A stretch of 64,000 nucleotides of DNA from Phytoactinopolyspora mesophila (lineage in GTDB: Bacteria; Actinomycetota; Actinomycetes; Jiangellales; Jiangellaceae). A program made the translations under genes and the position numbers. This document shows, piece by piece, positions 1 to 64,000 of this stretch; the stretch's first letter is position 1; every line of letters starts with the position of its first letter. Below the pieces are notes generated by a model, which made no database searches, was not told the DNA's origin, and saw only the letters and a list, made by a program, of their open reading frames with translations. The stretch spans positions 248,001-312,000 of the forward strand of contig NZ_WLZY01000008.1 of NCBI RefSeq assembly GCF_010122465.1, read 5' to 3'.

Positions 1-1
1 G

Positions 2-1375
2 ATCCTGGTGGAGTCCGACGAGCGCACCGGTGACGTCCTGGACCATCGATTCATCGCCGAGCACACCAGCGGCTTCGAAGCAGCAGCGGCCGGCTGGCGG
101 GCATTGGATGCCAACGACGTGGTCGCCGCCACCGGATTGAGCTCGCGCCAGATCTCCGCGTTCGTCGACGAAGTGATCTCCGCGAAAAGCGTCATCGTGT
201 GCTGGGCGATGGGCCTCACTCAGCACAAGAATTCGGTCCCCACCATCCGGGAGATCGTCAACTTCTTGCTCCTTCGCGGCAACATCGGCCGCCCGGGCGC
301 CGGTGCCTGCCCGGTTCGCGGCCACAGCAACGTCCAGGGCGACCGGACCATGGGAATCTGGGAGAAGATGCCGGATGCCTTCCTGGACGCGCTGGGCGCC
401 GAGTTCGGTTTCGAACCACCGCGGGAACACGGCCACGACACCGTGAACACCATCCGCGCGATGATAGATGGCCGGATCCGGGTATTCATGGCCCTCGGCG
501 GCAACTTCGCCGCCGCGACCCCGGACAGCGAACGCACCGCCAACGCGTTGCGATCAGTGCCGCTGACTGTGCATGTATCCACCAAGCTGAACCGCTCGCA
601 CGTCGTTCCGGGGCGTCGCTCGCTCATCTTGCCGTGCCTCGGCCGGACCGAGAGAGACGTCCAGACCGGCCGCGAACAGTTCGTGACCGTCGAAGACTCC
701 ATGTCGATGGTGCATGCGTCCCGGGGCAAGCTTCCTCCGGCGTCGGGCGAACTGCGCAGCGAGGTAGCGATCGTCTCCGGCCTGGCGAGACGGGTGCTTG
801 GCAACGACGACCCCACACCGTGGGAGGAATTCACCGCGGACTACTCGAAAATCCGCGAACGGATCTCCAGGGTGGTGCCCGGCTTCGAGAACTTCGAACA
901 ACGGGTGGCCGCGCCTGGCGGCTTCGTCCTGCCGCATCCGCCGCGCGACGAACGCCGCTTCAATACCGCCGACGCCCGGGCCCGGTTCACGGTCAACGAT
1001 CTCGACGTGATGGTGCTGCCGCCCGGCCGGTTGATCCTGCAGACCATCCGGTCTCACGACCAGTTCAACACCACTATCTACGGCCTCGACGACCGCTACC
1101 GCGGCATTCACAACGGCCGGCGCGTCGTGTTCGTCAACCACGACGACCTCGAGGAGCTCGGCATCGCCGACGGCACCCCGGTTGATCTGGTCAGCGAATG
1201 GGGTGACGGCGAACGAAGGGCACCGGCGTTCCGGGTGGTTTCGTTCCCCACGGCCCGCGGCTGCGCGGCCGCCTACTACCCGGAGACCAACGCGCTGGTT
1301 CCGCTGGACCACACCGCCGACATCAGCAACACACCTGCCTCGAAGTCCGTCATCGTCCGCCTCGAGCCCACCTAA
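2..1375 (+). CDS. FdhF/YdeP-family molybdopterin oxidoreductase, C-terminal part
   Basis: The reading frame is open from the left edge, so this is a partial gene; about 458 residues are visible, while full-length family members have roughly 750. It belongs to the formate-dehydrogenase-alpha-like (YdeP) branch of bis-MGD molybdenum enzymes. Visible family signatures are GMGLTQHKNSVPTIREI, GNIGRPGAGACPVRGHSN and ALGGNFAAATPD, which line the pterin cofactor in relatives, and a C-terminal molydopterin-binding barrel beginning near SHDQFNTTIYGLDDR. The substrate cannot be told from the sequence; YdeP proteins are not proven formate dehydrogenases. It ends naturally (KSVIVRLEPT) and its TAA stop lies in the outer end of the 61-bp inverted repeat that follows. 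It is convergent with the next gene. Family assignment is firm; substrate and physiological role are open. Confidence 0.9.
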   Translation: MLVESDERTGDVLDHRFIAEHTSGFEAAAAGWRALDANDVVAATGLSSRQISAFVDEVISAKSVIVCWAMGLTQHKNSVPTIREIVNFLLLRGNIGRPGAGACPVRGHSNVQGDRTMGIWEKMPDAFLDALGAEFGFEPPREHGHDTVNTIRAMIDGRIRVFMALGGNFAAATPDSERTANALRSVPLTVHVSTKLNRSHVVPGRRSLILPCLGRTERDVQTGREQFVTVEDSMSMVHASRGKLPPASGELRSEVAIVSGLARRVLGNDDPTPWEEFTADYSKIRERISRVVPGFENFEQRVAAPGGFVLPHPPRDERRFNTADARARFTVNDLDVMVLPPGRLILQTIRSHDQFNTTIYGLDDRYRGIHNGRRVVFVNHDDLEELGIADGTPVDLVSEWGDGERRAPAFRVVSFPTARGCAAAYYPETNALVPLDHTADISNTPASKSVIVRLEPT

Positions 1376-1432
1376 ATGATCATGTTTGGTGGGTTTTCTC
1401 GTGCGTCACGATGCCTGCAGGCCTCTTGACGC
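1372..1432. repeat. Left arm of 61-bp inverted repeat
   Basis: This 61-bp segment matches the reverse complement of 1921-1981 at 59 of 61 positions. It starts with CTAAATGATCATG and contains GGTGGGTTTTCTCGTGCGTC. It ends in an imperfect hairpin (GCGTCA ... GCCTGCAGGC ... TGACGC). The first bases supply the TAA stop of the oxidoreductase. Read in the direction of the gene before it, each arm is the same sequence immediately after a stop codon. It could therefore be a shared 3'-end element as well as a terminal inverted repeat. Confidence 0.9.
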
Positions 1433-1461
1433 AGGAGAAGTCCTGGGCATGTCCACCAGCC

Positions 1462-1812
1462 TCAGCCGGCCGGCGCCGGTCCGGGCCCCGCCGCGAACCC
1501 GGCCCCGCCCTCAGCTACAGCGACGACGTCGAACGATTCCTGCAGAATGGGCGCTGAGCCAATGATCTTCGACCCTGGCGAACCCGCGGCCTTCCCGGCG
1601 AAGTCAGCTGCGAACTCGTCCCGCGCTTGTGCCGTAGCGAACACGTACGTGCCCTCGAACCATTCGCCCGGCCGGGTACGCCAGGTCTTGAACCTCAACC
1701 CGGGCATGCCGGTGAAACGGTCCAGAGAGGTGCCGTGAACATACTCGCGCAGTTCGTCATCGACGCCGGCCGGCGCGTCGGCCAGGGACCAGCGCACGGT
1801 CAATCCATACAT
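1462..1812 (-). CDS. YdhR-like small alpha/beta-barrel protein
   Basis: A 116-residue soluble protein resembling the YdhR/antibiotic-biosynthesis-monooxygenase-like dimeric alpha+beta barrels. Visible signs are an N-terminal strand MYGLTVRWSL, the central PGLRFKTW, an EGTYVFATAQARDEF block and SPGSKIIGSAPI. An upstream in-frame extension exists, but ATG 1812 is preferred because GGAG (1821-1824) lies 8 nt before it. The Ala/Gly/Pro-rich tail (GGAGFAAGPGPAPAG) looks disordered. A 9-bp hairpin with a 3-nt loop (1879-1899) lies in the leader. The gene sits alone between the two arms of the 61-bp inverted repeat, which makes it the only cargo of that 610-bp segment. Enzymatic activity is unknown; the fold call is by resemblance only. 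Confidence 0.7.
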   Translation of the reverse strand: MYGLTVRWSLADAPAGVDDELREYVHGTSLDRFTGMPGLRFKTWRTRPGEWFEGTYVFATAQARDEFAADFAGKAAGSPGSKIIGSAPILQESFDVVAVAEGGAGFAAGPGPAPAG

Positions 1813-1920
1813 GAAATCAGCTCCATCCGAGTGCTCAATTGGGACAGCTACCTGGTCATCGACACGACGTCGTCGTTCCGTCGGCATCCAATGCCGACGT
1901 ACCTCACCAGGAGTGCTCGC

Positions 1921-1981
1921 GCGTCAAAAGGCCTGCAGGCATGGTGACGCACGAGAAAACCCACCAAACATGATCATTTAG
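1921..1981. repeat. Right arm of 61-bp inverted repeat
   Basis: Reverse-complement partner of 1372-1432, with two mismatches. Its outer end carries the TGA stop of pepA (GCT AAA TGA on the minus strand), just as the left arm carries the stop of the gene on the other side. No obvious target-site duplication is seen outside the arms (GAGCCCAC on the left, CCGGGTGG on the right). Confidence 0.9.
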
Positions 1982-3587
1982 CCGGGTGGGATTCGAGCCA
2001 GGTCAGCAAGGCGCGGACGCCGAATGCGGTGCCGCCCTTCACCAGCTCGGCCCGGTTCTTATCCGCCCGGCCGACACCGGCGATGTCCAGATGTGCCCAG
2101 GGCACGTCTTTGGCAAAGCGCTCCAGGAAGAGCGCGCCGATGATGGAGCCGCCGCCCATCTTCGCCGTATCGATGTGCCCGATGTCGGCGACCTCCGACT
2201 TCAGCGCCTGCCGGTAATCGTCGACCAGCGGCAGCCGCCACATCCGTTCACCTGACTCCTCACCGGCCCGGAGCAGGTCGTCGGCAAGGGTGTCGTCGGT
2301 GGAGTACAGCGCCGCGTGTGACCGGCCGAGTGCCGTCGCCGCGGCGCCGGTGAGGGTGGCGACGTCGACGACGACGGACGGTTCGAGTTCGGCCACGGCG
2401 TAGGCGATCGCATCCGCCAGCACCAGACGGCCCTCGGCGTCGGTGTTGAGCACCTCCACGGTGGTGCCGTCGTACTGCATGATCACGTCGCTGGGACGCT
2501 GGGCAGAACGTCCGGGCATGTTCTCGGCCGCGGCGACCAGCCCGGTGACCCGGACCGCCACGCCGAGTTCGCGCACCGCGGAGAGCACACCCATCACCAC
2601 CGCGGCACCGGACATGTCAGTCTTCATGGTGGCCATCGGATCGGACTTCTTCAGGGACAATCCGCCGGAGTCGAACGTGATCCCCTTGCCGGCCAGCACC
2701 ACATGCGGCACGTCAGCCGGTGCGCCAGGTGGCTCATAGCGCAGGGCGATCAGCCGCGGCGGCCGGGAGGAGCCCATGCCGACGGCTACCAGACCACCGA
2801 AACCTTCGGCGGCCAGCTTCTTCTCGTCCCGGACGTACACATCCATGCCATGGGCATGGCCGATCTCCTCGGCACGCTCAGCCAGCCAGGCCGGGTCTTT
2901 CACGTTGGACGGCATATGCACCAGCTCGCGTGCGTACCAGCTGGCAGATGCCACGGTGGTGGCCTTGCGGACCGTTTCGGACGCTGGTTCGCCGAGCCCC
3001 GCCAGCACGAGTGTGATCAGTGGCGGCTTGCCCGGTTTGCTGCGAAAGGTACCGAGGCTGAACGTCGCCAGTACGACGCCTTCGACGAATGCCCGCACGC
3101 ATGAGTCGTCCTCAGCGCCGGCCGCGACCGTGGTGGACAGGCGGTTCACGCCACGGACCGCGCGGGCCAGCGCGGCCCCGGCCTTGCGATACGACGCCGG
3201 GGATCCGTCCCCCAGTCCGACCAGCAGCACCCGGGTCACGTCTGTCTCGCCGTCGGCGCTGCTCGCTCCCCGACCTTCATCAAAGATGGGTATGGACACG
3301 ATCTCGCCGGCCCTGCCCGATGCGTTCTCACGCTCCATCAGCCACAGGGGATCGAGCCCGAGCGCGTCGACAAGCTCGGCCCCGCCCGGTCCGATCCACG
3401 GGCCGGAACCGCCAGCGCCGTCATCGGGATCCGCGCCCGAGGCAGGTGCCTGGACCGCCTCGGCAGCGGTATCAGCGGGCCAGACGGGTACCGCCACAAC
3501 CTCCGCGGCAACGTCGAGGAGCCCTTCCGCAGCCACTTCGACCGCAGTGGGCCGCACGGGATTCTCGTCCAGCACAATGCCTCCCAT
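1974..3587 (-). CDS. pepA: Leucyl aminopeptidase (M17)
   Basis: Cytosolic M17 metallo-aminopeptidase of about 537 residues, which removes N-terminal residues from peptides and is usually hexameric with two metal ions. The family catalytic segments are present: GKGITFDSGGLSLKK, MKTDMSGAAVVMGVL and NTDAEGRLVLADAIAYA (the M17 signature), giving the Lys, Asp and Glu ligands. The N-terminal third is the variable, Ala-rich non-catalytic domain. An ATG 36 nt further upstream is possible, but it lies inside the preceding terminator hairpin. ATG 3587 has no ribosome-binding site but has TACTGT exactly 7 nt upstream, the layout of a leaderless transcript. The gene reads into the right arm of the 61-bp repeat. 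Confidence 0.93.
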   Translation of the reverse strand: MGGIVLDENPVRPTAVEVAAEGLLDVAAEVVAVPVWPADTAAEAVQAPASGADPDDGAGGSGPWIGPGGAELVDALGLDPLWLMERENASGRAGEIVSIPIFDEGRGASSADGETDVTRVLLVGLGDGSPASYRKAGAALARAVRGVNRLSTTVAAGAEDDSCVRAFVEGVVLATFSLGTFRSKPGKPPLITLVLAGLGEPASETVRKATTVASASWYARELVHMPSNVKDPAWLAERAEEIGHAHGMDVYVRDEKKLAAEGFGGLVAVGMGSSRPPRLIALRYEPPGAPADVPHVVLAGKGITFDSGGLSLKKSDPMATMKTDMSGAAVVMGVLSAVRELGVAVRVTGLVAAAENMPGRSAQRPSDVIMQYDGTTVEVLNTDAEGRLVLADAIAYAVAELEPSVVVDVATLTGAAATALGRSHAALYSTDDTLADDLLRAGEESGERMWRLPLVDDYRQALKSEVADIGHIDTAKMGGGSIIGALFLERFAKDVPWAHLDIAGVGRADKNRAELVKGGTAFGVRALLTWLESHPAK

Positions 3588-3594
3588 AAAGGGC

Positions 3595-3600
3595 ACAGTA
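3595..3600 (-). promoter_or_regulatory. Leaderless -10 element (TACTGT) of pepA
   Basis: TACTGT on the minus strand ends 7 nt before ATG 3587. There is no Shine-Dalgarno sequence in between. The terminator hairpin of the upstream gene ends only two bases away, so the -35 region would fall in the loop of that hairpin. Confidence 0.5.
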
Positions 3601-3602
3601 CG

Positions 3603-3635
3603 GCCCCGTCCGGTGTGAGTCACACCGGACGGGGC
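3603..3635 (-). terminator. 15-bp perfect hairpin after DUF3117 gene
   Basis: Arms 3603-3617 and 3621-3635 are perfectly complementary (GCCCCGTCCGGTGTG), with a 3-nt loop and no T-tract. It lies 49 nt after the DUF3117 stop and directly upstream of pepA. It probably ends the DUF3117 transcript. Confidence 0.75.
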
Positions 3636-3683
3636 GCGTGGAATTGTCTATGTCATCGGGTGCGACCGCATCCAGGCCTGGTC

Positions 3684-3851
3684 CTACCCGGTGACGTCCT
3701 TCAGCGCATCGCTGAGCGCGTGAGCCTCGTCGAGCGAGATCTCGACGACGAGACGACCTCCGCCCTCTAGAGGTACACGCATGACTATGCCGCGCCCCTC
3801 CTTCGTGACCTCGAGCGGCCCGTCGCCAGTCCGCGGCTTCATCGCCGCCAT
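3684..3851 (-). CDS. DUF3117 small conserved protein
   Basis: A 55-residue protein, beginning MAAMKPRTGDGPLEVTKEGR, that is nearly universal in Actinobacteria. The body GIVMRVPLEGGGRLVVEIS followed by a short helix is the typical DUF3117 sequence. The molecular function is not known. Start ATG 3851 has an AAGGAG 7 nt upstream; a second in-frame Met is four codons later. In M. tuberculosis the orthologue lies close to tag and folP2, and the same genes follow here on the opposite strand, which supports the identification. It has its own promoter region (3852-4070) and a strong hairpin terminator. Confidence 0.93.
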   Translation of the reverse strand: MAAMKPRTGDGPLEVTKEGRGIVMRVPLEGGGRLVVEISLDEAHALSDALKDVTG

Positions 3852-4070
3852 CCGCGCACTCCTTCCTGTCAGGCGTGCACGACATCTCCTTTTCTGTCAG
3901 GAGACGAGACACGTGCACGTCACGATCACAGTCATTATCCCGCATCAACTCCGATGCGGGGAGACCGCGGTCAACTCTAGGAGAACAACACCAGGCAGGA
4001 TGGGAAGTGATCGAACTACGAGGGCGGCACGAAACAGGCCCGAGCGGGCCTCGACGAGAGGAGCCATGCC
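3852..4070. other. Divergent intergenic region DUF3117 / enoyl-CoA hydratase
   Basis: 219 bp between divergent genes. It contains the perfect palindrome ACGTGCACGT (3911-3920), a hairpin of 8 bp with a 6-nt loop (3939-3960, CCCGCATC/GATGCGGG), and a GATAAT-like hexamer on the minus strand within 3934-3940. No matching -35 is clear. I see no gene here. Confidence 0.5.
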
Positions 4071-4859
4071 GTGACCGATCCGGTGAGCCATGAGATCGAC
4101 GAGGACGTCGCCACCATCACCTTCAATCGGCCCGACGCCATGAACAGCCTCGATACGGCCACCAAGGTCGCGCTGCGCGACCACGTCCGGCGTGCCGCGG
4201 ACGACCCCGGAGTGCGCGCCGTTGTGCTCGCCGGCTCCGGCCGTGCCTTCTGCGTGGGACAAGACCTTGTCGAACATGCCGGCGAACTGCGCGAGGGCGG
4301 CTCCGGTCTCGGCGACACCGTGCGGGAGCACTACAACGCGACGGTACGCACACTCATGAGCATGCCCAAACCGGTGATCGCCGCCGTCAACGGGGTCGCC
4401 GCTGGTGCCGGTGCCTCGTATGCGTTCGCGTGTGACCTTCGGATCGTCGCCGATACCGCCGGATTCAACCTGGCCTTCGCCGGTATCGGACTCTCGTGTG
4501 ACACGGGTTCGTCGTGGACGCTACCCCGGCTGGTGGGCTGGGCGAAGGCACACGAACTCCTCCTTCTCCCCCGTACCGTGAAGGCCGACGAGGCGCAAGC
4601 GATCGGCCTGGCCACCGAGGTGGTGGCCGCCGACGAGGTCCTGAGCCGGGCACAGGAGCTGGCTGTCCAGCTCGCGGCCGGGCCGACGGTGGCGTATGCG
4701 GCGCTGCGGCGGGCCCTGAACCGTTCGGCCACCCACACGCTGGATGAGTCCCTCGAGTACGAGGCCGAGATGATGCAGCTCACCGGAGAGACACACGATC
4801 ACCGCAACGCCGTCGAAGCGTTCCTGGCCAAGCAGAAGCCGACCTTCGACGGACGATGA
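4071..4859 (+). CDS. Enoyl-CoA hydratase/isomerase family protein (PaaG-like)
   Basis: A crotonase-fold enzyme of 262 residues acting on a CoA thioester. The oxyanion-hole segments GSGRAFCVGQDL and NGVAAGAGASYAFACDLRI are both present. GIGLSCDTGSSWTLPRLVG resembles the segment that carries the catalytic Asp in PaaG-type 1,2-epoxyphenylacetyl-CoA isomerases. The Glu of true hydratases is not evident there, so an isomerase role is more likely than hydration. GTG 4071 is preceded by GAGAGGAG. No other phenylacetate or beta-oxidation gene is adjacent; tag follows after 7 bp. Family sure, substrate unknown. Confidence 0.85.
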   Translation: MTDPVSHEIDEDVATITFNRPDAMNSLDTATKVALRDHVRRAADDPGVRAVVLAGSGRAFCVGQDLVEHAGELREGGSGLGDTVREHYNATVRTLMSMPKPVIAAVNGVAAGAGASYAFACDLRIVADTAGFNLAFAGIGLSCDTGSSWTLPRLVGWAKAHELLLLPRTVKADEAQAIGLATEVVAADEVLSRAQELAVQLAAGPTVAYAALRRALNRSATHTLDESLEYEAEMMQLTGETHDHRNAVEAFLAKQKPTFDGR

Positions 4860-4866
4860 GACGACG

Positions 4867-5466
4867 GTGAGCGTGGAAAACGAGGCCAGGCCCGGGCCCG
4901 ACGGCAAACTGCGCTGCCCGTGGGCGTTGAGCACACCGGACTACATCGCCTATCACGACGACGAATGGGGCCGCCCGGTCCACGGCGACTCCGCGCTGTA
5001 TGAGCGGCTCACTCTCGAAGGATTCCAGTCAGGGTTGTCGTGGCTGACCATTCTGCGCAAGCGGTCCGGATTCCGGCGCGCATTCGCCGGATTCGATCCC
5101 GCCGAGGTGGCCCGGTTCGACGAGGCCGACGTCGAGCGGCTCCTGGCCGACACCTCGATAGTGCGCAACCGCGCCAAGATCCACGCGGCGGTGACCAATG
5201 CCCGGGCGTTGCTCCGGTTGCAGGCCTCCGATGGCGGCGACGCCCTGCACCACCTGGTGTGGTCGTTCGCGCCCGAGCCGGACGGGCGCCCGGCACCACG
5301 CACGCTGGCCGACGTGCCCGCTATCACCCCGGAGTCCACGGCACTGGCCAAAGCCCTCAAAAAGCGTGGCTTCGTGTTCGTCGGGCCCACTACCGCCTAT
5401 GCCACCATGCAGGCCGCGGGCCTGGTCAACGATCACCTGGCCGACTGCGTCGCGCGTGGCGGCTGA
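4867..5466 (+). CDS. tag: DNA-3-methyladenine glycosylase I
   Basis: Base-excision repair enzyme that removes 3-methyladenine from alkylated DNA; 199 residues, the normal length. Family landmarks are RCPWALSTPDYIAYHDDEWG near the N-terminus (first zinc Cys), the SALYERLTLEGFQSGLSW helix with the base-recognising Glu, and the C-terminal NDHLADCV (zinc His/Cys). GFVFVGPTTAYATMQAAGLV is the usual C-terminal helix-hairpin part. It starts 8 bp after the enoyl-CoA hydratase stop, so the two are probably co-transcribed. It ends 5 bp from the convergent DivIVA-like gene. GTG start; no strong ribosome-binding site. Confidence 0.95.
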   Translation: MSVENEARPGPDGKLRCPWALSTPDYIAYHDDEWGRPVHGDSALYERLTLEGFQSGLSWLTILRKRSGFRRAFAGFDPAEVARFDEADVERLLADTSIVRNRAKIHAAVTNARALLRLQASDGGDALHHLVWSFAPEPDGRPAPRTLADVPAITPESTALAKALKKRGFVFVGPTTAYATMQAAGLVNDHLADCVARGG

Positions 5467-5471
5467 ACCCC

Positions 5472-5807
5472 TCAGCCGTCCTCGTCCCACACCGGCCGCG
5501 GACGGCGCACCATCTCCGGCGCACCCCAGCGTCGCACCGTATCCTCGAGTTCGGCGATGCGCGCGTCGCGCTCGGCGAGTTCGGCCCGGACCCGGGCCAG
5601 CACGTCGTCCACCTGGTTCATCCGGTAGCCCCGAGCCACCACGGCAAAGCGCAGGCCGGCCAGGTCGTCAGCGGTGAGCGGCTGCTCGCCGAGCTCCGGT
5701 CCGACAACGACGGGTGGCTCGTCCTCCAGCAGTTGGCCACGGCCCAGGGTGAGCGCGACCACCATGAACACCACGGCGGCAATCAGCACGGCGAAGAGGA
5801 CGTACAT
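5472..5807 (-). CDS. DivIVA-domain membrane protein
   Basis: A 111-residue protein with one N-terminal membrane helix (about residues 2-22), an acidic linker and a DivIVA motif: LRFAVVARGYRMNQVDDVLARV followed in the normal way by a short coiled coil (LAERDARIAELEDTV). DivIVA-type motifs sense curved membrane and mark poles or septa in Actinobacteria. This short membrane-tethered form is typical of the gene next to tag and folP2 in mycobacteria. It is divergent from folP2 and convergent with tag. No ribosome-binding site is seen upstream of ATG. Its cellular role is not known. Confidence 0.85.
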   Translation of the reverse strand: MYVLFAVLIAAVVFMVVALTLGRGQLLEDEPPVVVGPELGEQPLTADDLAGLRFAVVARGYRMNQVDDVLARVRAELAERDARIAELEDTVRRWGAPEMVRRPRPVWDEDG

Positions 5808-5997
5808 GAGGCAGATCGTGCCACGTGCGCATCAGAGAACATGCCAGGGGTGGTCGCCCGCACCCGGGCCGAGGCCGGTGGCATGCGCTGGGCTCGCATC
5901 CGGTGTCGTGGTTCAGCTGCGGGTTCGCATCCGTTCGGTATCTTGAGGACGATGGTCCTCGGGGCCGTCGTCAACGCCGATGTGAAGGGTGGCACGT
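5808..5997. other. Divergent promoter region DivIVA-like / folP2
   Basis: 190 bp between two divergent genes. I find no convincing palindrome or consensus promoter pair; AAGGGTGG at its right end is the likely ribosome-binding site of folP2. Confidence 0.35.
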
Positions 5998-6885
5998 GTG
6001 AATTCAGTAGCGTCCGGGCGCGTCGACCTCGTGTTCCGTGGCCGACACCTCGTCCGGGACCGGGCGTTGATCATGGCTATTGTCAACCGGACGCCCGACT
6101 CGTTCTACGATCACGGCGCCACGTTCGACGAGCAGCTGGCCCGCGAGGCGATCGCCCAGGCCGTCGCCGACGGCGCCGACGTCGTCGACATCGGCGGGGT
6201 CCCGGCCAGTCCGGGTCCGGAGGTCAGCGTCGACGAGGAGATCGGCCGGATCCTGCCGACTCTCGAATGGACCCGCGAGACTTACCCTGATCTGGTCATC
6301 AGTGTCGACACCTACCGTCACGAGGTCGCTGATCGCGCCTGCCGGGCCGGTGCGGATCTTCTCAACGACACGTGGGCGGCCGCCGATCCCGCCATGCTGG
6401 ACGTCGCCGCGCAGTACGGAGCCGGCTACGTGTGCGCACACACCGACGGTTTGCCCCCCCGCACCGATCCGGTGCGGCCCGAGTACGACGACGTCGTGGC
6501 AGCGGTGGTGGAAGACACCGCAGCACTGGCGGAGAAGGCCGCGGCCCGCGGCGTGCCGCGAGAGGGCATCCTGATCGATCCCGCCATCGATTTCACGAAG
6601 CACACCCTGCACAGCCTGGCGGTACTGCGCCGGGTGGACTCGCTGGTCGAGACCGGTTGGCCAGTCCTGATCGCGATATCCAACAAGAACTTCGTCAGCG
6701 AGACGCTCGACGTGCCGCTCGACGATCGTGTTGTCGGGACCCTCGCGGCCACGGCGCTCGCGGCGCAGGCGGGGGCCTCGATGTTCCGCGCCCACCAGGT
6801 ACGCGAGACCCGGCACACGGTAGAGATGGTGGCCAGCATCAATGGCACTCGGCCGCCGGCGCGACCCGAGCGGTGGCTGGACTGA
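5998..6885 (+). CDS. folP2: Dihydropteroate synthase paralogue FolP2
   Basis: TIM-barrel protein of 295 residues related to dihydropteroate synthase of folate synthesis. It has IMAIVNRTPDSFYDHGATF and DGADVVDIGGVPASPGPEVS. Canonical synthases carry GGESTRPG in that second loop, which positions the pterin diphosphate. The changed loop, with ISVDTYRHEVADRACRAGAD and the C-terminal MFRAHQVRETRHTVEMVASI, matches the mycobacterial FolP2 subgroup; M. leprae FolP2 was reported not to replace FolP. So the reaction is doubtful. GTG 5998 follows AAGGGTGG; another GTG lies 9 nt upstream. Its stop shares one base with the start of the RibD-C gene, so they are translationally coupled. Confidence 0.85.
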   Translation: MNSVASGRVDLVFRGRHLVRDRALIMAIVNRTPDSFYDHGATFDEQLAREAIAQAVADGADVVDIGGVPASPGPEVSVDEEIGRILPTLEWTRETYPDLVISVDTYRHEVADRACRAGADLLNDTWAAADPAMLDVAAQYGAGYVCAHTDGLPPRTDPVRPEYDDVVAAVVEDTAALAEKAAARGVPREGILIDPAIDFTKHTLHSLAVLRRVDSLVETGWPVLIAISNKNFVSETLDVPLDDRVVGTLAATALAAQAGASMFRAHQVRETRHTVEMVASINGTRPPARPERWLD

Positions 6886-7625
6886 TGCACTACATCTGGC
6901 CTCTGACCGGCACCCGCGTCGTCGACGACCTCGAACTCGAGCAGCTCTACCGGTATCCGGCCGACCCGAAGTGGCTCGCGGTCAACTACGTGTCCAGCGC
7001 TGACGGCGCCGTCGAGATCGACGGCCGTTCCGCCGGCCTGTCCAATCCCGCGGATCGGCAGGTTTACCAGCTCGGTAGCGATCTCGCCGACGTGGTGCTT
7101 CTCGGCGCCGGCACCGCGACCATCGAGGTGTTCCGGGGTGTGCATCCGGACGAGAAGACCGCCGAGCGTCGGCGCCGCCACGGGCTGAGCGAGATCCCGC
7201 CGATCGCTGTGGTGACGACGGGCCGCTCCCTACCGCCCGACGCACCGGTGATCACCGAAGCGGCGGTGCCGACCCTAGTGCTGACGTGTTCCGCCGCACC
7301 GAAGTCGATTCGCGACGCGTGGACCGCGGCCGGCGCCGAGGTGGTCGTAGCCGGAACCGACACGGTGGACGTGGCCGGCGCCGTCGACCATCTGGTGAAG
7401 CGCGGGCTCGGCCGCATCGACTGCGAAGGCGGCCCGCGTCTGTTCGGCTCACTGCTGGCCGCCGGGATGGTGGACGAGCTACGACTGACCGTCTCCCCGC
7501 TTCTGGTATCCGGCGCTGCCGACCGGATCGCTGTCGGTGCCGGAATCGAACCAGCGGCGTTGGAACTCACGTCGCTGCTCGCAGAGGGAAACACCCTGTT
7601 GCTACGTTATCTGGTGAAACAGTGA
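6885..7625 (+). CDS. RibD C-terminal-domain reductase (DHFR-like fold)
   Basis: A 246-residue NADPH-dependent reductase-type protein with only the RibD C-terminal (pyrimidine reductase) domain. Visible features are WLAVNYVSSADGAVEIDGRS (substrate strand with Asp), the central LGAGTATIEVFRG, and the C-terminal DCEGGPRLFGSLLAAGMVDE that is the family signature for cofactor binding. It lacks the deaminase domain of full RibD. ATG 6885 overlaps the folP2 stop by one base. The pairing of a folP2 with this reductase suggests a shared pterin or flavin reaction, but this is inference from position. It is the middle gene of a three-gene run ending with the methyltransferase at 7679. Confidence 0.82.
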   Translation: MHYIWPLTGTRVVDDLELEQLYRYPADPKWLAVNYVSSADGAVEIDGRSAGLSNPADRQVYQLGSDLADVVLLGAGTATIEVFRGVHPDEKTAERRRRHGLSEIPPIAVVTTGRSLPPDAPVITEAAVPTLVLTCSAAPKSIRDAWTAAGAEVVVAGTDTVDVAGAVDHLVKRGLGRIDCEGGPRLFGSLLAAGMVDELRLTVSPLLVSGAADRIAVGAGIEPAALELTSLLAEGNTLLLRYLVKQ

Positions 7626-7678
7626 GGCATCCTCGCTGTTCTCCCACTCCATCGCTGCGGCATTGAAAGGGTCCCCGT

Positions 7679-8737
7679 GTGACCAGAGACACGATTCGCT
7701 ACCGCGAGGCGCGCGCACATTACCTGTCACCACGGCGACGTGATCCCGTCAAGACGCTGATGGAGGAGGTGGTGTCCCATCGTGTCTTCGCCGAGGCCGT
7801 CGATCACCTCCGGCTCCCGGCGGGGCAGGCACTGCGGGTTCTCGACCTCGGCTGCGGGCTCGGCGACGGCCTCGCGTTACTGACCCAGCCCCATGGCGAC
7901 CTCACACCGGTGATCGCCGGGCGTCAGCTCGAATACACCGGGCTGGATGCCGATCCGGACATGGTGGAGACCGCTGCCACCCTGCACGACGTTCCGGGCA
8001 CGACCTTCCGCGCCGGCGACATGCGCGACGACCTACCGCCCGGCGATATCGACCTGTATCTCTCCTGCGGTGTTCCGTACTCGCATCTGACGCCGGATGA
8101 AATGATCACCGTACTGAGCGCAATGATGACGCGGATCGTCGACGCCGGCCGTCGCGCCGTGATCGTCGTAGACGTCCTCGGGCGGTACTCCATCGAGTGG
8201 ACCCCGAACTGGGACACCAGCCGGTGGAACTACGCGATGACGTTTCTCGAGGACACCAGCGAGCGTCTCGAACAACCGATGACGTTCTACGATCGGCCGG
8301 CCCTGAACTCGGCGATCGCCGAGGCGGCCCAGCGCGCGGCCGTGCCGCGCGTCGACGTGAGTTTCACCGATCGCTCCATCCTCGTGGGCCGGCATACCGC
8401 CACCCGGGCGTTCAACCCCTCGATTCCGCCCTACCGGACACTCGTCAACGACCTGGCCCGCGGATCGTCGACGGTTGCCCCCGCCGATCTCGCCTTCGAT
8501 CCGCCGACGGTGGGAGCGCCCGACGAGATCCTCGGCTTCTTTCACGTGCTGGCCGCACGATGGAACAAGCTCCTCGAGGAGGCGGTTCCGGCCACGGGTG
8601 AGGTAGCCGGCGACGACCCAGCTGCCCTGGCCGCTGACCTGCTACAGGCCGAGATGGACGAACAGCGGGGCTTGGGAACCGGCCACTCACTGACGGCGAC
8701 GGTGGTCGTCGACGCGACCGCGGGCTCAGCGCGCTAG
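7679..8737 (+). CDS. SAM-dependent methyltransferase
   Basis: A 352-residue class I methyltransferase. Motif I is VLDLGCGLGDGLALL (about residue 50-65), followed by an acidic motif II region YTGLDADPDMVETA. Motif IV is DLYLSCGVPYSHL. The C-terminal 130 residues are an extra region with no family I recognise. GTG 7679 is preceded by GAAAGGG at a good distance. It lies 53 bp after the RibD-C gene and shares its direction, so it is probably in the same operon as folP2. It is convergent with the LOG gene and separated from it by a short hairpin. The methyl acceptor is unknown. Confidence 0.8.
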   Translation: MTRDTIRYREARAHYLSPRRRDPVKTLMEEVVSHRVFAEAVDHLRLPAGQALRVLDLGCGLGDGLALLTQPHGDLTPVIAGRQLEYTGLDADPDMVETAATLHDVPGTTFRAGDMRDDLPPGDIDLYLSCGVPYSHLTPDEMITVLSAMMTRIVDAGRRAVIVVDVLGRYSIEWTPNWDTSRWNYAMTFLEDTSERLEQPMTFYDRPALNSAIAEAAQRAAVPRVDVSFTDRSILVGRHTATRAFNPSIPPYRTLVNDLARGSSTVAPADLAFDPPTVGAPDEILGFFHVLAARWNKLLEEAVPATGEVAGDDPAALAADLLQAEMDEQRGLGTGHSLTATVVVDATAGSAR

Positions 8738-8754
8738 CCTCCCGGACCGGGAGG
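8738..8754. terminator. Bidirectional hairpin between convergent genes
   Basis: CCTCCCGG and CCGGGAGG, separated by one base, lie in the 24-bp gap between two convergent stop codons. GTGGGCTTT follows on the plus strand. Confidence 0.65.
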
Positions 8755-8761
8755 GTGGGCT

Positions 8762-9562
8762 TTACTCGGCCGCTCCCGGGGTTCTCGCGACGGCCTCGCG
8801 TTCCTGGGCCCGGCGGGTCTCGCCCGCGCGGTTCAGCACGTCGAGCACCTCGTCGAGATCGTCGGTCAGGGTGACCAGCTCGAGATCGGCCGAGGAGATC
8901 TTCTTCTCGGCGGCCAGCGTCCCGCGTAGCCAATCCATGAGCCCGCTCCAGTACGACGTGCCGACCAGCACGATCGGGAAGGTGGTGACCTTGCCGGTCT
9001 GGACCAGGGTGAGCGACTCGAAGAGCTCGTCGAGCGTGCCGAACCCACCCGGGAACACGACGAAACCCTGGGCGTACTTGACGAACATGGTCTTTCGCGC
9101 GAAGAAGTAGCGGAAGTCGATACCGAGGTCGACGTACTCGTTGAGGCCTTGCTCGAAAGGCAGCTCGATTCCAAGACCGACCGACACGCCGCCGGCCTGA
9201 CTCGCGCCTTTGTTGGCCGCTTCCATGATTCCCGGGCCGCCACCGGTGATCACCCCGAAGCCAGCGCCCACCAGCCGTTCGCCCAGCTCTACCGCCGACT
9301 GATAGAACGGGTCGTCCGTCGGCGTGCGAGCCGATCCGAAAACGCTGATCGCGGGGCCGAGCTCAGCGAGCGCGCTGAATCCTTCGACGAACTCGGACTG
9401 AATGCGCAACACGCGCCACGGATCAGTGTGTACCCAATCACCTGGTCCCCGGCTGTCGAGCAGCCGCTGATCAGTGGTGCCGGGCTGTACCTGGGCTCCG
9501 CGGAGCGTCACCGGACCGTGGTGCCGCTCGCCCGGCCGTTCTGGCTTTTCGTTGTGGTTCAC
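8762..9562 (-). CDS. TIGR00730 / LOG-family Rossmann protein
   Basis: A 266-residue Rossmann-fold protein of the LOG family (cytokinin riboside 5'-monophosphate phosphoribohydrolase type). Nucleotide motifs are AISVFGSARTP, VITGGGPGIMEAANKGA and PGGFGTLDELFE, the last being the PGGxGTxxE signature with the catalytic Glu. In bacteria such proteins hydrolyse purine nucleoside monophosphates to base and ribose phosphate. The first 45 residues are a charged extension. GTG 9562 has no ribosome-binding site, but TAATCT sits 6 nt upstream, suggesting a leaderless transcript starting within the dapE-LOG gap (20 bp). The dapE neighbour is also present in mycobacteria. Confidence 0.88.
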   Translation of the reverse strand: MNHNEKPERPGERHHGPVTLRGAQVQPGTTDQRLLDSRGPGDWVHTDPWRVLRIQSEFVEGFSALAELGPAISVFGSARTPTDDPFYQSAVELGERLVGAGFGVITGGGPGIMEAANKGASQAGGVSVGLGIELPFEQGLNEYVDLGIDFRYFFARKTMFVKYAQGFVVFPGGFGTLDELFESLTLVQTGKVTTFPIVLVGTSYWSGLMDWLRGTLAAEKKISSADLELVTLTDDLDEVLDVLNRAGETRRAQEREAVARTPGAAE

Positions 9563-9581
9563 GCCGCCAGATTAGCGGGGA

Positions 9582-10652
9582 TCACCCGGCCAGCCACGCA
9601 CGCATCCGTTCCTCGCACACCCGGATCTCTCTGAGATCGACCCGTTCGTCGTCGGCATGCGCGAGCAACGGGTCCCCGGGTCCGTAGTTGACCGCGGGAA
9701 TCCCGAGCGCGGAGAAGCGGGCGACGTCGGTCCAGCCTTCTTTGGCTCGCACATCGCCGCCGACGGCCTCGACGAACGCGGCAGCCGCGGGCTCGCCGAG
9801 GCCCGGCCTGGCGGCGGGTGCGGTGTCGGCCAGCTTCAGCTCGAAGCCTTCGAACACCTCACTGACATGGGCCAGCGCCTGCTGTTCGGACTTGTCCGGT
9901 GCGAAGCGGTAGTTCACCGCCACCACACATCGGTCCGGTATGACATTGCCGGCGATGCCGCCTTCGATACCGACCGCGTTGAGGCCCTCGCGGTAGACCA
10001 GGCCGTCGACCTCGACCTCGGCGGGGACGTATGCCCGGAGCCGTTCGAGGACCGGCGCGACGTCGTGGATGGCATTGCTGCCCTTCCACCACCGGGCGCT
10101 GTGTGCAGCAGTGCCCCGGACGGTGACTTCAACGCGCAGGGTTCCGTTGCATCCGCCTTCGACCGCTGCCGCTGTGGGCTCCATCAGCACCGCGAAGTCG
10201 CCTCGAAGCAACTCAGGGCGGTTCCGGCTGATCCGGCCCAGGCCGTTGAGGTCCGCCGCCACCTCTTCGTTGTCGTAGAACACATAGGTGACGTCCCGGC
10301 GAGGCTCGGGGATATGGGCGGCCAGTCGCAACATGACGGCGACGCCGCCTTTCATGTCGACGGTGCCACGGCCCCACAAGAACTCGCCGTCACGGGTCAC
10401 CGGAAGATTGCCCGCGACCGGCACGGTGTCGAGATGACCGGCGACTATGACCGCGCCGGCGTTGTGCGGGGCCGTCATGGTCCGGGCGAGCACGGTGTCG
10501 CCCTCGCGGTCGACCTCGAGGTGCGGGCACTCACGCAGCGCTCGCTCGACGGCATCGGCGAGCACTTGTTCGTCACCACTGACGGAGGCGATGTCACAGA
10601 TCACCGCGGTCAGCTCGGAAACCGGGAGGTCCAGGTCCAATCGTGTGCTCAC
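9582..10652 (-). CDS. dapE: Succinyl-diaminopimelate desuccinylase
   Basis: M20-family zinc enzyme of 356 residues that cleaves N-succinyl-L,L-2,6-diaminopimelate in lysine and peptidoglycan precursor synthesis. Metal-binding segments are GHLDTVPVAGNL, WGRGTVDMKGGVAVML and YDNEEVAADLNG (the Glu-Glu pair). The dimerisation domain includes GTAAHSARWWKGSNAIHD. The actinobacterial form is slightly shorter than the E. coli enzyme (375). GTG 10652 has TAGGGT 6 nt upstream, so it may be leaderless; AGGG within it could also serve as a ribosome-binding site. dapD and dapC lie 4-10 kb away in separate units. Confidence 0.94.
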   Translation of the reverse strand: MSTRLDLDLPVSELTAVICDIASVSGDEQVLADAVERALRECPHLEVDREGDTVLARTMTAPHNAGAVIVAGHLDTVPVAGNLPVTRDGEFLWGRGTVDMKGGVAVMLRLAAHIPEPRRDVTYVFYDNEEVAADLNGLGRISRNRPELLRGDFAVLMEPTAAAVEGGCNGTLRVEVTVRGTAAHSARWWKGSNAIHDVAPVLERLRAYVPAEVEVDGLVYREGLNAVGIEGGIAGNVIPDRCVVAVNYRFAPDKSEQQALAHVSEVFEGFELKLADTAPAARPGLGEPAAAAFVEAVGGDVRAKEGWTDVARFSALGIPAVNYGPGDPLLAHADDERVDLREIRVCEERMRAWLAG

Positions 10653-10718
10653 CCGGCCACCCTAAGCTCTGCCGCCGCTGACATTCACGCGGGAGCGGCG
10701 TTCTGGTTGACTACCGGA

Positions 10719-11327
10719 ATGCGCCTTGATCCAGCACCAGTAACGCCCGAGGACGTCGAGCTTGCGGGCACAATTGTCATCGACGCACTGGCCGGCAGCG
10801 TTGAAGCCGATTGGTCTCTGTCCGCGGGCGGGCTCAGCTGGTCGTGCTGGGCCACGCTGGCGCACGTGTGCGATTGCCTGATCAGTTACACCGGCCAGCT
10901 CGCCGACCGGGCCGAGACGGACTACGTCCCTTTCGTGGTGCGGGTGAAGGAGTCGGCCTCGCCCGCGGGTCTGCTGCGGGTGGTGCGGGTCGCCGCCGGC
11001 TTGCTGGCGGCGGTCTGCCGCAGCACACCCGAGGATGTCCGCGCTTATCATCCCAGCGGGATGGCAGATCCCGAAGGCTTCGCCGCGATGGGTGTGGCCG
11101 AGCTTCTCGTCCACGGCAACGACGTCGCGCACGGCCTCGGGGTGTCATTCCACGTCGAGCCCGGCCTGGCCAGCAGAGTTCTCGCCCGGTTGTTCCCCCG
11201 CACCGCGATCGCCGACGACGACCCCTGGCAGGTCCTGCTGTGGGCGCACGGCCGGATCAGGCTGCCGGGCCGGGTTCAAGCCAACGGCTGGACGTGGACC
11301 GGAGCCCCCATCGGCGAACGCGACTGA
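10719..11327 (+). CDS. DinB / maleylpyruvate isomerase-like protein
   Basis: A 202-residue four-helix-bundle protein of the DinB/maleylpyruvate isomerase N-domain superfamily, whose better-known members are mycothiol-dependent. Visible pieces are the first helix TIVIDALAGSVEADWSL, LSWSCWATLAHVCDCLISY (with the usual metal-binding His) and GVAELLVHGNDVAHGLG (the second His motif HGxDxA). The protein ends in WTWTGAPIGERD. The genome encodes MshB, so mycothiol is available. Start ATG 10719 was chosen because residues before it do not resemble the family. It is monocistronic and is followed by the sigma-factor gene after 103 bp. The reaction is unknown. Confidence 0.7.
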   Translation: MRLDPAPVTPEDVELAGTIVIDALAGSVEADWSLSAGGLSWSCWATLAHVCDCLISYTGQLADRAETDYVPFVVRVKESASPAGLLRVVRVAAGLLAAVCRSTPEDVRAYHPSGMADPEGFAAMGVAELLVHGNDVAHGLGVSFHVEPGLASRVLARLFPRTAIADDDPWQVLLWAHGRIRLPGRVQANGWTWTGAPIGERD

Positions 11328-11430
11328 CGCGCCCGGCACTCACCTGACCAGCTGCGGAGTTCCTCACCCGAGGTCTGTCGGCTCCGCGTACGGCTGGCAT
11401 CTGATAGGAAAGAATGGGACATTACTATCG

Positions 11431-12069
11431 ATGAGTGTGGTCGAGCACGGGATGACCGCGCACGATCCCAGCGACGAGCAGCTGTGGACGCGTGCGCGTC
11501 TAGGCGATCCCGCCGCTTTCGGCGATCTGTTCACCCGGCACGCCGGCACCGTGTACTCATTCTGTTTCCGCCTCACAGCCAGCTGGCACACCGCCGAAGA
11601 CCTCACCACCGTCGTGTTCCTGGAGGCGTGGCGCCGCCGGCATGAGCCCAACGGCAAGCCCGGGACTCTCGTACCCTGGCTGCTGGGCATCGCCTCACAC
11701 GTGGCCCGGCACAGCACGCGAGCGGTACGCCGGCATCGCAAGCTTCTCGCCAAGCTGCCACCAGCGGTCATCGAAAGTGATCAAGGGGCCAGCCAGGCCG
11801 CACGCGCCGAGACCGAGAAGCAGATGAAAGAAATCCTGCAGGTCTTTCGGCGGTTGCCACACCGTGAGCAAGAAGTCCTGGCGCTGTGTGTCTGGGGCGA
11901 GCGCACCACCGCCGAGGCTGCCATCGCACTCGGCATTCCGGTGGGGACAGCCCGCTCCAGACTCGCCCGGGCGCACGAACATCTGCGCCGGCTGATGGAG
12001 AACTCTCACAACGGCCGGGCACATCCGCGACCGGCGGTATCCGCCAGGCCACCTAGGGAGGCAACGTAA
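11431..12069 (+). CDS. ECF RNA polymerase sigma factor
   Basis: A 212-residue sigma-70 family ECF protein. Region 2 is LFTRHAGTVYSFCFRLTAS with TAEDLTTVVFLEAW. Region 4 is LPHREQEVLALCVWGE with a helix-turn-helix TAEAAIALGIPVGTARSRL. There is no SnoaL-type C-terminal extension. The start is uncertain: ATG 11431, the in-frame GTG 11437, or ATG 11452. A TACTAT hexamer at 11423-11428 is 8 nt before GTG 11437, which would favour a leaderless start there. The membrane protein that follows after 3 bp is its likely regulator. Confidence 0.87.
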   Translation: MSVVEHGMTAHDPSDEQLWTRARLGDPAAFGDLFTRHAGTVYSFCFRLTASWHTAEDLTTVVFLEAWRRRHEPNGKPGTLVPWLLGIASHVARHSTRAVRRHRKLLAKLPPAVIESDQGASQAARAETEKQMKEILQVFRRLPHREQEVLALCVWGERTTAEAAIALGIPVGTARSRLARAHEHLRRLMENSHNGRAHPRPAVSARPPREAT

Positions 12070-12072
12070 GGC

Positions 12073-13182
12073 ATGAGTTCGACGATGCTTCGGCTCAACT
12101 CGTTCGAGTCGCCGCCGGACGGCTTTCCTCCTGATCGTGAACACGCTGTGCGCCGCCTGCTCGAATCGGTGGTGCGTGAGACGCACGAGGCCGAACTCCG
12201 GGGAAACCGGAGCCGGCGGCCGCGGAAACGTCCCAGCCTCCCTGTCATTCGCCTGGGGCTGGCCACCGCCACCGCGGTCGTCCTGATGGTCGTGTCGTTG
12301 GGCCTGGCCGGGGTGTTGCGCCCGGATGCGGGCGTCGCACATGCCGCCACACCCACGCTGGTGGGCCACGAGACCAGCACCGGGGAACCCGCTGCCGACG
12401 TGCTCCGCGACCTCGCCGGGCGGGCGGCGGGCACGCCGTCCACGAGCGGTGACGACACGATCCGCACCGAACGCTGGTCTCTCGCGATCACCGCCGACGG
12501 CGGCAACGCCGCGGCCGGCGACGAGGGCGCGGGCGCCGATACCGAAGGCGCGGCCGGCCAAGAGGGCCCAGCCAGCCCGGCCACCACCACAGTGACCACC
12601 GCGATCATCCCGGTTCAGCGGGAGATGACCCGTCTCGACGACGGCAGCGTGTCGGTCCGCGAGGTCGGCGGTGAGCCGCAGTTCCCCAACGACGCGTACC
12701 GCCGGGCGTGGGACGACGAAGGCCGGCCCGGCCCGCACGGCGCGGTGCTCAGGGACGAGATCCTGCCGCCCGGGCAGTATCACCTGACCTATCCGGCGGA
12801 CCTACCCACGGAGCCAGCACTGCTGCAGGAGACGCTCGCGACCGAGCAGCCCGACGCGCGACACGACACCGGCGCCTTGTTCCTCGCCATTCACCAGCTC
12901 CGCAATGAACAGGTTCCCAGCGGTGAGGTCCAAGCCGGACTGCTGGAACTGCTGGCCGAGCGGGCCGATGTCGTCACTCTGGGTCAGACCACGGACCGCG
13001 CCGGGCGCGAGGCCGTCGCGATCGCGACCAACAGCACCGACTCTGGCTGGCCGCTCCGGTTCATCCTGCTGATCGACCCGGACGACGGCCACATCCTCGG
13101 CTACGAACAGGTGCTCACCGGGGACGTCGCGCACGTCGATGTCGCTGCGCCCGCCGTCATCGACTACACGCTGTTCCACTGA
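12073..13182 (+). CDS. Membrane-anchored sigma-factor partner (CU044_5270-like)
   Basis: A 369-residue single-pass membrane protein: a basic cytosolic N-terminus (about 1-58), one hydrophobic helix near 59-82 (LGLATATAVVLMVVSLGLAG) and a large extracytoplasmic part with an Ala/Gly/acidic linker (about 140-180). It resembles the CU044_5270 family found next to ECF sigma genes in Actinobacteria. The HxxxCxxC zinc motif of classical anti-sigma domains is absent from the N-terminus. ATG 12073 is 3 bp after the sigma-factor stop, so the two are one operon. An anti-sigma or signal-receiving role follows from position only. Confidence 0.72.
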   Translation: MSSTMLRLNSFESPPDGFPPDREHAVRRLLESVVRETHEAELRGNRSRRPRKRPSLPVIRLGLATATAVVLMVVSLGLAGVLRPDAGVAHAATPTLVGHETSTGEPAADVLRDLAGRAAGTPSTSGDDTIRTERWSLAITADGGNAAAGDEGAGADTEGAAGQEGPASPATTTVTTAIIPVQREMTRLDDGSVSVREVGGEPQFPNDAYRRAWDDEGRPGPHGAVLRDEILPPGQYHLTYPADLPTEPALLQETLATEQPDARHDTGALFLAIHQLRNEQVPSGEVQAGLLELLAERADVVTLGQTTDRAGREAVAIATNSTDSGWPLRFILLIDPDDGHILGYEQVLTGDVAHVDVAAPAVIDYTLFH

Positions 13183-13210
13183 CCGATCCCCGCCGACCGG
13201 AGAGCTCGTG

Positions 13211-13696
13211 TCAGGCGCCGCGTAGGCGGCGGGCGCTTTCCCCGTTGGCTTCGGCCAGATCGTCGAGGAGTTCGGTCAGGGCCTCGATCTGTTCGGAGTC
13301 TCTCCCAGCCAGGGCGGCTGTGGCCGCCTCGGCCACCGGTTCCCAGATCTCGCGGCGCCTGCGGCGGTGGCGGTCGGAGGTGGCGATCGTGCGGGCGCGT
13401 CGGTCGGGGCCCTCGGTGCGGGTGATGTAACCGGCTCGTTCGAGCCGGTCGAGGATCTTGGTGATGGCGGCGGGGCTCAAGCCGCTGGTTTCGGCGAGTG
13501 AACTGGGCCGGGTCGGGCCCTCGCGTTCGAGGATCTCCAGACAGCGCAGGTCGTTACGGTTGATGCCGTATTGCTCGGCGGCGGCGTCGAACAGCGCCTC
13601 GGTAGCCGCGTGCAGGCGGCGGGTCGCCCGTAGCGCGGCCTCCTCGGCTCGCGTCCGGCCGTTCGACCCACTTGTTTCACGTCGCGTATTATTCAC
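13211..13696 (-). CDS. MarR-family transcriptional regulator
   Basis: A 161-residue winged-helix repressor-type protein. Helix-turn-helix and wing are RPSSLAETSGLSPAAITKIL, DRLERAGYITRTEG and DRRARTIA. GTG 13696 is the only plausible start (VNNTRRETSGSNGR); further upstream the frame has no family resemblance. TATAAT at 13704-13709 is 7 nt before this GTG and there is no Shine-Dalgarno, so the transcript is probably leaderless. The start codon lies 3 bp from the start codon of the divergent membrane-protein gene, and an imperfect palindrome covers both. Autorepression and control of that neighbour are likely but inferred. Confidence 0.88.
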   Translation of the reverse strand: MNNTRRETSGSNGRTRAEEAALRATRRLHAATEALFDAAAEQYGINRNDLRCLEILEREGPTRPSSLAETSGLSPAAITKILDRLERAGYITRTEGPDRRARTIATSDRHRRRRREIWEPVAEAATAALAGRDSEQIEALTELLDDLAEANGESARRLRGA

Positions 13697-13709
13697 CCCG
13701 TGAATTATA
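13687..13709. promoter_or_regulatory. Overlapping divergent leaderless promoters and putative operator
   Basis: On the plus strand TATTAT (13687-13692) is 7 nt before GTG 13700. On the minus strand TATAAT (13704-13709) is 7 nt before GTG 13696. The two start codons are separated by CCC only. ATTATTCAC and GTGAATTAT form an inverted repeat with 8 of 9 bases matching, centred on the gap, as expected for a MarR dimer site. The -35 regions are weak. Confidence 0.65.
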
Positions 13710-14137
13710 CTGCCGCTCAGATCGCCCCTGTCCGCCCGTGCCGCTGGGCCCTCGCAGGCGCGACCGCTTATGTCCTGTGGGGCATGCTCCACCTGGGCCT
13801 GGGGGTCTCCATGGTGGCCCGCGCGCTCAGCGGCGGCCTGCCGTCGGGCGAGCTGGAGTCCGAGAGCCTGATGTTCTTCGTGTGTGCTTCGGTGTTCGGC
13901 GCGCAGGCGATCGCGGTCGGACTGGTCCTCAACCGGGTGAACGACCGCTTCGGCTACTGGCTCAACCTGCTCACACTCGGCGTGATCGACACGGCGTTCG
14001 TGGCGTTCATGGTCGTTCCCGGCCACGTCGATCCGGTCGGCGGACTGTCAGGGCCGCTGGTCTGGGTAGCTGCTGCGGTCGCCTCCACGATCGCCCTGTC
14101 TCGCTCGTCGTCTGCGGCCCCGCACAATGAGACTTGA
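13700..14137 (+). CDS. Small integral membrane protein
   Basis: A 145-residue protein with four predicted membrane helices (about residues 17-38, 52-74, 84-106 and 114-135). It resembles uncharacterised DoxX/DUF-type four-helix membrane proteins, but I cannot place it in a named family with confidence. GTG 13700 has TATTAT 7 nt upstream and no ribosome-binding site. It is divergent from, and shares a control region with, the MarR gene, so it is the probable target of that repressor. Function unknown; an efflux or stress-related membrane role would suit a MarR target but is only a guess. Confidence 0.72.
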   Translation: MNYTAAQIAPVRPCRWALAGATAYVLWGMLHLGLGVSMVARALSGGLPSGELESESLMFFVCASVFGAQAIAVGLVLNRVNDRFGYWLNLLTLGVIDTAFVAFMVVPGHVDPVGGLSGPLVWVAAAVASTIALSRSSSAAPHNET

Positions 14138-14154
14138 TCATGGGACAACCTGCA

Positions 14155-14784
14155 TCAGGTGTGTGAGCAGCGCCAGTAGCTCATCCGGTTGTTGTTGCTC
14201 GACCCGACGTATGAGCTCTGGCCCGGGTGCGGCTGGTGCCACAGCAGACTGCCACCGTTGCTGACATAGGTATAGATGATCTTCCGGCTGCCGGAGCGGT
14301 TGACCCAGGAGGATGTCTGGTTGTTGAAGCCCCAGCTCGATGCGTAGCCGGAGCAGGTGCTGGAGAACTGGTAACGCGTGCCGTCGTAGTTCGAGCTCGT
14401 GTAGAAGCAGTAGTAGGCCGATGGGCACGACGTGTAGACACCCATGGGCGAGAAGTCTGCCGAATTGGAGCCCTCCAGCCCCAGGTGCTCCACGACGTCG
14501 GTGCGCACGTTGCTGCCCAACCCCGAGGGCGCCCGTTTCTCACCAGGGTCCGGCCAGACCACGACCGTGGCGCCGTCATCCCATGCCATCGCGTTGTCCG
14601 ATACCTGCACACCGCCCGGCTGGAGTTCGAGCAAGCCGGCCATCTCACTGGCCAGCGGCCCGGTCGGCTCGGCGTCGTCGGCCGATATAGCCGCCCCGGA
14701 CATGAACGGTGCGACCAACAATGCGGCCGCACCAAAAGCTCCTGCTGTCATCCGTCGGGTACGCGAGCTGAGTCTCATACGCAT
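14155..14784 (-). CDS. Secreted peptidase-inhibitor I36-like protein
   Basis: A 209-residue exported protein. The N-terminus MRMRLSSRTRRMTAGAFGAA is a Sec (possibly Tat-like) signal peptide ending near SGAAISA. The C-terminal half has the crystallin-like pattern of the family I36 (Streptomyces metalloproteinase inhibitor type): SCPSAYYCFYTSSNYDG, RYQFSSTCSGYASSWGFNNQ and VNRSGSRKIIYTY. It has four Cys, probably two disulfides. The middle region is acidic and of unknown role. ATG 14784 is favoured by GGAGG 8 nt upstream; a second ATG is two codons later. It is convergent with the membrane protein. Inhibitor activity is not shown by sequence. Confidence 0.75.
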   Translation of the reverse strand: MRMRLSSRTRRMTAGAFGAAALLVAPFMSGAAISADDAEPTGPLASEMAGLLELQPGGVQVSDNAMAWDDGATVVVWPDPGEKRAPSGLGSNVRTDVVEHLGLEGSNSADFSPMGVYTSCPSAYYCFYTSSNYDGTRYQFSSTCSGYASSWGFNNQTSSWVNRSGSRKIIYTYVSNGGSLLWHQPHPGQSSYVGSSNNNRMSYWRCSHT

Positions 14785-14901
14785 TCCTACTCCCTCCGCC
14801 CAACCTTGGACGGCGTTTGCCTGACACAAGCGCCGACGTCGAAAAGGCCGGCCACCTTGGTACGCCGCTACCCACGGCAACGGTGGCGCCGCCTATCCGA
14901 C

Positions 14902-14907
14902 TAGGCT
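14902..14907 (+). promoter_or_regulatory. Leaderless -10 element (TAGGCT) of dapD
   Basis: TAGGCT ends 7 nt before ATG 14915. The spacer GGGGTGT could act weakly as a ribosome-binding site, so the leaderless reading is not exclusive. Confidence 0.4.
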
Positions 14908-14914
14908 GGGGTGT

Positions 14915-15844
14915 ATGCCCGACGAACGTCTCGCCTGGGGTTTCGGACTCACAACCACAACCCATGACGGCACAATCCTGGATGTTTGGTACCCGTCGCC
15001 CGCTCTGGGCAAACCGCCTATGGGTTCCGATCCCCTCATCGACCTCCGGAGTCTCGAGGGGGACGACTCCGACCGCCGGGTCCGGCAGCGAGTTGTCCGC
15101 ACCGCGATTGACCTGGACAAACCGCCGTCTGATGGCGCTGACGCATACCTGCGGCTGCATCTGCTGTCGCACCGGCTCGTCCGGCCGCGAGAACTGAACC
15201 TGGAAGGTCTTTTCGGGACGCTGGCGAACGTCGTGTGGACCAACCACGGTCCGTGCGCCGTCGAAGACTTCGAGACCGCCAGGCTGAACCTGCGGCGGCG
15301 TGGCGGCGTGACGGTGTACGGCGTCGACAAGTTCCCCCGCATGGTCGACTACGTGGTGCCGACCGGGGTTCGTATCGCTGATGCCGACCGCGTCCGTCTG
15401 GGCGCACATCTCGCACCCGGCACCACCGTGATGCACGAAGGCTTCGTCAATTTCAACGCCGGCACCCTCGGCGCGTCCATGGTCGAAGGCCGGATCTCCG
15501 CGGGAGTGGTGGTCGACGACGGTTCGGACATCGGCGGCGGAGCATCCATCATGGGCACCCTGTCCGGTGGAGGCACCGAGATGATCTCGATCGGCAAGGG
15601 GTGCCTGCTGGGCGCGAACGCCGGAGTGGGCATCTCGCTGGGCGACGGCTGCATCGTCGAGGCGGGCTGCTACATCACCGCGGGCACCAAGGTCAGCCTG
15701 CCGGACAGCCGGGTCGTCAAAGCGCGCGAGCTCAGCGGCCAGCAGGGCCTGCTGTACCGCCGAAACAGCGTCACGGGGACCATCGAGGCGCTTGCGCGCT
15801 CCGGAGACTGGGGCGGCCTGAACGCCGCGCTGCACGCGAACTAG
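14915..15844 (+). CDS. dapD: Tetrahydrodipicolinate N-succinyltransferase
   Basis: A 309-residue enzyme that transfers succinyl from succinyl-CoA to tetrahydrodipicolinate, the first committed step of the succinylase branch to diaminopimelate. It has the actinobacterial DapD layout: an N-terminal alpha/beta part ([20 protein letters not shown]), then a left-handed beta-helix with hexapeptide repeats (about 165-265) including [19 protein letters not shown] and [18 protein letters not shown], and a short C-terminal domain ([18 protein letters not shown]). It is probably a trimer. Three more genes follow in the same direction with small gaps. dapE is 4 kb and dapC 4.5 kb away in separate units. 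Confidence 0.95.
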
Positions 15845-15862
15845 GCCGCCGGGGACACTCAC

Positions 15863-16852
15863 GTGCGCCGGACCGCCCGCCTCTTGCTGACCCTCACGGT
15901 GCTGACCGCGCTCGGTCTCGGCCTGGCCGCGTTGCTCATCTGGCGGCTCGACGGAACACCCGAGGTGTTCGGACCGCGTGAGAAGTGCGAGGCCATCGTC
16001 GGTGAACACCGGACCGAAGTAGATCTGCAGCAAGCCGAACACGCGGCCACGATCACGGCGATCGCGGTGGCGCGGGGACTACCCGCACGCGCGGCCACCA
16101 TCGCGCTGGCGACGGCCTACCAGGAGTCCACGCTGTACAACATCGACTACGGCGACCGCGACTCCCTGGGCCTGTTCCAGCAGCGCCCGTCCCAAGGTTG
16201 GGGCACCGAGGAAGAGGTCCAGGACCCGCTGTACTCGACCGGCGCTTTCTACGACGCGCTAGTACGCGTCGACGGGTACCGCGAGATGGAGATCACCGTC
16301 GCCGCCCAAGAAGTTCAGCGCAGCGCTTTCCCGGACGCCTACGCCAAGCACGAGGACAATGCCAGGGCGCTCGCGTCGGCACTGACCGGGCACTCGCCGG
16401 CGTCTTTCCACTGTCAGTTCCGGATGGAGGCGTTCGACGAGCTCACGGTTCAGGAGATGGGCGACGACGGACTCACGCCGCGGGCGCGCGCCGTACATGA
16501 CGGTCTCCGCGACGTGTTCGGCGAGCTCGACATGGGCGGCTTCGCTCCCGGAGGAGTGGACTCCGGCCACATCGACGGGTCGGCCCACTACGACGGCCGG
16601 GCCATCGACGTCATGCTCCGGCCACACGACGACACCGACGTGAACCGCCGCGGCTGGGCCATCGCCCACTGGGCGGTGGCCCATGCCCACCGGCTCGGCA
16701 TCGCCACAGTCATCTACGACGACATGATCTGGACCGCCCGCCGCTCCGGCGAAGGCTGGCGAGCCTACGAGCATCCGTCCGGGAATACCGAGAACGTCAC
16801 GCTCAGGCATCTCGACCATGTGCACATCGACGTCGTGGCAGGTTCTTCGTAA
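15863..16852 (+). CDS. Membrane-anchored transglycosylase-like protein
   Basis: A 329-residue protein with an N-terminal membrane helix (about 6-29) and an extracytoplasmic body. Residues 62-170 look like a lysozyme-fold/phage-tail-type domain (ATAYQESTLYNIDYGDRDSL with a catalytic-type Glu, GLFQQRPSQGWGT). The C-terminal half (HIDGSAHYDGRAIDVML through LDHVHIDVV) has the spaced His/Asp pattern of D-Ala-D-Ala carboxypeptidase/LAS-type metal sites (HxxxxAxD, HxH). A cell-wall role is likely. GTG 15863 lies 18 bp after dapD; the next gene starts 2 bp after the stop, so this is an operon. The substrate is unproven and the two-domain reading is mine. Confidence 0.72.
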   Translation: MRRTARLLLTLTVLTALGLGLAALLIWRLDGTPEVFGPREKCEAIVGEHRTEVDLQQAEHAATITAIAVARGLPARAATIALATAYQESTLYNIDYGDRDSLGLFQQRPSQGWGTEEEVQDPLYSTGAFYDALVRVDGYREMEITVAAQEVQRSAFPDAYAKHEDNARALASALTGHSPASFHCQFRMEAFDELTVQEMGDDGLTPRARAVHDGLRDVFGELDMGGFAPGGVDSGHIDGSAHYDGRAIDVMLRPHDDTDVNRRGWAIAHWAVAHAHRLGIATVIYDDMIWTARRSGEGWRAYEHPSGNTENVTLRHLDHVHIDVVAGSS

Positions 16853-16854
16853 CC

Positions 16855-17622
16855 ATGCTGCCGCACACCGATTACGGCGGAGACGGACCCACGATCCTTG
16901 CCCTCCACGGCCATTTCGGCAGCGCCCGCACCTTCGCCGGTCTTGCTGCCGCGTTGCGTGGCCGAGCACGTGTGGTCGCCGTTGATCAGCGCGGGCATGG
17001 GCACGCACCACGCGGAGGACCATACACCCGCGAGGCCTACGTCGAGGACGTCGCCGGCTTCATCCGCTCCTCCGGGCTCACTCCGGCCATCGTTCTCGGG
17101 CATTCGATGGGCGGCGTGACGGCCTATCAGGTCGCCGCGTGGCATCCGGAACTCGTCCGTGCGCTGATCGTCGAGGAAGGCCCCGCCGTGGTGGAGCCAC
17201 CGCTACTCGACACTCGTGGCTGGCCGCTCCGGGCCGCGACCCTGCGTGAGCTCGGCCGTGCGATCGAAGCCGAAGGAATCCCGGACGCGTCGTACTTCCT
17301 CGAGAGCGCGATCCGCTACCCGGACGGGTGGGGGCTCGCCTTCGATCCGGACGAGATGCTGCTATCCCAGGAGCTCCTACTGGGTGACCGCTGGCCGGAC
17401 TGGATGTCGGTCGCGTGTCCCACGCTTCTGCTCCACGGCACCGGCAGCAACGTGCTCAGCACGGAACACGCACACGACATGATCAAGCGCCGGCCGCACA
17501 CCCACTATCAGGAGTTCGGCGGCTGCGGGCACTGGATTCACGACGACGACCCCACGGGTATCGCCGCCGCGATCACCACGTTTCTGGCAGGTCTACGCTC
17601 GGATATTGTGGGTGAACGATGA
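16855..17622 (+). CDS. Alpha/beta hydrolase
   Basis: A 255-residue alpha/beta-hydrolase-fold protein. The strand ILALHGHFGSARTFAG gives the oxyanion loop, GHSMGGV has the nucleophile Ser, the acid is within LLLHGTGSN, and the catalytic His is in GCGHWIHDDDP. Length and motifs fit small soluble esterase or haloperoxidase-type hydrolases without a lid domain of special kind. It starts 2 bp after the previous stop and its own stop overlaps the metallopeptidase start by 4 bp (ATGA), so translation is coupled on both sides. Substrate unknown. Confidence 0.85.
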   Translation: MLPHTDYGGDGPTILALHGHFGSARTFAGLAAALRGRARVVAVDQRGHGHAPRGGPYTREAYVEDVAGFIRSSGLTPAIVLGHSMGGVTAYQVAAWHPELVRALIVEEGPAVVEPPLLDTRGWPLRAATLRELGRAIEAEGIPDASYFLESAIRYPDGWGLAFDPDEMLLSQELLLGDRWPDWMSVACPTLLLHGTGSNVLSTEHAHDMIKRRPHTHYQEFGGCGHWIHDDDPTGIAAAITTFLAGLRSDIVGER

Positions 17623-19232
17623 GCCAGACACCGCCGCCGCCACCGCCGCCACCCGGACAGCCTTCTGCCGACGAGCACCCCGCCGCGCCGCACCAGCCCC
17701 GGCCCGGCGCCGGCCAGGCTGGCTGGAAAGTCGCCACCGCGTTGGCGGCCGGTTTGGGACTCCTTCTGTCCGGGACGGTCTATGTGCTCATGGACCGGCA
17801 GATCAGCAGTCTCGAAGACGACCTCGAGTCGGTCCGCGCGCAGCTCGCCGAAGCAGAGTCCAGCAGCAGCGATCCGCTCGGCGGCCTCGGGGACCTGCTC
17901 GGCGGCGACCTCGGCGATCTCGGAGACCTCTTCGGTGATCTGGACGGTCTCGGCGATCTGCTCGGCGGCGACCTCGGCGGCCTGGGCGACCTCCTAGGCG
18001 GAGACTTCGGTGACATCGACCCGATCCTCTTCGAATGCTTGTCACCCGGCGGCCTGGGGATGGACCTCGGTGGCGACGGCTCGATTCCGGACGCCGACAT
18101 CGAGACACAGGTCCAGGCAGTACGCGACATTCTCGAAGAAGAGCGCGGACTCGCCGTTGACGGTGAGCTGTCCATCGAGTTCGTGACGGTCGAGGAAGTT
18201 CAGCGGCGCGCCGTCGAACTCACCGAGGCCGAACTCGACCGGGACCAAGCCGAACTCGACGGCAGGCTGCTGTCCACCATCGGCGCGCTCGAGCCCGGGA
18301 TCGACCTCGCCCAGGCCCAGCTCGACGCTCTCGATGCGGGCGTCGGCGGCTTCTACAATCCGGACACCGGGGAGCTCGTCATAGGCTCCGAGGAGATGGA
18401 CGGGCTCGGGGCGTACATCACCGCGCACGAGATGGTGCACGCTCTCGCCGACCAGATCTTCGGCTTGCCGGACACCGCGGAACTTGCCGAGACGGACGGC
18501 TCGGACGCCGCCTACGCCGCGTTGAACGCCATCGAAGGCGACGCCACACTTTACGGTCAGATGTTCATCTCCGAGCATCTGCCCATGACCGAACTCCTGG
18601 CGCTGGAAGCCGAGAGCGCGCAGTCGCAGGCGGCCCTGGACCAGATGCCGCACTTCGTCCGCCGCAACCTCGAGTTCCCGTACATCGAGGGCATGACCTT
18701 CACCTGCGATGTCTTCCTCGACGGCGGCTGGGACGCCGTCGACCACACCTACGTCGACCTTCCCGTCACCAGTGCGCAGATCCTCTTCCCGGACCGCTAC
18801 CGAGCCGGTGAGGAAGCTGCCGGTGTGCGCATGCCCGACGCTCCCGGCGGCTGGAACCAGATCTACACCGACACTTTCGGCGCCGCCGATCTGCTGTTCC
18901 TTCTCGAAGCACCCGGCGGTGATCCGGCGGCCGCGCTCACCGACCCGAAGGAACTGGTCCGAGCCTGGGCCGGCGGCGAGGTCGCGATGTGGGACCGGGA
19001 CGGCGACACCGCCGTGGCCCTGGCGCTCACCGAGCACACCGAGGGGCCGGACCTGTGCGGCACGGTGATCGACTACTACGCGGCCGCTTTCCCGGACAGC
19101 ACCCGCTCCGACGACGGCGGCGATGCCGTGTTCAGCGGCGGCGACCAGACCGGCGTCATCGCCTGCGACGCCGGCACGATCACCCTCGGGATCGGCCCCG
19201 ATGCCGAGACAGCCCGCGCCCTAACCCCCTGA
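17619..19232 (+). CDS. Membrane-anchored zinc metallopeptidase with Gly-Asp-Leu repeats
   Basis: A 537-residue protein. Residues 1-36 are proline-rich and cytosolic; a membrane helix spans 37-57; a short coiled coil spans about 61-83. Residues 86-133 are made of repeated units such as GGLGDLLGGDLG. The globular part has HEMVH (270-274) in AYITAHEMVHALADQ and EGDA (Glu306), the expected zinc ligands of a gluzincin-type peptidase. The domain faces outside the membrane by topology. There is no propeptide I can identify. ATG 17619 overlaps the hydrolase stop. It is the last gene of the dapD run and is convergent with dapC across a large hairpin. Protein substrate unknown. Confidence 0.75.
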   Translation: MSQTPPPPPPPPGQPSADEHPAAPHQPRPGAGQAGWKVATALAAGLGLLLSGTVYVLMDRQISSLEDDLESVRAQLAEAESSSSDPLGGLGDLLGGDLGDLGDLFGDLDGLGDLLGGDLGGLGDLLGGDFGDIDPILFECLSPGGLGMDLGGDGSIPDADIETQVQAVRDILEEERGLAVDGELSIEFVTVEEVQRRAVELTEAELDRDQAELDGRLLSTIGALEPGIDLAQAQLDALDAGVGGFYNPDTGELVIGSEEMDGLGAYITAHEMVHALADQIFGLPDTAELAETDGSDAAYAALNAIEGDATLYGQMFISEHLPMTELLALEAESAQSQAALDQMPHFVRRNLEFPYIEGMTFTCDVFLDGGWDAVDHTYVDLPVTSAQILFPDRYRAGEEAAGVRMPDAPGGWNQIYTDTFGAADLLFLLEAPGGDPAAALTDPKELVRAWAGGEVAMWDRDGDTAVALALTEHTEGPDLCGTVIDYYAAAFPDSTRSDDGGDAVFSGGDQTGVIACDAGTITLGIGPDAETARALTP

Positions 19233-19235
19233 CCT

Positions 19236-19357
19236 GATGATCAGAAAGGTCCGGCAGGTGGAGTCTCTCCATGGTGCGGTCGGGCATCGGCGAGTGAGGT
19301 ACGAACGAGCCGCGGGCGAGGAGAGACTCCACCTGCCGGGCGTACTAAGTGATCATC
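19236..19357. repeat. Conserved-loop hairpin element E1
   Basis: The inner arms 19251-19270 and 19320-19339 are a perfect 20-bp complement. An outer pair GATGATCA/TGATCATC (19236-19243 and 19350-19357) adds 8 bp. The 49-nt loop (19271-19319) contains GGGCATCGGCGAG, GAGGTACGA and CGCGGGCGA, and matches the loop of element E2 at 44 of 49 positions while the stem is different. It fills the gap between convergent genes and reaches the dapC stop codon. Confidence 0.85.
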
Positions 19358-20447
19358 CAGCCAGGCGTTCGGCCGCGGCGGCGACTCGTTCGTCGGTGGC
19401 CGTCAGCGCCACCCGCACGTGCTCCCGCCCGCCGGGCCCGTAGAAGTCGCCCGGGGCTACCAGAATTCCCCGCTGGGACAGCCATTCAACCGTCTGCCAG
19501 CATGGCTCGCCGCGCGAAGCCCACAGGTAGAGCGACCCTTCGGAATGATCGATGCGGAACCCGGCCCACTCCAGCGCGTCCCGGAGAACGGCCCGGCGGC
19601 CACGGTAGCGCGCCAGTTGCTCGTCGACGTGGGAGTCGTCGTTCAACGCGGCCACCGTGGCAGCCTGGACGGGCGCCGGCATCATCATTCCGGCGTGTTT
19701 CCGCACGGCCAGCAGAGCCTTGATCACAACGGGATCCCCCGCCGCGAAACCTGCCCGGTAACCAGCGAGGTTGGACCGCTTGGACAGCGAATGCACGGCC
19801 ACGATGCCTTCGAGCGAACCACCGTTGACGTCGGGATGGAGCACCGACACCGGCACAGCGTCCCATCCGAATTCGATGTAACACTCGTCGGCCGCGATCA
19901 CTACACCGCGCTCACGCGCCCAGGTGACCATCTTGGCCAGATGCTCGGCGGGCAGGATCCGGCCGTGCGGGTTGGCGGGCGAGTTCAGCCAGAGCAGAGC
20001 AGGCCGCCCAGGTCCCAGCGCCACGGTGGAATCCGCCGCGACCGGCTCAGCCCCGGCCAGCCGGGCGCTGATGTCGTAGGTGGGATAAGCCAGCTCCGGG
20101 TGCACGACGACGTCGCCGGCCCCAAGCCCGAGGAGTGTCGGCATCCAGGCGATCAGTTCCTTGGACCCGATCGCGGGCAGAATGTTCGTCTCGGGATCGA
20201 GGGCTCCGATACCGAAGCGGCGCTCGAACCATGCCGCGACCGCCTCGCGAAGCGCCGGAGAACCGAGAGTGGTCGGGTATCCCGGCGCGTCAGCTGCCGT
20301 GGCTAGAGCATCACGGACCACCTGAGGCGTCGGATCAACCGGCGTACCGACAGATAGGTCGACCAGGCCACCGGCGTGGGCAGCTGCCCGTTCCCGATAC
20401 GGAACCAATGCGTCCCACGGGAATGCGGGCAGGCTCACACCTCTCAT
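19353..20447 (-). CDS. dapC: Succinyldiaminopimelate aminotransferase
   Basis: PLP-dependent fold-type I transaminase of about 364 residues that makes N-succinyl-L,L-diaminopimelate in lysine/peptidoglycan synthesis. Family marks are LPAIGSKELIAWMPTLLGLG, NSPANPHGRI, ADECYIEFGWD and the PLP lysine segment VAVHSLSKRSNLAGYRAGF. The C-terminal VAPGDFYGPGGREHVRVAL binds the substrate carboxylate. The actinobacterial DapC is next to the ferredoxin gene in mycobacteria, as here. The start is uncertain among ATG 20456, ATG 20447 and GTG 20438; none has a good ribosome-binding site. It lies 35 bp downstream of the ferredoxin gene, so co-transcription is likely. Confidence 0.92.
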   Translation of the reverse strand: MRGVSLPAFPWDALVPYRERAAAHAGGLVDLSVGTPVDPTPQVVRDALATAADAPGYPTTLGSPALREAVAAWFERRFGIGALDPETNILPAIGSKELIAWMPTLLGLGAGDVVVHPELAYPTYDISARLAGAEPVAADSTVALGPGRPALLWLNSPANPHGRILPAEHLAKMVTWARERGVVIAADECYIEFGWDAVPVSVLHPDVNGGSLEGIVAVHSLSKRSNLAGYRAGFAAGDPVVIKALLAVRKHAGMMMPAPVQAATVAALNDDSHVDEQLARYRGRRAVLRDALEWAGFRIDHSEGSLYLWASRGEPCWQTVEWLSQRGILVAPGDFYGPGGREHVRVALTATDERVAAAAERLAG

Positions 20448-20482
20448 TGTCGCCATGGGGATCGAGGCCGACGAGACGTCGG

Positions 20483-20812
20483 TCAGTGCTCCCCAGTCTC
20501 CTGCGGCGGCAAAGCGGCCACAAACGCGTGGTCTTTGTCGATGGCGCCGAGTTTGGCCGCACCACCCGGGGAACCGAGGTCGTCGAAGAACTCGACGTTG
20601 GCCTGGTAATAGTCCTTCCACTGTTCAGGAAGGTCATCTTCGTAGAAGATCGCTTCGACCGGGCAGACCGGTTCACACGCACCGCAGTCGACGCATTCGT
20701 CGGGGTGGATGTAAAGCATCCGCTCGCCCTCGTAGATGCAGTCGACCGGGCACTCCTCAACGCACCCCAGGTCTTTGAGATCCACGCACGGCTGCGCGAT
20801 GACGTATGTCAC
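20483..20812 (-). CDS. fdxA: 7Fe ferredoxin
   Basis: A 109-residue seven-iron ferredoxin, a cytosolic electron carrier. The N-terminus MTYVIAQPCVDLKDLGCVEE gives ligands of the [3Fe-4S] cluster together with ECPVDCIYEG. CVDCGACEPVCPVEAI binds the [4Fe-4S] cluster. The C-terminal extension with GSPGGAAKLGAI is typical for actinobacterial FdxA/FdxC. GTG 20812 was chosen because GGAGGAG lies 7 nt upstream and the protein then begins like its relatives. It is the first gene of a unit with dapC. The redox partner is not evident from the window. Confidence 0.95.
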   Translation of the reverse strand: MTYVIAQPCVDLKDLGCVEECPVDCIYEGERMLYIHPDECVDCGACEPVCPVEAIFYEDDLPEQWKDYYQANVEFFDDLGSPGGAAKLGAIDKDHAFVAALPPQETGEH

Positions 20813-20909
20813 GGCGGGTCTCCTCCAGACAGGTCGTGGCGCGATTTGAGCGCCGTTCAACCCCTAGTATCACGTTGCACCCCCACACCTATGCAACGAA
20901 GGTCAGCCT

Positions 20910-21911
20910 ATGAGACAGCACCACCTGGAGGAGGGCCGGGCCCGCCTGCTGGGGCGGCGTGTCGTGGTGCGGTATCGCCTGCACAACGACACACATTCCG
21001 CGACCGACGTCCTCGGCATCCTCGAGACCTGGGCAGATGGCGTACTTCGAGTGCGCCGAGACCGCGCCGAGCCCGACGACACACCAGTGACCATTGCCGA
21101 GCCCGACGTCATCGCCATCAAGGCGATACCGGCCCGGCCGGTCACCAATCGCGACATCCGTGATCTCGAAGCCGCGGCCGCGCAGGGCTGGCAAGGGCTT
21201 GAGATTCATCACATCGAGGGCTGGATACTCCGAGCCGCCGGCGGATTCACCCGCCGGGCGAACTCCTGCTTGCCGCTCGGCGACCCGGGACAGCCTCTGG
21301 ACGACGCCATCGCGGCCGTGGAGCAGTGGTACCGGGATCGTGCCCTCGCCCCTACCTTCCAGATCCCCGACCGGCTGGCTGGCGCCCTGGGGCATGCTCT
21401 CGACGCTCGTGGCTGGTCCCATGATGCCGACGTGATCGTCATGACCGCGCCGGTCGACGACGTTCGCCGCGGAACGAAGGCGGAACTGCCCGCGGTACGG
21501 GTCGATCCCCGCCCCGACGACGCCTGGCTCGGCAGCTACCACTACCGCGGCGGCGATCTCCCTCCCCATGGCATCGACGTACTCACCAATGCTGACACCG
21601 TGGGCTTCGCGTCAGTGGACGACGGCGGGCAACGAGTCGCCATCGCTCGGGGCGCCGTGACCGACGCGCCCAGCGGCCGCCGCTGGCTCGGCGTCACCGC
21701 CGTGGAGGTAGCGCCGCACGCACGCCGCCGTGGCCTCGGCAGTCATATCGTCGCCGGCTTGGCCGAATGGGCGGCCAACCACGACGCGTCAGACGCCTAC
21801 CTTCAGGTCGAGGAGATCAACACCGTCGCCCAAGCCACCTACCGCAAGCTCGGTTTCGGCGACCACCACAGCTACCACTACCGCCAGAACGCCCACCACA
21901 CGACAAGGTGA
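20910..21911 (+). CDS. GNAT acetyltransferase with N-terminal SH3-like domain
   Basis: A 333-residue two-part protein. Residues 1-75 form a beta-rich domain like the SH3 module of mycobacterial Rv0428c-type proteins (GRRVVVRYRLHN, DVLGILETWADG). The GNAT fold follows, with the acetyl-CoA loop VAPHARRRGLGSHIV and the C-terminal QVEEINTVAQATYRKLGFG. Family members have been called histone acetyltransferases, but the substrate here is not known. GAAGG lies 7 nt before ATG 20910. It is divergent from the ferredoxin gene and convergent with the VanW gene. Confidence 0.82.
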   Translation: MRQHHLEEGRARLLGRRVVVRYRLHNDTHSATDVLGILETWADGVLRVRRDRAEPDDTPVTIAEPDVIAIKAIPARPVTNRDIRDLEAAAAQGWQGLEIHHIEGWILRAAGGFTRRANSCLPLGDPGQPLDDAIAAVEQWYRDRALAPTFQIPDRLAGALGHALDARGWSHDADVIVMTAPVDDVRRGTKAELPAVRVDPRPDDAWLGSYHYRGGDLPPHGIDVLTNADTVGFASVDDGGQRVAIARGAVTDAPSGRRWLGVTAVEVAPHARRRGLGSHIVAGLAEWAANHDASDAYLQVEEINTVAQATYRKLGFGDHHSYHYRQNAHHTTR

Positions 21912-21925
21912 CGGGCACCATGGAG

Positions 21926-22109
21926 GTCTGTGGTGGGCTGCCCCATTCAGGGTGCGGACGGGCATCGGCTACCTTGCTCCACCCCACCGAGAGCCGCAAC
22001 GAGTGACGCGAGGGCTGTGGCGGGAGACCCCGTTCAGGGTGCGGACGGGCATCGGCGAGCGAGGTACGAGCGAGACGCGGGCGAGAATGGGCTCTCCCCC
22101 GCGGCCCTC
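21926..22109. repeat. Conserved-loop hairpin element E2 with partial tandem copy
   Basis: The hairpin arms 22010-22035 and 22085-22109 pair over about 24 positions with one bulge, one mismatch and three G-T pairs. The 49-nt loop (22036-22084) is the same length as the E1 loop and 44 of 49 identical. A partial copy at 21926-21968 repeats the 5' arm and first part of the loop (37 of 43 identical to 22013-22055) but has no 3' arm. The element lies in the 206-bp gap between the convergent acetyltransferase and VanW genes. Confidence 0.82.
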
Positions 22110-22117
22110 ACCACCGC

Positions 22118-24466
22118 CTAGTCGTCGTCGGGATCCGGGCCACACACCACCCGGTGGTTGGGGTTGTACGTCCACGGGTTTGCTTCGTCCTTCACCAGTT
22201 CACCGTCGAGGGTGCGCACCTGCCGGTAAGCCGTCACGGTGAAGCCTTGGCTGCCGCCCTGCGCGGAACAGTTGGAGCTTGTGTCGTAGATGGTTTGCGG
22301 CGAGGTGAAGTTGCTCCGCTCCGAGGTGGACAACTCGACGTCGTAGTACTCGGTGCTCCAGATCCGCACGGTGATACTGCCTTGGCCGCTTCCACCGCTG
22401 GCACTGAACCGCGTTTCGAGCAAGACACCATACGGGGTGTCGTTCTTGAAACGCAGGTCCTTCGATCCCCAGGCCACGGTTGCCTCGTGCCCGAGCGGGT
22501 ACCGGTCGAAGTAGATCGAATGCGGCCAGTGCTCGACGTCCTCCAGTCCGGCCAGCGCCGCCGCATGGTAGGTGGTGGTGGCGACCTGGGACACTCCACC
22601 GCCCATCGCGTCTTCGAGGCGGCCCTGGTTGATGATGATGCCGGACGTGAAGCCGTTGGCTTCGGTGCGCTCCCCGACGGTCTCGTTCATGCTGAACTCG
22701 TCGCCGGGACGTAAGAACGTATTGTTGATCAACTCCGCGGCGCGGCCGATGTTGACGTCACGGTACTGCGCGCCCGGGAACTGAGTGGTGAACTCGGCCA
22801 CGACCTCTTTGACGCCCAGCTCTTCGGCGTCCTGCGTGGTCAACTCCGGCTCCGTTTCGATCAGCTCGACCTCTGCCCTGCGGTCGGTGCCTTCCTCGGT
22901 CAGCGCCAGGAGCACCACGTCACCGAGCGAGTCGGTGTCTACCCCCTTGCCCACCTGCGCCGGCACAACCTCAGGAGCGCCGTTTCGGATACGGATAGTG
23001 GCGTCCTTGCCGTCCCGGCCGATCTGGGCGAGTTCGTCGCTGGCCAGATCCGCCAGCGCCGAGCCGTCGATCTCGGGCTGGAGCGTTCCGTTCTCGTTGG
23101 GAGACAGCGAGAGCACCTCCCCGATCATCTCGGTCGGCAGATCGACGCTCTCGTCACCCGCGACGATTGTCACGGGACCAGACATGGCCGGCTCGGCGAA
23201 CTCCGCGACCGCGCGTTCGAGTTCCGCCTCGTCGACTTTGGGCTCGATCTTGTCGACCGGCACCGTCAGCTCGCCGATCGGCAACTCCCGGGCGTCACTG
23301 CCGAAGAAGGCGGCCGAGATCAACTCCACAGCGCCGTCGATGTCGAGTTCGGTACCGATGACCGGATCACTCGTGACGACCTCGCCGTCGTTGAACCCGA
23401 CAGCGGCATTGACCGGGGATGTGTCGGCCTGCTCCGCGATCGCGTCCAGGGCGCCGCGCAACTCGTCTTCGTCCACCGCGGGCCTGGGCGTCACCTCGTC
23501 ACCGCCGAACAACGCTTGCACCAGCGAGACAGGATTGGCACTGCCGCCGGGAACGGCGGCCAGGGTGCCTGGAATGTCGATGTCCAGGCCGGCTTCCGAG
23601 GGAACGATGTCGTACATCGATTCGGTGTCGCCGACATGTATATGGATTGGCTCGTCCACCACGGCCGGCAGTTCGGCTTCCAACCGCTCCCGCGCCTCGG
23701 TGGTGGTGAGCCCGCCGACCTCGATGCCCGCCACCGTCGCATTGCTGGCGAGCTTGTTGCCTGCGATGAGGTAGGTGACGCCGTACAGCACGCCAATCGT
23801 GACCACGACCGCGCCCGCGATGATCGCGGCCTTGCGACCACGTCCTGATGATCCAGCAGCCGTAGCGGGCTCTTCCGGCGGCGCGCCGGCAGGCGGCGTA
23901 CCCGGCGGCTGTTGAGCGGGCGGCGGCGGCTTCGCTGACTGGGGCACAGCGAGTTCTTGCGTCGCGTCGGCATCTCCGGGCGTACCGGCGTCCTGAGTTG
24001 ACGGTGCGGGCTTACTGATGTCCAGGGCGGCGATCCTCGTGGCCTGGCTCGGCGCTTCAGTACCGGAGTCCGCGGCCACAGCTTTGGTATCCGGTGCCTT
24101 ACCGTTCGTGGGGGCGTCATCGGCAGCGGATCCAGCCGAGCCAGAGCCGGCCTTAGCCGCCTCGGCACCGCCCGCTACCGACCCCTCGGGCGTGCCGCCG
24201 TCGGCGGTGCCGTCCGGTGAGCTCTCAGCCCCGGCATTGTCTCCGGCCACATCCGCCGTACCGGCCTCGCCGGAGGACCCGACGTCTTCCGGTTCCGCTG
24301 CCGAGCCATCGGCCGCTGAGTCCGTGCCGCCAGCCGTCGCTGCGTTGCCGGAGAGCCCGGACGAAGCTTCCTCGGAGGAGTCGTGCGCTCCTTCGGTGAC
24401 GCCCCGCGTGCTCGTGCTACTTTTGTCTTCGGACGAGTTAGTCAAAGGTACGTGTTTGTCGGTCAC
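22118..24466 (-). CDS. VanW-family membrane protein with peptidoglycan-binding-like domains
   Basis: A 782-residue protein. The first 220 residues are a low-complexity, acidic and Ala/Ser/Gly/Pro-rich cytosolic region. A membrane helix follows (about 224-246, AAIIAGAVVVTIGVLYGVTY). Then come two PG_binding_4-type repeats (starting ATVAGIEVGGLTTTEARERL, and near 390) and a C-terminal VanW domain (LRPGDEFSMNETVG, GFTSGIIINQGRLEDAMGGG, SQVATTTYHAAALAGL). Such proteins are exported and are thought to act at the cell wall; VanW itself has no firm activity. GTG 24466 has no clear ribosome-binding site. It is separated by 66 bp from the upstream membrane-protein gene. Confidence 0.88.
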   Translation of the reverse strand: MTDKHVPLTNSSEDKSSTSTRGVTEGAHDSSEEASSGLSGNAATAGGTDSAADGSAAEPEDVGSSGEAGTADVAGDNAGAESSPDGTADGGTPEGSVAGGAEAAKAGSGSAGSAADDAPTNGKAPDTKAVAADSGTEAPSQATRIAALDISKPAPSTQDAGTPGDADATQELAVPQSAKPPPPAQQPPGTPPAGAPPEEPATAAGSSGRGRKAAIIAGAVVVTIGVLYGVTYLIAGNKLASNATVAGIEVGGLTTTEARERLEAELPAVVDEPIHIHVGDTESMYDIVPSEAGLDIDIPGTLAAVPGGSANPVSLVQALFGGDEVTPRPAVDEDELRGALDAIAEQADTSPVNAAVGFNDGEVVTSDPVIGTELDIDGAVELISAAFFGSDARELPIGELTVPVDKIEPKVDEAELERAVAEFAEPAMSGPVTIVAGDESVDLPTEMIGEVLSLSPNENGTLQPEIDGSALADLASDELAQIGRDGKDATIRIRNGAPEVVPAQVGKGVDTDSLGDVVLLALTEEGTDRRAEVELIETEPELTTQDAEELGVKEVVAEFTTQFPGAQYRDVNIGRAAELINNTFLRPGDEFSMNETVGERTEANGFTSGIIINQGRLEDAMGGGVSQVATTTYHAAALAGLEDVEHWPHSIYFDRYPLGHEATVAWGSKDLRFKNDTPYGVLLETRFSASGGSGQGSITVRIWSTEYYDVELSTSERSNFTSPQTIYDTSSNCSAQGGSQGFTVTAYRQVRTLDGELVKDEANPWTYNPNHRVVCGPDPDDD

Positions 24467-24532
24467 TAGGGCATATACCTAACAGTCGACCTGTTCAGCA
24501 TGTGGACGGATAGTCCATCCGCCTCGCGCATC

Positions 24533-24952
24533 TTACTCGACATATGTCGAATTGTTCTCTTCAATTCTGACCACTTTGTCGCCCTGCGGGCGACCTGCTC
24601 CCATTCCGAGAGCCACCGATACCGCCATAGCCCCGCCGAACAACAAGGTGAGCCCGGCCGCGTCACCGGCGATCACAACATCCCCCGCCGACCTCGGCTG
24701 GGCGAGCACCAGTATCGGCGCAAGCCAAGCGAGTCCCACCCAAGCAATCCCCCACCGGGTACGAGCAGCGTACCGGGCAAAGACGGAGATCCCAAACACC
24801 GCACCGAGCGCCAGTGCGAGGCCGGCCGGACTGGCCCACCGATGAAGGAACGCACCCGTCACCGCGACGATGACCGCCAGACCCCCAAGCGCCGCGACCA
24901 GCAGCAGCCGCGCGGCCCTGCCGACCCGGGACGCCTCGAAACTAGCCACCAC
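24533..24952 (-). CDS. Small multi-pass membrane protein (DUF6113-like)
   Basis: A 139-residue hydrophobic protein with about four membrane helices (13-33, 42-60, 66-84 and 100-117) and an acidic C-terminal tail (IEENNSTYVE). It resembles the small membrane protein commonly encoded directly after mshB in Actinobacteria (DUF6113), whose function is unknown. GTG 24952 is 45 bp after the mshB stop, in the same direction, so co-transcription is likely. An involvement in mycothiol metabolism would be inferred only from position. Confidence 0.7.
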   Translation of the reverse strand: MVASFEASRVGRAARLLLVAALGGLAVIVAVTGAFLHRWASPAGLALALGAVFGISVFARYAARTRWGIAWVGLAWLAPILVLAQPRSAGDVVIAGDAAGLTLLFGGAMAVSVALGMGAGRPQGDKVVRIEENNSTYVE

Positions 24953-24997
24953 CCACCCCGTTCGACACCGGTCTCGAGGCCACCCGCAGCCGTCCCG

Positions 24998-25921
24998 TCA
25001 TATCCCAAGACCGGCGAAGAGGTCGGGCTCGTAGCCCGTCGCGGGATCGGCAGGACCAGCCGTGCCGCACACCAAGCGATAGTGCTCCGTACCCCACATC
25101 TCGTGGCCGACCTTGTCCGACAACGCGAAGAACGGACCACTCACGTCGATCTGAGTGGGATGGGCCCTCATGGCGGCGGCCTTCTGCGCCAGCCACGCCC
25201 GGCCGTCGACCGCGGCCGTGATGTCGGCGTCGTCCACCACGAATCCCATCTCATCAGCGGATTCAACGCCGCGGAAAGGATTGTCCGGGTGTTCTTTCAT
25301 GCGTTCGATGGCATGCTGAATGACACTGCGCGGCATAGCGGTCCAGTACATCTTGGCCGGACTCCACGGCGCGCCGAGATCCGGGCGATAGCTGGCAACA
25401 CCTGCCAGAACAAAAGCGTAGGTGGTGACCCGGTGCGCTTGAATGTGATCGGGATGCCCGTAACCTCCGTTCTCGTCATAGGTCACGACCACTTGAGGCC
25501 GGACCTCGCGAATCACCTCGACCAGGTGATCGGCAGCCTCTCGAAGGTCAGCCATCCAGAAACTGTCCGGACGGACGTCGTCCGGTGCGACGGCGCGACG
25601 GCCGTGCTCATCCCATGCCATACCGGAGTCCCGGTAGCGGCCGGCGCCGCCCAGAAAACGGAAATCGGTGACACCGAGCTCGGCCATAGCCGCTTCCAAC
25701 TCCTTGATCCGGTGCTCGCCGAGACCGTCCTCGCGCTCCGGCGCGAGATGCTCGAGCTCCGGCACCAGGATTTCGCCCTGCTCGCCTCTGGTACACGTGA
25801 CCAGCGTGACGCGGGCCCCTTCGGCCACATAACGAGCCATCGTGGCGCCGGTGCCGATGGTCTCGTCATCAGGGTGAGCATGGACCAGGAGAATGCGGCG
25901 CTGAGCATCGTTTTCGACCAT
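24998..25921 (-). CDS. mshB: GlcNAc-inositol deacetylase of mycothiol synthesis
   Basis: Zinc-dependent deacetylase of 307 residues that removes acetate from 1-O-(2-acetamido-2-deoxy-glucopyranosyl)-myo-inositol in mycothiol synthesis. The LmbE-type metal motif VHAHPDDETIGTGAT (His16, Asp19) is at the N-terminus, and GYGHPDHIQAHRV supplies the third ligand. Length and the C-terminal TQIDVSGPFFALSDKVGHEM match MshB rather than the paralogue Mca. ATG 25921 has no ribosome-binding site but TATCGT lies 7 nt upstream, suggesting a leaderless transcript; an in-frame start 39 nt further up is less likely. It identifies the source as a mycothiol-producing actinobacterium. Confidence 0.92.
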   Translation of the reverse strand: MVENDAQRRILLVHAHPDDETIGTGATMARYVAEGARVTLVTCTRGEQGEILVPELEHLAPEREDGLGEHRIKELEAAMAELGVTDFRFLGGAGRYRDSGMAWDEHGRRAVAPDDVRPDSFWMADLREAADHLVEVIREVRPQVVVTYDENGGYGHPDHIQAHRVTTYAFVLAGVASYRPDLGAPWSPAKMYWTAMPRSVIQHAIERMKEHPDNPFRGVESADEMGFVVDDADITAAVDGRAWLAQKAAAMRAHPTQIDVSGPFFALSDKVGHEMWGTEHYRLVCGTAGPADPATGYEPDLFAGLGI

Positions 25922-25928
25922 GACCGCA

Positions 25929-25934
25929 ACGATA
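25929..25934 (-). promoter_or_regulatory. Leaderless -10 element (TATCGT) of mshB
   Basis: TATCGT on the minus strand ends 7 nt before ATG 25921, with no Shine-Dalgarno between. Confidence 0.45.
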
Positions 25935-26133
25935 GTCACGCGCTCCGACAAACACGCCATCGCCCGCCGGGCTCGGACGGGTCCGGCGCAAGACCAGGGT
26001 CCCGACGGCGGACATTACTCTTGTACGGAGTACAGCTGGCGACAGCCGTTCCTGGTCGCCTGAGCGCAGGGCACGCAGATGTGCATGGTGGGTTCATACA
26101 ACGCGAGCCGGATGTCGAGGGGACGATCGATCG

Positions 26134-27492
26134 ATGGGTAGACCGCGGTACGGAGATGGCATCGCAGCTGCGCTGGCGCTGCCGCCCGGCGTCGACGCAC
26201 GCCGCCGTTGGCGCAGCACGGCGCGCGCTCGCGAGTCGTTTCTCAGTTCGGCGACGGCGCCGACGTGGTTGCGGCCACTGATCCGCGATTCGTGGGAACG
26301 CTCCATGAAGTACCGCGTCAACCCAGAGACCAAAGCCGCTCCCGTGCTCCTGGACAGCGACGAGGTCGCCGAGACTCTCCGCGCGAACCCGCTGCGGGCC
26401 GCCATCCCGATCCTGCAACGTCTTCTCGTCGAGCCGGCGACCGACGCCGGCGTCATCGTCGCGCTGGCCGACAACGACGCCCGGGTCCTCTGGATCGAAG
26501 GAGACAACCATCTGCTGCGTAAAGCCGAGGCAATACACGCGGTGAGCGGCTCGGTCTGGACAGAAGGGCTCACCGGCACCAATGCGCTCGGCACCGCGCA
26601 CGAGCTCGGCGCGCTCGTGCAGATCTTCGGCAGCGAACACTTCGCGCAACCAGTACACGCATGGAGCTGTACGGCAGCCCCGCTCCGAGACCCGGCCACC
26701 GGCGAGATCTGCGGGTATGTCGACATCACCGGGCACGACGAGGTCGCATCTCCCCAATCCGCGCTGCTGATCAGATCGGTCATCGCCGCTGTCGAGGCCG
26801 AACTTCGGCTAAAGCGAACCGAACGGGCACGCCCGGTGCGTCAGGCCCGGCGGGGCCCCGCGGCCTACCTACGCATCCTGGGCCGGGACCGCGGGCAGCT
26901 GACGGTGAACGGCCAAAGCGCCGAGCTCAGCCTGCGGCACACCGAGCTACTCCTCCTTCTCGCGGTTCACCCGGATGGGCTGTCGGCCGGCGAGCTGGCC
27001 TGGAAGATGTACGAACAAGACGCCGCTGAGGTCACTGTCCGCGCCGAGGTGTCCCGGCTGCGCAAGGCCTGGCCGACACTCGTCGCGCCTACGTCGCCGT
27101 ACCGGCTGAACGTTGAGCTGAAGACCGATGCCGCTGATGTCGCGGAGAGTCTGCAGCGGGGTGCGTACCGTCGCGCCCTGGACCTTTACCGTGGTCCCGC
27201 CCTTCCCCGGTCTGAAGCGCCCGGCGTCGCCGAGCACCGCGATCACCTGCACGAATGGCTACGTCAGGCATTGCTGCGATATGCCGGCGTGGACGTGCTG
27301 CTCCGCTACGCCCGTTCAGTCCCTGGCCGGGACGATCTCGAGGTGTGGCAGGCGTGCCTCGAGCGCCTGCCCAACGGGTCACGCCGCCGCGCCGAGGTCG
27401 AAGCCGCCGTCGGAGGTCTGCAGGACACGTTCGGGTTCCCTGGTGATCTGCACCGCAACGGGCTTGCAACGCGGCGCACGCTACCGTCGTGA
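26134..27492 (+). CDS. GAF-domain transcriptional regulator with winged-helix C-terminus
   Basis: A 452-residue regulator. Residues 70-215 are an AcoR-like GAF region (GVIVALADNDARVLWIEGD, TEGLTGTNALGTAHELGAL, PVHAWSCTAAPLRDPATGEI). After a basic linker there is an OmpR/SARP-like winged helix (about 250-330: ELSLRHTELLLLLAVHPDG, VTVRAEVSRLRKAWPTL), then an alpha-helical C-terminus. Genes of this type usually lie beside an aldehyde or alcohol dehydrogenase and control it; no such gene is nearby here. ATG 26134 has GGGGA 7-8 nt upstream. It is divergent from mshB and convergent with the ABC permease. Ligand unknown. Confidence 0.8.
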   Translation: MGRPRYGDGIAAALALPPGVDARRRWRSTARARESFLSSATAPTWLRPLIRDSWERSMKYRVNPETKAAPVLLDSDEVAETLRANPLRAAIPILQRLLVEPATDAGVIVALADNDARVLWIEGDNHLLRKAEAIHAVSGSVWTEGLTGTNALGTAHELGALVQIFGSEHFAQPVHAWSCTAAPLRDPATGEICGYVDITGHDEVASPQSALLIRSVIAAVEAELRLKRTERARPVRQARRGPAAYLRILGRDRGQLTVNGQSAELSLRHTELLLLLAVHPDGLSAGELAWKMYEQDAAEVTVRAEVSRLRKAWPTLVAPTSPYRLNVELKTDAADVAESLQRGAYRRALDLYRGPALPRSEAPGVAEHRDHLHEWLRQALLRYAGVDVLLRYARSVPGRDDLEVWQACLERLPNGSRRRAEVEAAVGGLQDTFGFPGDLHRNGLATRRTLPS

Positions 27493-27567
27493 CGTGATCG
27501 GGCCGGGCGTCCGCGAAGACCATCGTCCACGTCCGCCTGGTCACACCTTTCGAGGGGAGCCAAAGAC

Positions 27568-27616
27568 TCGTGGCGTGTTGACTACACGTAGCCCCACATC
27601 CGTCAACACGCCACGA
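27568..27616 (+). terminator. 15-bp perfect hairpin after GAF regulator
   Basis: Arms 27568-27582 and 27602-27616 are perfectly complementary (TCGTGGCGTGTTGAC) with a 19-nt loop; no T-tract. It lies 75 nt after the regulator stop. The left arm and start of the loop resemble the left arm of the hairpin at 37470 (16 of 20 positions). Confidence 0.7.
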
Positions 27617-27686
27617 TCCCTCTTCTGGGCGTGCGGCCTCGTAGCGGCCCCGGCAACTTAGAGCCTGTTCCTGAACCCCGACGAGC

Positions 27687-27770
27687 TGCGGCGGGCATCA
27701 GCGAGGAAGGCCGACGGCGAAGCCTCTCTCCGACCGATACTGCTGGGCGAGGAGAGATTCCATGTGTCGG
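27687..27770. repeat. Degenerate conserved-loop element E3
   Basis: Shares TGCGG.CGGGCATC.GCGAG with the E1/E2 loops and GGGCGAGGAGAGA.TCCA with the loop end and 3' arm of E1. Some 20 extra bases lie between, and the matching 5' arm is missing; a 7-bp pairing (27725-27731 with 27751-27757) may replace it. It is at a third convergent junction, between the GAF regulator and the ABC permease. Confidence 0.4.
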
Positions 27771-27779
27771 AGCCGTTTA

Positions 27780-28721
27780 TCAGCGCCGGGACCGCGGATC
27801 GAGCGCCCCGCGCACGGCATCGCCCAGCAGAACGAACGACAACACGGTGAGCGACAAGAACGCGCTCGGAAACAACAGCATGTGCGGCGACTGCCGGATG
27901 AACGCCTGTGCCTCGCCGATCTCCGTTCCCCATGACACCACCGGCGGTTGGAGGCCGATGCCGATGAAGGACAGCGTCGCCTCGACAGCGATGAACGTCC
28001 CGACGGCGATGGTGGCCCACACCAGTACTGGAGTGACGGCGTTCGGCAAGATGTGGCGCAGCAGGACACGGCAATGCCCCGCCCCCAGCGAACGAGCAGC
28101 GAGTACGTAGTCGGCCCGGCTGAGCTGGATCGTGGCCGCTCGCATGATCCGGGCGACGGTGGTCCACCCCAGGACGGCTAGCGCGAGCACAACCTTGCCC
28201 GTGGTCTGCCACGCCGCCGTGCGAGGGTCGGACGGAAAGGCGACGAGTACCACCAGAGCGCCGAGCAAGAGCGGGATACCGAAGAACAGGTCGGTGAGCC
28301 GGGACAGGATCGCATCGGCCCATCCGCCGAAATAGCCTGCGAGCAGCCCGATCGTTCCGCCGACGATCACTGCGGCTGCCGTGGCGCAGAACCCCACCAC
28401 AAGCGATGCGCGGGCTCCGTAGATGGTCCGGGCGTACAGATCGCAACCCTGGAGGTTGTAGCCGAAGTACGCGCCGTCGCCCGGCCCTCGCCGGGAAAAC
28501 TCCAGGACACAGTATCCGGGATCCCGCGTGGTGAACAGCCCGGGAGCCGCCGCCATCAGCGCAAAGACCAGGATCACTGCGGCGGCCGGATAGAAGACCG
28601 GACTGGTCCGCAGAGCACGCCACATCGGGGCCCGGTCCACCGTGACGCCGTCTCCGGTAGCGGCGACCGTGCCGTGCCGCTGGCTCGGCGGATCGGGCGT
28701 CCGGCCCAGCCGCCTAGCCAA
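27780..28721 (-). CDS. Peptide-type ABC transporter permease (DppC-like)
   Basis: Inner-membrane permease of the DppC/OppC type, 313 residues from the TTG used here. About six membrane helices are visible, with the EAA-loop region AATIQLSRADYVLAARSLGAG and HILPNAVTPVLVWATIAVG, and the C-terminal FVLLGDAVRGALDPRSRR. The usual GTDELGRDVLSR segment is changed to FGYNLQGCDLYARTIYGA. TTG 28721 overlaps the upstream permease by 8 bp; GTG 28640 or ATG 28625 are alternatives that remove a disordered N-terminus. It is the last gene of a three-gene cluster (binding protein, DppB-like, DppC-like) that contains no ATPase. Confidence 0.88.
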   Translation of the reverse strand: MARRLGRTPDPPSQRHGTVAATGDGVTVDRAPMWRALRTSPVFYPAAAVILVFALMAAAPGLFTTRDPGYCVLEFSRRGPGDGAYFGYNLQGCDLYARTIYGARASLVVGFCATAAAVIVGGTIGLLAGYFGGWADAILSRLTDLFFGIPLLLGALVVLVAFPSDPRTAAWQTTGKVVLALAVLGWTTVARIMRAATIQLSRADYVLAARSLGAGHCRVLLRHILPNAVTPVLVWATIAVGTFIAVEATLSFIGIGLQPPVVSWGTEIGEAQAFIRQSPHMLLFPSAFLSLTVLSFVLLGDAVRGALDPRSRR

Positions 28722-29634
28722 GGCGGATCCTCGGGTCGAGCAGCGGATACAGCAGGTCGATCACGAGGTTGACCAGGAGGAACGCCAGCACGAGTATGGT
28801 CACCGCCGCCGTCACGGTGCCGATCTCGCCGCCGCGGATGCTGCGCAGGAGCAGGTCACCGACGCCGTTGATGTTGAAAATCATCTCGACGACAACGGCG
28901 CCGCCGAGCAAACTGCCGAAGTCGGCCCCAGCCAGCGTCACCACGGGGATCAGCGAGTTCCGCACGCCGTGGGCCAATACCACTCGTCGCCTCGACAGCC
29001 CTTTGGCCACCGCCGTGCGCACGTGCTCGGAGTGCATGTTCTCGATCAGGCTGGACCGCATCAGCCTCGCCACGAACGCCAGCGACAAGCTGCCCAGGAC
29101 GAATGCCGGCAGAATCAGCGACCCCAGGCTGCCGTCGGACGTCACGGGAGCCCAGCCGAGCTGCACGCCGAAGATCGCCTGCGCCAGCAGGCCGGCCACG
29201 AAGACCGGTATCGACATCACGAACAGGGTGCTCACCAGGACGAGGTTGTCGAGCAGACCGCCTGGACGCAACGCGGCGACGATGCCCGCGACGACCCCGA
29301 TCACGATCTCTACCAGCACCGCCAACGCGGCAAGCTGGAAGGTGACCGGAAACCGCTGCCACAGCTCGTCCGCGATCGGCACTCCTGCGAACGTCGTTCC
29401 GAAATCACCGGAGAGCAGCCCGGCCATATAGTTCAGGTACTGCAGGATCAGCGGATCCGCCAGGTTGTAGGCCTCGGTCATCCGGTCGATGTAACTCTGC
29501 GGGCACGGCGTGGAGCCGCACCGTCCAGCCAACGGGTCGCCTGGCAACGACCACATCATCGTGTAGATGAGAAACGTCGTCCCGATCATCACGGGCACGA
29601 ACTGCAGCAGTCGTTTGAGGATGTACCGGCCCAT
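28714..29634 (-). CDS. Peptide-type ABC transporter permease (DppB-like)
   Basis: A 306-residue permease with about six membrane helices. It begins MGRYILKRLLQFVPVMIGTT, typical for DppB/OppB, and has the conserved EAA loop LIENMHSEHVRTAVAKGLS and HGVRNSLIPVVTLAGADFG. It ends YPLLDPRIRLG. It partners the following DppC-like permease to form the membrane channel for a family-5 (peptide, nickel or opine) uptake system. It starts 93 bp after the binding-protein gene. The substrate cannot be inferred from the permease. Confidence 0.9.
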   Translation of the reverse strand: MGRYILKRLLQFVPVMIGTTFLIYTMMWSLPGDPLAGRCGSTPCPQSYIDRMTEAYNLADPLILQYLNYMAGLLSGDFGTTFAGVPIADELWQRFPVTFQLAALAVLVEIVIGVVAGIVAALRPGGLLDNLVLVSTLFVMSIPVFVAGLLAQAIFGVQLGWAPVTSDGSLGSLILPAFVLGSLSLAFVARLMRSSLIENMHSEHVRTAVAKGLSRRRVVLAHGVRNSLIPVVTLAGADFGSLLGGAVVVEMIFNINGVGDLLLRSIRGGEIGTVTAAVTILVLAFLLVNLVIDLLYPLLDPRIRLG

Positions 29635-29727
29635 ATCGACAGCGATCCGGTTCTATCGTCCGCTGCCCGCGGACCGGCACGAGTTCCGGCGACCTCTGAC
29701 AGCGGCCATAGGCATCGTGACGCCCGG

Positions 29728-31362
29728 CTACCTGAGCGTCACGTTGAGCAGGTCGACGCTCTGGAACGGGGTGATCTCGACGTGGTCCACACGTGTCGAA
29801 TAGCCGGCGACGGTGCTCGCGTACCACAGCGGTATGGACGGCATTCCCGAAGACAGTAATGACTCCGCGGCGTTGTACCGGTCGATCGCGTCGTCGCCCT
29901 GCATCGATGCCGCCTCGCCGATGAGCTCGTCGAACTCCGGGTCGCTGAAGTCGCCGTCGTTGGAAGGCGCACCGGTCGAATAGACCGGGCCGAGAAAACT
30001 CTCGATGCTCGGATAGTCCGCTTGCCAGACATTCCGGAATATCCCGCCGATCTCGCGCGCTTGGATCTTCGTCCGGAAGGTGCCGAAATCGGCTACGGGC
30101 ACTCCGACACACTCGATGCCGAGCGTGTTGTGGATGCTGTTGCAGGTGGCGTCGACCCATGGCCTGTTCTCGCCGTCGGCGTTGTACGTCAGCGTCAAGG
30201 TGTCCGAGTAGCCTCCGGCCTCTTCCAGCAACTCACGCGCGCGGTCGGGCTGGAAGGTGCAGTACTCTCCGCACACGTCCGGCTCGTAACCTTCGACTCC
30301 GGGCGACACCCAACCGGTGGCGGGCTCGCGGGTGCCGTGAAAAATGTTGTCGATGATGGCATCCCGGTCAATGGCCATCGAAATGGCCTGCCGCAGACGC
30401 GGATCCGCCAGGGCGGGATCGACCGACTCCGGCGCGAATGTCACCTTGCTGACAACCAGCGCCTCCCGCTCCACGAAACGATCACCGAGGTCGCTGCGGT
30501 AGGCGTCGTCCGCCAACGCCGAAGACGGCAAGTGCGGCATGATGTCGAGATTGTCGGCCTGCAGATCGCCGTACGCCGCCGTGTCGTCCTGATAGATCCT
30601 GAAGATCACTTCGTCGATTTGCGGCCGGCCCGCTCCTTGATATCCCGGGTAGGCTTCGAGCCGGATCTCCGCACCAGGTACCCATTCGGCGAATTGGAAC
30701 GGCCCGGAGCCGACTGGCGCATCTCCGTATGCTTCCGGATCGGCAAAGAATTCTTCCGGTAGCGGCGCGTACGCCACGTAACCGAGCCTTAACGGAAATG
30801 ACGACTCCGGTTGGGAGAGGGTGACAGTAAACTTCATGTCGTCGTCCACCTGTAACCCAGACATTTCTTCTTCGCGGACCATATCTGGCGTTATCTCGCC
30901 GCCGGAGAATTCATCCTCGTCCAGGTCGCTGGGCTGTAGTTCGTCATATCCTTCGATAGCCTGAAAGAACCGAGAGTTCACCGCACCATTGGGTGCGTAG
31001 GCCGCCCAATTCCACGCGTCGACGAAACTATGCGCGGTAATGGCCTCGCCGTTGTGAAAGGTCCAGCCCTCTTCGAGCGTGACGACCCACGTCTGGTTGT
31101 CGTCCGACTCGATGGATGCCGCGATCTCGTTCACCGGCTCGGCGGTCTCCGGGTGGTATCGCACCAGCTTGGAGAAGAGCTGGTCGACAACCTGACCACC
31201 GCACGACTCCGCCGTCCAGGCGGGGACCAGAGGGCTCTGAGGGTTGCACCCCCTGACCGAGACCGAACTCGAACCGTCCCCGGCAGGATCGCTGTCGGCA
31301 CCGCACGCACTCAGAATCACGATGCCAACCCCGAGCACCGCACCGCGAGCAGACCAGCCCAT
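29728..31362 (-). CDS. Family 5 extracellular solute-binding lipoprotein
   Basis: A 544-residue lipoprotein of the peptide/nickel/opine-binding family. The signal peptide ends in a lipobox ILSAC followed by GADSD. Family segments are DQLFSKLVRYHPETAEPV, WTFHNGEAITAHSFVDAWNW and LADPRLRQAISMAIDRDAI. ATG 31362 is preferred to a GTG 24 nt upstream because AAGGAGG lies 7 nt before it. Base composition is slightly less GC-rich than in the neighbours between about 30780 and 31020. It is the first gene of the ATPase-less cluster. Several Asp/Glu-rich surface stretches are seen. Ligand unknown; peptide is the usual guess. Confidence 0.9.
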   Translation of the reverse strand: MGWSARGAVLGVGIVILSACGADSDPAGDGSSSVSVRGCNPQSPLVPAWTAESCGGQVVDQLFSKLVRYHPETAEPVNEIAASIESDDNQTWVVTLEEGWTFHNGEAITAHSFVDAWNWAAYAPNGAVNSRFFQAIEGYDELQPSDLDEDEFSGGEITPDMVREEEMSGLQVDDDMKFTVTLSQPESSFPLRLGYVAYAPLPEEFFADPEAYGDAPVGSGPFQFAEWVPGAEIRLEAYPGYQGAGRPQIDEVIFRIYQDDTAAYGDLQADNLDIMPHLPSSALADDAYRSDLGDRFVEREALVVSKVTFAPESVDPALADPRLRQAISMAIDRDAIIDNIFHGTREPATGWVSPGVEGYEPDVCGEYCTFQPDRARELLEEAGGYSDTLTLTYNADGENRPWVDATCNSIHNTLGIECVGVPVADFGTFRTKIQAREIGGIFRNVWQADYPSIESFLGPVYSTGAPSNDGDFSDPEFDELIGEAASMQGDDAIDRYNAAESLLSSGMPSIPLWYASTVAGYSTRVDHVEITPFQSVDLLNVTLR

Positions 31363-31444
31363 CGAGCTCCTCCTTGCTTCTCCCACACGCGGCCCACCGC
31401 CACGTTACGGGATGGCGGAATTCGAGCCGCCCCGCCCCTGGACT

Positions 31445-33319
31445 TTAGGGCTGAGAGTGTTTCCGTCGCGCAGCGGTACGTGCTCGCTCCGTAGCGTTCA
31501 AAACCACCTTCCGCAAGCGCACAGCTGCCGCGGTGACTTCCACACATTCATCGTCACGGCAGAACTCTAGCGCCTGTTCGAGCGAGAGCCGGCGTGGTGG
31601 AATCAAACGCTCCAGTTCGTCCGCGGTAGAAGAACGGACATTTGTCAGTTTCTTCTCCTTTGTGATGTTGACATCCATATCGTCAGGCCGGGAGTTCTCG
31701 CCGACGATCATTCCCTCGTAGACCTCTGTCCCGGGTTCGACGAACAGGGTGCCGCGCTCCTGGAGGTTGAACATCGCATACGACGTCGCCACGCCGGTAC
31801 GGTCGGCGACCAGCGATCCGGAGCGGCGAGTACGCAGCTCGCCGAACCACGGCTCATACCGGTCGAAGACATGGTGCGCGAGCCCGGTCCCACGAGTCTC
31901 GGTCAGGAAGTCGGTGCGGAAGCCGATCAGACCACGAGCCGGAACGACGAACTCCATCCGGATCCACCCGGATCCGTGGTTGGTCATGTGTTCCATACGC
32001 CCCTTGCGGACCGCAAGCAGCTGCGTGACGGCGCCGAGATACTCTTCCGGACAGTCGATTGTCAGCCGCTCTACCGGCTCGTGCACCTTGCCTTCGACCT
32101 CACGGGTCACCACCTGCGGCTTGCCGACCGTGAGCTCGTACCCTTCCCGGCGCATGGTCTCCACGAGCACCGCCAGCGCGAGCTCACCGCGACCCTGCAC
32201 CTCCCAGGCGTCGGGACGCTCGGTGGGCAGCACCCGCAGCGACACGTTACCGACGAGTTCGGTCTCGAGTCGGTCTTTGACCAGCCGGGCGGTGACCTTC
32301 GACCCGCGAACGCGGCCCACCAAGGGCGACGTATTCGCTCCGATGGTCATGGACAGCGCGGGCTCGTCGACCGTGATGAGCGGCAACGGCCGCGGATCTT
32401 CGGGATCAGCCAGCGTCTCACCGATGGTGATGTCCGGAATCCCGGCCACGGCAATGATATCGCCCGGGCCGGCGGAGTCGGCTGAAACACGGTCCAGCGC
32501 TTCGTTGACGAGCAGTTCAGTGATCTTGACCCGTTCGACGCTACCGTCTTTCCGGCACCATGCGACCTGCGAACCCTTCACGATCTCGCCTTCTCGGACC
32601 CGGCACAGCGCCAACCTGCCGAGGAACGGCGATGCGTCGAGGTTGGTCACATGGGCCTGCAGCGGCGCGCCTTCGGTGTAGACCGGCGACGGGATCGTCT
32701 CGAGAATGGTCTGCACAAGTGGCCCGAGGTCTTCGGAGTCCGGCACCGCGCCGTCGGCCGGCCGCTCGAGAGAGGCCTTGCCGTCGCGGGCGCACGCATA
32801 GACCACCGGAAAGTCGAGCATCGTCCCCAATGCGTCCCCGGCGATGTCTTCGGCGAGGTCGAGCACGAGGTCGTAGGACTCTTCCACGACCTCGGCGATC
32901 CGCGCGTCCGGCCGGTCGGTCTTGTTGACCACGAGAACGATCGGCAGGCCGGCGGCCAGAGCCTTGCGCAGCACGAACCGGGTTTGCGGCAGCGGTCCCT
33001 CGCTGGCATCGACCAGCAGCACTACCCCGTCAACCATCGACAGGCCGCGCTCCACCTCACCGCCGAAGTCGGCGTGGCCGGGCGTGTCGATGATGTTGAT
33101 GGTGGTCTCGCCCCATCGCACCGCGGTGTTCTTGGCGAGGATCGTGATGCCTTTCTCACGCTCCAGGTCGCCGGAATCGAGAACTCGATCGGCCACGTCC
33201 TGGTTGGCGCGGAAAACGCCGGACTGCCAGAGCATGGCGTCGACAAGAGTGGTCTTGCCGTGATCGACGTGGGCGACGATAGCGACGTTACGGAGATCGT
33301 CGCGACTGCGCATGGGCAT
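31445..33319 (-). CDS. typA: Ribosome-associated GTPase TypA/BipA
   Basis: Translational GTPase of 624 residues, related to EF-G and involved in ribosome assembly and stress growth. G1 is [17 protein letters not shown]3 [12 protein letters not shown] and G4 NKTDRPDAR. Domain II, an EF-G-like domain ([20 protein letters not shown]) and the TypA-specific C-terminal domain ([38 protein letters not shown]) are present at normal length. The start ATG 33319 is followed by a second ATG after two codons; no ribosome-binding site is clear. Neighbours are transport genes and give no functional hint. Confidence 0.95.
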
Positions 33320-33446
33320 GCGGAAGGGCTCGTTTCAATTAGTTGGGGCTGACGCCCTATGGTACGAGCCCGCACGGAGAACATCGACAAACGCCCCGGG
33401 CGCTCGCGAGTGAAGGCACGCTCGACGGCAGACTTTTAGGGCCCTG

Positions 33447-33492
33447 TGGTTGAGGGATAGGTGCAGCCAGGGCTACACCTATCCCTCAACCA
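33447..33492 (-). terminator. 17-bp perfect hairpin after BCCT gene
   Basis: Arms 33447-33463 and 33476-33492 are perfectly complementary (TGGTTGAGGGATAGGTG); after one mismatch, four more pairs close almost the whole loop. It lies 20 nt after the BCCT stop and 127 nt upstream of typA. Confidence 0.8.
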
Positions 33493-33511
33493 TCGACAAC
33501 GACGGAGGCTG

Positions 33512-35374
33512 CTAGGCGCGGGTTGGCCTAGGACGTTGGGGATCGTCGTCGTCGCGTCGACTCTGCTGGGACTCCTCGCCGTTTCCGGCCACACCGATTT
33601 CTTCCAGTGCATGGTCGATGCGCTCGTCGACCTGGTCGCCGAAATGATCGTCGAAGTTCTCGGTGAGATCACCGGTCACATGCGCACTCACGTGGCGTTG
33701 CAGTTCCTCGCGCCGAGAGCGCCGTTCGGCCGCCTGCAGAACCCGGTACTCAGCCTTCAGCGACCGGTACGTGGCGACGCACATCGCGAGCATGACCACG
33801 CTGAACGGCAACGCCATGATGATCGCGCCGGTCTGCAGGGCGCCGAGGCCACCAGCCAGGAGAAGGCCGGCCGCAACGGCGCCTTCCAGCACACAGAACA
33901 GCACCCGGCTCCAGATCGGCGGCTCGGGGTTCCCGCCGGAGGCGAGCATGTCGACGACCAGTGAACCGGAGTCCGACGACGTGATGAAGAAGATTGCCAC
34001 CAGCACCACGACGGTCACTGTCAAGATCCCGCTGAGCGGCAGGTCGTCGAGGAAGTTGAACAGGACGTTCTCGGAGATCACCCGGTCGAAGGCGCCCTCC
34101 TCGTCCCGGTTCACGAGGCCGCCGTCGCCGTAGAGCTGCCGGTGCAGGGCGCCACCGCCCAGAACCGCGAACCAGAGGAAGGTCACCGTGGTGGGCACGA
34201 TCAGCACACCCGCGACGAACTCACGGATGGTGCGGCCCTTCGAGATGCGCGCGATGAACACACCGACGAAGGGCGCCCAGGAGATCCACCAGCCCCAGTA
34301 GAAGGTCGTCCAGGCACCTTGCCAGGACTGCCCGGCGTCCTCCGTGTACGCGCTGGTATCGAACGTCGCCGGGAGGACCTCCTGCAAATACGTACCGAAC
34401 GACTGCACGAAGTCCCGCAGGAAGAACAGAGTCGGACCGAGGATCAGCAGGACGACGAGGAAGATCGCCGCCAGTCCCAGGTTGAAATTCGACAGCCACT
34501 TGATGCCCTTGCCGACGCCGGACACGACCGACACCGTGGCGATGGCGGTGATGATGACGATCAGAATGACCATCACCGTGTTGGTCGACTCGTCCACGAC
34601 CCCCATCGACACCAGGCCGGCGCCGATCTGGCTGACGCCGAGGCCCAGCGAGGTGGCGACGCCGAAGACCGTCCCGATGACCGCGACGGTATCGATCAGA
34701 TCGCCCAGCCAGCCCTTGACCCGCTCCGCGCCGAGCAAGGGCTCCAGCGCCCACCGGATGGAAACCGGACGTCCCTTGCGGTGGATGGCGTACGCCAGCG
34801 CCAGCCCGACCACCACGTAGATGGCCCAGGCGTGGAAGCCCCAGTGCAAGAAGGTCGTGGCCATGGCCTGGCCCGCGAGATCGGCACCCTCAGCACCGAT
34901 ACCCTCCATGCCGTGACCGTCCGGGCCGATGGCTTCGCCACCGTCGGTGCCGGGCTTGGGGGTGTCGTAGTGCATCAGTGGTTCCGCCGCGCCCCAGAAG
35001 ACTAGGCCGATCCCCATGCCGGCGGCGAAGAGCATGGCGAACCAGGCCATCAGGCTGAAGTCCGGCGGGTCGTCGTCTTTGCCCAGTTTGATGTCCCCGA
35101 ACCGGCTCAGTCCCATCCAGAGCGCGAATACGACGAAGACGGCCACGATGAGCACGTAGTACCAGCCGAACCCGCCGACGATGTTCTCCTGGATGGTGCC
35201 AAGAGCCTCACCGGCATCGTCGGGCCAGACCATGGTCACGATGACGGCGAGACCAATCACGATGATCGACGGGTAGAAGACCCACGGCGTCACCCCGCCC
35301 GGTGCCATCCTCGGCTGATATCTCGCTAGGTTCGATGATCGGCTCGGACTCGTTGTATCCGGCGGGGAACTCAT
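33512..35374 (-). CDS. BCCT-family (betaine/choline/carnitine) transporter 1
   Basis: A 620-residue secondary transporter with twelve membrane helices, of the betaine/choline/carnitine family that imports trimethylammonium osmolytes or precursors with sodium or protons. Family marks are AAGMGIGLVFWGAAEPLMHY and GWWISWAPFVGVFIARISKG, holding the tryptophans that bind betaine. A long hydrophilic C-terminal tail (from about residue 545) is rich in Glu, Asp and Arg and resembles the osmosensing tails of BetP-type carriers. ATG 35374 has AAGAAGGG 6 nt upstream. It is a paralogue of the next gene, 253 bp upstream on the same strand, and probably has its own promoter. Substrate not fixed by sequence. 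Confidence 0.92.
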   Translation of the reverse strand: MSSPPDTTSPSRSSNLARYQPRMAPGGVTPWVFYPSIIVIGLAVIVTMVWPDDAGEALGTIQENIVGGFGWYYVLIVAVFVVFALWMGLSRFGDIKLGKDDDPPDFSLMAWFAMLFAAGMGIGLVFWGAAEPLMHYDTPKPGTDGGEAIGPDGHGMEGIGAEGADLAGQAMATTFLHWGFHAWAIYVVVGLALAYAIHRKGRPVSIRWALEPLLGAERVKGWLGDLIDTVAVIGTVFGVATSLGLGVSQIGAGLVSMGVVDESTNTVMVILIVIITAIATVSVVSGVGKGIKWLSNFNLGLAAIFLVVLLILGPTLFFLRDFVQSFGTYLQEVLPATFDTSAYTEDAGQSWQGAWTTFYWGWWISWAPFVGVFIARISKGRTIREFVAGVLIVPTTVTFLWFAVLGGGALHRQLYGDGGLVNRDEEGAFDRVISENVLFNFLDDLPLSGILTVTVVVLVAIFFITSSDSGSLVVDMLASGGNPEPPIWSRVLFCVLEGAVAAGLLLAGGLGALQTGAIIMALPFSVVMLAMCVATYRSLKAEYRVLQAAERRSRREELQRHVSAHVTGDLTENFDDHFGDQVDERIDHALEEIGVAGNGEESQQSRRDDDDPQRPRPTRA

Positions 35375-35627
35375 AATTCGCCCTTCTTGTATGCGGCAAC
35401 TCCGACTCCGAGGTCACAGCGGCACGAGCGCCGGCGATTCACACGAACCCGCCGAAACTCGGCTAGACCTCAGATGCCGTACTACCGTTGCGGGAGAAAG
35501 GCGAGCCGTCAAGCGCAACATGCCGACCGAACTGCCTCACCTGTCAGCAAGGACGTCCGTGACCTGCTACGTTTCCCCAAACGACCAAGCTGGTGACCAA
35601 GTTGTGATGTCGGACGAAGCTATTTAG

Positions 35628-37367
35628 TCACCGCCGGTCGGCCATCGCCTCGCTCACTTCTCCGGACACCTGCTGGCTGATTCGCTCGTCCATCTGTTCG
35701 CGCTGCTCCCGGCGCTGGGCCGCCAGGCGAACCCGGTGCTCGGCCTTCAACGACCGATACGTGGCCAGCACCATGGCGAGCATGACCACACTGAACGGCA
35801 GCGCCGTGATGATGGCGCCGGTGCGCAGCGCTTCCAATCCGCCCGCGAGCAGCAACCCCGCGGCCACGGCGCCCTCCAGGACCGCGAACATCACCCGGCT
35901 CCATGTCGGAGGCTCAGGGTCGCCACCGGAGGCGAGCATGTCGACAACCAGCGAACCGGAGTCCGACGACGTGATGAAGAAGATCATCACCAGCACGACG
36001 ACAGCCACAACCATCACGCCACCGAACGGGAAATCCTCAAGCAGCTCGAACAGGGCGTTCTCGGGCACCACCCGTTCGAACGGGTCATCGGCGTCACGAT
36101 CGACCAAGCCACCGTCGCCGTACAGGTGCCGGTACAGCGAACTGCCGCCGAGGACAGCGAACCACAGGAAGGTGACCAGTGTCGGCACGATCAGCACACC
36201 CGCGACGAACTCGCGAATGGTGCGGCCTCTAGAGATCCGGGCGATGAAGATGCCGACGAAGGGCGCCCAGGACATCCACCAGCCCCAGTAGAACGTCGTC
36301 CACCAGCCTTGCCACTCCTGTCCCGCCTCACCCGTGTAGGTTCCCGTGTCGAATGTCAGCGGAATCAGGTTCTGGGCGTACGCGCCGGTCGATTGCACCA
36401 GGTCGCGGAAGAAGAACAGCGTCGGTCCGATGATCAGCATCGCGATCAGCAGCGCGCCGGCGAGGCCGAGGTTGAAGTTCGACAGGTACCTGATGCCTCG
36501 CCGTAGTCCGGTGACGACTGAGATCGTCGCGATGAAGGTGATGATGACGATCAGCGTCACCGACGTCGCGGTGTCGGCTTCTTCCACCACACCCATCGAC
36601 ACGAGACCTGCCCCGATCTGCTCGACACCCAACCCGAGCGATGTCGCGACCCCGAAGATCGTGCCGATCACCGCCACCGTGTCGATCACATCGCCGAGCC
36701 AGCCCTTGACGCGCTGCGCCCCGAGCAGCGGCTCCAGCGCCCAGCGAATCGACACCGGACGTCCTTTGCGGTGGATCGCGTAGGCCAGCGCGAGCCCGAC
36801 CACCACGTAGATGGCCCACGCGTGGATGCCCCAATGCAAGAACGTCTGGGCCATGGCCTGCTCCGCGAGGTCCCCGCCTTCCGCGCCGATCCCTTCCTGG
36901 CCGAACCCGTCTTCGTCGCCCGCGGCGCCTGGGTCCACCCCCGGCCTGGGCGCGTCGTAGTGCATCAGCGGTTCCGCGGCCCCCCAGAAGACCAAGCCGA
37001 TTCCCATACCCGCCGCGAAGAGCATCGCGAACCAGGCGTAGAGGCTGAACTCGGGTTCTTCGCCGTCCTTTCCCAGGGTGATGTCACCGAACCGGCTGAC
37101 ACCCATCCAGATGGAGAAGATCACGAAGAACGCGACGATCACCACGTAGTACCAGCCGAAGCCCTGGACGATGTTGTCCTGGATCGTCTGCAGGACCTCG
37201 CCTACCCGGTCGGGCATGCTCATGGCCAGCACGCACACCAGCCCGATGATGGTGAGCGAGGGGAAGAACACCCATGGTGTTACCCCCCATGAGTTGCGTC
37301 TCGGCGTGTAGCTCGACAGTTCAGGGGAAGACTGTTCGGCATTCTGCGCGTGCTCTGGGCGGCTCAT
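35628..37367 (-). CDS. BCCT-family (betaine/choline/carnitine) transporter 2
   Basis: A 579-residue paralogue of the downstream BCCT carrier, strongly similar through all twelve membrane helices. GMGIGLVFWGAAEPLMHYD and GWWMSWAPFVGIFIARISRG carry the family signature. The external loop after the first motif (PGVDPGAAGDEDGFGQEG) is acidic and differs from the paralogue, and the C-terminal tail is about 40 residues shorter. GGGAGG lies 8 nt before ATG 37367. The two genes look like an old tandem duplication that has diverged most at the ends. It lies downstream of the peptide ABC operon but is separated from it by a hairpin. Confidence 0.92.
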   Translation of the reverse strand: MSRPEHAQNAEQSSPELSSYTPRRNSWGVTPWVFFPSLTIIGLVCVLAMSMPDRVGEVLQTIQDNIVQGFGWYYVVIVAFFVIFSIWMGVSRFGDITLGKDGEEPEFSLYAWFAMLFAAGMGIGLVFWGAAEPLMHYDAPRPGVDPGAAGDEDGFGQEGIGAEGGDLAEQAMAQTFLHWGIHAWAIYVVVGLALAYAIHRKGRPVSIRWALEPLLGAQRVKGWLGDVIDTVAVIGTIFGVATSLGLGVEQIGAGLVSMGVVEEADTATSVTLIVIITFIATISVVTGLRRGIRYLSNFNLGLAGALLIAMLIIGPTLFFFRDLVQSTGAYAQNLIPLTFDTGTYTGEAGQEWQGWWTTFYWGWWMSWAPFVGIFIARISRGRTIREFVAGVLIVPTLVTFLWFAVLGGSSLYRHLYGDGGLVDRDADDPFERVVPENALFELLEDFPFGGVMVVAVVVLVMIFFITSSDSGSLVVDMLASGGDPEPPTWSRVMFAVLEGAVAAGLLLAGGLEALRTGAIITALPFSVVMLAMVLATYRSLKAEHRVRLAAQRREQREQMDERISQQVSGEVSEAMADRR

Positions 37368-37469
37368 GGAGCGTGCCTCCCGCGTCCGGCGGCTAGATCA
37401 TCACCGGAAGCCCATACCCAGTACGCCGAGAACTACGCGAGCGCGATGACAGGCCCTGGCCCAAACCCG

Positions 37470-37537
37470 TGCATGGCACGTTGAGTACACGCTGTACGGA
37501 TCGAGATACCGGTTCCCAACGTGTATCCAGCGTGCCA
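37470..37537 (-). terminator. Long imperfect hairpin after peptide ABC operon
   Basis: Arms 37470-37489 (CATGGCACGTTGAGTACACG) and 37518-37537 pair at 17 of 20 positions, with a 28-nt loop. It lies 10 nt after the stop of the last ABC gene. Its left arm resembles that of the hairpin at 27568. Confidence 0.65.
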
Positions 37538-37547
37538 TGTGCCGCTC

Positions 37548-38588
37548 TCAGATGACCCTGGCGTTCGCCTCCGCGAAATGACACGCGACCGGGTGCCCCT
37601 GGCCACGATCAACCAGGGCGGGCTCCTCCACAGCGCAAATGTCCTGAGCCTTCCAGCAGCGAGTCCGGAACCGGCAGCCGCTCGGCGGATCCAGCGGGCT
37701 GGGGACATCGCCGGTGAGCAGAATGCGCTCGCGGGTCCGCTCCTGTTGCGGGTCGGCCGCGGGAGCCGCCGAGAGCAGCGCCTGAGTGTAGGGATGGGCC
37801 GGCTGTTCGTACACCTGGTCGCGGGTCCCCGTCTCCACGACCTTGCCGAGATACATCACGGCGACCCGGTCCGAGATGTGCCGCACCACCGAGAGGTCGT
37901 GGGCGATGAAGATGTAGCCGAGGTTGAGCTCCTGCTGCAATTCTTCGAGCAGATTCACGACGCCGGCCTGCACGGACACGTCAAGCGCGGACACCGGCTC
38001 GTCGAGAATCATCGCCCGGGGCGAGAGCACCAATGCCCGGGCGATACCGATCCGCTGCCGCTGTCCGCCGGAGAACTCGTGTGGGTAGCGGTTGCCGTGC
38101 TCCGGGTTCAGCCCCACCAGCTCCAGCATCTCGGCCACCCGTGCCTTGCCGCCGTCGCGGAACTTGCCGTGCACCTTCAACGGCTCGGCGATGATGTCGT
38201 TGACCGGCATCTTCGGGTTCAAGGACGCATACGGGTCCTGGAAGACGATCTGCAGGTCGCGGCGGACGGCGCGCATCTCCGCGGGCCCCATTGTGGTCAG
38301 CTCGTTGCCGTCGAACGTGACCGACCCGGACGTCGGTTTGTGCAGCTGCAGGATGGCCCGGCCGGTGGTCGACTTCCCGCAACCCGACTCGCCCACCAGG
38401 CCGAGTGTCTCGCCCGCGTCGACATGCATCGAAACACCGCTGACGGCCTGGACATAACCGACGACTCGACGGAACAACCCGCCACCACGGACAGGGAAGT
38501 TCATCACCAGGTCCGACACCTCGAGCAGGTGCTGTCCGGACGGAGCAGGTGCCGGCCCGCGGGTGGCATCGGTAGCTGTCGCGTTCAT
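37548..38588 (-). CDS. Peptide ABC transporter ATP-binding protein (DppF-like)
   Basis: A 346-residue ATPase of the oligopeptide uptake type. Walker A is [18 protein letters not shown], the signature motif [15 protein letters not shown], Walker [18 protein letters not shown], and the H-loop FIAHDLSVV. The C-terminal oligopeptide/dipeptide domain has [20 protein letters not shown], whose Cys residues bind an iron-sulfur cluster in some homologues. ATG 38588 overlaps the DppD-like stop by 4 bp (ATGA), so translation is coupled; the frame is open further upstream but that part is only a shadow of the preceding gene. It is the last gene of the five-gene operon. Confidence 0.93.
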
Positions 38589-39760
38589 CGGTGCGCCTCG
38601 CTCTCCACCCGGAAGAACTCCGTGGGGTCTTCGGTCTCCGCCAGCCGGTTCCAATGGTGGCAAGCAGCCGTGTGGTCGAGCCCGTCCGTACTGCTCAACG
38701 GCGGCTCCTCCTGATGACAGACGTCGGTCGCCAGCGGGCAGCGCGGGGCGAACGGACAACCGGACGGCATGTTGATCAGTGATGGAGGCGTGCCCTTGAT
38801 CGGCCGGAGTTTCTCTCCGCTCGCCGTATCAAGCGACGGAATCGAACCGAGCAGGCCCGCGGTGTACGGCATCCGCGGCCGGTAGAAGACCTCGTCCGTC
38901 TCACCGACCTCAACCGGGCGGCCCGCATACATGACGAGGACACGGTGCACCGTGCCGGCCACCACGCCGAGGTCGTGGGTGATCAGGATAATCGCCGAGT
39001 TGACCTCGTCCTTCACCTCCAGCAGTGTCTCCAGGATCTGGGCCTGGACCGTGACGTCGAGTGCGGTTGTGGGCTCGTCGGCGATGATCACATCCGGGTT
39101 GTTGATCACCGCCATCGCGATCATGGCGCGCTGGCGCATGCCGCCGGAGAACTCGTGCGGGTAGGCGCTCAGCCGCTGCCTGGGCTGCGGGATACCGACC
39201 AGGCCGAGCATTTCCTCGGCCCTGGCCAGCGCATGTTTACGCGGCATCGTCTCGTGCGACAAGACGGCTTCGGCGAGCTGGTCACCGATCGTGTAGACCG
39301 GGTTCAGCGCCGTCATCGGGTCCTGGAAGATCATCCCGATGCGCTTGCCACGCAGGGACCGCTGGCCTTTCTTGGACATCTGCAGGATGTCGTCACCGCG
39401 GTATCGGATCGTCCCGGTGATGCGGGCGTTCTTCGGCAACAGTCCCATGATCGCCATCGACGAGACCGACTTGCCGGAGCCGGACTCACCGACGATGCCC
39501 AGCACCTCGCGCTCGTGCACCGTATAAGACACACCACGGACCGCCTGCACCAGACCGTCGTCGGTGGGGAAGCCGACGGTCAGGTTCTCGACTCGCAGCA
39601 CTTCCTCCTTGGACGGAGGTTTGACGGCGGAGATACCGGCGGCGATGTGTGCGTCACCGGCTGCCTGGCCGACGTCGGGCGTAGCCGCCCGGGCTGCTTC
39701 CGAACGTTCCGGGGTCACCCCCGGCTGAGCCTGCGCGGATGGGTTGGTAGGAATGCTCAT
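38585..39760 (-). CDS. Peptide ABC transporter ATP-binding protein (DppD-like)
   Basis: A 391-residue ATPase. Walker A is [18 protein letters not shown], signature [18 protein letters not shown], Walker [19 protein letters not shown]-loop [10 protein letters not shown]. The C-terminal domain has [20 protein letters not shown]. About 60 residues before the ATPase core are an Ala-rich extension not needed for the family. ATG 39760 shares a base with the DppC-like stop. With its partner it energises the permease pair upstream and might also serve the ATPase-less cluster at 27.8-31.4 kb; the latter is conjecture. Confidence 0.93.
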
Positions 39761-40752
39761 CAGTCACGCACCCGGGTCTGTCGAGGATCGAAGGCGTCAC
39801 GCAGGCCGTCGCCGATGAAGTTCACCGACAACGCGATGGCGACGATGAACATGCCCGGCCACCAGAACAGCCACGGCCTGGTCTGCATGGCCGTCTCATA
39901 TCGGCTGATAAGTGAGCCCAGCGAGACATCCGGCGCCCGCACCCCGAGGTCCAGGTAAGACAGAGCGGTCTCCAACAGGATGCCGGCGGCGATGGCCAGG
40001 GTGGCGCTCACGATGATCACGCCGACCGTGTTGGGCATGATGTGTTTGAAGATGATCCGCGCCGACTTGGTGCCGGCTGCCCGGGCCGCCTCGACGAACT
40101 CCTTCTCCCGCAGCGAGAGGAACTCGCCACGCACCAGCCTGGCCAGGCCGGTCCAGGTCACCGCCCCGATGGCGATCCCGAGCGCTACGATGCCGGCGCG
40201 CCCAGCCGCTGCCGCGAGGATAGCCGCGAAGACCAGGGTAGGGATGGCGATCATCACGTCGGTGAACCGCATCAGCACCGCCTCGGTGCGGCCCCGGAAA
40301 TAGCCTGAGGTGGCGCCGACCGTCGCGCCGATGACGGTGGACACGAAGCCGATCAGGAACGCGACCGTCAGCGATTGCTGCGTGCCACGCATGACGAGGG
40401 CGAAGTAGTCGACGCCGACGTTGTCCTGGCCGAACGGATGCTCACCGAGGCGGATGCCGTCCCCGCCCAGGAAACTGGGAACCACGCTGAGCGTCGGCCG
40501 GCCACCGTCGAGCACCGAAGCGGTCGACATGTAGCCCTTGTCCCACCATCCCGGGATCGGACCGACGCCGATGGACGAATACGCCAGGACGATGACGAAG
40601 CCGAGCGTGATCAACCCGCCCATCGCCGCGCGATGCCGGAAGAACCGCCGCCGGATGATCTCGGCCTGGGTCCGGGCGACGACGGCCATTCCTTCGGCGG
40701 CATCGGAGGTCTTGCGCCCCGATGTCGACGGCCGATCGGTCTCCGTGCTCAC
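39760..40752 (-). CDS. Peptide ABC transporter permease (DppC-like)
   Basis: A 330-residue DppC-type permease with about six membrane helices after a 45-residue cytosolic N-terminus. GQDNVGVDYFALVMRGTQQS replaces the common GTDxxGRDxxSR segment. The EAA loop is LREKEFVEAARAAGTKSARI with HIMPNTVGVIIVSATLAIA; it ends NFIGDGLRDAFDPRQTRVRD. It starts 34 bp after the DppB-like gene. It forms the channel with that long permease. Operon position and motifs are clear; substrate is not. Confidence 0.92.
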   Translation of the reverse strand: MSTETDRPSTSGRKTSDAAEGMAVVARTQAEIIRRRFFRHRAAMGGLITLGFVIVLAYSSIGVGPIPGWWDKGYMSTASVLDGGRPTLSVVPSFLGGDGIRLGEHPFGQDNVGVDYFALVMRGTQQSLTVAFLIGFVSTVIGATVGATSGYFRGRTEAVLMRFTDVMIAIPTLVFAAILAAAAGRAGIVALGIAIGAVTWTGLARLVRGEFLSLREKEFVEAARAAGTKSARIIFKHIMPNTVGVIIVSATLAIAAGILLETALSYLDLGVRAPDVSLGSLISRYETAMQTRPWLFWWPGMFIVAIALSVNFIGDGLRDAFDPRQTRVRD

Positions 40753-40786
40753 AGCCGCTCCCTCCTCAACTCAGTGATCATCTTCA

Positions 40787-42298
40787 TCACGACACCCGGA
40801 TCCGTGGGTCGAGGTAGGCGTAGGCGATGTCGGCCAGCATGTTGAAGACCACGATCGAGCCACCGGCGATCAGGAAGAACGCCATGACCGGTGGTGGATC
40901 CACTTCTTGCAGGCCCTTGATGAACATGTGACCCATGCCCTGCCAGCCGAAGACCCGTTCGGTGATCACCGCACCGCCGATGACAGCTCCGAAGTCGAAC
41001 GCCATCAGGGTGGTCACGGGGATCAGTGCGTTGCGGAAGGCGTGCTTGGTGATCACCGTGCGCTCGGTGAGACCTTTCGATCGCGCCGTGCGCACGTAGT
41101 CCTGGTTCATCACTTCCAGCATGCTGGCCCGGCTGTACCGGGTGTATACGGCGAACGAGATCAACAACAGCGCCAGCGTCGGCAGGATCAGGTGTCCGAT
41201 GGAGTCCAGGCCGGACTCCCAGAAGCTACCGCCGAAGTTCGGGGTGCTCGCGCCGATGGTGGAGATGGGCCGCCCGCGCACCCGGCTGAAGTAGTCGGAG
41301 TAGGCCTGCAGCAGATAGTCGATGAAGATCACACCACCGGTGAGGAACGCGGCAAGAGCTGCCACGGGCATCGCCTGCCGGCGGTGAATTCCGCCCACCA
41401 TGTACCCCACACCCAGCCCAACCCCCACGGCGATGACCGCAAGCAGCAAGATGAGCAGCCAGTTCGGGTCCTCGAGAATGGGCTCGGAAAAGAGGTAGAA
41501 CACGACGCCGATTCCGGCGGTGACCAATGCCGCGAGCAGCGGCTCCCGGTGCCGGAAACCGGCCACCAGGAACGTCGCACCTACTGCGCTACCTGCCGAG
41601 AGCACAACCACAGCCAGCAGTCCCAGCCCCGGATCGGAGAACCAGCCACTCGCCGACAACGCCCAAAACAGCCCTGCGGTCACCAGCGCGGCGGCAGCGA
41701 AAGACGTCAGCCGCCGCTGCCGGTTTCCGCCGAGAATGGCCATCCAGGCCAGCCCGCTCAACGCAGCCACCACGGCGAGCACCGGGAGCGCGATAGATGG
41801 GTCTCGCAGCCAGTTGTTGAACTGGATCGCGCCGTACTGTTTGAGCATGACCGCCACCCAGAACACGGGCAGCGAGAAGAAGAGGAACGCGGCGAAGGTC
41901 AGTGAGTAGTCGAAGCCGCTGTACTGCCGCAGCGCCGAGATGATGCCGATCGTGATCCCGCAGACGATGGCGAGCACCGTGGCCGCGATGACGAGTTGCA
42001 TCGTGGCCGAGACGGCCGGGCCGAGGATGCCGCTGACCGACTGGCCGAACTTGTTCTCGCCCAAGTCACCGGTGAGCAGGCCGCTGAGCCAGGCCAAGTA
42101 GCGCACCGGGATCGGATCACTGAGCCGCATCCGTTCATGGCGAGCTTCGATCCGTGCCTGGGCATCACCTTCGTCCTGAACACCTCGCAGGTCTTCCATC
42201 GGGTCCCCAGCGATCGAGGCACCCCAGAAGACGATGAACGACGCGGCGAGCAGGGTGAAGATGGAGATGACCAGTCTTCGCACCATGAAGACGGCCAC
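40787..42298 (-). CDS. Peptide ABC transporter permease (DppB-like), extended
   Basis: A 503-residue DppB-type permease, against about 310-340 for the family. The first 160 residues (AVFMVRRLVISIFTLLAASF; SALRQYSGFDYSLTFAAFLF) and the last 150 (MLEVMNQDYVRTARSKGLTE, HAFRNALIPVTTLMAFDFGA) are ordinary. Between them, residues about 165-330 (41309-41806) form an insert with some six hydrophobic segments that is not part of the normal fold. The reading frame is intact across it. GTG 42298 has GGAGG 6 nt upstream. It follows the binding-protein gene after 156 bp that contain a strong hairpin. The role of the insert is unknown. Confidence 0.9.
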   Translation of the reverse strand: MAVFMVRRLVISIFTLLAASFIVFWGASIAGDPMEDLRGVQDEGDAQARIEARHERMRLSDPIPVRYLAWLSGLLTGDLGENKFGQSVSGILGPAVSATMQLVIAATVLAIVCGITIGIISALRQYSGFDYSLTFAAFLFFSLPVFWVAVMLKQYGAIQFNNWLRDPSIALPVLAVVAALSGLAWMAILGGNRQRRLTSFAAAALVTAGLFWALSASGWFSDPGLGLLAVVVLSAGSAVGATFLVAGFRHREPLLAALVTAGIGVVFYLFSEPILEDPNWLLILLLAVIAVGVGLGVGYMVGGIHRRQAMPVAALAAFLTGGVIFIDYLLQAYSDYFSRVRGRPISTIGASTPNFGGSFWESGLDSIGHLILPTLALLLISFAVYTRYSRASMLEVMNQDYVRTARSKGLTERTVITKHAFRNALIPVTTLMAFDFGAVIGGAVITERVFGWQGMGHMFIKGLQEVDPPPVMAFFLIAGGSIVVFNMLADIAYAYLDPRIRVS

Positions 42299-42355
42299 GC
42301 CTCACCTCCGAATTCGTCGGGAACGGGAACAAACAGGACGTGCTGTCGTCAGGAA

Positions 42356-42388
42356 ACGGGGCCAGGAGCCGTGGGCTCCTGGCCCCGT
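42356..42388 (-). terminator. Intercistronic 15-bp perfect hairpin
   Basis: Arms 42356-42370 and 42374-42388 are perfectly complementary (ACGGGGCCAGGAGCC), loop of 3 nt, followed on the minus strand by TTTCCT. It lies between the binding-protein gene and the permease genes of one operon. A partial terminator or 3'-end stabiliser that gives more binding protein than permease is the likely role. Confidence 0.75.
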
Positions 42389-42454
42389 ACGTTTCGAGTT
42401 CCGGCTGCTGGACCAGCCCGTGGACCGGCCCAGCAGCGTGGAAATCGACCTGAA

Positions 42455-44263
42455 CTACAGCGCCCGGTTCCATTCGTGCTTGGTGGAGGTGACGCCCTGC
42501 TGAGTCGGGTTGGGGGTGACGCCCGTGACGTCGTCTGCCCAGGCCAGCAGGTAGGGGTGGGTGAACAGCGGAATGGTGGGAATGTCGGCCCACAGCTCCG
42601 CCTCGATTTGCTTCACCAGCTCACGCTGAGCGTCGATGTCGACCTCCTGCAGGAGCTCCGCGTAAAGGTCGTCGACGGTCTCGCTGGAGTAACACTGGCT
42701 GTTGTTTCCGGTGCCTTCCGGCGTGCACGACGCGGGCGTCATGAACGTGGAGGCGGTGCCGGCCACGTAGCCGGAGCCGACCCAGGCGAACATCGCGATG
42801 TCGAAGTTGCCTTCCGGAATCTCCACACCGAACGGGTCGGACGATCCCGCATCGACGACATCCCAGCCGGCCTCGTTGCAGGCGTCGCGGATCAAGGCCA
42901 CCTGGTCCTGGCGGCGCACGTTCGCCTCGGTGTAGACGATGCGCACCTCGGTGTCCACCATGTCCTTGTCCTCGAGGATCTGCCGGGCGCCCTCGATGTC
43001 CTGCTCGGCGTAATCAGGAGCGGCACTGCCCTCGACCTGGAAGTCGTAGTCATCCTGGAACGAGTACGTCAGCCGCGCGTCGAGCACCACGGCGTCCGGG
43101 TTGACCGGGTGGATCAGGTTCTCCACGATCAGCTCACGCGGCAGGCACTTGGCGAACGCCTCGCGCAGGTCGCGGTCCTCGAAGTAGTGACCCGAGCGCA
43201 TGTTGAAGTCCACGTGCTCGTAGACGAACGACTCGTCGACGTGCACCTCGACGTTCTGCAGACCCTCGAGCTGGTCCACCAGGTCCGCGGTCGGCTGCGG
43301 GTCCATGATGTCGATCTCGAGGTTTTCCAGCGCCTGGGTCTGCTGCTGAGCATCGATGAACCGGAAGATGATGGTCTCCGCGGCCGGCGGGGTGCCCCAG
43401 TAGTTCTCGTTGTACTCCGCTGTGATCGACTGACCGGCTTGCCAGTCGGTCAGCTTGTACGGGCCGGACGACGGGATCAGCTCCTCGTCGAGCAGCTCAC
43501 CCGGTGCCATGACCCAGCCGGTGTTGTAGAACTCGGCGGCCGGCAGCAGCGCGTCGACGTCGTCGTCGCGGATCGCTTGCAGCAGCTCTTCGTTGGTCAT
43601 CCCGGCTTCACGGGCCACCACGTGTGCCGGCATGTCGACGGCATCGTAGAGAACCCAGCTGGCGTTTGGCGTCTCGTACTCGGCGGTCATCGTCTTGTCA
43701 CCGAGCTCGCAGTCCGGCTTCACCCACTCGGCATAGCCGGTGGTGCCCGCGCTGGAGAACAGCGTCACCGGGTCGCCGTCGTCGTCGGTATCGGTGGGGT
43801 GCTCGTAGTAGCCCGACCTGGCCGCCCAGCCGAGCATCCAGTCGAGGCAGTCGATCGGCTCGCCGTCGGACCAGATGGCGTCCGGGTTGATGTTGAACTC
43901 CACCATCAGGGGGTCTTCGGACACGACGTCGTAGTTGCCGAACTCCTCGTTCGGGATCACCAGCCCGTCCGGGCCGTAGTCCCAGAAGTTGCCCTTCACC
44001 TGGTTGAGCACTTGGGTGTTGGCGGACAGATTGCCCTCGGACGTGTTGTTGGCGTAGTTGGTGAACTCCTGCTCGGCCGCATACGTCACAACGACGTCGT
44101 TAGGCGCATCGCCAGGGTCACCGTTCTCGTCGGCCTCGCCGTTCTCCTCGGCCGTGCCATTGTCGTCGGTCGCACCGTCATCGTCGCTGCCACAGGCGGC
44201 GAGCACGAGGGCACTTGCCGCGGCGACAGCGACAAACGCCGCGCCTCTGCGCTTGATAGTCAA
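42455..44263 (-). CDS. Family 5 extracellular solute-binding lipoprotein, TTG start
   Basis: A 602-residue lipoprotein of the peptide-binding family and first gene of the operon. The signal peptide TIKRRGAAFVAVAAASALVL ends in the lipobox LAAC. The mature N-terminus is a strongly acidic linker (GSDDDGATDDNGTAEENGEA). Family segments include SDGEPIDCLDWMLGWA and EDRDLREAFAKCLPRELIVE. TTG 44263 is chosen because GGAGGAG (44271-44277) lies 7 nt upstream and the signal peptide then has normal length; a start 42 nt further upstream has no such site. The acidic linker is common in salt-tolerant actinobacteria. Ligand unknown. Confidence 0.9.
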   Translation of the reverse strand: MTIKRRGAAFVAVAAASALVLAACGSDDDGATDDNGTAEENGEADENGDPGDAPNDVVVTYAAEQEFTNYANNTSEGNLSANTQVLNQVKGNFWDYGPDGLVIPNEEFGNYDVVSEDPLMVEFNINPDAIWSDGEPIDCLDWMLGWAARSGYYEHPTDTDDDGDPVTLFSSAGTTGYAEWVKPDCELGDKTMTAEYETPNASWVLYDAVDMPAHVVAREAGMTNEELLQAIRDDDVDALLPAAEFYNTGWVMAPGELLDEELIPSSGPYKLTDWQAGQSITAEYNENYWGTPPAAETIIFRFIDAQQQTQALENLEIDIMDPQPTADLVDQLEGLQNVEVHVDESFVYEHVDFNMRSGHYFEDRDLREAFAKCLPRELIVENLIHPVNPDAVVLDARLTYSFQDDYDFQVEGSAAPDYAEQDIEGARQILEDKDMVDTEVRIVYTEANVRRQDQVALIRDACNEAGWDVVDAGSSDPFGVEIPEGNFDIAMFAWVGSGYVAGTASTFMTPASCTPEGTGNNSQCYSSETVDDLYAELLQEVDIDAQRELVKQIEAELWADIPTIPLFTHPYLLAWADDVTGVTPNPTQQGVTSTKHEWNRAL

Positions 44264-44872
44264 GATGGGACTCCTCCGCACGTATTGGACCCAGACAGGC
44301 CCCAAAAAAGAGTTGACTCAGCCCACCATCCGTGATGGATGCGACACAAGTCACAGACAGAGACGTTACTGACCTGCAACTCAAGTGTCTCCAGATCGCG
44401 CGAAATATAACACTTAGGGCACGAAGATCAGCGGAAATTTTGTTGCAACCTCACATTCACACCGGACACCTAACTGAGGGCCCTCATAAACTCGAGTTAT
44501 GACCACTCGATATGTAAGGCCCCACGAGCCGTGCCCAGAATCCGGTCATTTTCTGTCTGCACTGTGAGACGAGTGAGGAATTACTGCTGACATTTCGAAT
44601 TTCCGACTCGGTTGAACTATCACCCAGAGCCTGCGGCTGCGGTCGGGCCGCGCGGCACGACGGCGGCCGCCGCGTCACGCCGAGCGTCACTGTGGCATGT
44701 CCCACGATTTTCGATCCGAACACCGCAAGCCCTGGATTTCCGCCGCTGCTCCATGCCAAGCTGCGTAGCTGATGAGTGCTTGTTCGCGAATCCCTGCGGG
44801 GCTCGTGTGCCCAGCGGGGGTTCAGGGACAAGCACCCCGAGCCAGCGACCGCCGACGTTCGCAGGAGGCTGC
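44264..44872. other. Long divergent intergenic region upstream of sdh and ABC operons
   Basis: 609 bp without a supported gene; clearly AT-richer than its surroundings between about 44380 and 44640. It holds two adjacent perfect palindromes, GAGGGCCCTC (44476-44485) and AACTCGAGTT (44489-44498), three bases apart, and a TATATT hexamer on the minus strand near 44404-44410. These are possible operator and promoter parts for either operon. Near its right end several GC-rich inverted sequences (44790-44845) could form an RNA leader. Open frames here have no family resemblance. Confidence 0.5.
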
Positions 44873-45169
44873 ATGAGCGCGACCAGCGCATCCGATAGCA
44901 GGGACGCGGTTGCCGCTGCCTTGACCACCCTCGAGTCAGCCGTGGCGGGCCTCCGCCGCACATACGGCGACACCTTGGGTGTTCGACGGCTAGCCAGCGA
45001 CGTATCCCGGATTCGTGACGACCTCGACGAGCTCGGTGATCCTCAGCCCGGCCGCTTGATTCCCCCTGACGGTCCCCTCGAGACCGTTCCGGACACCCCG
45101 TACGACCCCCAGATGTGGGTAGGGGCCCAGGACGAAGGTCTCGGCGCACCAGATCGGCACGCACCCTGA
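44873..45169 (+). CDS. Small protein of unknown function heading the sdh operon
   Basis: A 98-residue soluble protein. The first half is helical (AVAAALTTLESAVAGLRRTY, DVSRIRDDLDELGD); the second half is Pro/Asp-rich (DGPLETVPDTPYDPQMWVGA). I recognise no family. ATG 44873 has AGGAGG 5 nt upstream. Its TGA shares a base with the start of the membrane-subunit gene, so the two are translated together. This coupling suggests that it acts with the succinate dehydrogenase/fumarate reductase, perhaps in assembly or regulation, but nothing in the sequence shows how. Confidence 0.72.
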   Translation: MSATSASDSRDAVAAALTTLESAVAGLRRTYGDTLGVRRLASDVSRIRDDLDELGDPQPGRLIPPDGPLETVPDTPYDPQMWVGAQDEGLGAPDRHAP

Positions 45170-46041
45170 TGACAACTACCGGAACCGAACAACCCGACCC
45201 TCAACACTCCTCCGGCGCAGCGACCACCACGGCCGCGCCCAGCGGTCCTTTGACCGGCGGCGTACACGAGCCCTCGCGGGCTGACATAAGCGCCAAGACG
45301 CTGCGCAAAGATCGCTACTGGGTGGCACCTGCCGTCACGGTGATCGGCCTCGTCGCCTGGTTGACCTACGCAACGGTCCGCGTCTTCATGCAGGACTACT
45401 ACTACGTCGACGAGTTCCACTACCTGACACCGTTCTACTCGCCGTGTACGTCCACCGGATGTATCGAGGAAGCGGCGCATTTCGGTAGGTTCACGCCTAA
45501 CCACGCGCTGATCCCGTTCGCCATGCTCAGCCTGCCGTTCCTCCTGGTGTTCCGGCTGACCTGTTACTACTACCGCAAGGCGTACTACCGCAGCTTCTGG
45601 ATGTCCCCGCCGGCCTGCGCCGTGCCTGACGGACACAAGCGATACACCGGCGAGACCCGGTTCCCGCTCATCCTGCAGAACCTGCACCGCTACACGTTCT
45701 ACATAGCAACGGTCATCGTGCTGATCAACACCTGGGACTTCATCCTCGCCTTCGGCGGCACGGAAGGGTTCGGCGTCGGCCTCGGGAACGTCGTGCTGCT
45801 CATCAACGTGATAGCACTCTGGGCGTACACCTTGTCGTGCCACTCGTGCCGGCATGTGACCGGCGGCCGGTTGAAACACTTCTCCAGGAATCCGATCCGG
45901 TACCGCTGGTGGACGTTCGTGTCCAAGCTGAATACCCGGCACATGCAGTACGCCTGGATCTCGCTGGGCACCCTCGCGCTCGTCGACTTCTACGTCATGG
46001 CGGTCGCAGCCGGCTGGTTCGACGACCTCAGATTCTTCTAG
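45169..46041 (+). CDS. Succinate dehydrogenase/fumarate reductase membrane subunit
   Basis: A 290-residue membrane protein with about five helices (55-75, 113-135, 176-196, 205-223 and 262-282). It resembles the single large anchor of the Rv0247c-Rv0249c type enzyme of M. tuberculosis. Distinct segments are MQDYYYVDEFHYLTPFYSPC, FRLTCYYYRKAYYRSFWMSP and YTLSCHSCRHVTGG; conserved His residues are candidates for haem ligands. It would carry electrons between the flavoprotein/iron-sulfur pair and quinone. The N-terminal 45 residues are disordered. Position directly before the A and B subunit genes supports the call. Confidence 0.85.
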   Translation: MTTTGTEQPDPQHSSGAATTTAAPSGPLTGGVHEPSRADISAKTLRKDRYWVAPAVTVIGLVAWLTYATVRVFMQDYYYVDEFHYLTPFYSPCTSTGCIEEAAHFGRFTPNHALIPFAMLSLPFLLVFRLTCYYYRKAYYRSFWMSPPACAVPDGHKRYTGETRFPLILQNLHRYTFYIATVIVLINTWDFILAFGGTEGFGVGLGNVVLLINVIALWAYTLSCHSCRHVTGGRLKHFSRNPIRYRWWTFVSKLNTRHMQYAWISLGTLALVDFYVMAVAAGWFDDLRFF

Positions 46042-46176
46042 GCGGCGAGCCATGCACAACTCCCCTATCGCCCGGCCGAGCGTCGTCGTTCGCATGCGCT
46101 CTACCGTCTTCCCCGTTCCGTACGTTCATCCCTCGGGCTCGCACCTCAGAGGTCTTCGAGAAGGAGCCGACCGCTC

Positions 46177-47985
46177 ATGACCGACCCCAGCAGCATCGAA
46201 CGCCACAGTTACGACGTATTGGTCGTCGGCGCCGGCGGGGCGGGCCTGCGCGCAGCGATCGCCGCCCACGATGCCGGCGCCAGAGTTGCCATCATCTGCA
46301 AGTCGCTGCTCGGCAAGGCCCACACCGTCATGGCCGAAGGTGGTGCCGCGGCCGCGATGGGCAATGTGTACTCCGAAGACAACTGGCGGGTGCACTTCCG
46401 TGACACCATGCGTGGCGGGAAGATGCTCAACCACTGGCGAATGGCCCAGTTGCACGCCCAGGAAGCCCCTGACCGTATTCACGAGCTCGAAGACTGGGGC
46501 GCGCTGTTCGACCGCACGCCTGACGGCCTGATCTCCCAGCGCGACTTCGGTGGCCACCGCTATGCCCGGCTGGCGCACGTCGGCGACCGCACGGGCCTCG
46601 AGCTCATCCGCACGTTGCAGCAGCGCGCCGTAGCCCTGGGCATCGACGTCTACATGGAATGCACCATCACCAAGCTCTTCCAGAGCGGCGGGCGTATCTC
46701 CGGTGCGTTCGGCTACTGGCGCGAGAGTGGCCGGTTCATCGCCTTCGAAGCCCCCACCGTCGTACTCGCCACCGGCGGCATCGGCAAGTCCTACAAGGTC
46801 ACATCCAACTCGTGGGAGTACACCGGCGACGGCCACGCACTGGCGCTGGAGGCGGGCGCGTCGCTGGTCAATATGGAGTTCGTCCAGTTCCACCCCACCG
46901 GAATGGTCTGGCCACCGTCGGTCAAGGGCATCCTGGTCACCGAGTCGGTCCGTGGTGACGGCGGGGTCCTGCGCAACAGCGAAGGCCGCCGGTTCATGTT
47001 CGACTACATCCCCGAGTTCTTCAAGTCCGAAACGGCGGACAACGAAGACGAGGCCGATCGCTGGTACGAAGACAAGACCAACAATCGCCGCCCGCCGGAA
47101 CTGCTCCCTCGTGACGAGGTCGCTCGTGCCATCAACGCCGAGGTCAAAGCCGGTCGTGGCTCACCACACGGCGGGGTTTTCCTCGACATCGCTTCGCGGC
47201 GCTCCGAAGAGTTCATCAAGCGGCGGCTACCGTCGATGTACCACCAATTCAAAGAGCTGGCGGACGTCGACATCACCGCTGAGCCGATGGAAGTCGGCCC
47301 CACCTGTCATTACGTCATGGGTGGCGTCGCCGTCGATGCCGACACCGAGGAATCCATCGTGCCGGGCCTGTACGCCGCCGGTGAGGTTGCCGGCGGTATG
47401 CACGGAGCCAACCGGCTGGGCGGCAACTCCCTCTCCGATCTACTCGTTTTCGGACGGCGCGCCGGAACAAGCGCGGCCGAGGCCGCGGCGGCGCTGGCCG
47501 GAGAGCGGCCCACCATCCCGGACGACGACATCCGGGCCGCGGCCGAGGCCGCGCTCGCACCGTTCGAGCGCCAGGGCGGAGAGAACGCCTACACCGTGCA
47601 GCAAGACCTGCAGGACATCATGCACCGCCTCGTCGGGATCATCCGCAAGGCCGACGAGATGGAACAGGCCCTCGAGGAACTCGACACACTCAACGAGCGT
47701 TGTTCGCGGCTGAGCGTGGAGGGTCATCGCCAATACAACCCCGGCTGGCACCTGGCGTTGGACCTCCACAACATGTTGCGGGTGTCCCAGTGCATCGCGA
47801 TGGCGGCTCTGGAACGCACCGAGAGCCGCGGTGGGCATACCCGCGACGATTTCCCCGCCACCGAAGATTCCTGGGCCACCGTCAACCTGCACTGCGTGCT
47901 CGACGACGACGGATCCGTCGCCGTCCGGCACGAGGAACTGCCCAGCATGCCCGACGAGCTGCGCACGCTGTTCGAGGACAAGTGA
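46177..47985 (+). CDS. sdhA: Succinate dehydrogenase/fumarate reductase flavoprotein subunit
   Basis: A 602-residue FAD subunit. The dinucleotide-binding VVGAGGAGLRAAIAAHDAGA is at the N-terminus. The His of KAHTVMAEGGAAAAMG is the expected covalent FAD attachment site. VNMEFVQFHPTGMVWPPSVK and PTCHYVMGGVAVD carry active-site residues. The capping and C-terminal helical domains are complete. It oxidises succinate or reduces fumarate on the cytosolic side; direction cannot be told. GAAGGAG lies about 10 nt before ATG 46177. It starts 135 bp after the anchor gene and is followed by the iron-sulfur subunit. Confidence 0.94.
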   Translation: MTDPSSIERHSYDVLVVGAGGAGLRAAIAAHDAGARVAIICKSLLGKAHTVMAEGGAAAAMGNVYSEDNWRVHFRDTMRGGKMLNHWRMAQLHAQEAPDRIHELEDWGALFDRTPDGLISQRDFGGHRYARLAHVGDRTGLELIRTLQQRAVALGIDVYMECTITKLFQSGGRISGAFGYWRESGRFIAFEAPTVVLATGGIGKSYKVTSNSWEYTGDGHALALEAGASLVNMEFVQFHPTGMVWPPSVKGILVTESVRGDGGVLRNSEGRRFMFDYIPEFFKSETADNEDEADRWYEDKTNNRRPPELLPRDEVARAINAEVKAGRGSPHGGVFLDIASRRSEEFIKRRLPSMYHQFKELADVDITAEPMEVGPTCHYVMGGVAVDADTEESIVPGLYAAGEVAGGMHGANRLGGNSLSDLLVFGRRAGTSAAEAAAALAGERPTIPDDDIRAAAEAALAPFERQGGENAYTVQQDLQDIMHRLVGIIRKADEMEQALEELDTLNERCSRLSVEGHRQYNPGWHLALDLHNMLRVSQCIAMAALERTESRGGHTRDDFPATEDSWATVNLHCVLDDDGSVAVRHEELPSMPDELRTLFEDK

Positions 47986-48078
47986 TGTCCGGCCGTGTCC
48001 TGCGGGATGCGGGCCGTGGCGTCGGCCAGGCAGACCGCGGCCGGGGCCCCAGATACGTGACCGAGGAGAAATAGACAT

Positions 48079-48840
48079 ATGGGCTACGACCTGAACATGA
48101 AAGTCTGGCGCGGCGACGAATCCGGCGGCGACCTGGCCGACTACGTCGTTCCCGTCGAGGAAGGCGAAGTTGTCCTGGACGCGCTGCACCGGCTGCAGGC
48201 GACCCAGGCCGGCGACCTCGCCGTCCGCTGGAACTGCAAGGCCGGCAAATGTGGCTCGTGTAGCGCCGAGATCAACGGCAAGCCGCGGCTGACCTGCATG
48301 ACGCGGCTGTCGCTGTTCGAGCCGGACGAGACCATCACCGTCACGCCGCTGCGCACGTTCCCGGTGGTTCGCGACCTCGTCACCGACGTCTCGTACAACT
48401 ACGAGAAGGCCAAGAAGGTCCCCGCGCTGTCTCCCGAGCCACGCCAGCCCGACGGCACGTACCGGATGCAGCAGGAAGATGTGGAACGGGGTCAGGAGTT
48501 CCGCAAGTGCATCGAGTGTTTCCTGTGCCAGTCGGTGTGTCATGTCATTCGCGACCACGAAGACAACAAGGAAGCATTCTCGGGCCCACGGCTCTTCCTG
48601 CGCTACGCCGAACTCGAGATGCATCCCCTCGAAACCGGTGACCACCGCGAAGCGGCCAAGGCCGAGGCCGGTGTAGGGCTGTGCAACATCACCAAGTGCT
48701 GCACTGAGGTGTGCCCGGAGAGCATCAAGATCACCGACAACGCCATCATTCCGGTCAAGGAACGTGTCGTCGACCGCTCTTACGATCCGCTGGTCTGGCT
48801 GGGTTCGAAGATCTTCCGGCGCTCGTCGTCCGACGACTGA
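48079..48840 (+). CDS. sdhB: Succinate dehydrogenase/fumarate reductase iron-sulfur subunit
   Basis: A 253-residue iron-sulfur protein. CKAGKCGSCSAEINGKPRLT binds the [2Fe-2S] cluster, with the last Cys directly after. CIECFLCQSVC and CNITKCCTEVCPESIKI provide ligands for the [4Fe-4S] and [3Fe-4S]/[4Fe-4S] clusters. It moves electrons from the FAD subunit to the membrane anchor. The gap from sdhA is 93 bp, with GAGGAG upstream of ATG 48079. It closes the operon; no terminator hairpin is obvious in the 178 bp that follow. Confidence 0.94.
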   Translation: MGYDLNMKVWRGDESGGDLADYVVPVEEGEVVLDALHRLQATQAGDLAVRWNCKAGKCGSCSAEINGKPRLTCMTRLSLFEPDETITVTPLRTFPVVRDLVTDVSYNYEKAKKVPALSPEPRQPDGTYRMQQEDVERGQEFRKCIECFLCQSVCHVIRDHEDNKEAFSGPRLFLRYAELEMHPLETGDHREAAKAEAGVGLCNITKCCTEVCPESIKITDNAIIPVKERVVDRSYDPLVWLGSKIFRRSSSDD

Positions 48841-49018
48841 CGGCGCAAGCCGCGAAACCACTGGTATACCCGGATCGACGCACACCTTCCGAAGTAATCT
48901 CTGGAGTCGCTGGTAGGAGCCCGCGGCTGACCTCTAGGCTGTGTCGGATACGCGCGCATCGGCAGCGTTGGTCGCGCGGAGCCCGGAATCACCACCGCCA
49001 TCGCAAGGGAGCACCTCG

Positions 49019-49324
49019 ATGACTGTGTTCGACGACGACGCACTGCACGCCATGCTGGCGGGCATCCCGCAATGGTCGGGCGATTCGAAGGGCATCAGCC
49101 GCACGGTCGAAGCGGCAGACTTTCGTACCGCCATCATGATCGTCGACGACGTCGCTGAGGCGGCCGAGGAAGCCAACCACCATCCGGACATCGACATCCG
49201 CTACCGAACGCTCACGTTCCACTTGTCCACCCATTCGGCGGGTGGCGTCACCAGCGCCGACGTCGACCTCGCACGCTCTATCGACGCGATCGTCAACAGC
49301 CACGGCGCCACTTCGGACACCTGA
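49019..49324 (+). CDS. 4a-hydroxytetrahydrobiopterin dehydratase (PCD/DCoH)
   Basis: A 101-residue pterin-4a-carbinolamine dehydratase-like protein, normal family length. AEEANHHPDIDIRYRTLTF holds the paired active-site His residues, and GVTSADVDLARSIDAI is the conserved C-terminal helix. It recycles the 4a-hydroxy pterin produced by aromatic amino acid hydroxylases in known systems; no such hydroxylase is in the window, so the role here may differ. ATG 49019 has AAGGGA upstream; the frame upstream of it has no family resemblance. PadR follows after 20 bp. Confidence 0.88.
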   Translation: MTVFDDDALHAMLAGIPQWSGDSKGISRTVEAADFRTAIMIVDDVAEAAEEANHHPDIDIRYRTLTFHLSTHSAGGVTSADVDLARSIDAIVNSHGATSDT

Positions 49325-49331
49325 CGCCGCT

Positions 49332-49337
49332 TATCCT
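49332..49337 (+). promoter_or_regulatory. Leaderless -10 element (TATCCT) of PadR gene
   Basis: TATCCT ends 7 nt before ATG 49345, with no Shine-Dalgarno between. Confidence 0.45.
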
Positions 49338-49344
49338 GACAAGC

Positions 49345-49971
49345 ATGGCGCCACCACCCACCCGGCAACTCGTACTCGCGATCGTCCGGCTTCTCCAGCC
49401 GGTTCATGGCTACGACGTGCGTCGGGAGCTGATGTCGTGGGGTGCCGAAGACTGGGCGAACATCGCGCCGGGCTCGATCTACGGCGCGCTCAAAACGCTT
49501 GAGCAAGACGGGTTGATCAGCGTGGTCGACACCTCGCGCGACGGCCACCGACCGGCTCGTACAACGTACCGGGTCACCGACGAGGGCGAGAAACAGTACC
49601 ACTCGATGCTCCGCGATGCTTGGTGGGACGCCAAGCCAGCGCCGCATCCGCTGCTGGCCGCCGTCGCGCAACTGCCGTTCTCCAATCACGATGATGTCCT
49701 CGCCGCGCTCAAAGCCCGCCAGCACAGGCTGACCAGCGACATACTGGTCGCGGAGCGGGAAATCGAACGGATCCAGAGCGGTAGCGGAGACCCGCTGCAC
49801 GACACTCCGTTCCACGTTTCTGCCATGCACCGCCTGAACATCGCACTCGCCAAGGCGGAACTGGCCTGGGCGCAAGACATGGTCCACCGCATCAAGTCCG
49901 GCGACCAAGGCGTCTGGTCTTGGGAAGGGCCCGGAAATCCCCCGTCGAGTTCAGCCGGACCAGTACCCTGA
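49345..49971 (+). CDS. PadR-family transcriptional regulator
   Basis: A 208-residue PadR regulator. The winged helix covers residues 5-80: LVLAIVRLLQPVHGYDVRRE, APGSIYGALKTLEQDGLISV, and TYRVTDEGEKQYHSML. The C-terminal part (LKARQHRLTSDILVAEREIE and after) is the helical dimerisation domain of the longer subgroup. It is probably leaderless (TATCCT 7 nt before ATG). The cation-transporter gene starts 4 bp after its stop, so the regulator may control that transporter, or the two may simply be adjacent. Effector unknown. Confidence 0.9.
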   Translation: MAPPPTRQLVLAIVRLLQPVHGYDVRRELMSWGAEDWANIAPGSIYGALKTLEQDGLISVVDTSRDGHRPARTTYRVTDEGEKQYHSMLRDAWWDAKPAPHPLLAAVAQLPFSNHDDVLAALKARQHRLTSDILVAEREIERIQSGSGDPLHDTPFHVSAMHRLNIALAKAELAWAQDMVHRIKSGDQGVWSWEGPGNPPSSSAGPVP

Positions 49972-49975
49972 GCGG

Positions 49976-50887
49976 GTGAAGAACTCGCGGACTGTCACCC
50001 GCCTGATTCTCTTGTCCATTTGGGTGGCGCTTTTCTGGGCGGCTGCCGCGATTGTCTGGGGTCTCTCCGTGAGTTCCCAGATGATCGTCTTCGATGGCTT
50101 GTACTCACTTATCAGTGTGCTGCTGTCCACTCTTTCGCTCCTAGCATTCCGAGTCATCCGCAAGGGACAGAGCAAGCGTTTCCCATTCGGCCGCGACGCT
50201 TTGGAACCATTGACGATTATCGTCAAGGCAATAGCGATCGGATCACTCTGTGTCTACGCGCTGATAGTCGCGGTCATGGACCTGCTGGCAGGCGGTCGTG
50301 ACATTGACACGGGCTGGGCCGTAGCCTACGCCGCCGCGGCAACCACTGGATGTGGCATTGTCGCGTTCTACCTGCACCGCAAACAGCGCGCCGTGCGATC
50401 AGACTTGCTCCGCGCCGAGACCACTCAATGGCTGATGGATACAGTGCTGAGCGCCGGTGTGCTCGCCGGCTTCATCCTGGCCGTGATCCTGGAACGGCTC
50501 GGTCACGAGGCGGCCGCCAATTACATCGACCCGGCAATGGTGGCATTGGTGTGCCTGCTATTCCTGGTGATGCCGGCCCGGCTGCTGGGTCAGGGATTGC
50601 GCGAAGTGCTTCAAATGGCTCCTCCCGCCGATATCGAAGGGCGGTTGCGCAATTGCATCGACGCCATCGAGCAGCGGTATGGATTCGACGACTCATATCT
50701 GCGCAGCACGAAAATCGGCGGGCAACTCGTACTCGAGGTCGACTTCGTGGTGGGTGAGGAGACGTCAGCGAGATCGGTGGAATCGCTCGACACAATTCGC
50801 CAAGACATCACCGACGATCTCGGGGATCTCGGATACGACCTGTGGCTCTCCGCCTCGTTTACCGGCGATCGCAGGTGGGCTGAATAG
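49976..50887 (+). CDS. Cation diffusion facilitator-family transporter, atypical metal site
   Basis: A 303-residue membrane protein with six helices and a C-terminal ferredoxin-like domain (ADIEGRLRNCIDAIEQRYGF onward), the CDF layout. At the transport site, helix 2 has Asp40 with Ser44 where YiiP has two Asp; helix 5 has Gln151 with Asp155 where YiiP has His and Asp. So the metal-binding residues are only half conserved and the substrate may not be zinc. Base composition is less GC-rich than neighbours, which hints at transfer. GTG 49976 has TACCCT 6 nt upstream, overlapping the PadR stop. It is divergent in spirit from, but convergent with, the methyltransferase downstream. Confidence 0.82.
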   Translation: MKNSRTVTRLILLSIWVALFWAAAAIVWGLSVSSQMIVFDGLYSLISVLLSTLSLLAFRVIRKGQSKRFPFGRDALEPLTIIVKAIAIGSLCVYALIVAVMDLLAGGRDIDTGWAVAYAAAATTGCGIVAFYLHRKQRAVRSDLLRAETTQWLMDTVLSAGVLAGFILAVILERLGHEAAANYIDPAMVALVCLLFLVMPARLLGQGLREVLQMAPPADIEGRLRNCIDAIEQRYGFDDSYLRSTKIGGQLVLEVDFVVGEETSARSVESLDTIRQDITDDLGDLGYDLWLSASFTGDRRWAE

Positions 50888-50893
50888 CGGCTC

Positions 50894-51502
50894 TCAAGCC
50901 GGGTTGACGTGCCGCAGAACCGTGACGGCGAAATCAGCGTCGGAGTGCCACGCCTTCAGGTCCCACGTGGCGAACCGGTGCTCGATGCGCAGCCCGGCGT
51001 CGGCCACATATTGGTCGAAGTCAGCCAGCGCCAGCTCCCGATTGACGTGGAATCCGGCGACCACGAAACCTTCCGCCGTGACAGCCGCTTTGATCCGCCG
51101 CAGTACTTCGGTCTCTGTTCCAGGCGCGAGGAACACCATCACGTTCCCGGCGAGCAACACGGCATCGAACTGCTTTGTCTCGCCGATCATGCCAAGGTCC
51201 AGCTCGGCCAGATCGGCCACGACGTACGACGGGCCCGGATGGTCCTTCTCCGCTGCCTCGATCAGCTCCGGATCCGCGTCAACCCCGACGACAGTGTGCC
51301 CGCGCGCATGCAGATCACCCGAAAGCCGCCCGGTGCCACAGCCGGCGTCGAGGATCCGCGCCTGCCGGGCGACCATGGCGTCGACCAGCCGAGCCTCACC
51401 CACAAGATCCTCTCCCTGCGCCGCCATCCGGCGGAAGCGGTCGATATACCACTGCGAGTGGCCCTCTTTGGTGTCGGTCACCCAACGCGTCGGCCGTGTC
51501 AT
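50894..51502 (-). CDS. SAM-dependent methyltransferase
   Basis: A 202-residue class I methyltransferase with motif I ILDAGCGTGRLSGDL, motif II VVGVDADPELIEAAEK and motif IV FDAVLLAGNVMVFL. The C-terminal GFVVAGFHVNRELALADFDQ is typical of small SAM methyltransferases. ATG 51502 was chosen since it begins like relatives (MTRPTRWVTDTKEGHSQWYI). TAGAGT lies 8 nt upstream and there is no ribosome-binding site. It is convergent with the CDF gene, 6 bp apart. The methyl acceptor is unknown. Confidence 0.82.
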   Translation of the reverse strand: MTRPTRWVTDTKEGHSQWYIDRFRRMAAQGEDLVGEARLVDAMVARQARILDAGCGTGRLSGDLHARGHTVVGVDADPELIEAAEKDHPGPSYVVADLAELDLGMIGETKQFDAVLLAGNVMVFLAPGTETEVLRRIKAAVTAEGFVVAGFHVNRELALADFDQYVADAGLRIEHRFATWDLKAWHSDADFAVTVLRHVNPA

Positions 51503-51618
51503 GAGACACAACTCTACGATCGGTGACCGACAGCCCGGTTTGCAGGACGTTGGTTTGCGTCCTGCCAGCCGTGCGCTGGGACGCTCGATCCGCAGGACAC
51601 AACGCGACGTCCTGCTTG

Positions 51619-52407
51619 TCAGCGCCGCCACATGTAGGGCGTCGTCGTCGACACCTTGACCAACCCGGAACGTTCGAGAATCGGACGTGAATACTCGGTC
51701 GAGTCACTATTGATCAGTCTCTTACCGTGCGCGAGTGCCGAGCTTGCCCGCGCGGCGGTCAACGCGCGATAGATTCCACGCCCCCGCCATTCCTCGCGGG
51801 TAGCGCCACCCCAAATCCCGGCGAACTCGGTCCCCTTCACCGGTTCGAGCCGCCCGGCGCTGATCACCCGCCCCTCTGCCTCGGCCACCCATAACTCCAT
51901 ACCGTCGCCGAAAGACAGCCGCCGCATGAGCGCTTCCACCATCTGCATGCCCAGATCATCACCAAAGACTTCGTCCTGCATCGCGCACATCGCACGGACA
52001 TCCGCTCCCTCGACCACCCGGCGCAACGCCACGCCGTCCGGCAACGCCACGTCGGTGGCAAGCGCTTGTGCCTCGCCAATCATGATCGACTCGGTCTCGC
52101 CGCGATCGAATCCGTTCTCCAGCAACGCTTCGTGCAATCCCGGCGCGTGGTCGTGGCCACGGGTCTTCCATTCGACTCGGTTGATATCGGCGTCCGCCCG
52201 GTAGTGGGCGAGTGCGTCGCCGACGAGCTGCCGGATCGTGCTGGCATCCGCTCCGCCGAGGTCGCGGTAGGTGACGAAGCCGCGTCCACCTGGGAACGTG
52301 ATCAGTCGCAGCGGACCGTGCCGGATGACCGAGACCGCGCTGGGTGTCTCCGCGTCAGTGCGGAGCTGATCGTCGTATGCCGCGAGGAGGCGGTCAGGGC
52401 TTGTCAT
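51619..52407 (-). CDS. GNAT-family N-acetyltransferase
   Basis: A 262-residue protein with a C-terminal GNAT domain: VISAGRLEPVKGTEFAGIWG and GGATREEWRGRGIYRALTAA (acetyl-CoA loop), then the final NSDSTEYSRPILERSGLVKV. The N-terminal half (DLGGADASTIRQLVGDALAH and after) is a degenerate second GNAT-like region, as in mycothiol-synthase-like double GNATs, though the length is shorter. Start is uncertain between GTG 52434, ATG 52416 and ATG 52407. Convergent and divergent neighbours give no clue to the acceptor. Confidence 0.78.
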   Translation of the reverse strand: MTSPDRLLAAYDDQLRTDAETPSAVSVIRHGPLRLITFPGGRGFVTYRDLGGADASTIRQLVGDALAHYRADADINRVEWKTRGHDHAPGLHEALLENGFDRGETESIMIGEAQALATDVALPDGVALRRVVEGADVRAMCAMQDEVFGDDLGMQMVEALMRRLSFGDGMELWVAEAEGRVISAGRLEPVKGTEFAGIWGGATREEWRGRGIYRALTAARASSALAHGKRLINSDSTEYSRPILERSGLVKVSTTTPYMWRR

Positions 52408-52467
52408 GCCCGTCATCCTGCTGGTGCGAGACACGACGTGGCAAACGAATTCCGACCCGCAGGACGG

Positions 52468-52872
52468 TCAGATCATCGGCGTGCCAGTCGTCGAGATGAT
52501 ATGCTCCGGCACATCGCCCGCGTAGTCGCCTGTTGTCAGGGTCCCCGACGGCTCGAACAGCATCATCGTCGCGCCGTTCTCCGACACCGGGCGGTGTTCC
52601 GTGCCCTTCGGTACGACGAAGACGTCGTGCCGGCCGAGACGTACGCTGCGCTCGGATCCATCGGCGCCGCGGAGGTAGATGTCGAGCACACCGTCCAGCA
52701 CGATGAACAGTTCATCGGTATCAGCGTGTGCGTGCCAGACGTACTCGCCCTTGACTTTGGCCAGGCGGACGTCCCAATCGTTGACGTGGGTGAGAATCCG
52801 CGGACTCCACAACTCGTCGAACGTTGCCAGTGCGTCGTCGATGTTCAGCGTCGTAGCGGTCATACCAACCAT
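52468..52872 (-). CDS. Cupin-domain protein
   Basis: A 134-residue single-domain cupin. The first metal motif is VWHAHADTDELFIVLDG (H-x-H-x4-E-type) and the second is DVFVVPKGTEHRPVSE. The rest is the short beta-barrel with FEPSGTLTTGDYAGDVPEH near the end. ATG 52872 or ATG 52863 starts the protein; no good ribosome-binding site is seen. It is divergent from the GlxA-type regulator over 43 bp, so it is a likely target of that regulator. Enzyme or sugar-binding function not known. Confidence 0.85.
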   Translation of the reverse strand: MVGMTATTLNIDDALATFDELWSPRILTHVNDWDVRLAKVKGEYVWHAHADTDELFIVLDGVLDIYLRGADGSERSVRLGRHDVFVVPKGTEHRPVSENGATMMLFEPSGTLTTGDYAGDVPEHIISTTGTPMI

Positions 52873-52915
52873 GCTGACGCTTGCGTTCTAGCACCAACAG
52901 TGCGATAAACGTCGC

Positions 52916-53929
52916 ATGTCGCAAGAATCCTCTCAAGGCACGCTCCATCGAATCGGAGCACTGGTCGACGAGGGTTCAAACCCGTTCGAGATCGCCTGCA
53001 TGACGGAGGTGTTCGGCATCCACCGCCCGGAAGCCGGCGGACTGCTGTACGACTTTCAGTTGTGTGCCCGTCAGCAGCGGGTGCCGATGCGCCAGGATTT
53101 CTTCACGATGACCGAACTCGCCGGCCTCCGTGTCCTCGACCAGGCGGACACCGTGATCGTGCCGAACCGTCCCGACACCTCCAGCCCGCGGCACCCGGAG
53201 GTGCTGGCCGCGATCACCCGGGCCCACGAACGCGGCGCACGCCTGGTTGGCATGTGCAGCGGCGCTTTCACCCTCGCCGAGGCCGGCGTACTCGCCGGAC
53301 GCCGGGCCACCGTCCACTGGAAATGGGCCGACGAATTCCGCCTCCGGTTTCCCGACGTCGTTCTGGACGAGAACGTGCTGTTCATCGACGACGGCGACAT
53401 CCTCACCTCCGCGGGCAGTGCCGCCGCGCTCGATCTCGCACTGCACATCGTGCGCACGGACCACGGTACGGACATCGCGACCGCCGTGGCACGCCGACTC
53501 GTTTTCGCCGCTCATCGTCCCGGCGGTCAGCGACAGTTCATCGAGCGCCCCATACCTCGCGACACCGGATCGGCACTCTCAGCGGCCCTCGACTGGGCGG
53601 AACGGCACGCCACCGAGTCCATCGGCGTCGGAGACATCGCACGACGCGCGGCCATGAGCCCCGCCACCCTGCACCGCCGGTTTCGCGCGGAGATCGGCCG
53701 CACCCCGTTGGAATGGTTGTCCGCCCTACGATTGGCGCATGCCCGCAGACTCCTCGAGACCACGGCGCTGTCTGTCGAGCAGATAGCACACGCAAGTGGC
53801 CTAGGCACCTCCGCGAATCTGCGGACTCATCTCACCGCCGAGACCGGGCTGTCGCCCACCACCTATCGTCGGCAGTTCCACAGCTCCGGCCGCGCGTCCA
53901 ACAGCTCCGTACAAGAAGCGCGGGTATAG
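52916..53929 (+). CDS. GlxA-type AraC regulator (DJ-1/PfpI plus AraC HTH)
   Basis: A 337-residue regulator. Residues 1-190 are a DJ-1/PfpI-like domain with the nucleophile-elbow Cys in RLVGMCSGAFTLAEAG; GDILTSAGSAAALDLALHIV is typical of the GlxA group. Residues 220-320 are an AraC DNA-binding domain (GVGDIARRAAMSPATLHRRF and VEQIAHASGLGTSANLRTHL). Such regulators sense small molecules, but the ligand is unknown. The 43-bp gap to the divergent cupin gene suggests shared control. There is no ribosome-binding site of note before ATG 52916. Confidence 0.9.
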   Translation: MSQESSQGTLHRIGALVDEGSNPFEIACMTEVFGIHRPEAGGLLYDFQLCARQQRVPMRQDFFTMTELAGLRVLDQADTVIVPNRPDTSSPRHPEVLAAITRAHERGARLVGMCSGAFTLAEAGVLAGRRATVHWKWADEFRLRFPDVVLDENVLFIDDGDILTSAGSAAALDLALHIVRTDHGTDIATAVARRLVFAAHRPGGQRQFIERPIPRDTGSALSAALDWAERHATESIGVGDIARRAAMSPATLHRRFRAEIGRTPLEWLSALRLAHARRLLETTALSVEQIAHASGLGTSANLRTHLTAETGLSPTTYRRQFHSSGRASNSSVQEARV

Positions 53930-54044
53930 GCGATCACCTGCTGAAACGGAACTCGGCCAGAGGCTGCGTCCCCGACAACCCGACGTCCGGACAACTATGG
54001 AAATGCGTTAGCGCACCGACCCGATTTGTTGCACCATCTCGGGT

Positions 54045-54689
54045 GTGATCAACGATCTCTGGCCAACATTTCACCTCACCATCACCACCGCGCATCTCCG
54101 GTTGCGCCTACCCCGAGAGGCGGAGATCGCTCAGCTCGCGGAACTAGCCGGACGGGGCATCCACCGTCGTTCAGAGCGCCCCTTCCTCACACCATGGACC
54201 GACGGCTCCGCAAAGGATCGAGCGGAGATCGTATTGCAAAGTCACTGGAGCGAACTGGCCGAGTGGACGGTCGATGACTGGGCCCTCGGGATGGGAATAT
54301 TCACCGACACCGGCGAGCCGGTCGGCATGGTCACTCTGCGCGCAAAAGACTTCTCAGTCGTGCGCGAGGTGACCACGTCGTCGTGGCTGGGCCTCCCACA
54401 CCACGGGCGGGGATTCGGAACCGAGGCTCGCAAGGGCGTCCTCACCTTGGCCTTCGACCACCTCGGCGCCGAAGCGGCACGAAGCGAGGTCTTTCAGGAC
54501 AACCACGCCTCACAGGCGGTGTCCCGCAAGCTGGGGTACGAACCCGATGGGATCTCGCGCGACGCGAGAGGGTCCGAGGTTTTGACGTCTGACCGGCTGC
54601 GCCTGAGCCGTTCTCGGTGGGCCGACGTCCCGTCCGGCGGCATCGTGGTCGACGGTATCGACGCGTGCCGCCACATGTTCAACAGATGA
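54045..54689 (+). CDS. RimJ/RimL-type GNAT acetyltransferase
   Basis: A 214-residue GNAT of the RimJ/RimL kind. N-terminal strand LTITTAHLRLRLPREAEIAQ, the acetyl-CoA loop TSSWLGLPHHGRGFGTEARK and EVFQDNHASQAVSRKLGYEP are the family marks. The acceptor may be an N-terminus or a small molecule. GTG 54045 follows a 115-bp spacer with no feature I can name. The gene stands alone; the next gene is on the other strand. Confidence 0.82.
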   Translation: MINDLWPTFHLTITTAHLRLRLPREAEIAQLAELAGRGIHRRSERPFLTPWTDGSAKDRAEIVLQSHWSELAEWTVDDWALGMGIFTDTGEPVGMVTLRAKDFSVVREVTTSSWLGLPHHGRGFGTEARKGVLTLAFDHLGAEAARSEVFQDNHASQAVSRKLGYEPDGISRDARGSEVLTSDRLRLSRSRWADVPSGGIVVDGIDACRHMFNR

Positions 54690-54757
54690 CCAGCCGCGAC
54701 GCGCGTCGATTGCCCGGAGGCTGCCGCCGGCGCATGAGGGCCTGCTTCCATGGTGCT

Positions 54758-55210
54758 CTAATCAGAGCTCGCCTCTGTTGTGGCACGCTTGACCCAGCGG
54801 ACCCACTCCTCCTGCGGATGGTAGTCCATCGCCGCCCAGGCGCTGGCCCCGGCAGAGTTCGTAGCCAGGACCATCGCGTCGAACCGGATCGCACCCAGCG
54901 AGCGCAGTCGCCGCTCTGCATCCTCGAGAAGCAGTCTGGCGATGCCTCTGCCCCGATGATCGGGAGCCACGGCCAGCCGGTAGAGATGGGCCCTCCATCC
55001 GTCCCATCCGGCGATCACCGTCCCCACGATGATCTCGCCGAGTTCCGCGACGATCAGCGCATCGGGATCTCGTGACAGCAATGCTTCGACAACAGGTGCG
55101 TTGTCGACAGGCCTCCCGTGGTTCTCCCCCGCTTCGGCCCAAAATGCCAGGAGGACGGGGATGTCTTCCACCCGCGCGGGCCGAATCACGATATCCGCCG
55201 GCTGGTTCAT
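54758..55210 (-). CDS. GNAT-family N-acetyltransferase
   Basis: A 150-residue single-domain GNAT. VIRPARVEDIPVLLAFWAEA is the N-terminal part, LYRLAVAPDHRGRGIARLLL the acetyl-CoA loop, and LATNSAGASAWAAMDYHPQE the C-terminal strand-helix. ATG 55210 is chosen because the long in-frame extension upstream has no resemblance to GNATs. It is 43 bp after the second Rid gene and in the same direction, so the three could be one transcript. Acceptor unknown. Confidence 0.82.
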   Translation of the reverse strand: MNQPADIVIRPARVEDIPVLLAFWAEAGENHGRPVDNAPVVEALLSRDPDALIVAELGEIIVGTVIAGWDGWRAHLYRLAVAPDHRGRGIARLLLEDAERRLRSLGAIRFDAMVLATNSAGASAWAAMDYHPQEEWVRWVKRATTEASSD

Positions 55211-55253
55211 GCCGCCATCCTCAGTTGCCGCGCTCGCCACGTGCCCGCACTCC

Positions 55254-55613
55254 TCAGGGCGCGCCGTAGGCGCGGATCTCGACCAACGAGTCTCGGCGCG
55301 ACGCCGCAGCCTGCACCACCGAGAGCGCGGGAACATGGTCGGGGTCTATCCAACCGTTCCACACGTCGCGGAACGCCGGGAACTCATCCATGTGAGCCAA
55401 CCAGACCTGAACCATCAGTAGCTTCGCGCGCGACGAGCCGGCTTCTCGCAGATGGCCGTCGATGATCTCGAGTATCTGGCCGGTTTGCTCGGCCAGCGTG
55501 CCCGACTTTTCCGGGGCCGTGAGGCAGACCGACACCATCGAGGCGCAGACCGCGCCGAGGTGGATGTTCGGCGCCGGCGGTCCCGTTACCCGTCCGATCT
55601 TCGTGATGCTCAC
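55254..55613 (-). CDS. Rid-family protein lacking the catalytic arginine
   Basis: A 119-residue chorismate-mutase-like Rid (YjgF/YER057c/UK114) protein. The family helix TGQILEIIDGHLREAG and the WLAHMDEFPAFRDVWNGWID segment are present. The arginine that RidA uses to bind 2-aminoacrylate (R in the PARxxV segment) is replaced by Leu97 in HVPALSVVQAA. So enamine deaminase activity is unlikely. GTG 55613 overlaps the stop of the upstream Rid gene by 4 bp. The close coupling suggests a hetero-oligomer with that paralogue, since Rid proteins are trimers; this is inference. Confidence 0.8.
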   Translation of the reverse strand: MSITKIGRVTGPPAPNIHLGAVCASMVSVCLTAPEKSGTLAEQTGQILEIIDGHLREAGSSRAKLLMVQVWLAHMDEFPAFRDVWNGWIDPDHVPALSVVQAAASRRDSLVEIRAYGAP

Positions 55614-55984
55614 GAATTGCCCCGGCTGGTACGGCACGCGGTGACGACGAACTCGACCAGCAGGTCGGGCCGGTACAACTCACCGGACACACAGGTGCGA
55701 GCCGGCGGATTGTCGGGATCGGCCCACTCATTCCAGGCTGCGTTCATGGCACCGAAGTAGCGCATGTCTTTCAACCACACGTGGATCATCAGGACCGACG
55801 CCTGGTTCTCGCCCAACTCGCCCAGCAGCGTATCGAGTCGCGCCAACGCCGAGCGGGTCTGCTCCTTGACGTCGCCGTCGGTGGAATCGGGGTGGATACC
55901 GGAGAAGAAGATCAGCTCATCGGTAGCCACGACCTGAGCCTTGCGGGCACCATCCAGGCTCTGGATATGTCGTCTCTCGATCAC
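55610..55984 (-). CDS. Rid-family protein (RidA-like) with catalytic arginine
   Basis: A 124-residue Rid protein. The fold landmarks LIFFSGIHPDS, EQTRSALARLDTLLGELGEN and HVWLKDMRYFGAMNAAWNEW are present. Arg96 in NPPARTCVSGEL is the residue that in RidA binds the carboxylate of reactive enamine substrates, so deaminase activity is possible. The usual C-terminal Glu of RidA (VEIE) is replaced in LLVEFVVTA. GTG 55984 has TACTGT 6 nt upstream and no ribosome-binding site. It is first of a coupled pair with the Arg-less paralogue. Confidence 0.83.
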   Translation of the reverse strand: MIERRHIQSLDGARKAQVVATDELIFFSGIHPDSTDGDVKEQTRSALARLDTLLGELGENQASVLMIHVWLKDMRYFGAMNAAWNEWADPDNPPARTCVSGELYRPDLLVEFVVTACRTSRGNS

Positions 55985-56123
55985 CGCCGTACAGTATCCG
56001 GCCCGCGAAGCGCGGACAAAGACCGCCCCAGCGACGAGCGGTCAAGCAGCCACGACGGTACTGTGCATCGGTCGGCTTCGTCACACCAGGCACAGTGCGG
56101 CGCCGGGCGGCACCATCGAGGCC

Positions 56124-56129
56124 TAACAT
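56124..56129 (+). promoter_or_regulatory. Leaderless -10 element (TAACAT) of DinB gene
   Basis: TAACAT ends 7 nt before ATG 56137; no Shine-Dalgarno sequence. Confidence 0.45.
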
Positions 56130-56136
56130 CTGTCTC

Positions 56137-56649
56137 ATGAAGGTCTACCTGGCAGACGAGCGGGCACTCCTCGAAGGGCTCCTCGACGCACAGCGGGCGG
56201 AGATCGCGAAGCTTCTCGACAACATCGACGATGCCGAGGCCCAACTGCGTCTGGTTCCGTCGCTGACCACGCCGCTCGGGCTGGTCAAGCACGCGACATT
56301 CGTCGAAAAGGTGTGGTTCCACTCCCGAGTCGCGGGAGTCTCCCGTGGGCAGCTGGGCCTGCCGGACGCCATCGACGACAGCTTCACCATCGAGCCGGAG
56401 GACACCATCGAAGGGGTCCGGCAGGCATTCCTCGACGCATGTGACCACTCACGCGCCGTCGCCGCGGCTCATGACCTGGACGAGCAGTTCCCCTGGCATC
56501 AAGGTCCGGTGAACTTGCGTTTCATATACGGGCACATGATCGCCGAACTGGCCCGGCATGCCGGTCACGGTGACATCCTGACCGAGCAAATCCGGGCACG
56601 ACGGGCGGCATCACTCACCAACTCCGGCACTTCGACGACAAAGGAATAG
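56137..56649 (+). CDS. DinB-family protein (DUF664)
   Basis: A 170-residue four-helix-bundle DinB protein. The metal-binding His residues are expected in TTPLGLVKHATFVEKVWFHS and in IYGHMIAELARHAGHGDIL, which fit the DUF664 subgroup pattern (H near VKH, H in ELARHxGH). ATG 56137 was chosen because it is preceded by TAACAT at 7 nt and the family starts there. Function of DUF664 members is mostly unknown; some DinB-like proteins use mycothiol or bacillithiol. The 3' end overlaps the antisense PIN remnant. Confidence 0.82.
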   Translation: MKVYLADERALLEGLLDAQRAEIAKLLDNIDDAEAQLRLVPSLTTPLGLVKHATFVEKVWFHSRVAGVSRGQLGLPDAIDDSFTIEPEDTIEGVRQAFLDACDHSRAVAAAHDLDEQFPWHQGPVNLRFIYGHMIAELARHAGHGDILTEQIRARRAASLTNSGTSTTKE

Positions 56650-56837
56650 AGCTCGGCCATGGCAAGCGGCTCCCTCGCGTGCGACGAGGACGTCGGCGTA
56701 ATGGTCGACAGCCTTGTCGTCAAAGCCGAGCACCGCCTCGGTCTCCCGGTACGGCTGCAGAGCGGCGTCGATCCTCGTGCTCAACACTGACCGACGTCGA
56801 CCATCCGGGAGACGGCGCACCCCGGCCAGCAGTTGAA
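56611..56837 (-). pseudogene. PIN-domain (VapC-type) toxin remnant
   Basis: The minus-strand frame reads QLLAGVRRLPDGRRR, then a helix, then VLGFDDKAVDHYADVLVARE. This is the middle and late part of a VapC-type PIN domain (the usual LLAGVxRLPxGRRR and LPFDxxAAxHYADxxxARE segments). The N-terminal half with the first Asp is missing, and after VAREGA the frame leaves the family (GRPISxxDA is absent). So the toxin gene is broken at both ends. The upstream break lies 12 bp from the ychF stop, within a 13-bp direct repeat (GTTGAACCGGAAC at 56832 and 56855). No antitoxin gene remains. Confidence 0.6.
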
Positions 56838-56848
56838 CCGGAACGCGA

Positions 56849-57922
56849 CTACACGTTGAACCGGAACTCCACGACGTCGCCGTCGCGCATCACGTAGTCC
56901 TTGCCCTCCATCCGGACCAGGCCCTTCGCCTTGGCCTCGGCCATGGAGCCCGCCTCCACCAGATCGTCGAACGACACGATCTCGGCTTTGATGAATCCGC
57001 GCTGGAAGTCCGTGTGAATGACGCCGGCCGCTTCCGGCGCGGTGGCACCCTTCGGAATGGTCCAGGCCCGTGCCTCTTTCGGGCCGGCCGTGAGATACGT
57101 CTGCAAACCCAGGGTGTCGAAGCCGACCCGGGCCAGCATGTCCAGACCGGACTCTTCCTGTCCGATGGACTGCAACAGCTCCAGGGAGTCCGCTTCGTCC
57201 AGCTCGGCGAGCTCCGCCTCGATCTTGGCGTCGAGGAAGATCGCTTCGGCCGGAGTCACCAGCTGCTGCATCTCGGTCCTGAGCTGTTCGTTGGACAGCT
57301 CTTCGTCGTCCATGTTGAACGCGTAGAGGAATGGCTTGGCGGTCAGCAGGTGCAGCTCGCGCAACGGCTCGAGGTCCAGTTCAGCGGCGAAGACCGTACG
57401 CCCCTCTTCCAGGACCGCCTTGGCCTCCTCGACCGCGGCGACGGCGGCCTGTTTGTCCTTGGCCATCCTGGCCTCCCGGGCCAGCCGTGGCAGTGCCTTC
57501 TCGATCGTCTGCAGATCAGCCAGGATCAGCTCGGTCTCGATGATCTCGATGTCGGACTTCGGGGAGATCCGGCCGTCGACGTGCACCACGTCAGGGTCGT
57601 TGAACACCCGGATGACCTGGCAGATCGCGTCCGCCTCACGGATGTTGGCCAGGAACTGGTTGCCGAGGCCCTGCCCTTCGGATGCGCCCTTGACGATGCC
57701 GGCGATATCGACGAAGTCGACGGTGGCCGGCAGCTGCCGAGCCGAGCCGAAGATCTTCGCCAATGTCTCGATACGAGGGTCCGGGACGCCTACGACACCG
57801 ACGTTGGGCTCGATCGTGGCGAACGGGTAGTTGGCTGCCAGGATGTCGTTCTTGGTCAGCGCGTTGAACAGGGTGGACTTGCCGACATTGGGCAGCCCGA
57901 CGATGCCGATGGTGAGACTCAC
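56849..57922 (-). CDS. ychF: Redox-regulated ATPase YchF
   Basis: Obg-family P-loop protein of 357 residues (E. coli 363) that binds ATP in preference to GTP and associates with ribosomes. P-loop: GIVGLPNVGKSTLFNALTK; G3: VDFVDIAGIVKGASEGQGLG; then a coiled-coil insertion, the nucleotide-specificity region AFNMDDEELS, and the C-terminal TGS domain (AWTIPKGATAPEAAGVIHTD, RMEGKDYVMRDGDVVEFRFN). GTG 57922 was chosen because the protein begins there like relatives; the frame is open upstream but not family-like. TACGCT lies 8 nt upstream. Confidence 0.95.
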   Translation of the reverse strand: MSLTIGIVGLPNVGKSTLFNALTKNDILAANYPFATIEPNVGVVGVPDPRIETLAKIFGSARQLPATVDFVDIAGIVKGASEGQGLGNQFLANIREADAICQVIRVFNDPDVVHVDGRISPKSDIEIIETELILADLQTIEKALPRLAREARMAKDKQAAVAAVEEAKAVLEEGRTVFAAELDLEPLRELHLLTAKPFLYAFNMDDEELSNEQLRTEMQQLVTPAEAIFLDAKIEAELAELDEADSLELLQSIGQEESGLDMLARVGFDTLGLQTYLTAGPKEARAWTIPKGATAPEAAGVIHTDFQRGFIKAEIVSFDDLVEAGSMAEAKAKGLVRMEGKDYVMRDGDVVEFRFNV

Positions 57923-58087
57923 GGTGCTCAAGCGTACGTGGGGTTGAGCGGCGCGGGTAATCGGGAGACCACCTGAGGCCCCACGGCGGCTACCGGAGGT
58001 GGGAGTGTCGCGGATTATCCGACACCAGACAGCCGTTCCCGCCGCGTCTTCACAACATTGTCCCCGCCGTCCGGCAAAGTAAGAGAC

Positions 58088-59563
58088 ATGGATGGAGCCG
58101 CCTTTCTCGTCGCATTCCTCGCCCTGCTCATCGGAGCAGCGCTGGGGGCGCTCGTGGTGCGGGCCCGCGTGGCCGGCAGCACAGCCACGGTGACCGCTGA
58201 GCGCGATGCCGCCCGAGACGAGCGGGATTCCGTACGCGCGGACCGAGACGCCCTCATGGCCAAGTACGACGAAACCACGCGCCAGCTTCAGACCGCGCAG
58301 GCAGAGCAGGCCAGACTGGAAACCCAGCTCGCGCACGCCAAGTCCGACGCCGAGCAGAAGCTGCAGCTGCTCCGTCAGGAGCGGGAACGGCTCGGCCCGG
58401 AGTTCGAGCGCCTCGCCACCGCCGCGCTCCGGCAGAACCGGGACGAGTTCCTTCAGCTGGCCAATGACCGGCTCAAGGGTTCCGAAGAACGGGCGAAGGG
58501 TGAGCTTGACCAACGCCGCACCGCTGTTGAGGCGTTGGTCAAGCCGCTGAATGAGCAGCTCGAAAAGGTCAGCAATCATGTGAGCACGCTCGAGCAGGCA
58601 CGCACCAACGCCTATGCCGAGCTACGCACCCAACTGGAAGCCATGGGCAAGAGCTCGGAGCAGCTTCGCACCGAGACCCAGCAACTGGTCACCGCATTGC
58701 GCGCGCCGCAGGTCCGGGGCCGCTGGGGTGAGCTTCAGCTGCGCCGCGTGGTCGAGGCCGCGGGCATGCTCGAACACGTCGACTTCACCGAGCAAGCCAC
58801 CGCTGACACCGCCGACGGCCAGCTCCGTCCCGACATGCTGGTCAACCTCGCCGGCGGAAAACACGTGGTCGTCGACGCCAAGGTGTCCTTCAACGGATTC
58901 CTCGAAGCCCAGGAGGCGCGGGACGAAGCCACTCGGAACGCCCGGCTCGCGGCCCACGCGCGCCACCTCAAGAGCCACATCGACAGCCTGGCCGGCAAGC
59001 AGTACTGGGAGCAGTTCTCCCCCACGCCGGAGTTCGTCGTCATGTTCGTGCCGTCCGAGGTGTTCCTCAACGCCGCGATGGAACAGGACCCGACGTTGTA
59101 CGAGTACGCGTTCGAGTGCAACGTCGTGCTAGCCACCCCGGCCACCTTGGTCGCGCTGCTACGCACGGTCGGCTACACGTGGCGGCAGGACGCGCTGGCC
59201 AAGAACGCCCAGCAGGTGCTCACGCTCGGCCGTGAGCTGCATTCGCGCCTGGCCACCATGGGCGGGCACGTCAGCAAGCTCGGCCGCCAGCTCGACAGCG
59301 CGGTCAGCGCCTACAACAGCACAGTCAGCTCGCTGGAGAGCCGGGTCCTGGTCACCGCACGGAAGATGGCCGATCTGAAGGTGGTCGACGACGATCTCGA
59401 CTCGGTCGCGCAGGTGGAGAAGGCAGCGCGACAAGTCCAGGCGCCTGAGCTGGTGGCCGCCGCCGACGACGCACTCGTGGCCCTGGACGAGATCGACCGC
59501 CGCTACGGGATCGATGCCGGCGCCGAAGAGTCACCGTCCTCACGAGACGGCACCGCCGGTTGA
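58088..59563 (+). CDS. rmuC: DNA recombination protein RmuC
   Basis: A 491-residue RmuC-family protein, thought to limit inversions at short repeats. The N-terminal membrane helix (about 4-26, LVAFLALLIGAALGALVVRA) is followed by a long coiled coil (30-200) and the RmuC nuclease-like domain (GRWGELQLRRVVEAAGMLEH, LAGGKHVVVDAKVSFNGFLE with Asp-x-Lys, and FVPSEVFLNAAMEQDP). The C-terminal helix (LVTARKMADLKVVDDDLD) is typical. ATG 58088 fits the signal-anchor position better than a start ten codons upstream. Divergent from ychF over 165 bp, convergent with ispH. Confidence 0.92.
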   Translation: MDGAAFLVAFLALLIGAALGALVVRARVAGSTATVTAERDAARDERDSVRADRDALMAKYDETTRQLQTAQAEQARLETQLAHAKSDAEQKLQLLRQERERLGPEFERLATAALRQNRDEFLQLANDRLKGSEERAKGELDQRRTAVEALVKPLNEQLEKVSNHVSTLEQARTNAYAELRTQLEAMGKSSEQLRTETQQLVTALRAPQVRGRWGELQLRRVVEAAGMLEHVDFTEQATADTADGQLRPDMLVNLAGGKHVVVDAKVSFNGFLEAQEARDEATRNARLAAHARHLKSHIDSLAGKQYWEQFSPTPEFVVMFVPSEVFLNAAMEQDPTLYEYAFECNVVLATPATLVALLRTVGYTWRQDALAKNAQQVLTLGRELHSRLATMGGHVSKLGRQLDSAVSAYNSTVSSLESRVLVTARKMADLKVVDDDLDSVAQVEKAARQVQAPELVAAADDALVALDEIDRRYGIDAGAEESPSSRDGTAG

Positions 59564-59606
59564 GACCTGACGATCAGATCCCACGTCACCGCCACCGGCG
59601 TGCCCG

Positions 59607-60566
59607 TCACGAGTCGGTGTTCTTCAACTCCTTGCGCAGCTCGCGGGGGAGCGAGAAGATCAAGGACTCTTCGGTGGTGCGGTGCTCCTCCACGTTGGGG
59701 AAGCCCCGCTCAGCCAGCCAGTCGATCACGCCGGACACCAGTTCCTCCGGCACGGAAGCACCACTGGTGAGTCCAACAGTGCTGACGCCCTCGAGCCACG
59801 TCGCGTCGATCTCCGAGGCGTTGTCGACCCGGTAGGCGGCGTCGGCACCGGCCTCGAGGGCAACCTCGACCAACCGTACCGAGTTGGACGAGTTGGCCGA
59901 ACCCACCACCAGGACGAGTTCGGACTCCGCGGCCACTTCCTTGATGGCGACCTGCCGGTTCTGGGTGGCGTAGCAGATGTCGTCACTGGGTGGGCTCATC
60001 AAATCCGGGAACCGGTCGCGCAATTTGTTGACGGTCTCGTAGGTCTCGTCGACCGACAAGGTGGTCTGTGACAACCACACCACCCGCGAGGGATCCCTCA
60101 CCTCGACGTTGGCGACATCGTCCGGACTCTGGACCAGCTGAATGTGCTCCGGGGCCTCTCCGGCGGTGCCCTCGACCTCCTCATGGCCCTCGTGGCCGAT
60201 CAGCACGATGTCGAGGTCTTCGCGCGCGAAGCGGCGCGCCTCGTTGTGCACCTTGGTGACCAGCGGGCAGGTGGCATCGATGGTCCGCAGCCCTCGCTCG
60301 GCGGCTTCGTCGTGCACCATGGGCGAGACCCCGTGGGCGGAGAACACCACCAGCGCGCCCTCGGGAACCTCGTCTAGTTCCTCTACGAAGATGGCCCCGC
60401 GCTTCTCCAGCGTCTGAACCACGTGCAAGTTGTGCACAATCTGCTTGCGGACGTAGATGGGCGGCCCGTAACGGTCAAGGGCCTTCTCGACCGTGACCAC
60501 CGCGCGGTCTACCCCCGCGCAGTAACCTCGGGGAGCGGCCAACAGCACACGTCCTTCAGCAGTCAT
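59607..60566 (-). CDS. ispH: 4-hydroxy-3-methylbut-2-enyl diphosphate reductase
   Basis: Final enzyme of the MEP isoprenoid pathway; reduces HMBPP to IPP and DMAPP with an iron-sulfur cluster; 319 residues, the normal length. Cluster cysteines are in [28 protein letters not shown] and [14 protein letters not shown]. Substrate-binding His/Glu segments are [19 protein letters not shown] and [16 protein letters not shown] 60566 has no ribosome-binding site but TACGAT lies exactly 7 nt upstream. It is divergent from xseA, whose own hexamer lies 62 bp away. The lytB/ispH, xse and ychF set is conserved in mycobacteria in the same area. Confidence 0.95.
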
Positions 60567-60573
60567 ACGTTAC

Positions 60574-60579
60574 ATCGTA
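60574..60579 (-). promoter_or_regulatory. Leaderless -10 element (TACGAT) of ispH
   Basis: TACGAT on the minus strand ends 7 nt before ATG 60566; no Shine-Dalgarno sequence. Confidence 0.45.
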
Positions 60580-60641
60580 GGTGCGATACCCACGCGGCTT
60601 CGAATAGCGCCCGCCCGAAGCCGGAACATCACCGGTAGCGG

Positions 60642-60647
60642 TACCGT
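60642..60647 (+). promoter_or_regulatory. Leaderless -10 element (TACCGT) of xseA
   Basis: TACCGT ends 8 nt before ATG 60656; no Shine-Dalgarno sequence. Slightly longer spacing than in the other cases. Confidence 0.35.
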
Positions 60648-60655
60648 GTGCGGCT

Positions 60656-61870
60656 ATGGCGCTCGACACCTCCCCAGAGAATCCGGCACCGGTGCGGGTC
60701 ATCACCCAGGCGATCGGCCAGTGGGTCAACCGGCTCGGCGCCGTCTGGGTCGAAGGACAGGTCACCCAGATCTCCCGCCGGCCCGGCACGCAGACGGCTT
60801 TTCTGACATTGCGCGACGCGGCGGCTGAGGTATCTTTGCAGGTCACCTCCCCCACCAGGGTCCTCGACGCGCTCGAAGTTCCCCTGACCGAAGGGGCACG
60901 GATCGTCGTGCACGCGAAGCCGTCCTGGTACTTCACCCGGGGCACCTTGTCGCTCGCGGCCGACGACATCAGGCCGGTCGGCCTCGGACAGCTCCTCGCC
61001 CGCTTGGAGCGCCTGCGCAAGATCCTCGCGGCGGAAGGCCTTTTCGCCGCCGACCGCAAACGCGCCCTGCCTTTTCTCCCGGGTGTGATCGGACTCATCT
61101 GCGGCCGGGACTCCAAAGCCGAGCACGACGTGCTCGAGAACGCGAAGCGGCGCTGGCCGGGGGTGCGTTTCCAGGTGGAGAACGTGGCCGTTCAGGGAAC
61201 CTCGGCGGCCAGCCAGGTGATAGAGGCGCTACGTGCGCTGGACCGCGACCCCGAGGTGGACGTGGTGATCATCGCCCGGGGCGGTGGTTCGGTGGAGGAC
61301 CTTCTCCCGTTCTCCGACGAGGCGTTGCTGCGCGCCGTCTCCGCCGCCCGTACACCGGTGGTCAGCGCCATCGGCCATGAGGGTGACAGTCCACTGCTGG
61401 ATCTCGTCACCGACGTCCGGGCATCGACCCCCACCGATGCGGCGAAACACGTGGTACCCGATGTCTTGGAAGAACTCACCCGGGTGACCCAGGCGAGGCA
61501 GCGAATCCGCGTGCGACTGCGGCAATGGATCGATCATGAGCAGGCCGGCCTCGACGCCACCCGCTCCCGGCCGGCTCTGGCCGATGCCGCACATAGCATC
61601 CGAATCCGCGCCGAGGATCTCGACATGCTGCGTAAACGCGCCCGCCGCACCATCGGGCATGCTTTGGATCGCGCGGCCGTCGACATCGACCACACCCGGG
61701 CGCGGATCCGTGCGCTGTCTCCGGCGGCGACGCTCGAGCGTGGGTATGCGGTGGTCCAGCACACGGAGACCACCGACGGAGCCGTCATCACGAGTCCCGA
61801 CGACGTCACGTCGGGTGAACGGCTACGTGTGATGGTCAGCGGTGGTGAGTTCGCGGCCACCGCGGACTGA
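60656..61870 (+). CDS. xseA: Exodeoxyribonuclease VII large subunit
   Basis: A 404-residue catalytic subunit of exonuclease VII, which degrades single-stranded DNA. The N-terminal OB fold ([20 protein letters not shown]) is followed by the catalytic domain with [40 protein letters not shown] and [15 protein letters not shown]-terminal coiled coil ends in [14 protein letters not shown], the usual membrane-distal strand. The length is at the short end typical of Actinobacteria. It is divergent from ispH. xseB starts 14 bp after its stop, and both are needed for activity. Confidence 0.94.
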
Positions 61871-61884
61871 TAAGTTGGCTGGCT

Positions 61885-62091
61885 ATGAGCGAGGCCGACC
61901 CCACCTACGAGCAGGCACGCGACGAGCTCGTACAAATCGTCGCCAAGCTCGAAGCCGGCGGCACCACGCTGGAAGAGTCATTGAAGTTGTGGCAGCGCGG
62001 TGAAGAACTCGCCGCCCTGTGCGAGCGCTATCTCGAAGGCGCCCGGCACAAGCTCGCCCAGGTCAGCAAAGACGACGGCACTGACAGCTGA
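61885..62091 (+). CDS. xseB: Exodeoxyribonuclease VII small subunit
   Basis: A 68-residue helical subunit that binds the large subunit in exonuclease VII. The family sequence TYEQARDELVQIVAKLEAGG, TTLEESLKLWQRGEELAALC fills almost the whole protein. ATG 61885 has no ribosome-binding site; TAAGTT is 8 nt upstream, so a second promoter is possible, though co-transcription with xseA is more likely. It is convergent with the DUF4245-like gene. Confidence 0.94.
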   Translation: MSEADPTYEQARDELVQIVAKLEAGGTTLEESLKLWQRGEELAALCERYLEGARHKLAQVSKDDGTDS

Positions 62092-62132
62092 GGCCTAGCC
62101 AGGCCCGCTGCCCCGACGCCGGGCGCCGAGCC

Positions 62133-62660
62133 TCACTCGAGCCAGGTGACGAACTCCTCGAGCGTCTCGTAGGACTCGGTTCCGCGCACGATGGTGACCA
62201 CGCCGCCGGCTGTGCGCACAAGTGCGCGGTCCTGGTTGCCGCCGCGTTCCACCAATCGTTCCCAGTTCTCGCCATCCACCGTGCTGACGCCGTCTTCTTC
62301 GAAGTCGTGCAAGCGGTCCTGCAGGTAAGCGGCCGTCTCACCGTCCGACTGCTCCAGTCCAACAAAACTCTCGCCATCGATCAGGAAGCCGATGCGCCAC
62401 TGGTCTCCACCACGTTCCTGGGCCTGATGAACGCTGGTGGCCCGCCAGTCCTCCGGCACCCGCGCCGGGGCTTCGACGTGGTACGAGTACTGGTCCTGGA
62501 CGTTGGCCAATACTCCCTCGTAGTCGACCGGGTCGGGCAGCGTGGGCTCAGGACGATTGATCGCGAACAAACCGGCGACCAACGCCAGCCCACCCAACAG
62601 GAAGAAGACTGCGCGAACCATGTCGCCGGTGGTTTCCGAACCACGAGCTTTACCGGCCAT
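62133..62660 (-). CDS. DUF4245-like membrane-anchored protein
   Basis: A 175-residue protein with a short cytosolic N-terminus, one membrane helix (about 16-34, AVFFLLGGLALVAGLFAINR) and an extracytoplasmic domain with repeated strands (YSYHVEAPARVPEDWRATSV, WRIGFLIDGESFVGLEQSDG). It matches the layout and position of DUF4245 proteins, which lie near xseB/glpX in Actinobacteria. Function unknown. ATG 62660 was preferred to a start 42 nt upstream because it gives the normal short cytosolic segment. It is convergent with xseB. Confidence 0.83.
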   Translation of the reverse strand: MAGKARGSETTGDMVRAVFFLLGGLALVAGLFAINRPEPTLPDPVDYEGVLANVQDQYSYHVEAPARVPEDWRATSVHQAQERGGDQWRIGFLIDGESFVGLEQSDGETAAYLQDRLHDFEEDGVSTVDGENWERLVERGGNQDRALVRTAGGVVTIVRGTESYETLEEFVTWLE

Positions 62661-62732
62661 ATGCACTATCTTCGCAAGGTGCGCGCCGTCCCCGGGCATC
62701 ACCCCCGCACTTCCCCGTGATCGTGAGCACGA

Positions 62733-63788
62733 TCACCGCGGATAGGCGTTGACCTCGGTCGCCTTCACCGACGCCCAGATCGAAGCCCCCGGCTCCAGGC
62801 CGAGCTCAGCCACGGCCAAGGGGGTGACGTCGGCCAGTAAGGGCACGGCCCCCTCTACGCTGATCCGCACCACGTCCCCATGGGCTTCCATGTCCTGAAT
62901 CGTTCCGGGCCACACATTGCGGGCGGAACCGCCAGGGCGGTCCGGGCTCAGCGTCACCGCCGACGGCGCGAACGCGACGTGCACCGGCCCGTGCTGATCG
63001 TGTGGAAGGGCCACGGCAGCGCCGGCACTGAGCTCGGCGCTCTTCCCGTCCGCATGACCACGCAACAGGTTCAAGCCCACGAGGCGCGCCACATATTCGG
63101 TTCGTGGGTGCCGGGCGACCGCCGCGGGGGTGCCCTCCTGGACCACCCGCCCCCGTTCCAGCACCACGATGCGGTCGCCGAGCACCATGGCCTCCAACGG
63201 ATCATGGGTGACCACGATGGCGCATCCCGCGTATCCGGTGAGGTGGCGCCGGAGCCCGGCGCGCACTGCAGGCCGGGTGCCGGCGTCCAGCGCAGCCAGC
63301 GGCTCGTCCAGCAGCAGTAGCGCGGGATCCACGATCAACGCCCGCGCCAGCGCCACCCGCTGTGCTTGCCCGCCCGAGAGCTCGGTCGGTTTGCGTCGTC
63401 CGTGCCCGGCCAGGCCCATCTGCTCCAGCCACTCCCCGGCCCGCGCCCGAGCGGTCGCGCGGGCGACACCGCGGGCGCGCAGCCCGAAGGCGATGTTCTC
63501 CGTGACATCAAGGTGTGGGAAGAGCAGGTAGTCCTGTACGACGAGCCCGACTCGGCGATCTCGCGGCTGCATATGCCGGCCGGTAGCGGTGTCGTCGAGG
63601 ACGGTCCCTCCGAGCTGGATCCGCCCTTTGCGCAGCCGCCGTAACCCGGCTAGCGCCCCCAGCAACGTCGACTTGCCGGACCCGTTGGGGCCGAGCAACG
63701 CGACCACCTCACCCGCGTCCACGTGGAGGGACATGTCCAGCAGGAACTCCCCCTGCCCGACCGTCACCGCCGCGTCCAGGGCGTTCAT
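62733..63788 (-). CDS. modC: Molybdate ABC transporter ATP-binding protein
   Basis: A 351-residue ATPase. Walker A is LLGPNGSGKSTLLGALAGL, the signature LSGGQAQRVALARAL, Walker B LLLLDEPLAALDAG and the H-loop CAIVVTHDPLEA. Residues about 285-350 form the MOP/TOBE domain (DMEAHGDVVRISVEGAVPLL, IWASVKATEVNAYPR), which is typical of ModC and binds molybdate. It follows modB with a 4-bp overlap (ATGA). The TOBE domain and modB partner make molybdate (or tungstate) the likely substrate rather than sulfate or iron. It would supply metal for enzymes such as the YdeP-type protein at 2-1375. Confidence 0.92.
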   Translation of the reverse strand: MNALDAAVTVGQGEFLLDMSLHVDAGEVVALLGPNGSGKSTLLGALAGLRRLRKGRIQLGGTVLDDTATGRHMQPRDRRVGLVVQDYLLFPHLDVTENIAFGLRARGVARATARARAGEWLEQMGLAGHGRRKPTELSGGQAQRVALARALIVDPALLLLDEPLAALDAGTRPAVRAGLRRHLTGYAGCAIVVTHDPLEAMVLGDRIVVLERGRVVQEGTPAAVARHPRTEYVARLVGLNLLRGHADGKSAELSAGAAVALPHDQHGPVHVAFAPSAVTLSPDRPGGSARNVWPGTIQDMEAHGDVVRISVEGAVPLLADVTPLAVAELGLEPGASIWASVKATEVNAYPR

Positions 63789-64000
63789 CGCGTTCCCACC
63801 CAGCGCCCGCGCAGGCCGACCAGGATCGCCACGCAGATGGCGATCATCAGCAGGCTGAGCACGATCGCGGTGTCGGTGTCGCCGGCGCCGACGGCTACGT
63901 ACGCCTCCAGCGGGAGTGTCCTCGTCGTTCCGGGAAAGCTACCGGCGAAGGTGATGGTCGCGCCGAACTCGCCGAGCGCCCGGGCCCAGGCCAGGATCGC
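63785..64000 (-). CDS. modB: Molybdate ABC transporter permease, C-terminal part
   Basis: The frame runs off the right edge, so only the last 71 residues are seen. They read ARALGEFGATITFAGSFPGT then TRTLPLEAYVAVGAGDTDTA, which is the conserved C-terminus of ModB, then a last membrane helix (IVLSLLMIAICVAILVGL) and RGRWVGTR. The stop codon overlaps the modC start by 4 bp, so the two are translationally coupled. The substrate-binding gene modA would be expected further right, outside the window. Confidence 0.9.
   Translation of the reverse strand, partial: AILAWARALGEFGATITFAGSFPGTTRTLPLEAYVAVGAGDTDTAIVLSLLMIAICVAILVGLRGRWVGTR

Follow-up and report, generated by a model that had tools for sequence, protein, structure and literature searches.

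How can two divergent genes be transcribed, translated and regulated when their start codons lie only three bases apart? The question is raised by a locus in the window, the 64,000-nucleotide stretch of Phytoactinopolyspora mesophila DNA analysed here, where two genes are encoded divergently:

13211..13696, minus strand: MarR-family regulator gene, 161 aa, GTG start at 13696 (Pfam PF01047, E 3.2e-14)
13700..14137, plus strand: small membrane-protein gene, 145 aa, GTG start (four predicted helices; 27 homologues aligned)

The first product is firmly a member of the MarR family: its PF01047 winged-helix domain scores above the gathering cut-off and its profile matches solved MarR chains (e.g., 2nyx, Rv1404). 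The second gave no family match in Pfam or NCBIfam and no significant Foldseek match against the PDB; its AlphaFold model has four long helices (pLDDT 84), and Pfam matches among its family members are weak and scattered. The pair has the look of a self-contained cassette, since the genes on either side are unrelated (past the end of marR, one for a CU044_5270-like protein; past the membrane-protein gene, one for an inhibitor-I36-domain protein) and neighbours differ among relatives, with no conserved context. Within 11035-13182 of the window, an ECF-type sigma factor gene (inside 11035-12069) precedes the gene for the CU044_5270-like protein (12073-13182), both on one strand.

Both genes look leaderless

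A direct read of the plus strand at 13687-13709 gives TATTAT-T-CAC-CCC-GTG-A-ATTATA. The MarR GTG is the complement of 13694-13696, its first base being 13696 on the minus strand; the spacer CCC occupies 13697-13699, and the membrane-protein GTG is 13700-13702 on the plus strand. A first, sequence-only reading of this DNA had placed the two start codons and the gap correctly to the base. It had also proposed -10 hexamers (TATAAT and TATTAT) 7 nt upstream of the starts and within the other gene, and these too were confirmed by direct read: both TANNNT boxes stand exactly 7 nt from their own GTG, each inside the opposite gene.

13687..13692, plus strand: predicted membrane-protein -10 box, TATTAT, its TANNNT columns invariant across the aligned MarR-paired loci (13 aligned directly, L027 after a 1-base offset)
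13704..13709, minus strand: predicted marR -10 box, TATAAT, 7 nt from the GTG at 13696
13700, plus strand: predicted membrane-protein transcription start, first base of the GTG, 7 nt past the TANNNT, no Shine-Dalgarno
13696, minus strand: predicted marR transcription start, first base of the GTG, 7 nt past the TATAAT, no Shine-Dalgarno, sole in-frame start

The box at 13687-13692 would thus serve a start at 13700 and the box at 13709-13704 a start at 13696, each -10 lying beyond the opposite start. Motif and spacing are those of actinobacterial -10 elements: in Mycobacterium tuberculosis, TANNNT -10 elements are centred 7-12 bp upstream of transcription starts, there is no -35 consensus, and transcription starts at a purine after C (PMC3898074). 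The predicted plus-strand start at 13700 is a purine after C, matching the mapped preference in that species (PMC3898074), and no -35 consensus is recognisable in the alignment of 14 loci described below. No Shine-Dalgarno sequence was found before either GTG. A downstream translation start, named at the outset as a possible refutation, was looked for: no other in-frame ATG, GTG or TTG is usable for either gene, and there is none between the MarR GTG and helix 1. Given the 7-nt spacing and the lack of Shine-Dalgarno sequences and of other starts, both genes look leaderless, as had been suggested, with mRNA 5' ends predicted at or within a few bases of the GTG.

TANNNT has a density of about 0.0015 per base per strand in the window, and shuffles of the window gave 0.00 expected matches to the two-sided pattern TANNNT-N-CAN-N3-RTG-N-ANNNTA. 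With two real opposing starts, the pattern occurs once in the 6.5-Mb genome, at this locus. We rejected the idea of a general class of compact pairs in actinobacteria: the strict pattern was found at five places in 395 genomes of the class, the window included, which is fewer than the reversed control gave, and the four others are not divergent gene pairs.

A predicted tandem operator spans both starts

The membrane protein proved rare in searches that covered the genome collection as well as the family and class to which the window belongs and three other families. A divergent marR adjoins its gene in 14 loci, including the window, from several actinobacterial orders (Glycomyces, Nonomuraea and Qaidamihabitans among the genera). 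Homologues with no marR neighbour come mostly from the family sample around Qaidamihabitans.

The 14 loci were aligned on the membrane-gene GTG and profiled for dyad symmetry (5+3+5) over 600 positions. Peaks stand at -2 (4.43 of 5 pairs), -10 (3.71) and -18 (3.64), over a background of 1.46 (s.d. 0.39). The conserved motif is TWCAC-N3-GTGWA, present twice with centres 16 bp apart, which makes four half-sites every 8 bp (TTCAC-GTGTA-TTCAC-GTGAA); the peak at -10 is the everted junction between the two palindromes, P1 and P2. By information content per column, the conserved block extends from -27 to +7, with an outer T at -27 and an A at +7 in 13 of the 14 loci and flanks near background.

13673..13707: entire conserved block of the predicted operator, one half-site per 8 bp, with the membrane-protein -10 at its centre
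13676..13688: operator palindrome P1, TTCACGTCGCGTA, within the first MarR codons (dyad peak at -18)
13692..13704: operator palindrome P2, TTCACCCCGTGAA, its half-sites being both start codons (top dyad peak, at -2)

The GTGTA half-site of P1 is retained in 13/14 loci; P2 is degenerate in L019 and L027, while P1 alone persists there. The neighbouring MarR very probably uses this block as its operator, a prediction that follows from the block's absence from membrane-protein homologues without a MarR neighbour and from the specificity of the tandem pattern, whose three matches in 278 genomes are all at marR/membrane-protein loci (none in the reversed control). There is no evidence of a wider regulon, as TWCAC-N3-GTGWA has four sites in the genome, fewer than the nine of the reversed control. 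Elsewhere in the same genome, a MarR-like gene (L044, about position 1500; G000:C6:261490-261502) carries a perfect TACAC-N3-GTGTA at its likely start and points away from a gene for a luciferase-like monooxygenase, in what may be a comparable placing of an operator at the start.

These data revise the single palindromic MarR site of the sequence-only reading. A probable operator does cover both starts, but it consists of two palindromes in tandem, spaced 16 bp centre to centre, of which P1 had been missed. The 9-bp arms proposed there are complementary at 8 of 9 positions, and extended arms (GTATTATTCAC/GTGAATTATAC) at 10 of 11. The outer TAT/ATA, taken to be part of the palindrome, is instead the pair of -10 boxes and does not belong to the operator core, because its right-hand copy is lost where the MarR promoter moves.

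The predicted operator, promoters and start codons share the same bases. Both GTG start codons come from P2, as its GTGAA half-sites read outward on either strand: the starts are only three bases apart because two halves of one predicted site serve as both start codons, and the GTGAA half-site makes the second residue Asn or Lys (codon AAN) where translation begins at its GTG. Between P1 and P2, the junction GTGTANNNTTCAC forms the predicted membrane-protein -10. Since the TANNNT and the GTG of this gene both coincide with operator half-sites, their conservation alone is no proof of promoter or start function. The marR -10 lies mostly outside the operator core; its TANNNT is at the exact place in five of the 14 loci (the window, L006, L008, L021 and L009), and the remaining loci lack it or have it displaced by 3 nt. 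In these five, the third codon of the membrane-protein gene encodes Tyr, His, His, Asp and Tyr, respectively, yet always ends in AT and is followed by A, and among synonymous pairs in the window the NAT codon is used in only 14-24% of cases. That AT+A is kept despite the amino-acid changes, with a minority codon, argues for a DNA-level constraint on the marR -10 independent of the operator core.

Promoter geometry varies among relatives

The predicted doubly leaderless, face-to-face form is limited to one clade, consisting of the window, two Glycomyces loci and L021, and requires a single change on the membrane-protein tree, where these four group with L033, which has no marR (91/92 support). 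In L003, L030 and L031, the marR start has shifted leftward, to about 35-39 nt from the membrane-gene GTG, and has a TANNNT of its own 6-7 nt upstream, a back-to-back geometry. Five loci (L005, L007, L024, L040 and L019) have a marR with a Shine-Dalgarno-like leader (in L007, by inspection, AAGGTGG before an ATG), and in L024 and L040 the membrane-gene start is also downstream. The marR start is downstream in L009 and L027, with no clear Shine-Dalgarno, and L006 and L008 have an in-frame ATG for MarR upstream. Altogether, at least one gene is outside the face-to-face leaderless form in 10 of the 14 loci. These departures, the degenerate P2 of L019 and L027 and the lack of a recognisable -35 box weigh against the reading preferred below. 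The operator is therefore the constant element and promoter geometry the variable one, as relatives keep the former while gene starts and promoters shift.

Two further loci, L004 (G005) and L039 (G1007), hold only remnants of marR and the membrane gene, fused or overlapping, as if deletions had taken both 5' ends plus the shared promoter region. A distant homologue of the membrane protein (30% identity) is found on the Klebsiella aerogenes conjugative plasmid pC9_001 (L051, 2950-3387), beside a gene for a LysR regulator, not a MarR.

We lean slightly toward a regulatory element whose GTGAA half-site works on either strand as repressor contact, start of transcription and start codon at once, kept as a unit in one clade across several actinobacterial orders, with relatives rebuilding their promoters (face-to-face, back-to-back or with Shine-Dalgarno leaders) round the same operator.

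A probable autoregulated switch

Judging from the sequence, the locus is probably an autoregulated MarR switch that packs its operator, a pair of promoters and a pair of start codons into about 35 bp and in which two dimers repress both genes. In the mechanism that we infer, two MarR dimers would bind the tandem operator at P1 and P2, covering both -10 boxes and both transcription starts, and would thereby shut off marR itself and the membrane-protein gene. A ligand would release MarR, and polymerase could then load on either promoter, one at a time; both mRNAs would begin at or near the GTG and be translated leaderless. The promoter geometry suggests steric exclusion: polymerase should occupy either promoter but not both, because each -10 lies just past the start of the other. 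The face-to-face overlap thus supports, by inference, the earlier suggestion that two polymerases could not start together. At overlapping divergent promoters of E. coli, competition was seen only when one direction was strongly active, with little at basal activity (PMC12825309). Exclusion may therefore have little effect at basal levels. The description of the locus as a compact bidirectional switch holds in that the promoters overlap face to face and the operator covers both starts, but exclusion need not make it bistable.

MarR might instead control the membrane-protein promoter alone, with marR transcribed from inside the membrane-protein gene on a longer leader and the minus-strand TATAAT incidental. 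The left -10 is indeed invariant while the marR -10 is at its exact place in 5/14 loci, and in L003, L030 and L031 marR relies on another -10, placed more to the left. We nevertheless consider this unlikely, because the window's TATAAT is perfect and perfectly spaced, its GTG has no Shine-Dalgarno and no other in-frame start, and the AT-ending codons are kept, in the same clade, despite amino-acid change. Marginally less probable still is a directional toggle, in which MarR would not repress jointly and binding at one site would favour transcription one way. Here the pseudo-dyad of the operator is centred on the membrane-protein -10, and the persistence of P1 where P2 decays (L019, L027) suggests that the two sites may differ in role; however, a dimer that covers a -10 box and the start of transcription normally keeps polymerase out, and repression is the mode of action of most MarR proteins characterised so far (PMC5401885).

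In the transcriptome of M. tuberculosis, divergent promoters often lie in close juxtaposition (PMC3898074), and the arrangement could on that account be a coincidence, a short divergent gap with a chance AT-rich palindrome. We regard this as very improbable: the block is kept in 14 loci, distant relatives included, where chance would not have preserved it, the two-sided pattern is unique in the genome and the tandem motif is specific.

If the preferred reading, joint repression from a shared operator, holds, the locus shows how translation without a leader allows one set of bases to be operator, promoter and start codon, and for two genes at once. The relatives offer a natural series, with the same operator and changing geometry, for the evolution of divergent promoters, and the same series bears on whether face-to-face overlap alters regulation or noise. 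The pair also brings out a four-helix membrane-protein family that is apparently MarR-controlled and has no assigned function in Pfam or NCBIfam searches.

Relation to known divergent promoters

In the bioA/bioBFCD locus of E. coli, one palindromic operator overlaps both promoters. Unlike here, the mRNAs carry leaders, neither gene of the pair encodes the regulator and the start codons are not known to belong to the operator. This BirA-regulated locus has two divergent units with face-to-face promoters (PMC3494674), the term being that of Beck and Warren; the same layout is predicted for ours.

The pseudo-symmetric bidirectional promoters of E. coli described by Warman, Grainger and colleagues, such as PacrA/acrR, also combine overlapping promoters, a repressor with a target membrane gene, and steric exclusion (PMC12825309). 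That type has one shared -10, and its starts flank this element or fall inside it, with common spacings of 10, 18 or 23 bp (PMC12825309), whereas here separate predicted -10 boxes lie outside the starts, which are 4 bp apart. A shared -10 of the E. coli type was rejected for our locus, as its two boxes are 11 bp apart with no base in common.

The regulator of the M. tuberculosis pair prpD (Rv1130)/Rv1129c belongs to a family other than MarR. This pair is a divergent regulator and target with both mRNAs leaderless (PMC3898074), as predicted for ours; we found no description of operator-supplied start codons or facing promoters for it. Closest in regulator type is CrtR/crtE of Corynebacterium glutamicum, an autorepressing MarR-type regulator divergent from its target, with a crtR reported to be leaderless and an operator that overlaps the target promoter; unlike here, about 200 bp separate the two genes, the crtE mRNA begins with a leader of 114 nt and the operator is away from the start codons (PMC5401885).

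In a partial literature search, we found no description of operator half-sites serving as start codons of both genes of a divergent leaderless pair. Face-to-face promoters (bioA/bioB), leaderless divergent pairs (prpD/Rv1129c) and MarR autorepression (CrtR) are all already known, so that the design reported here is very compact and conserved, but not wholly unprecedented.
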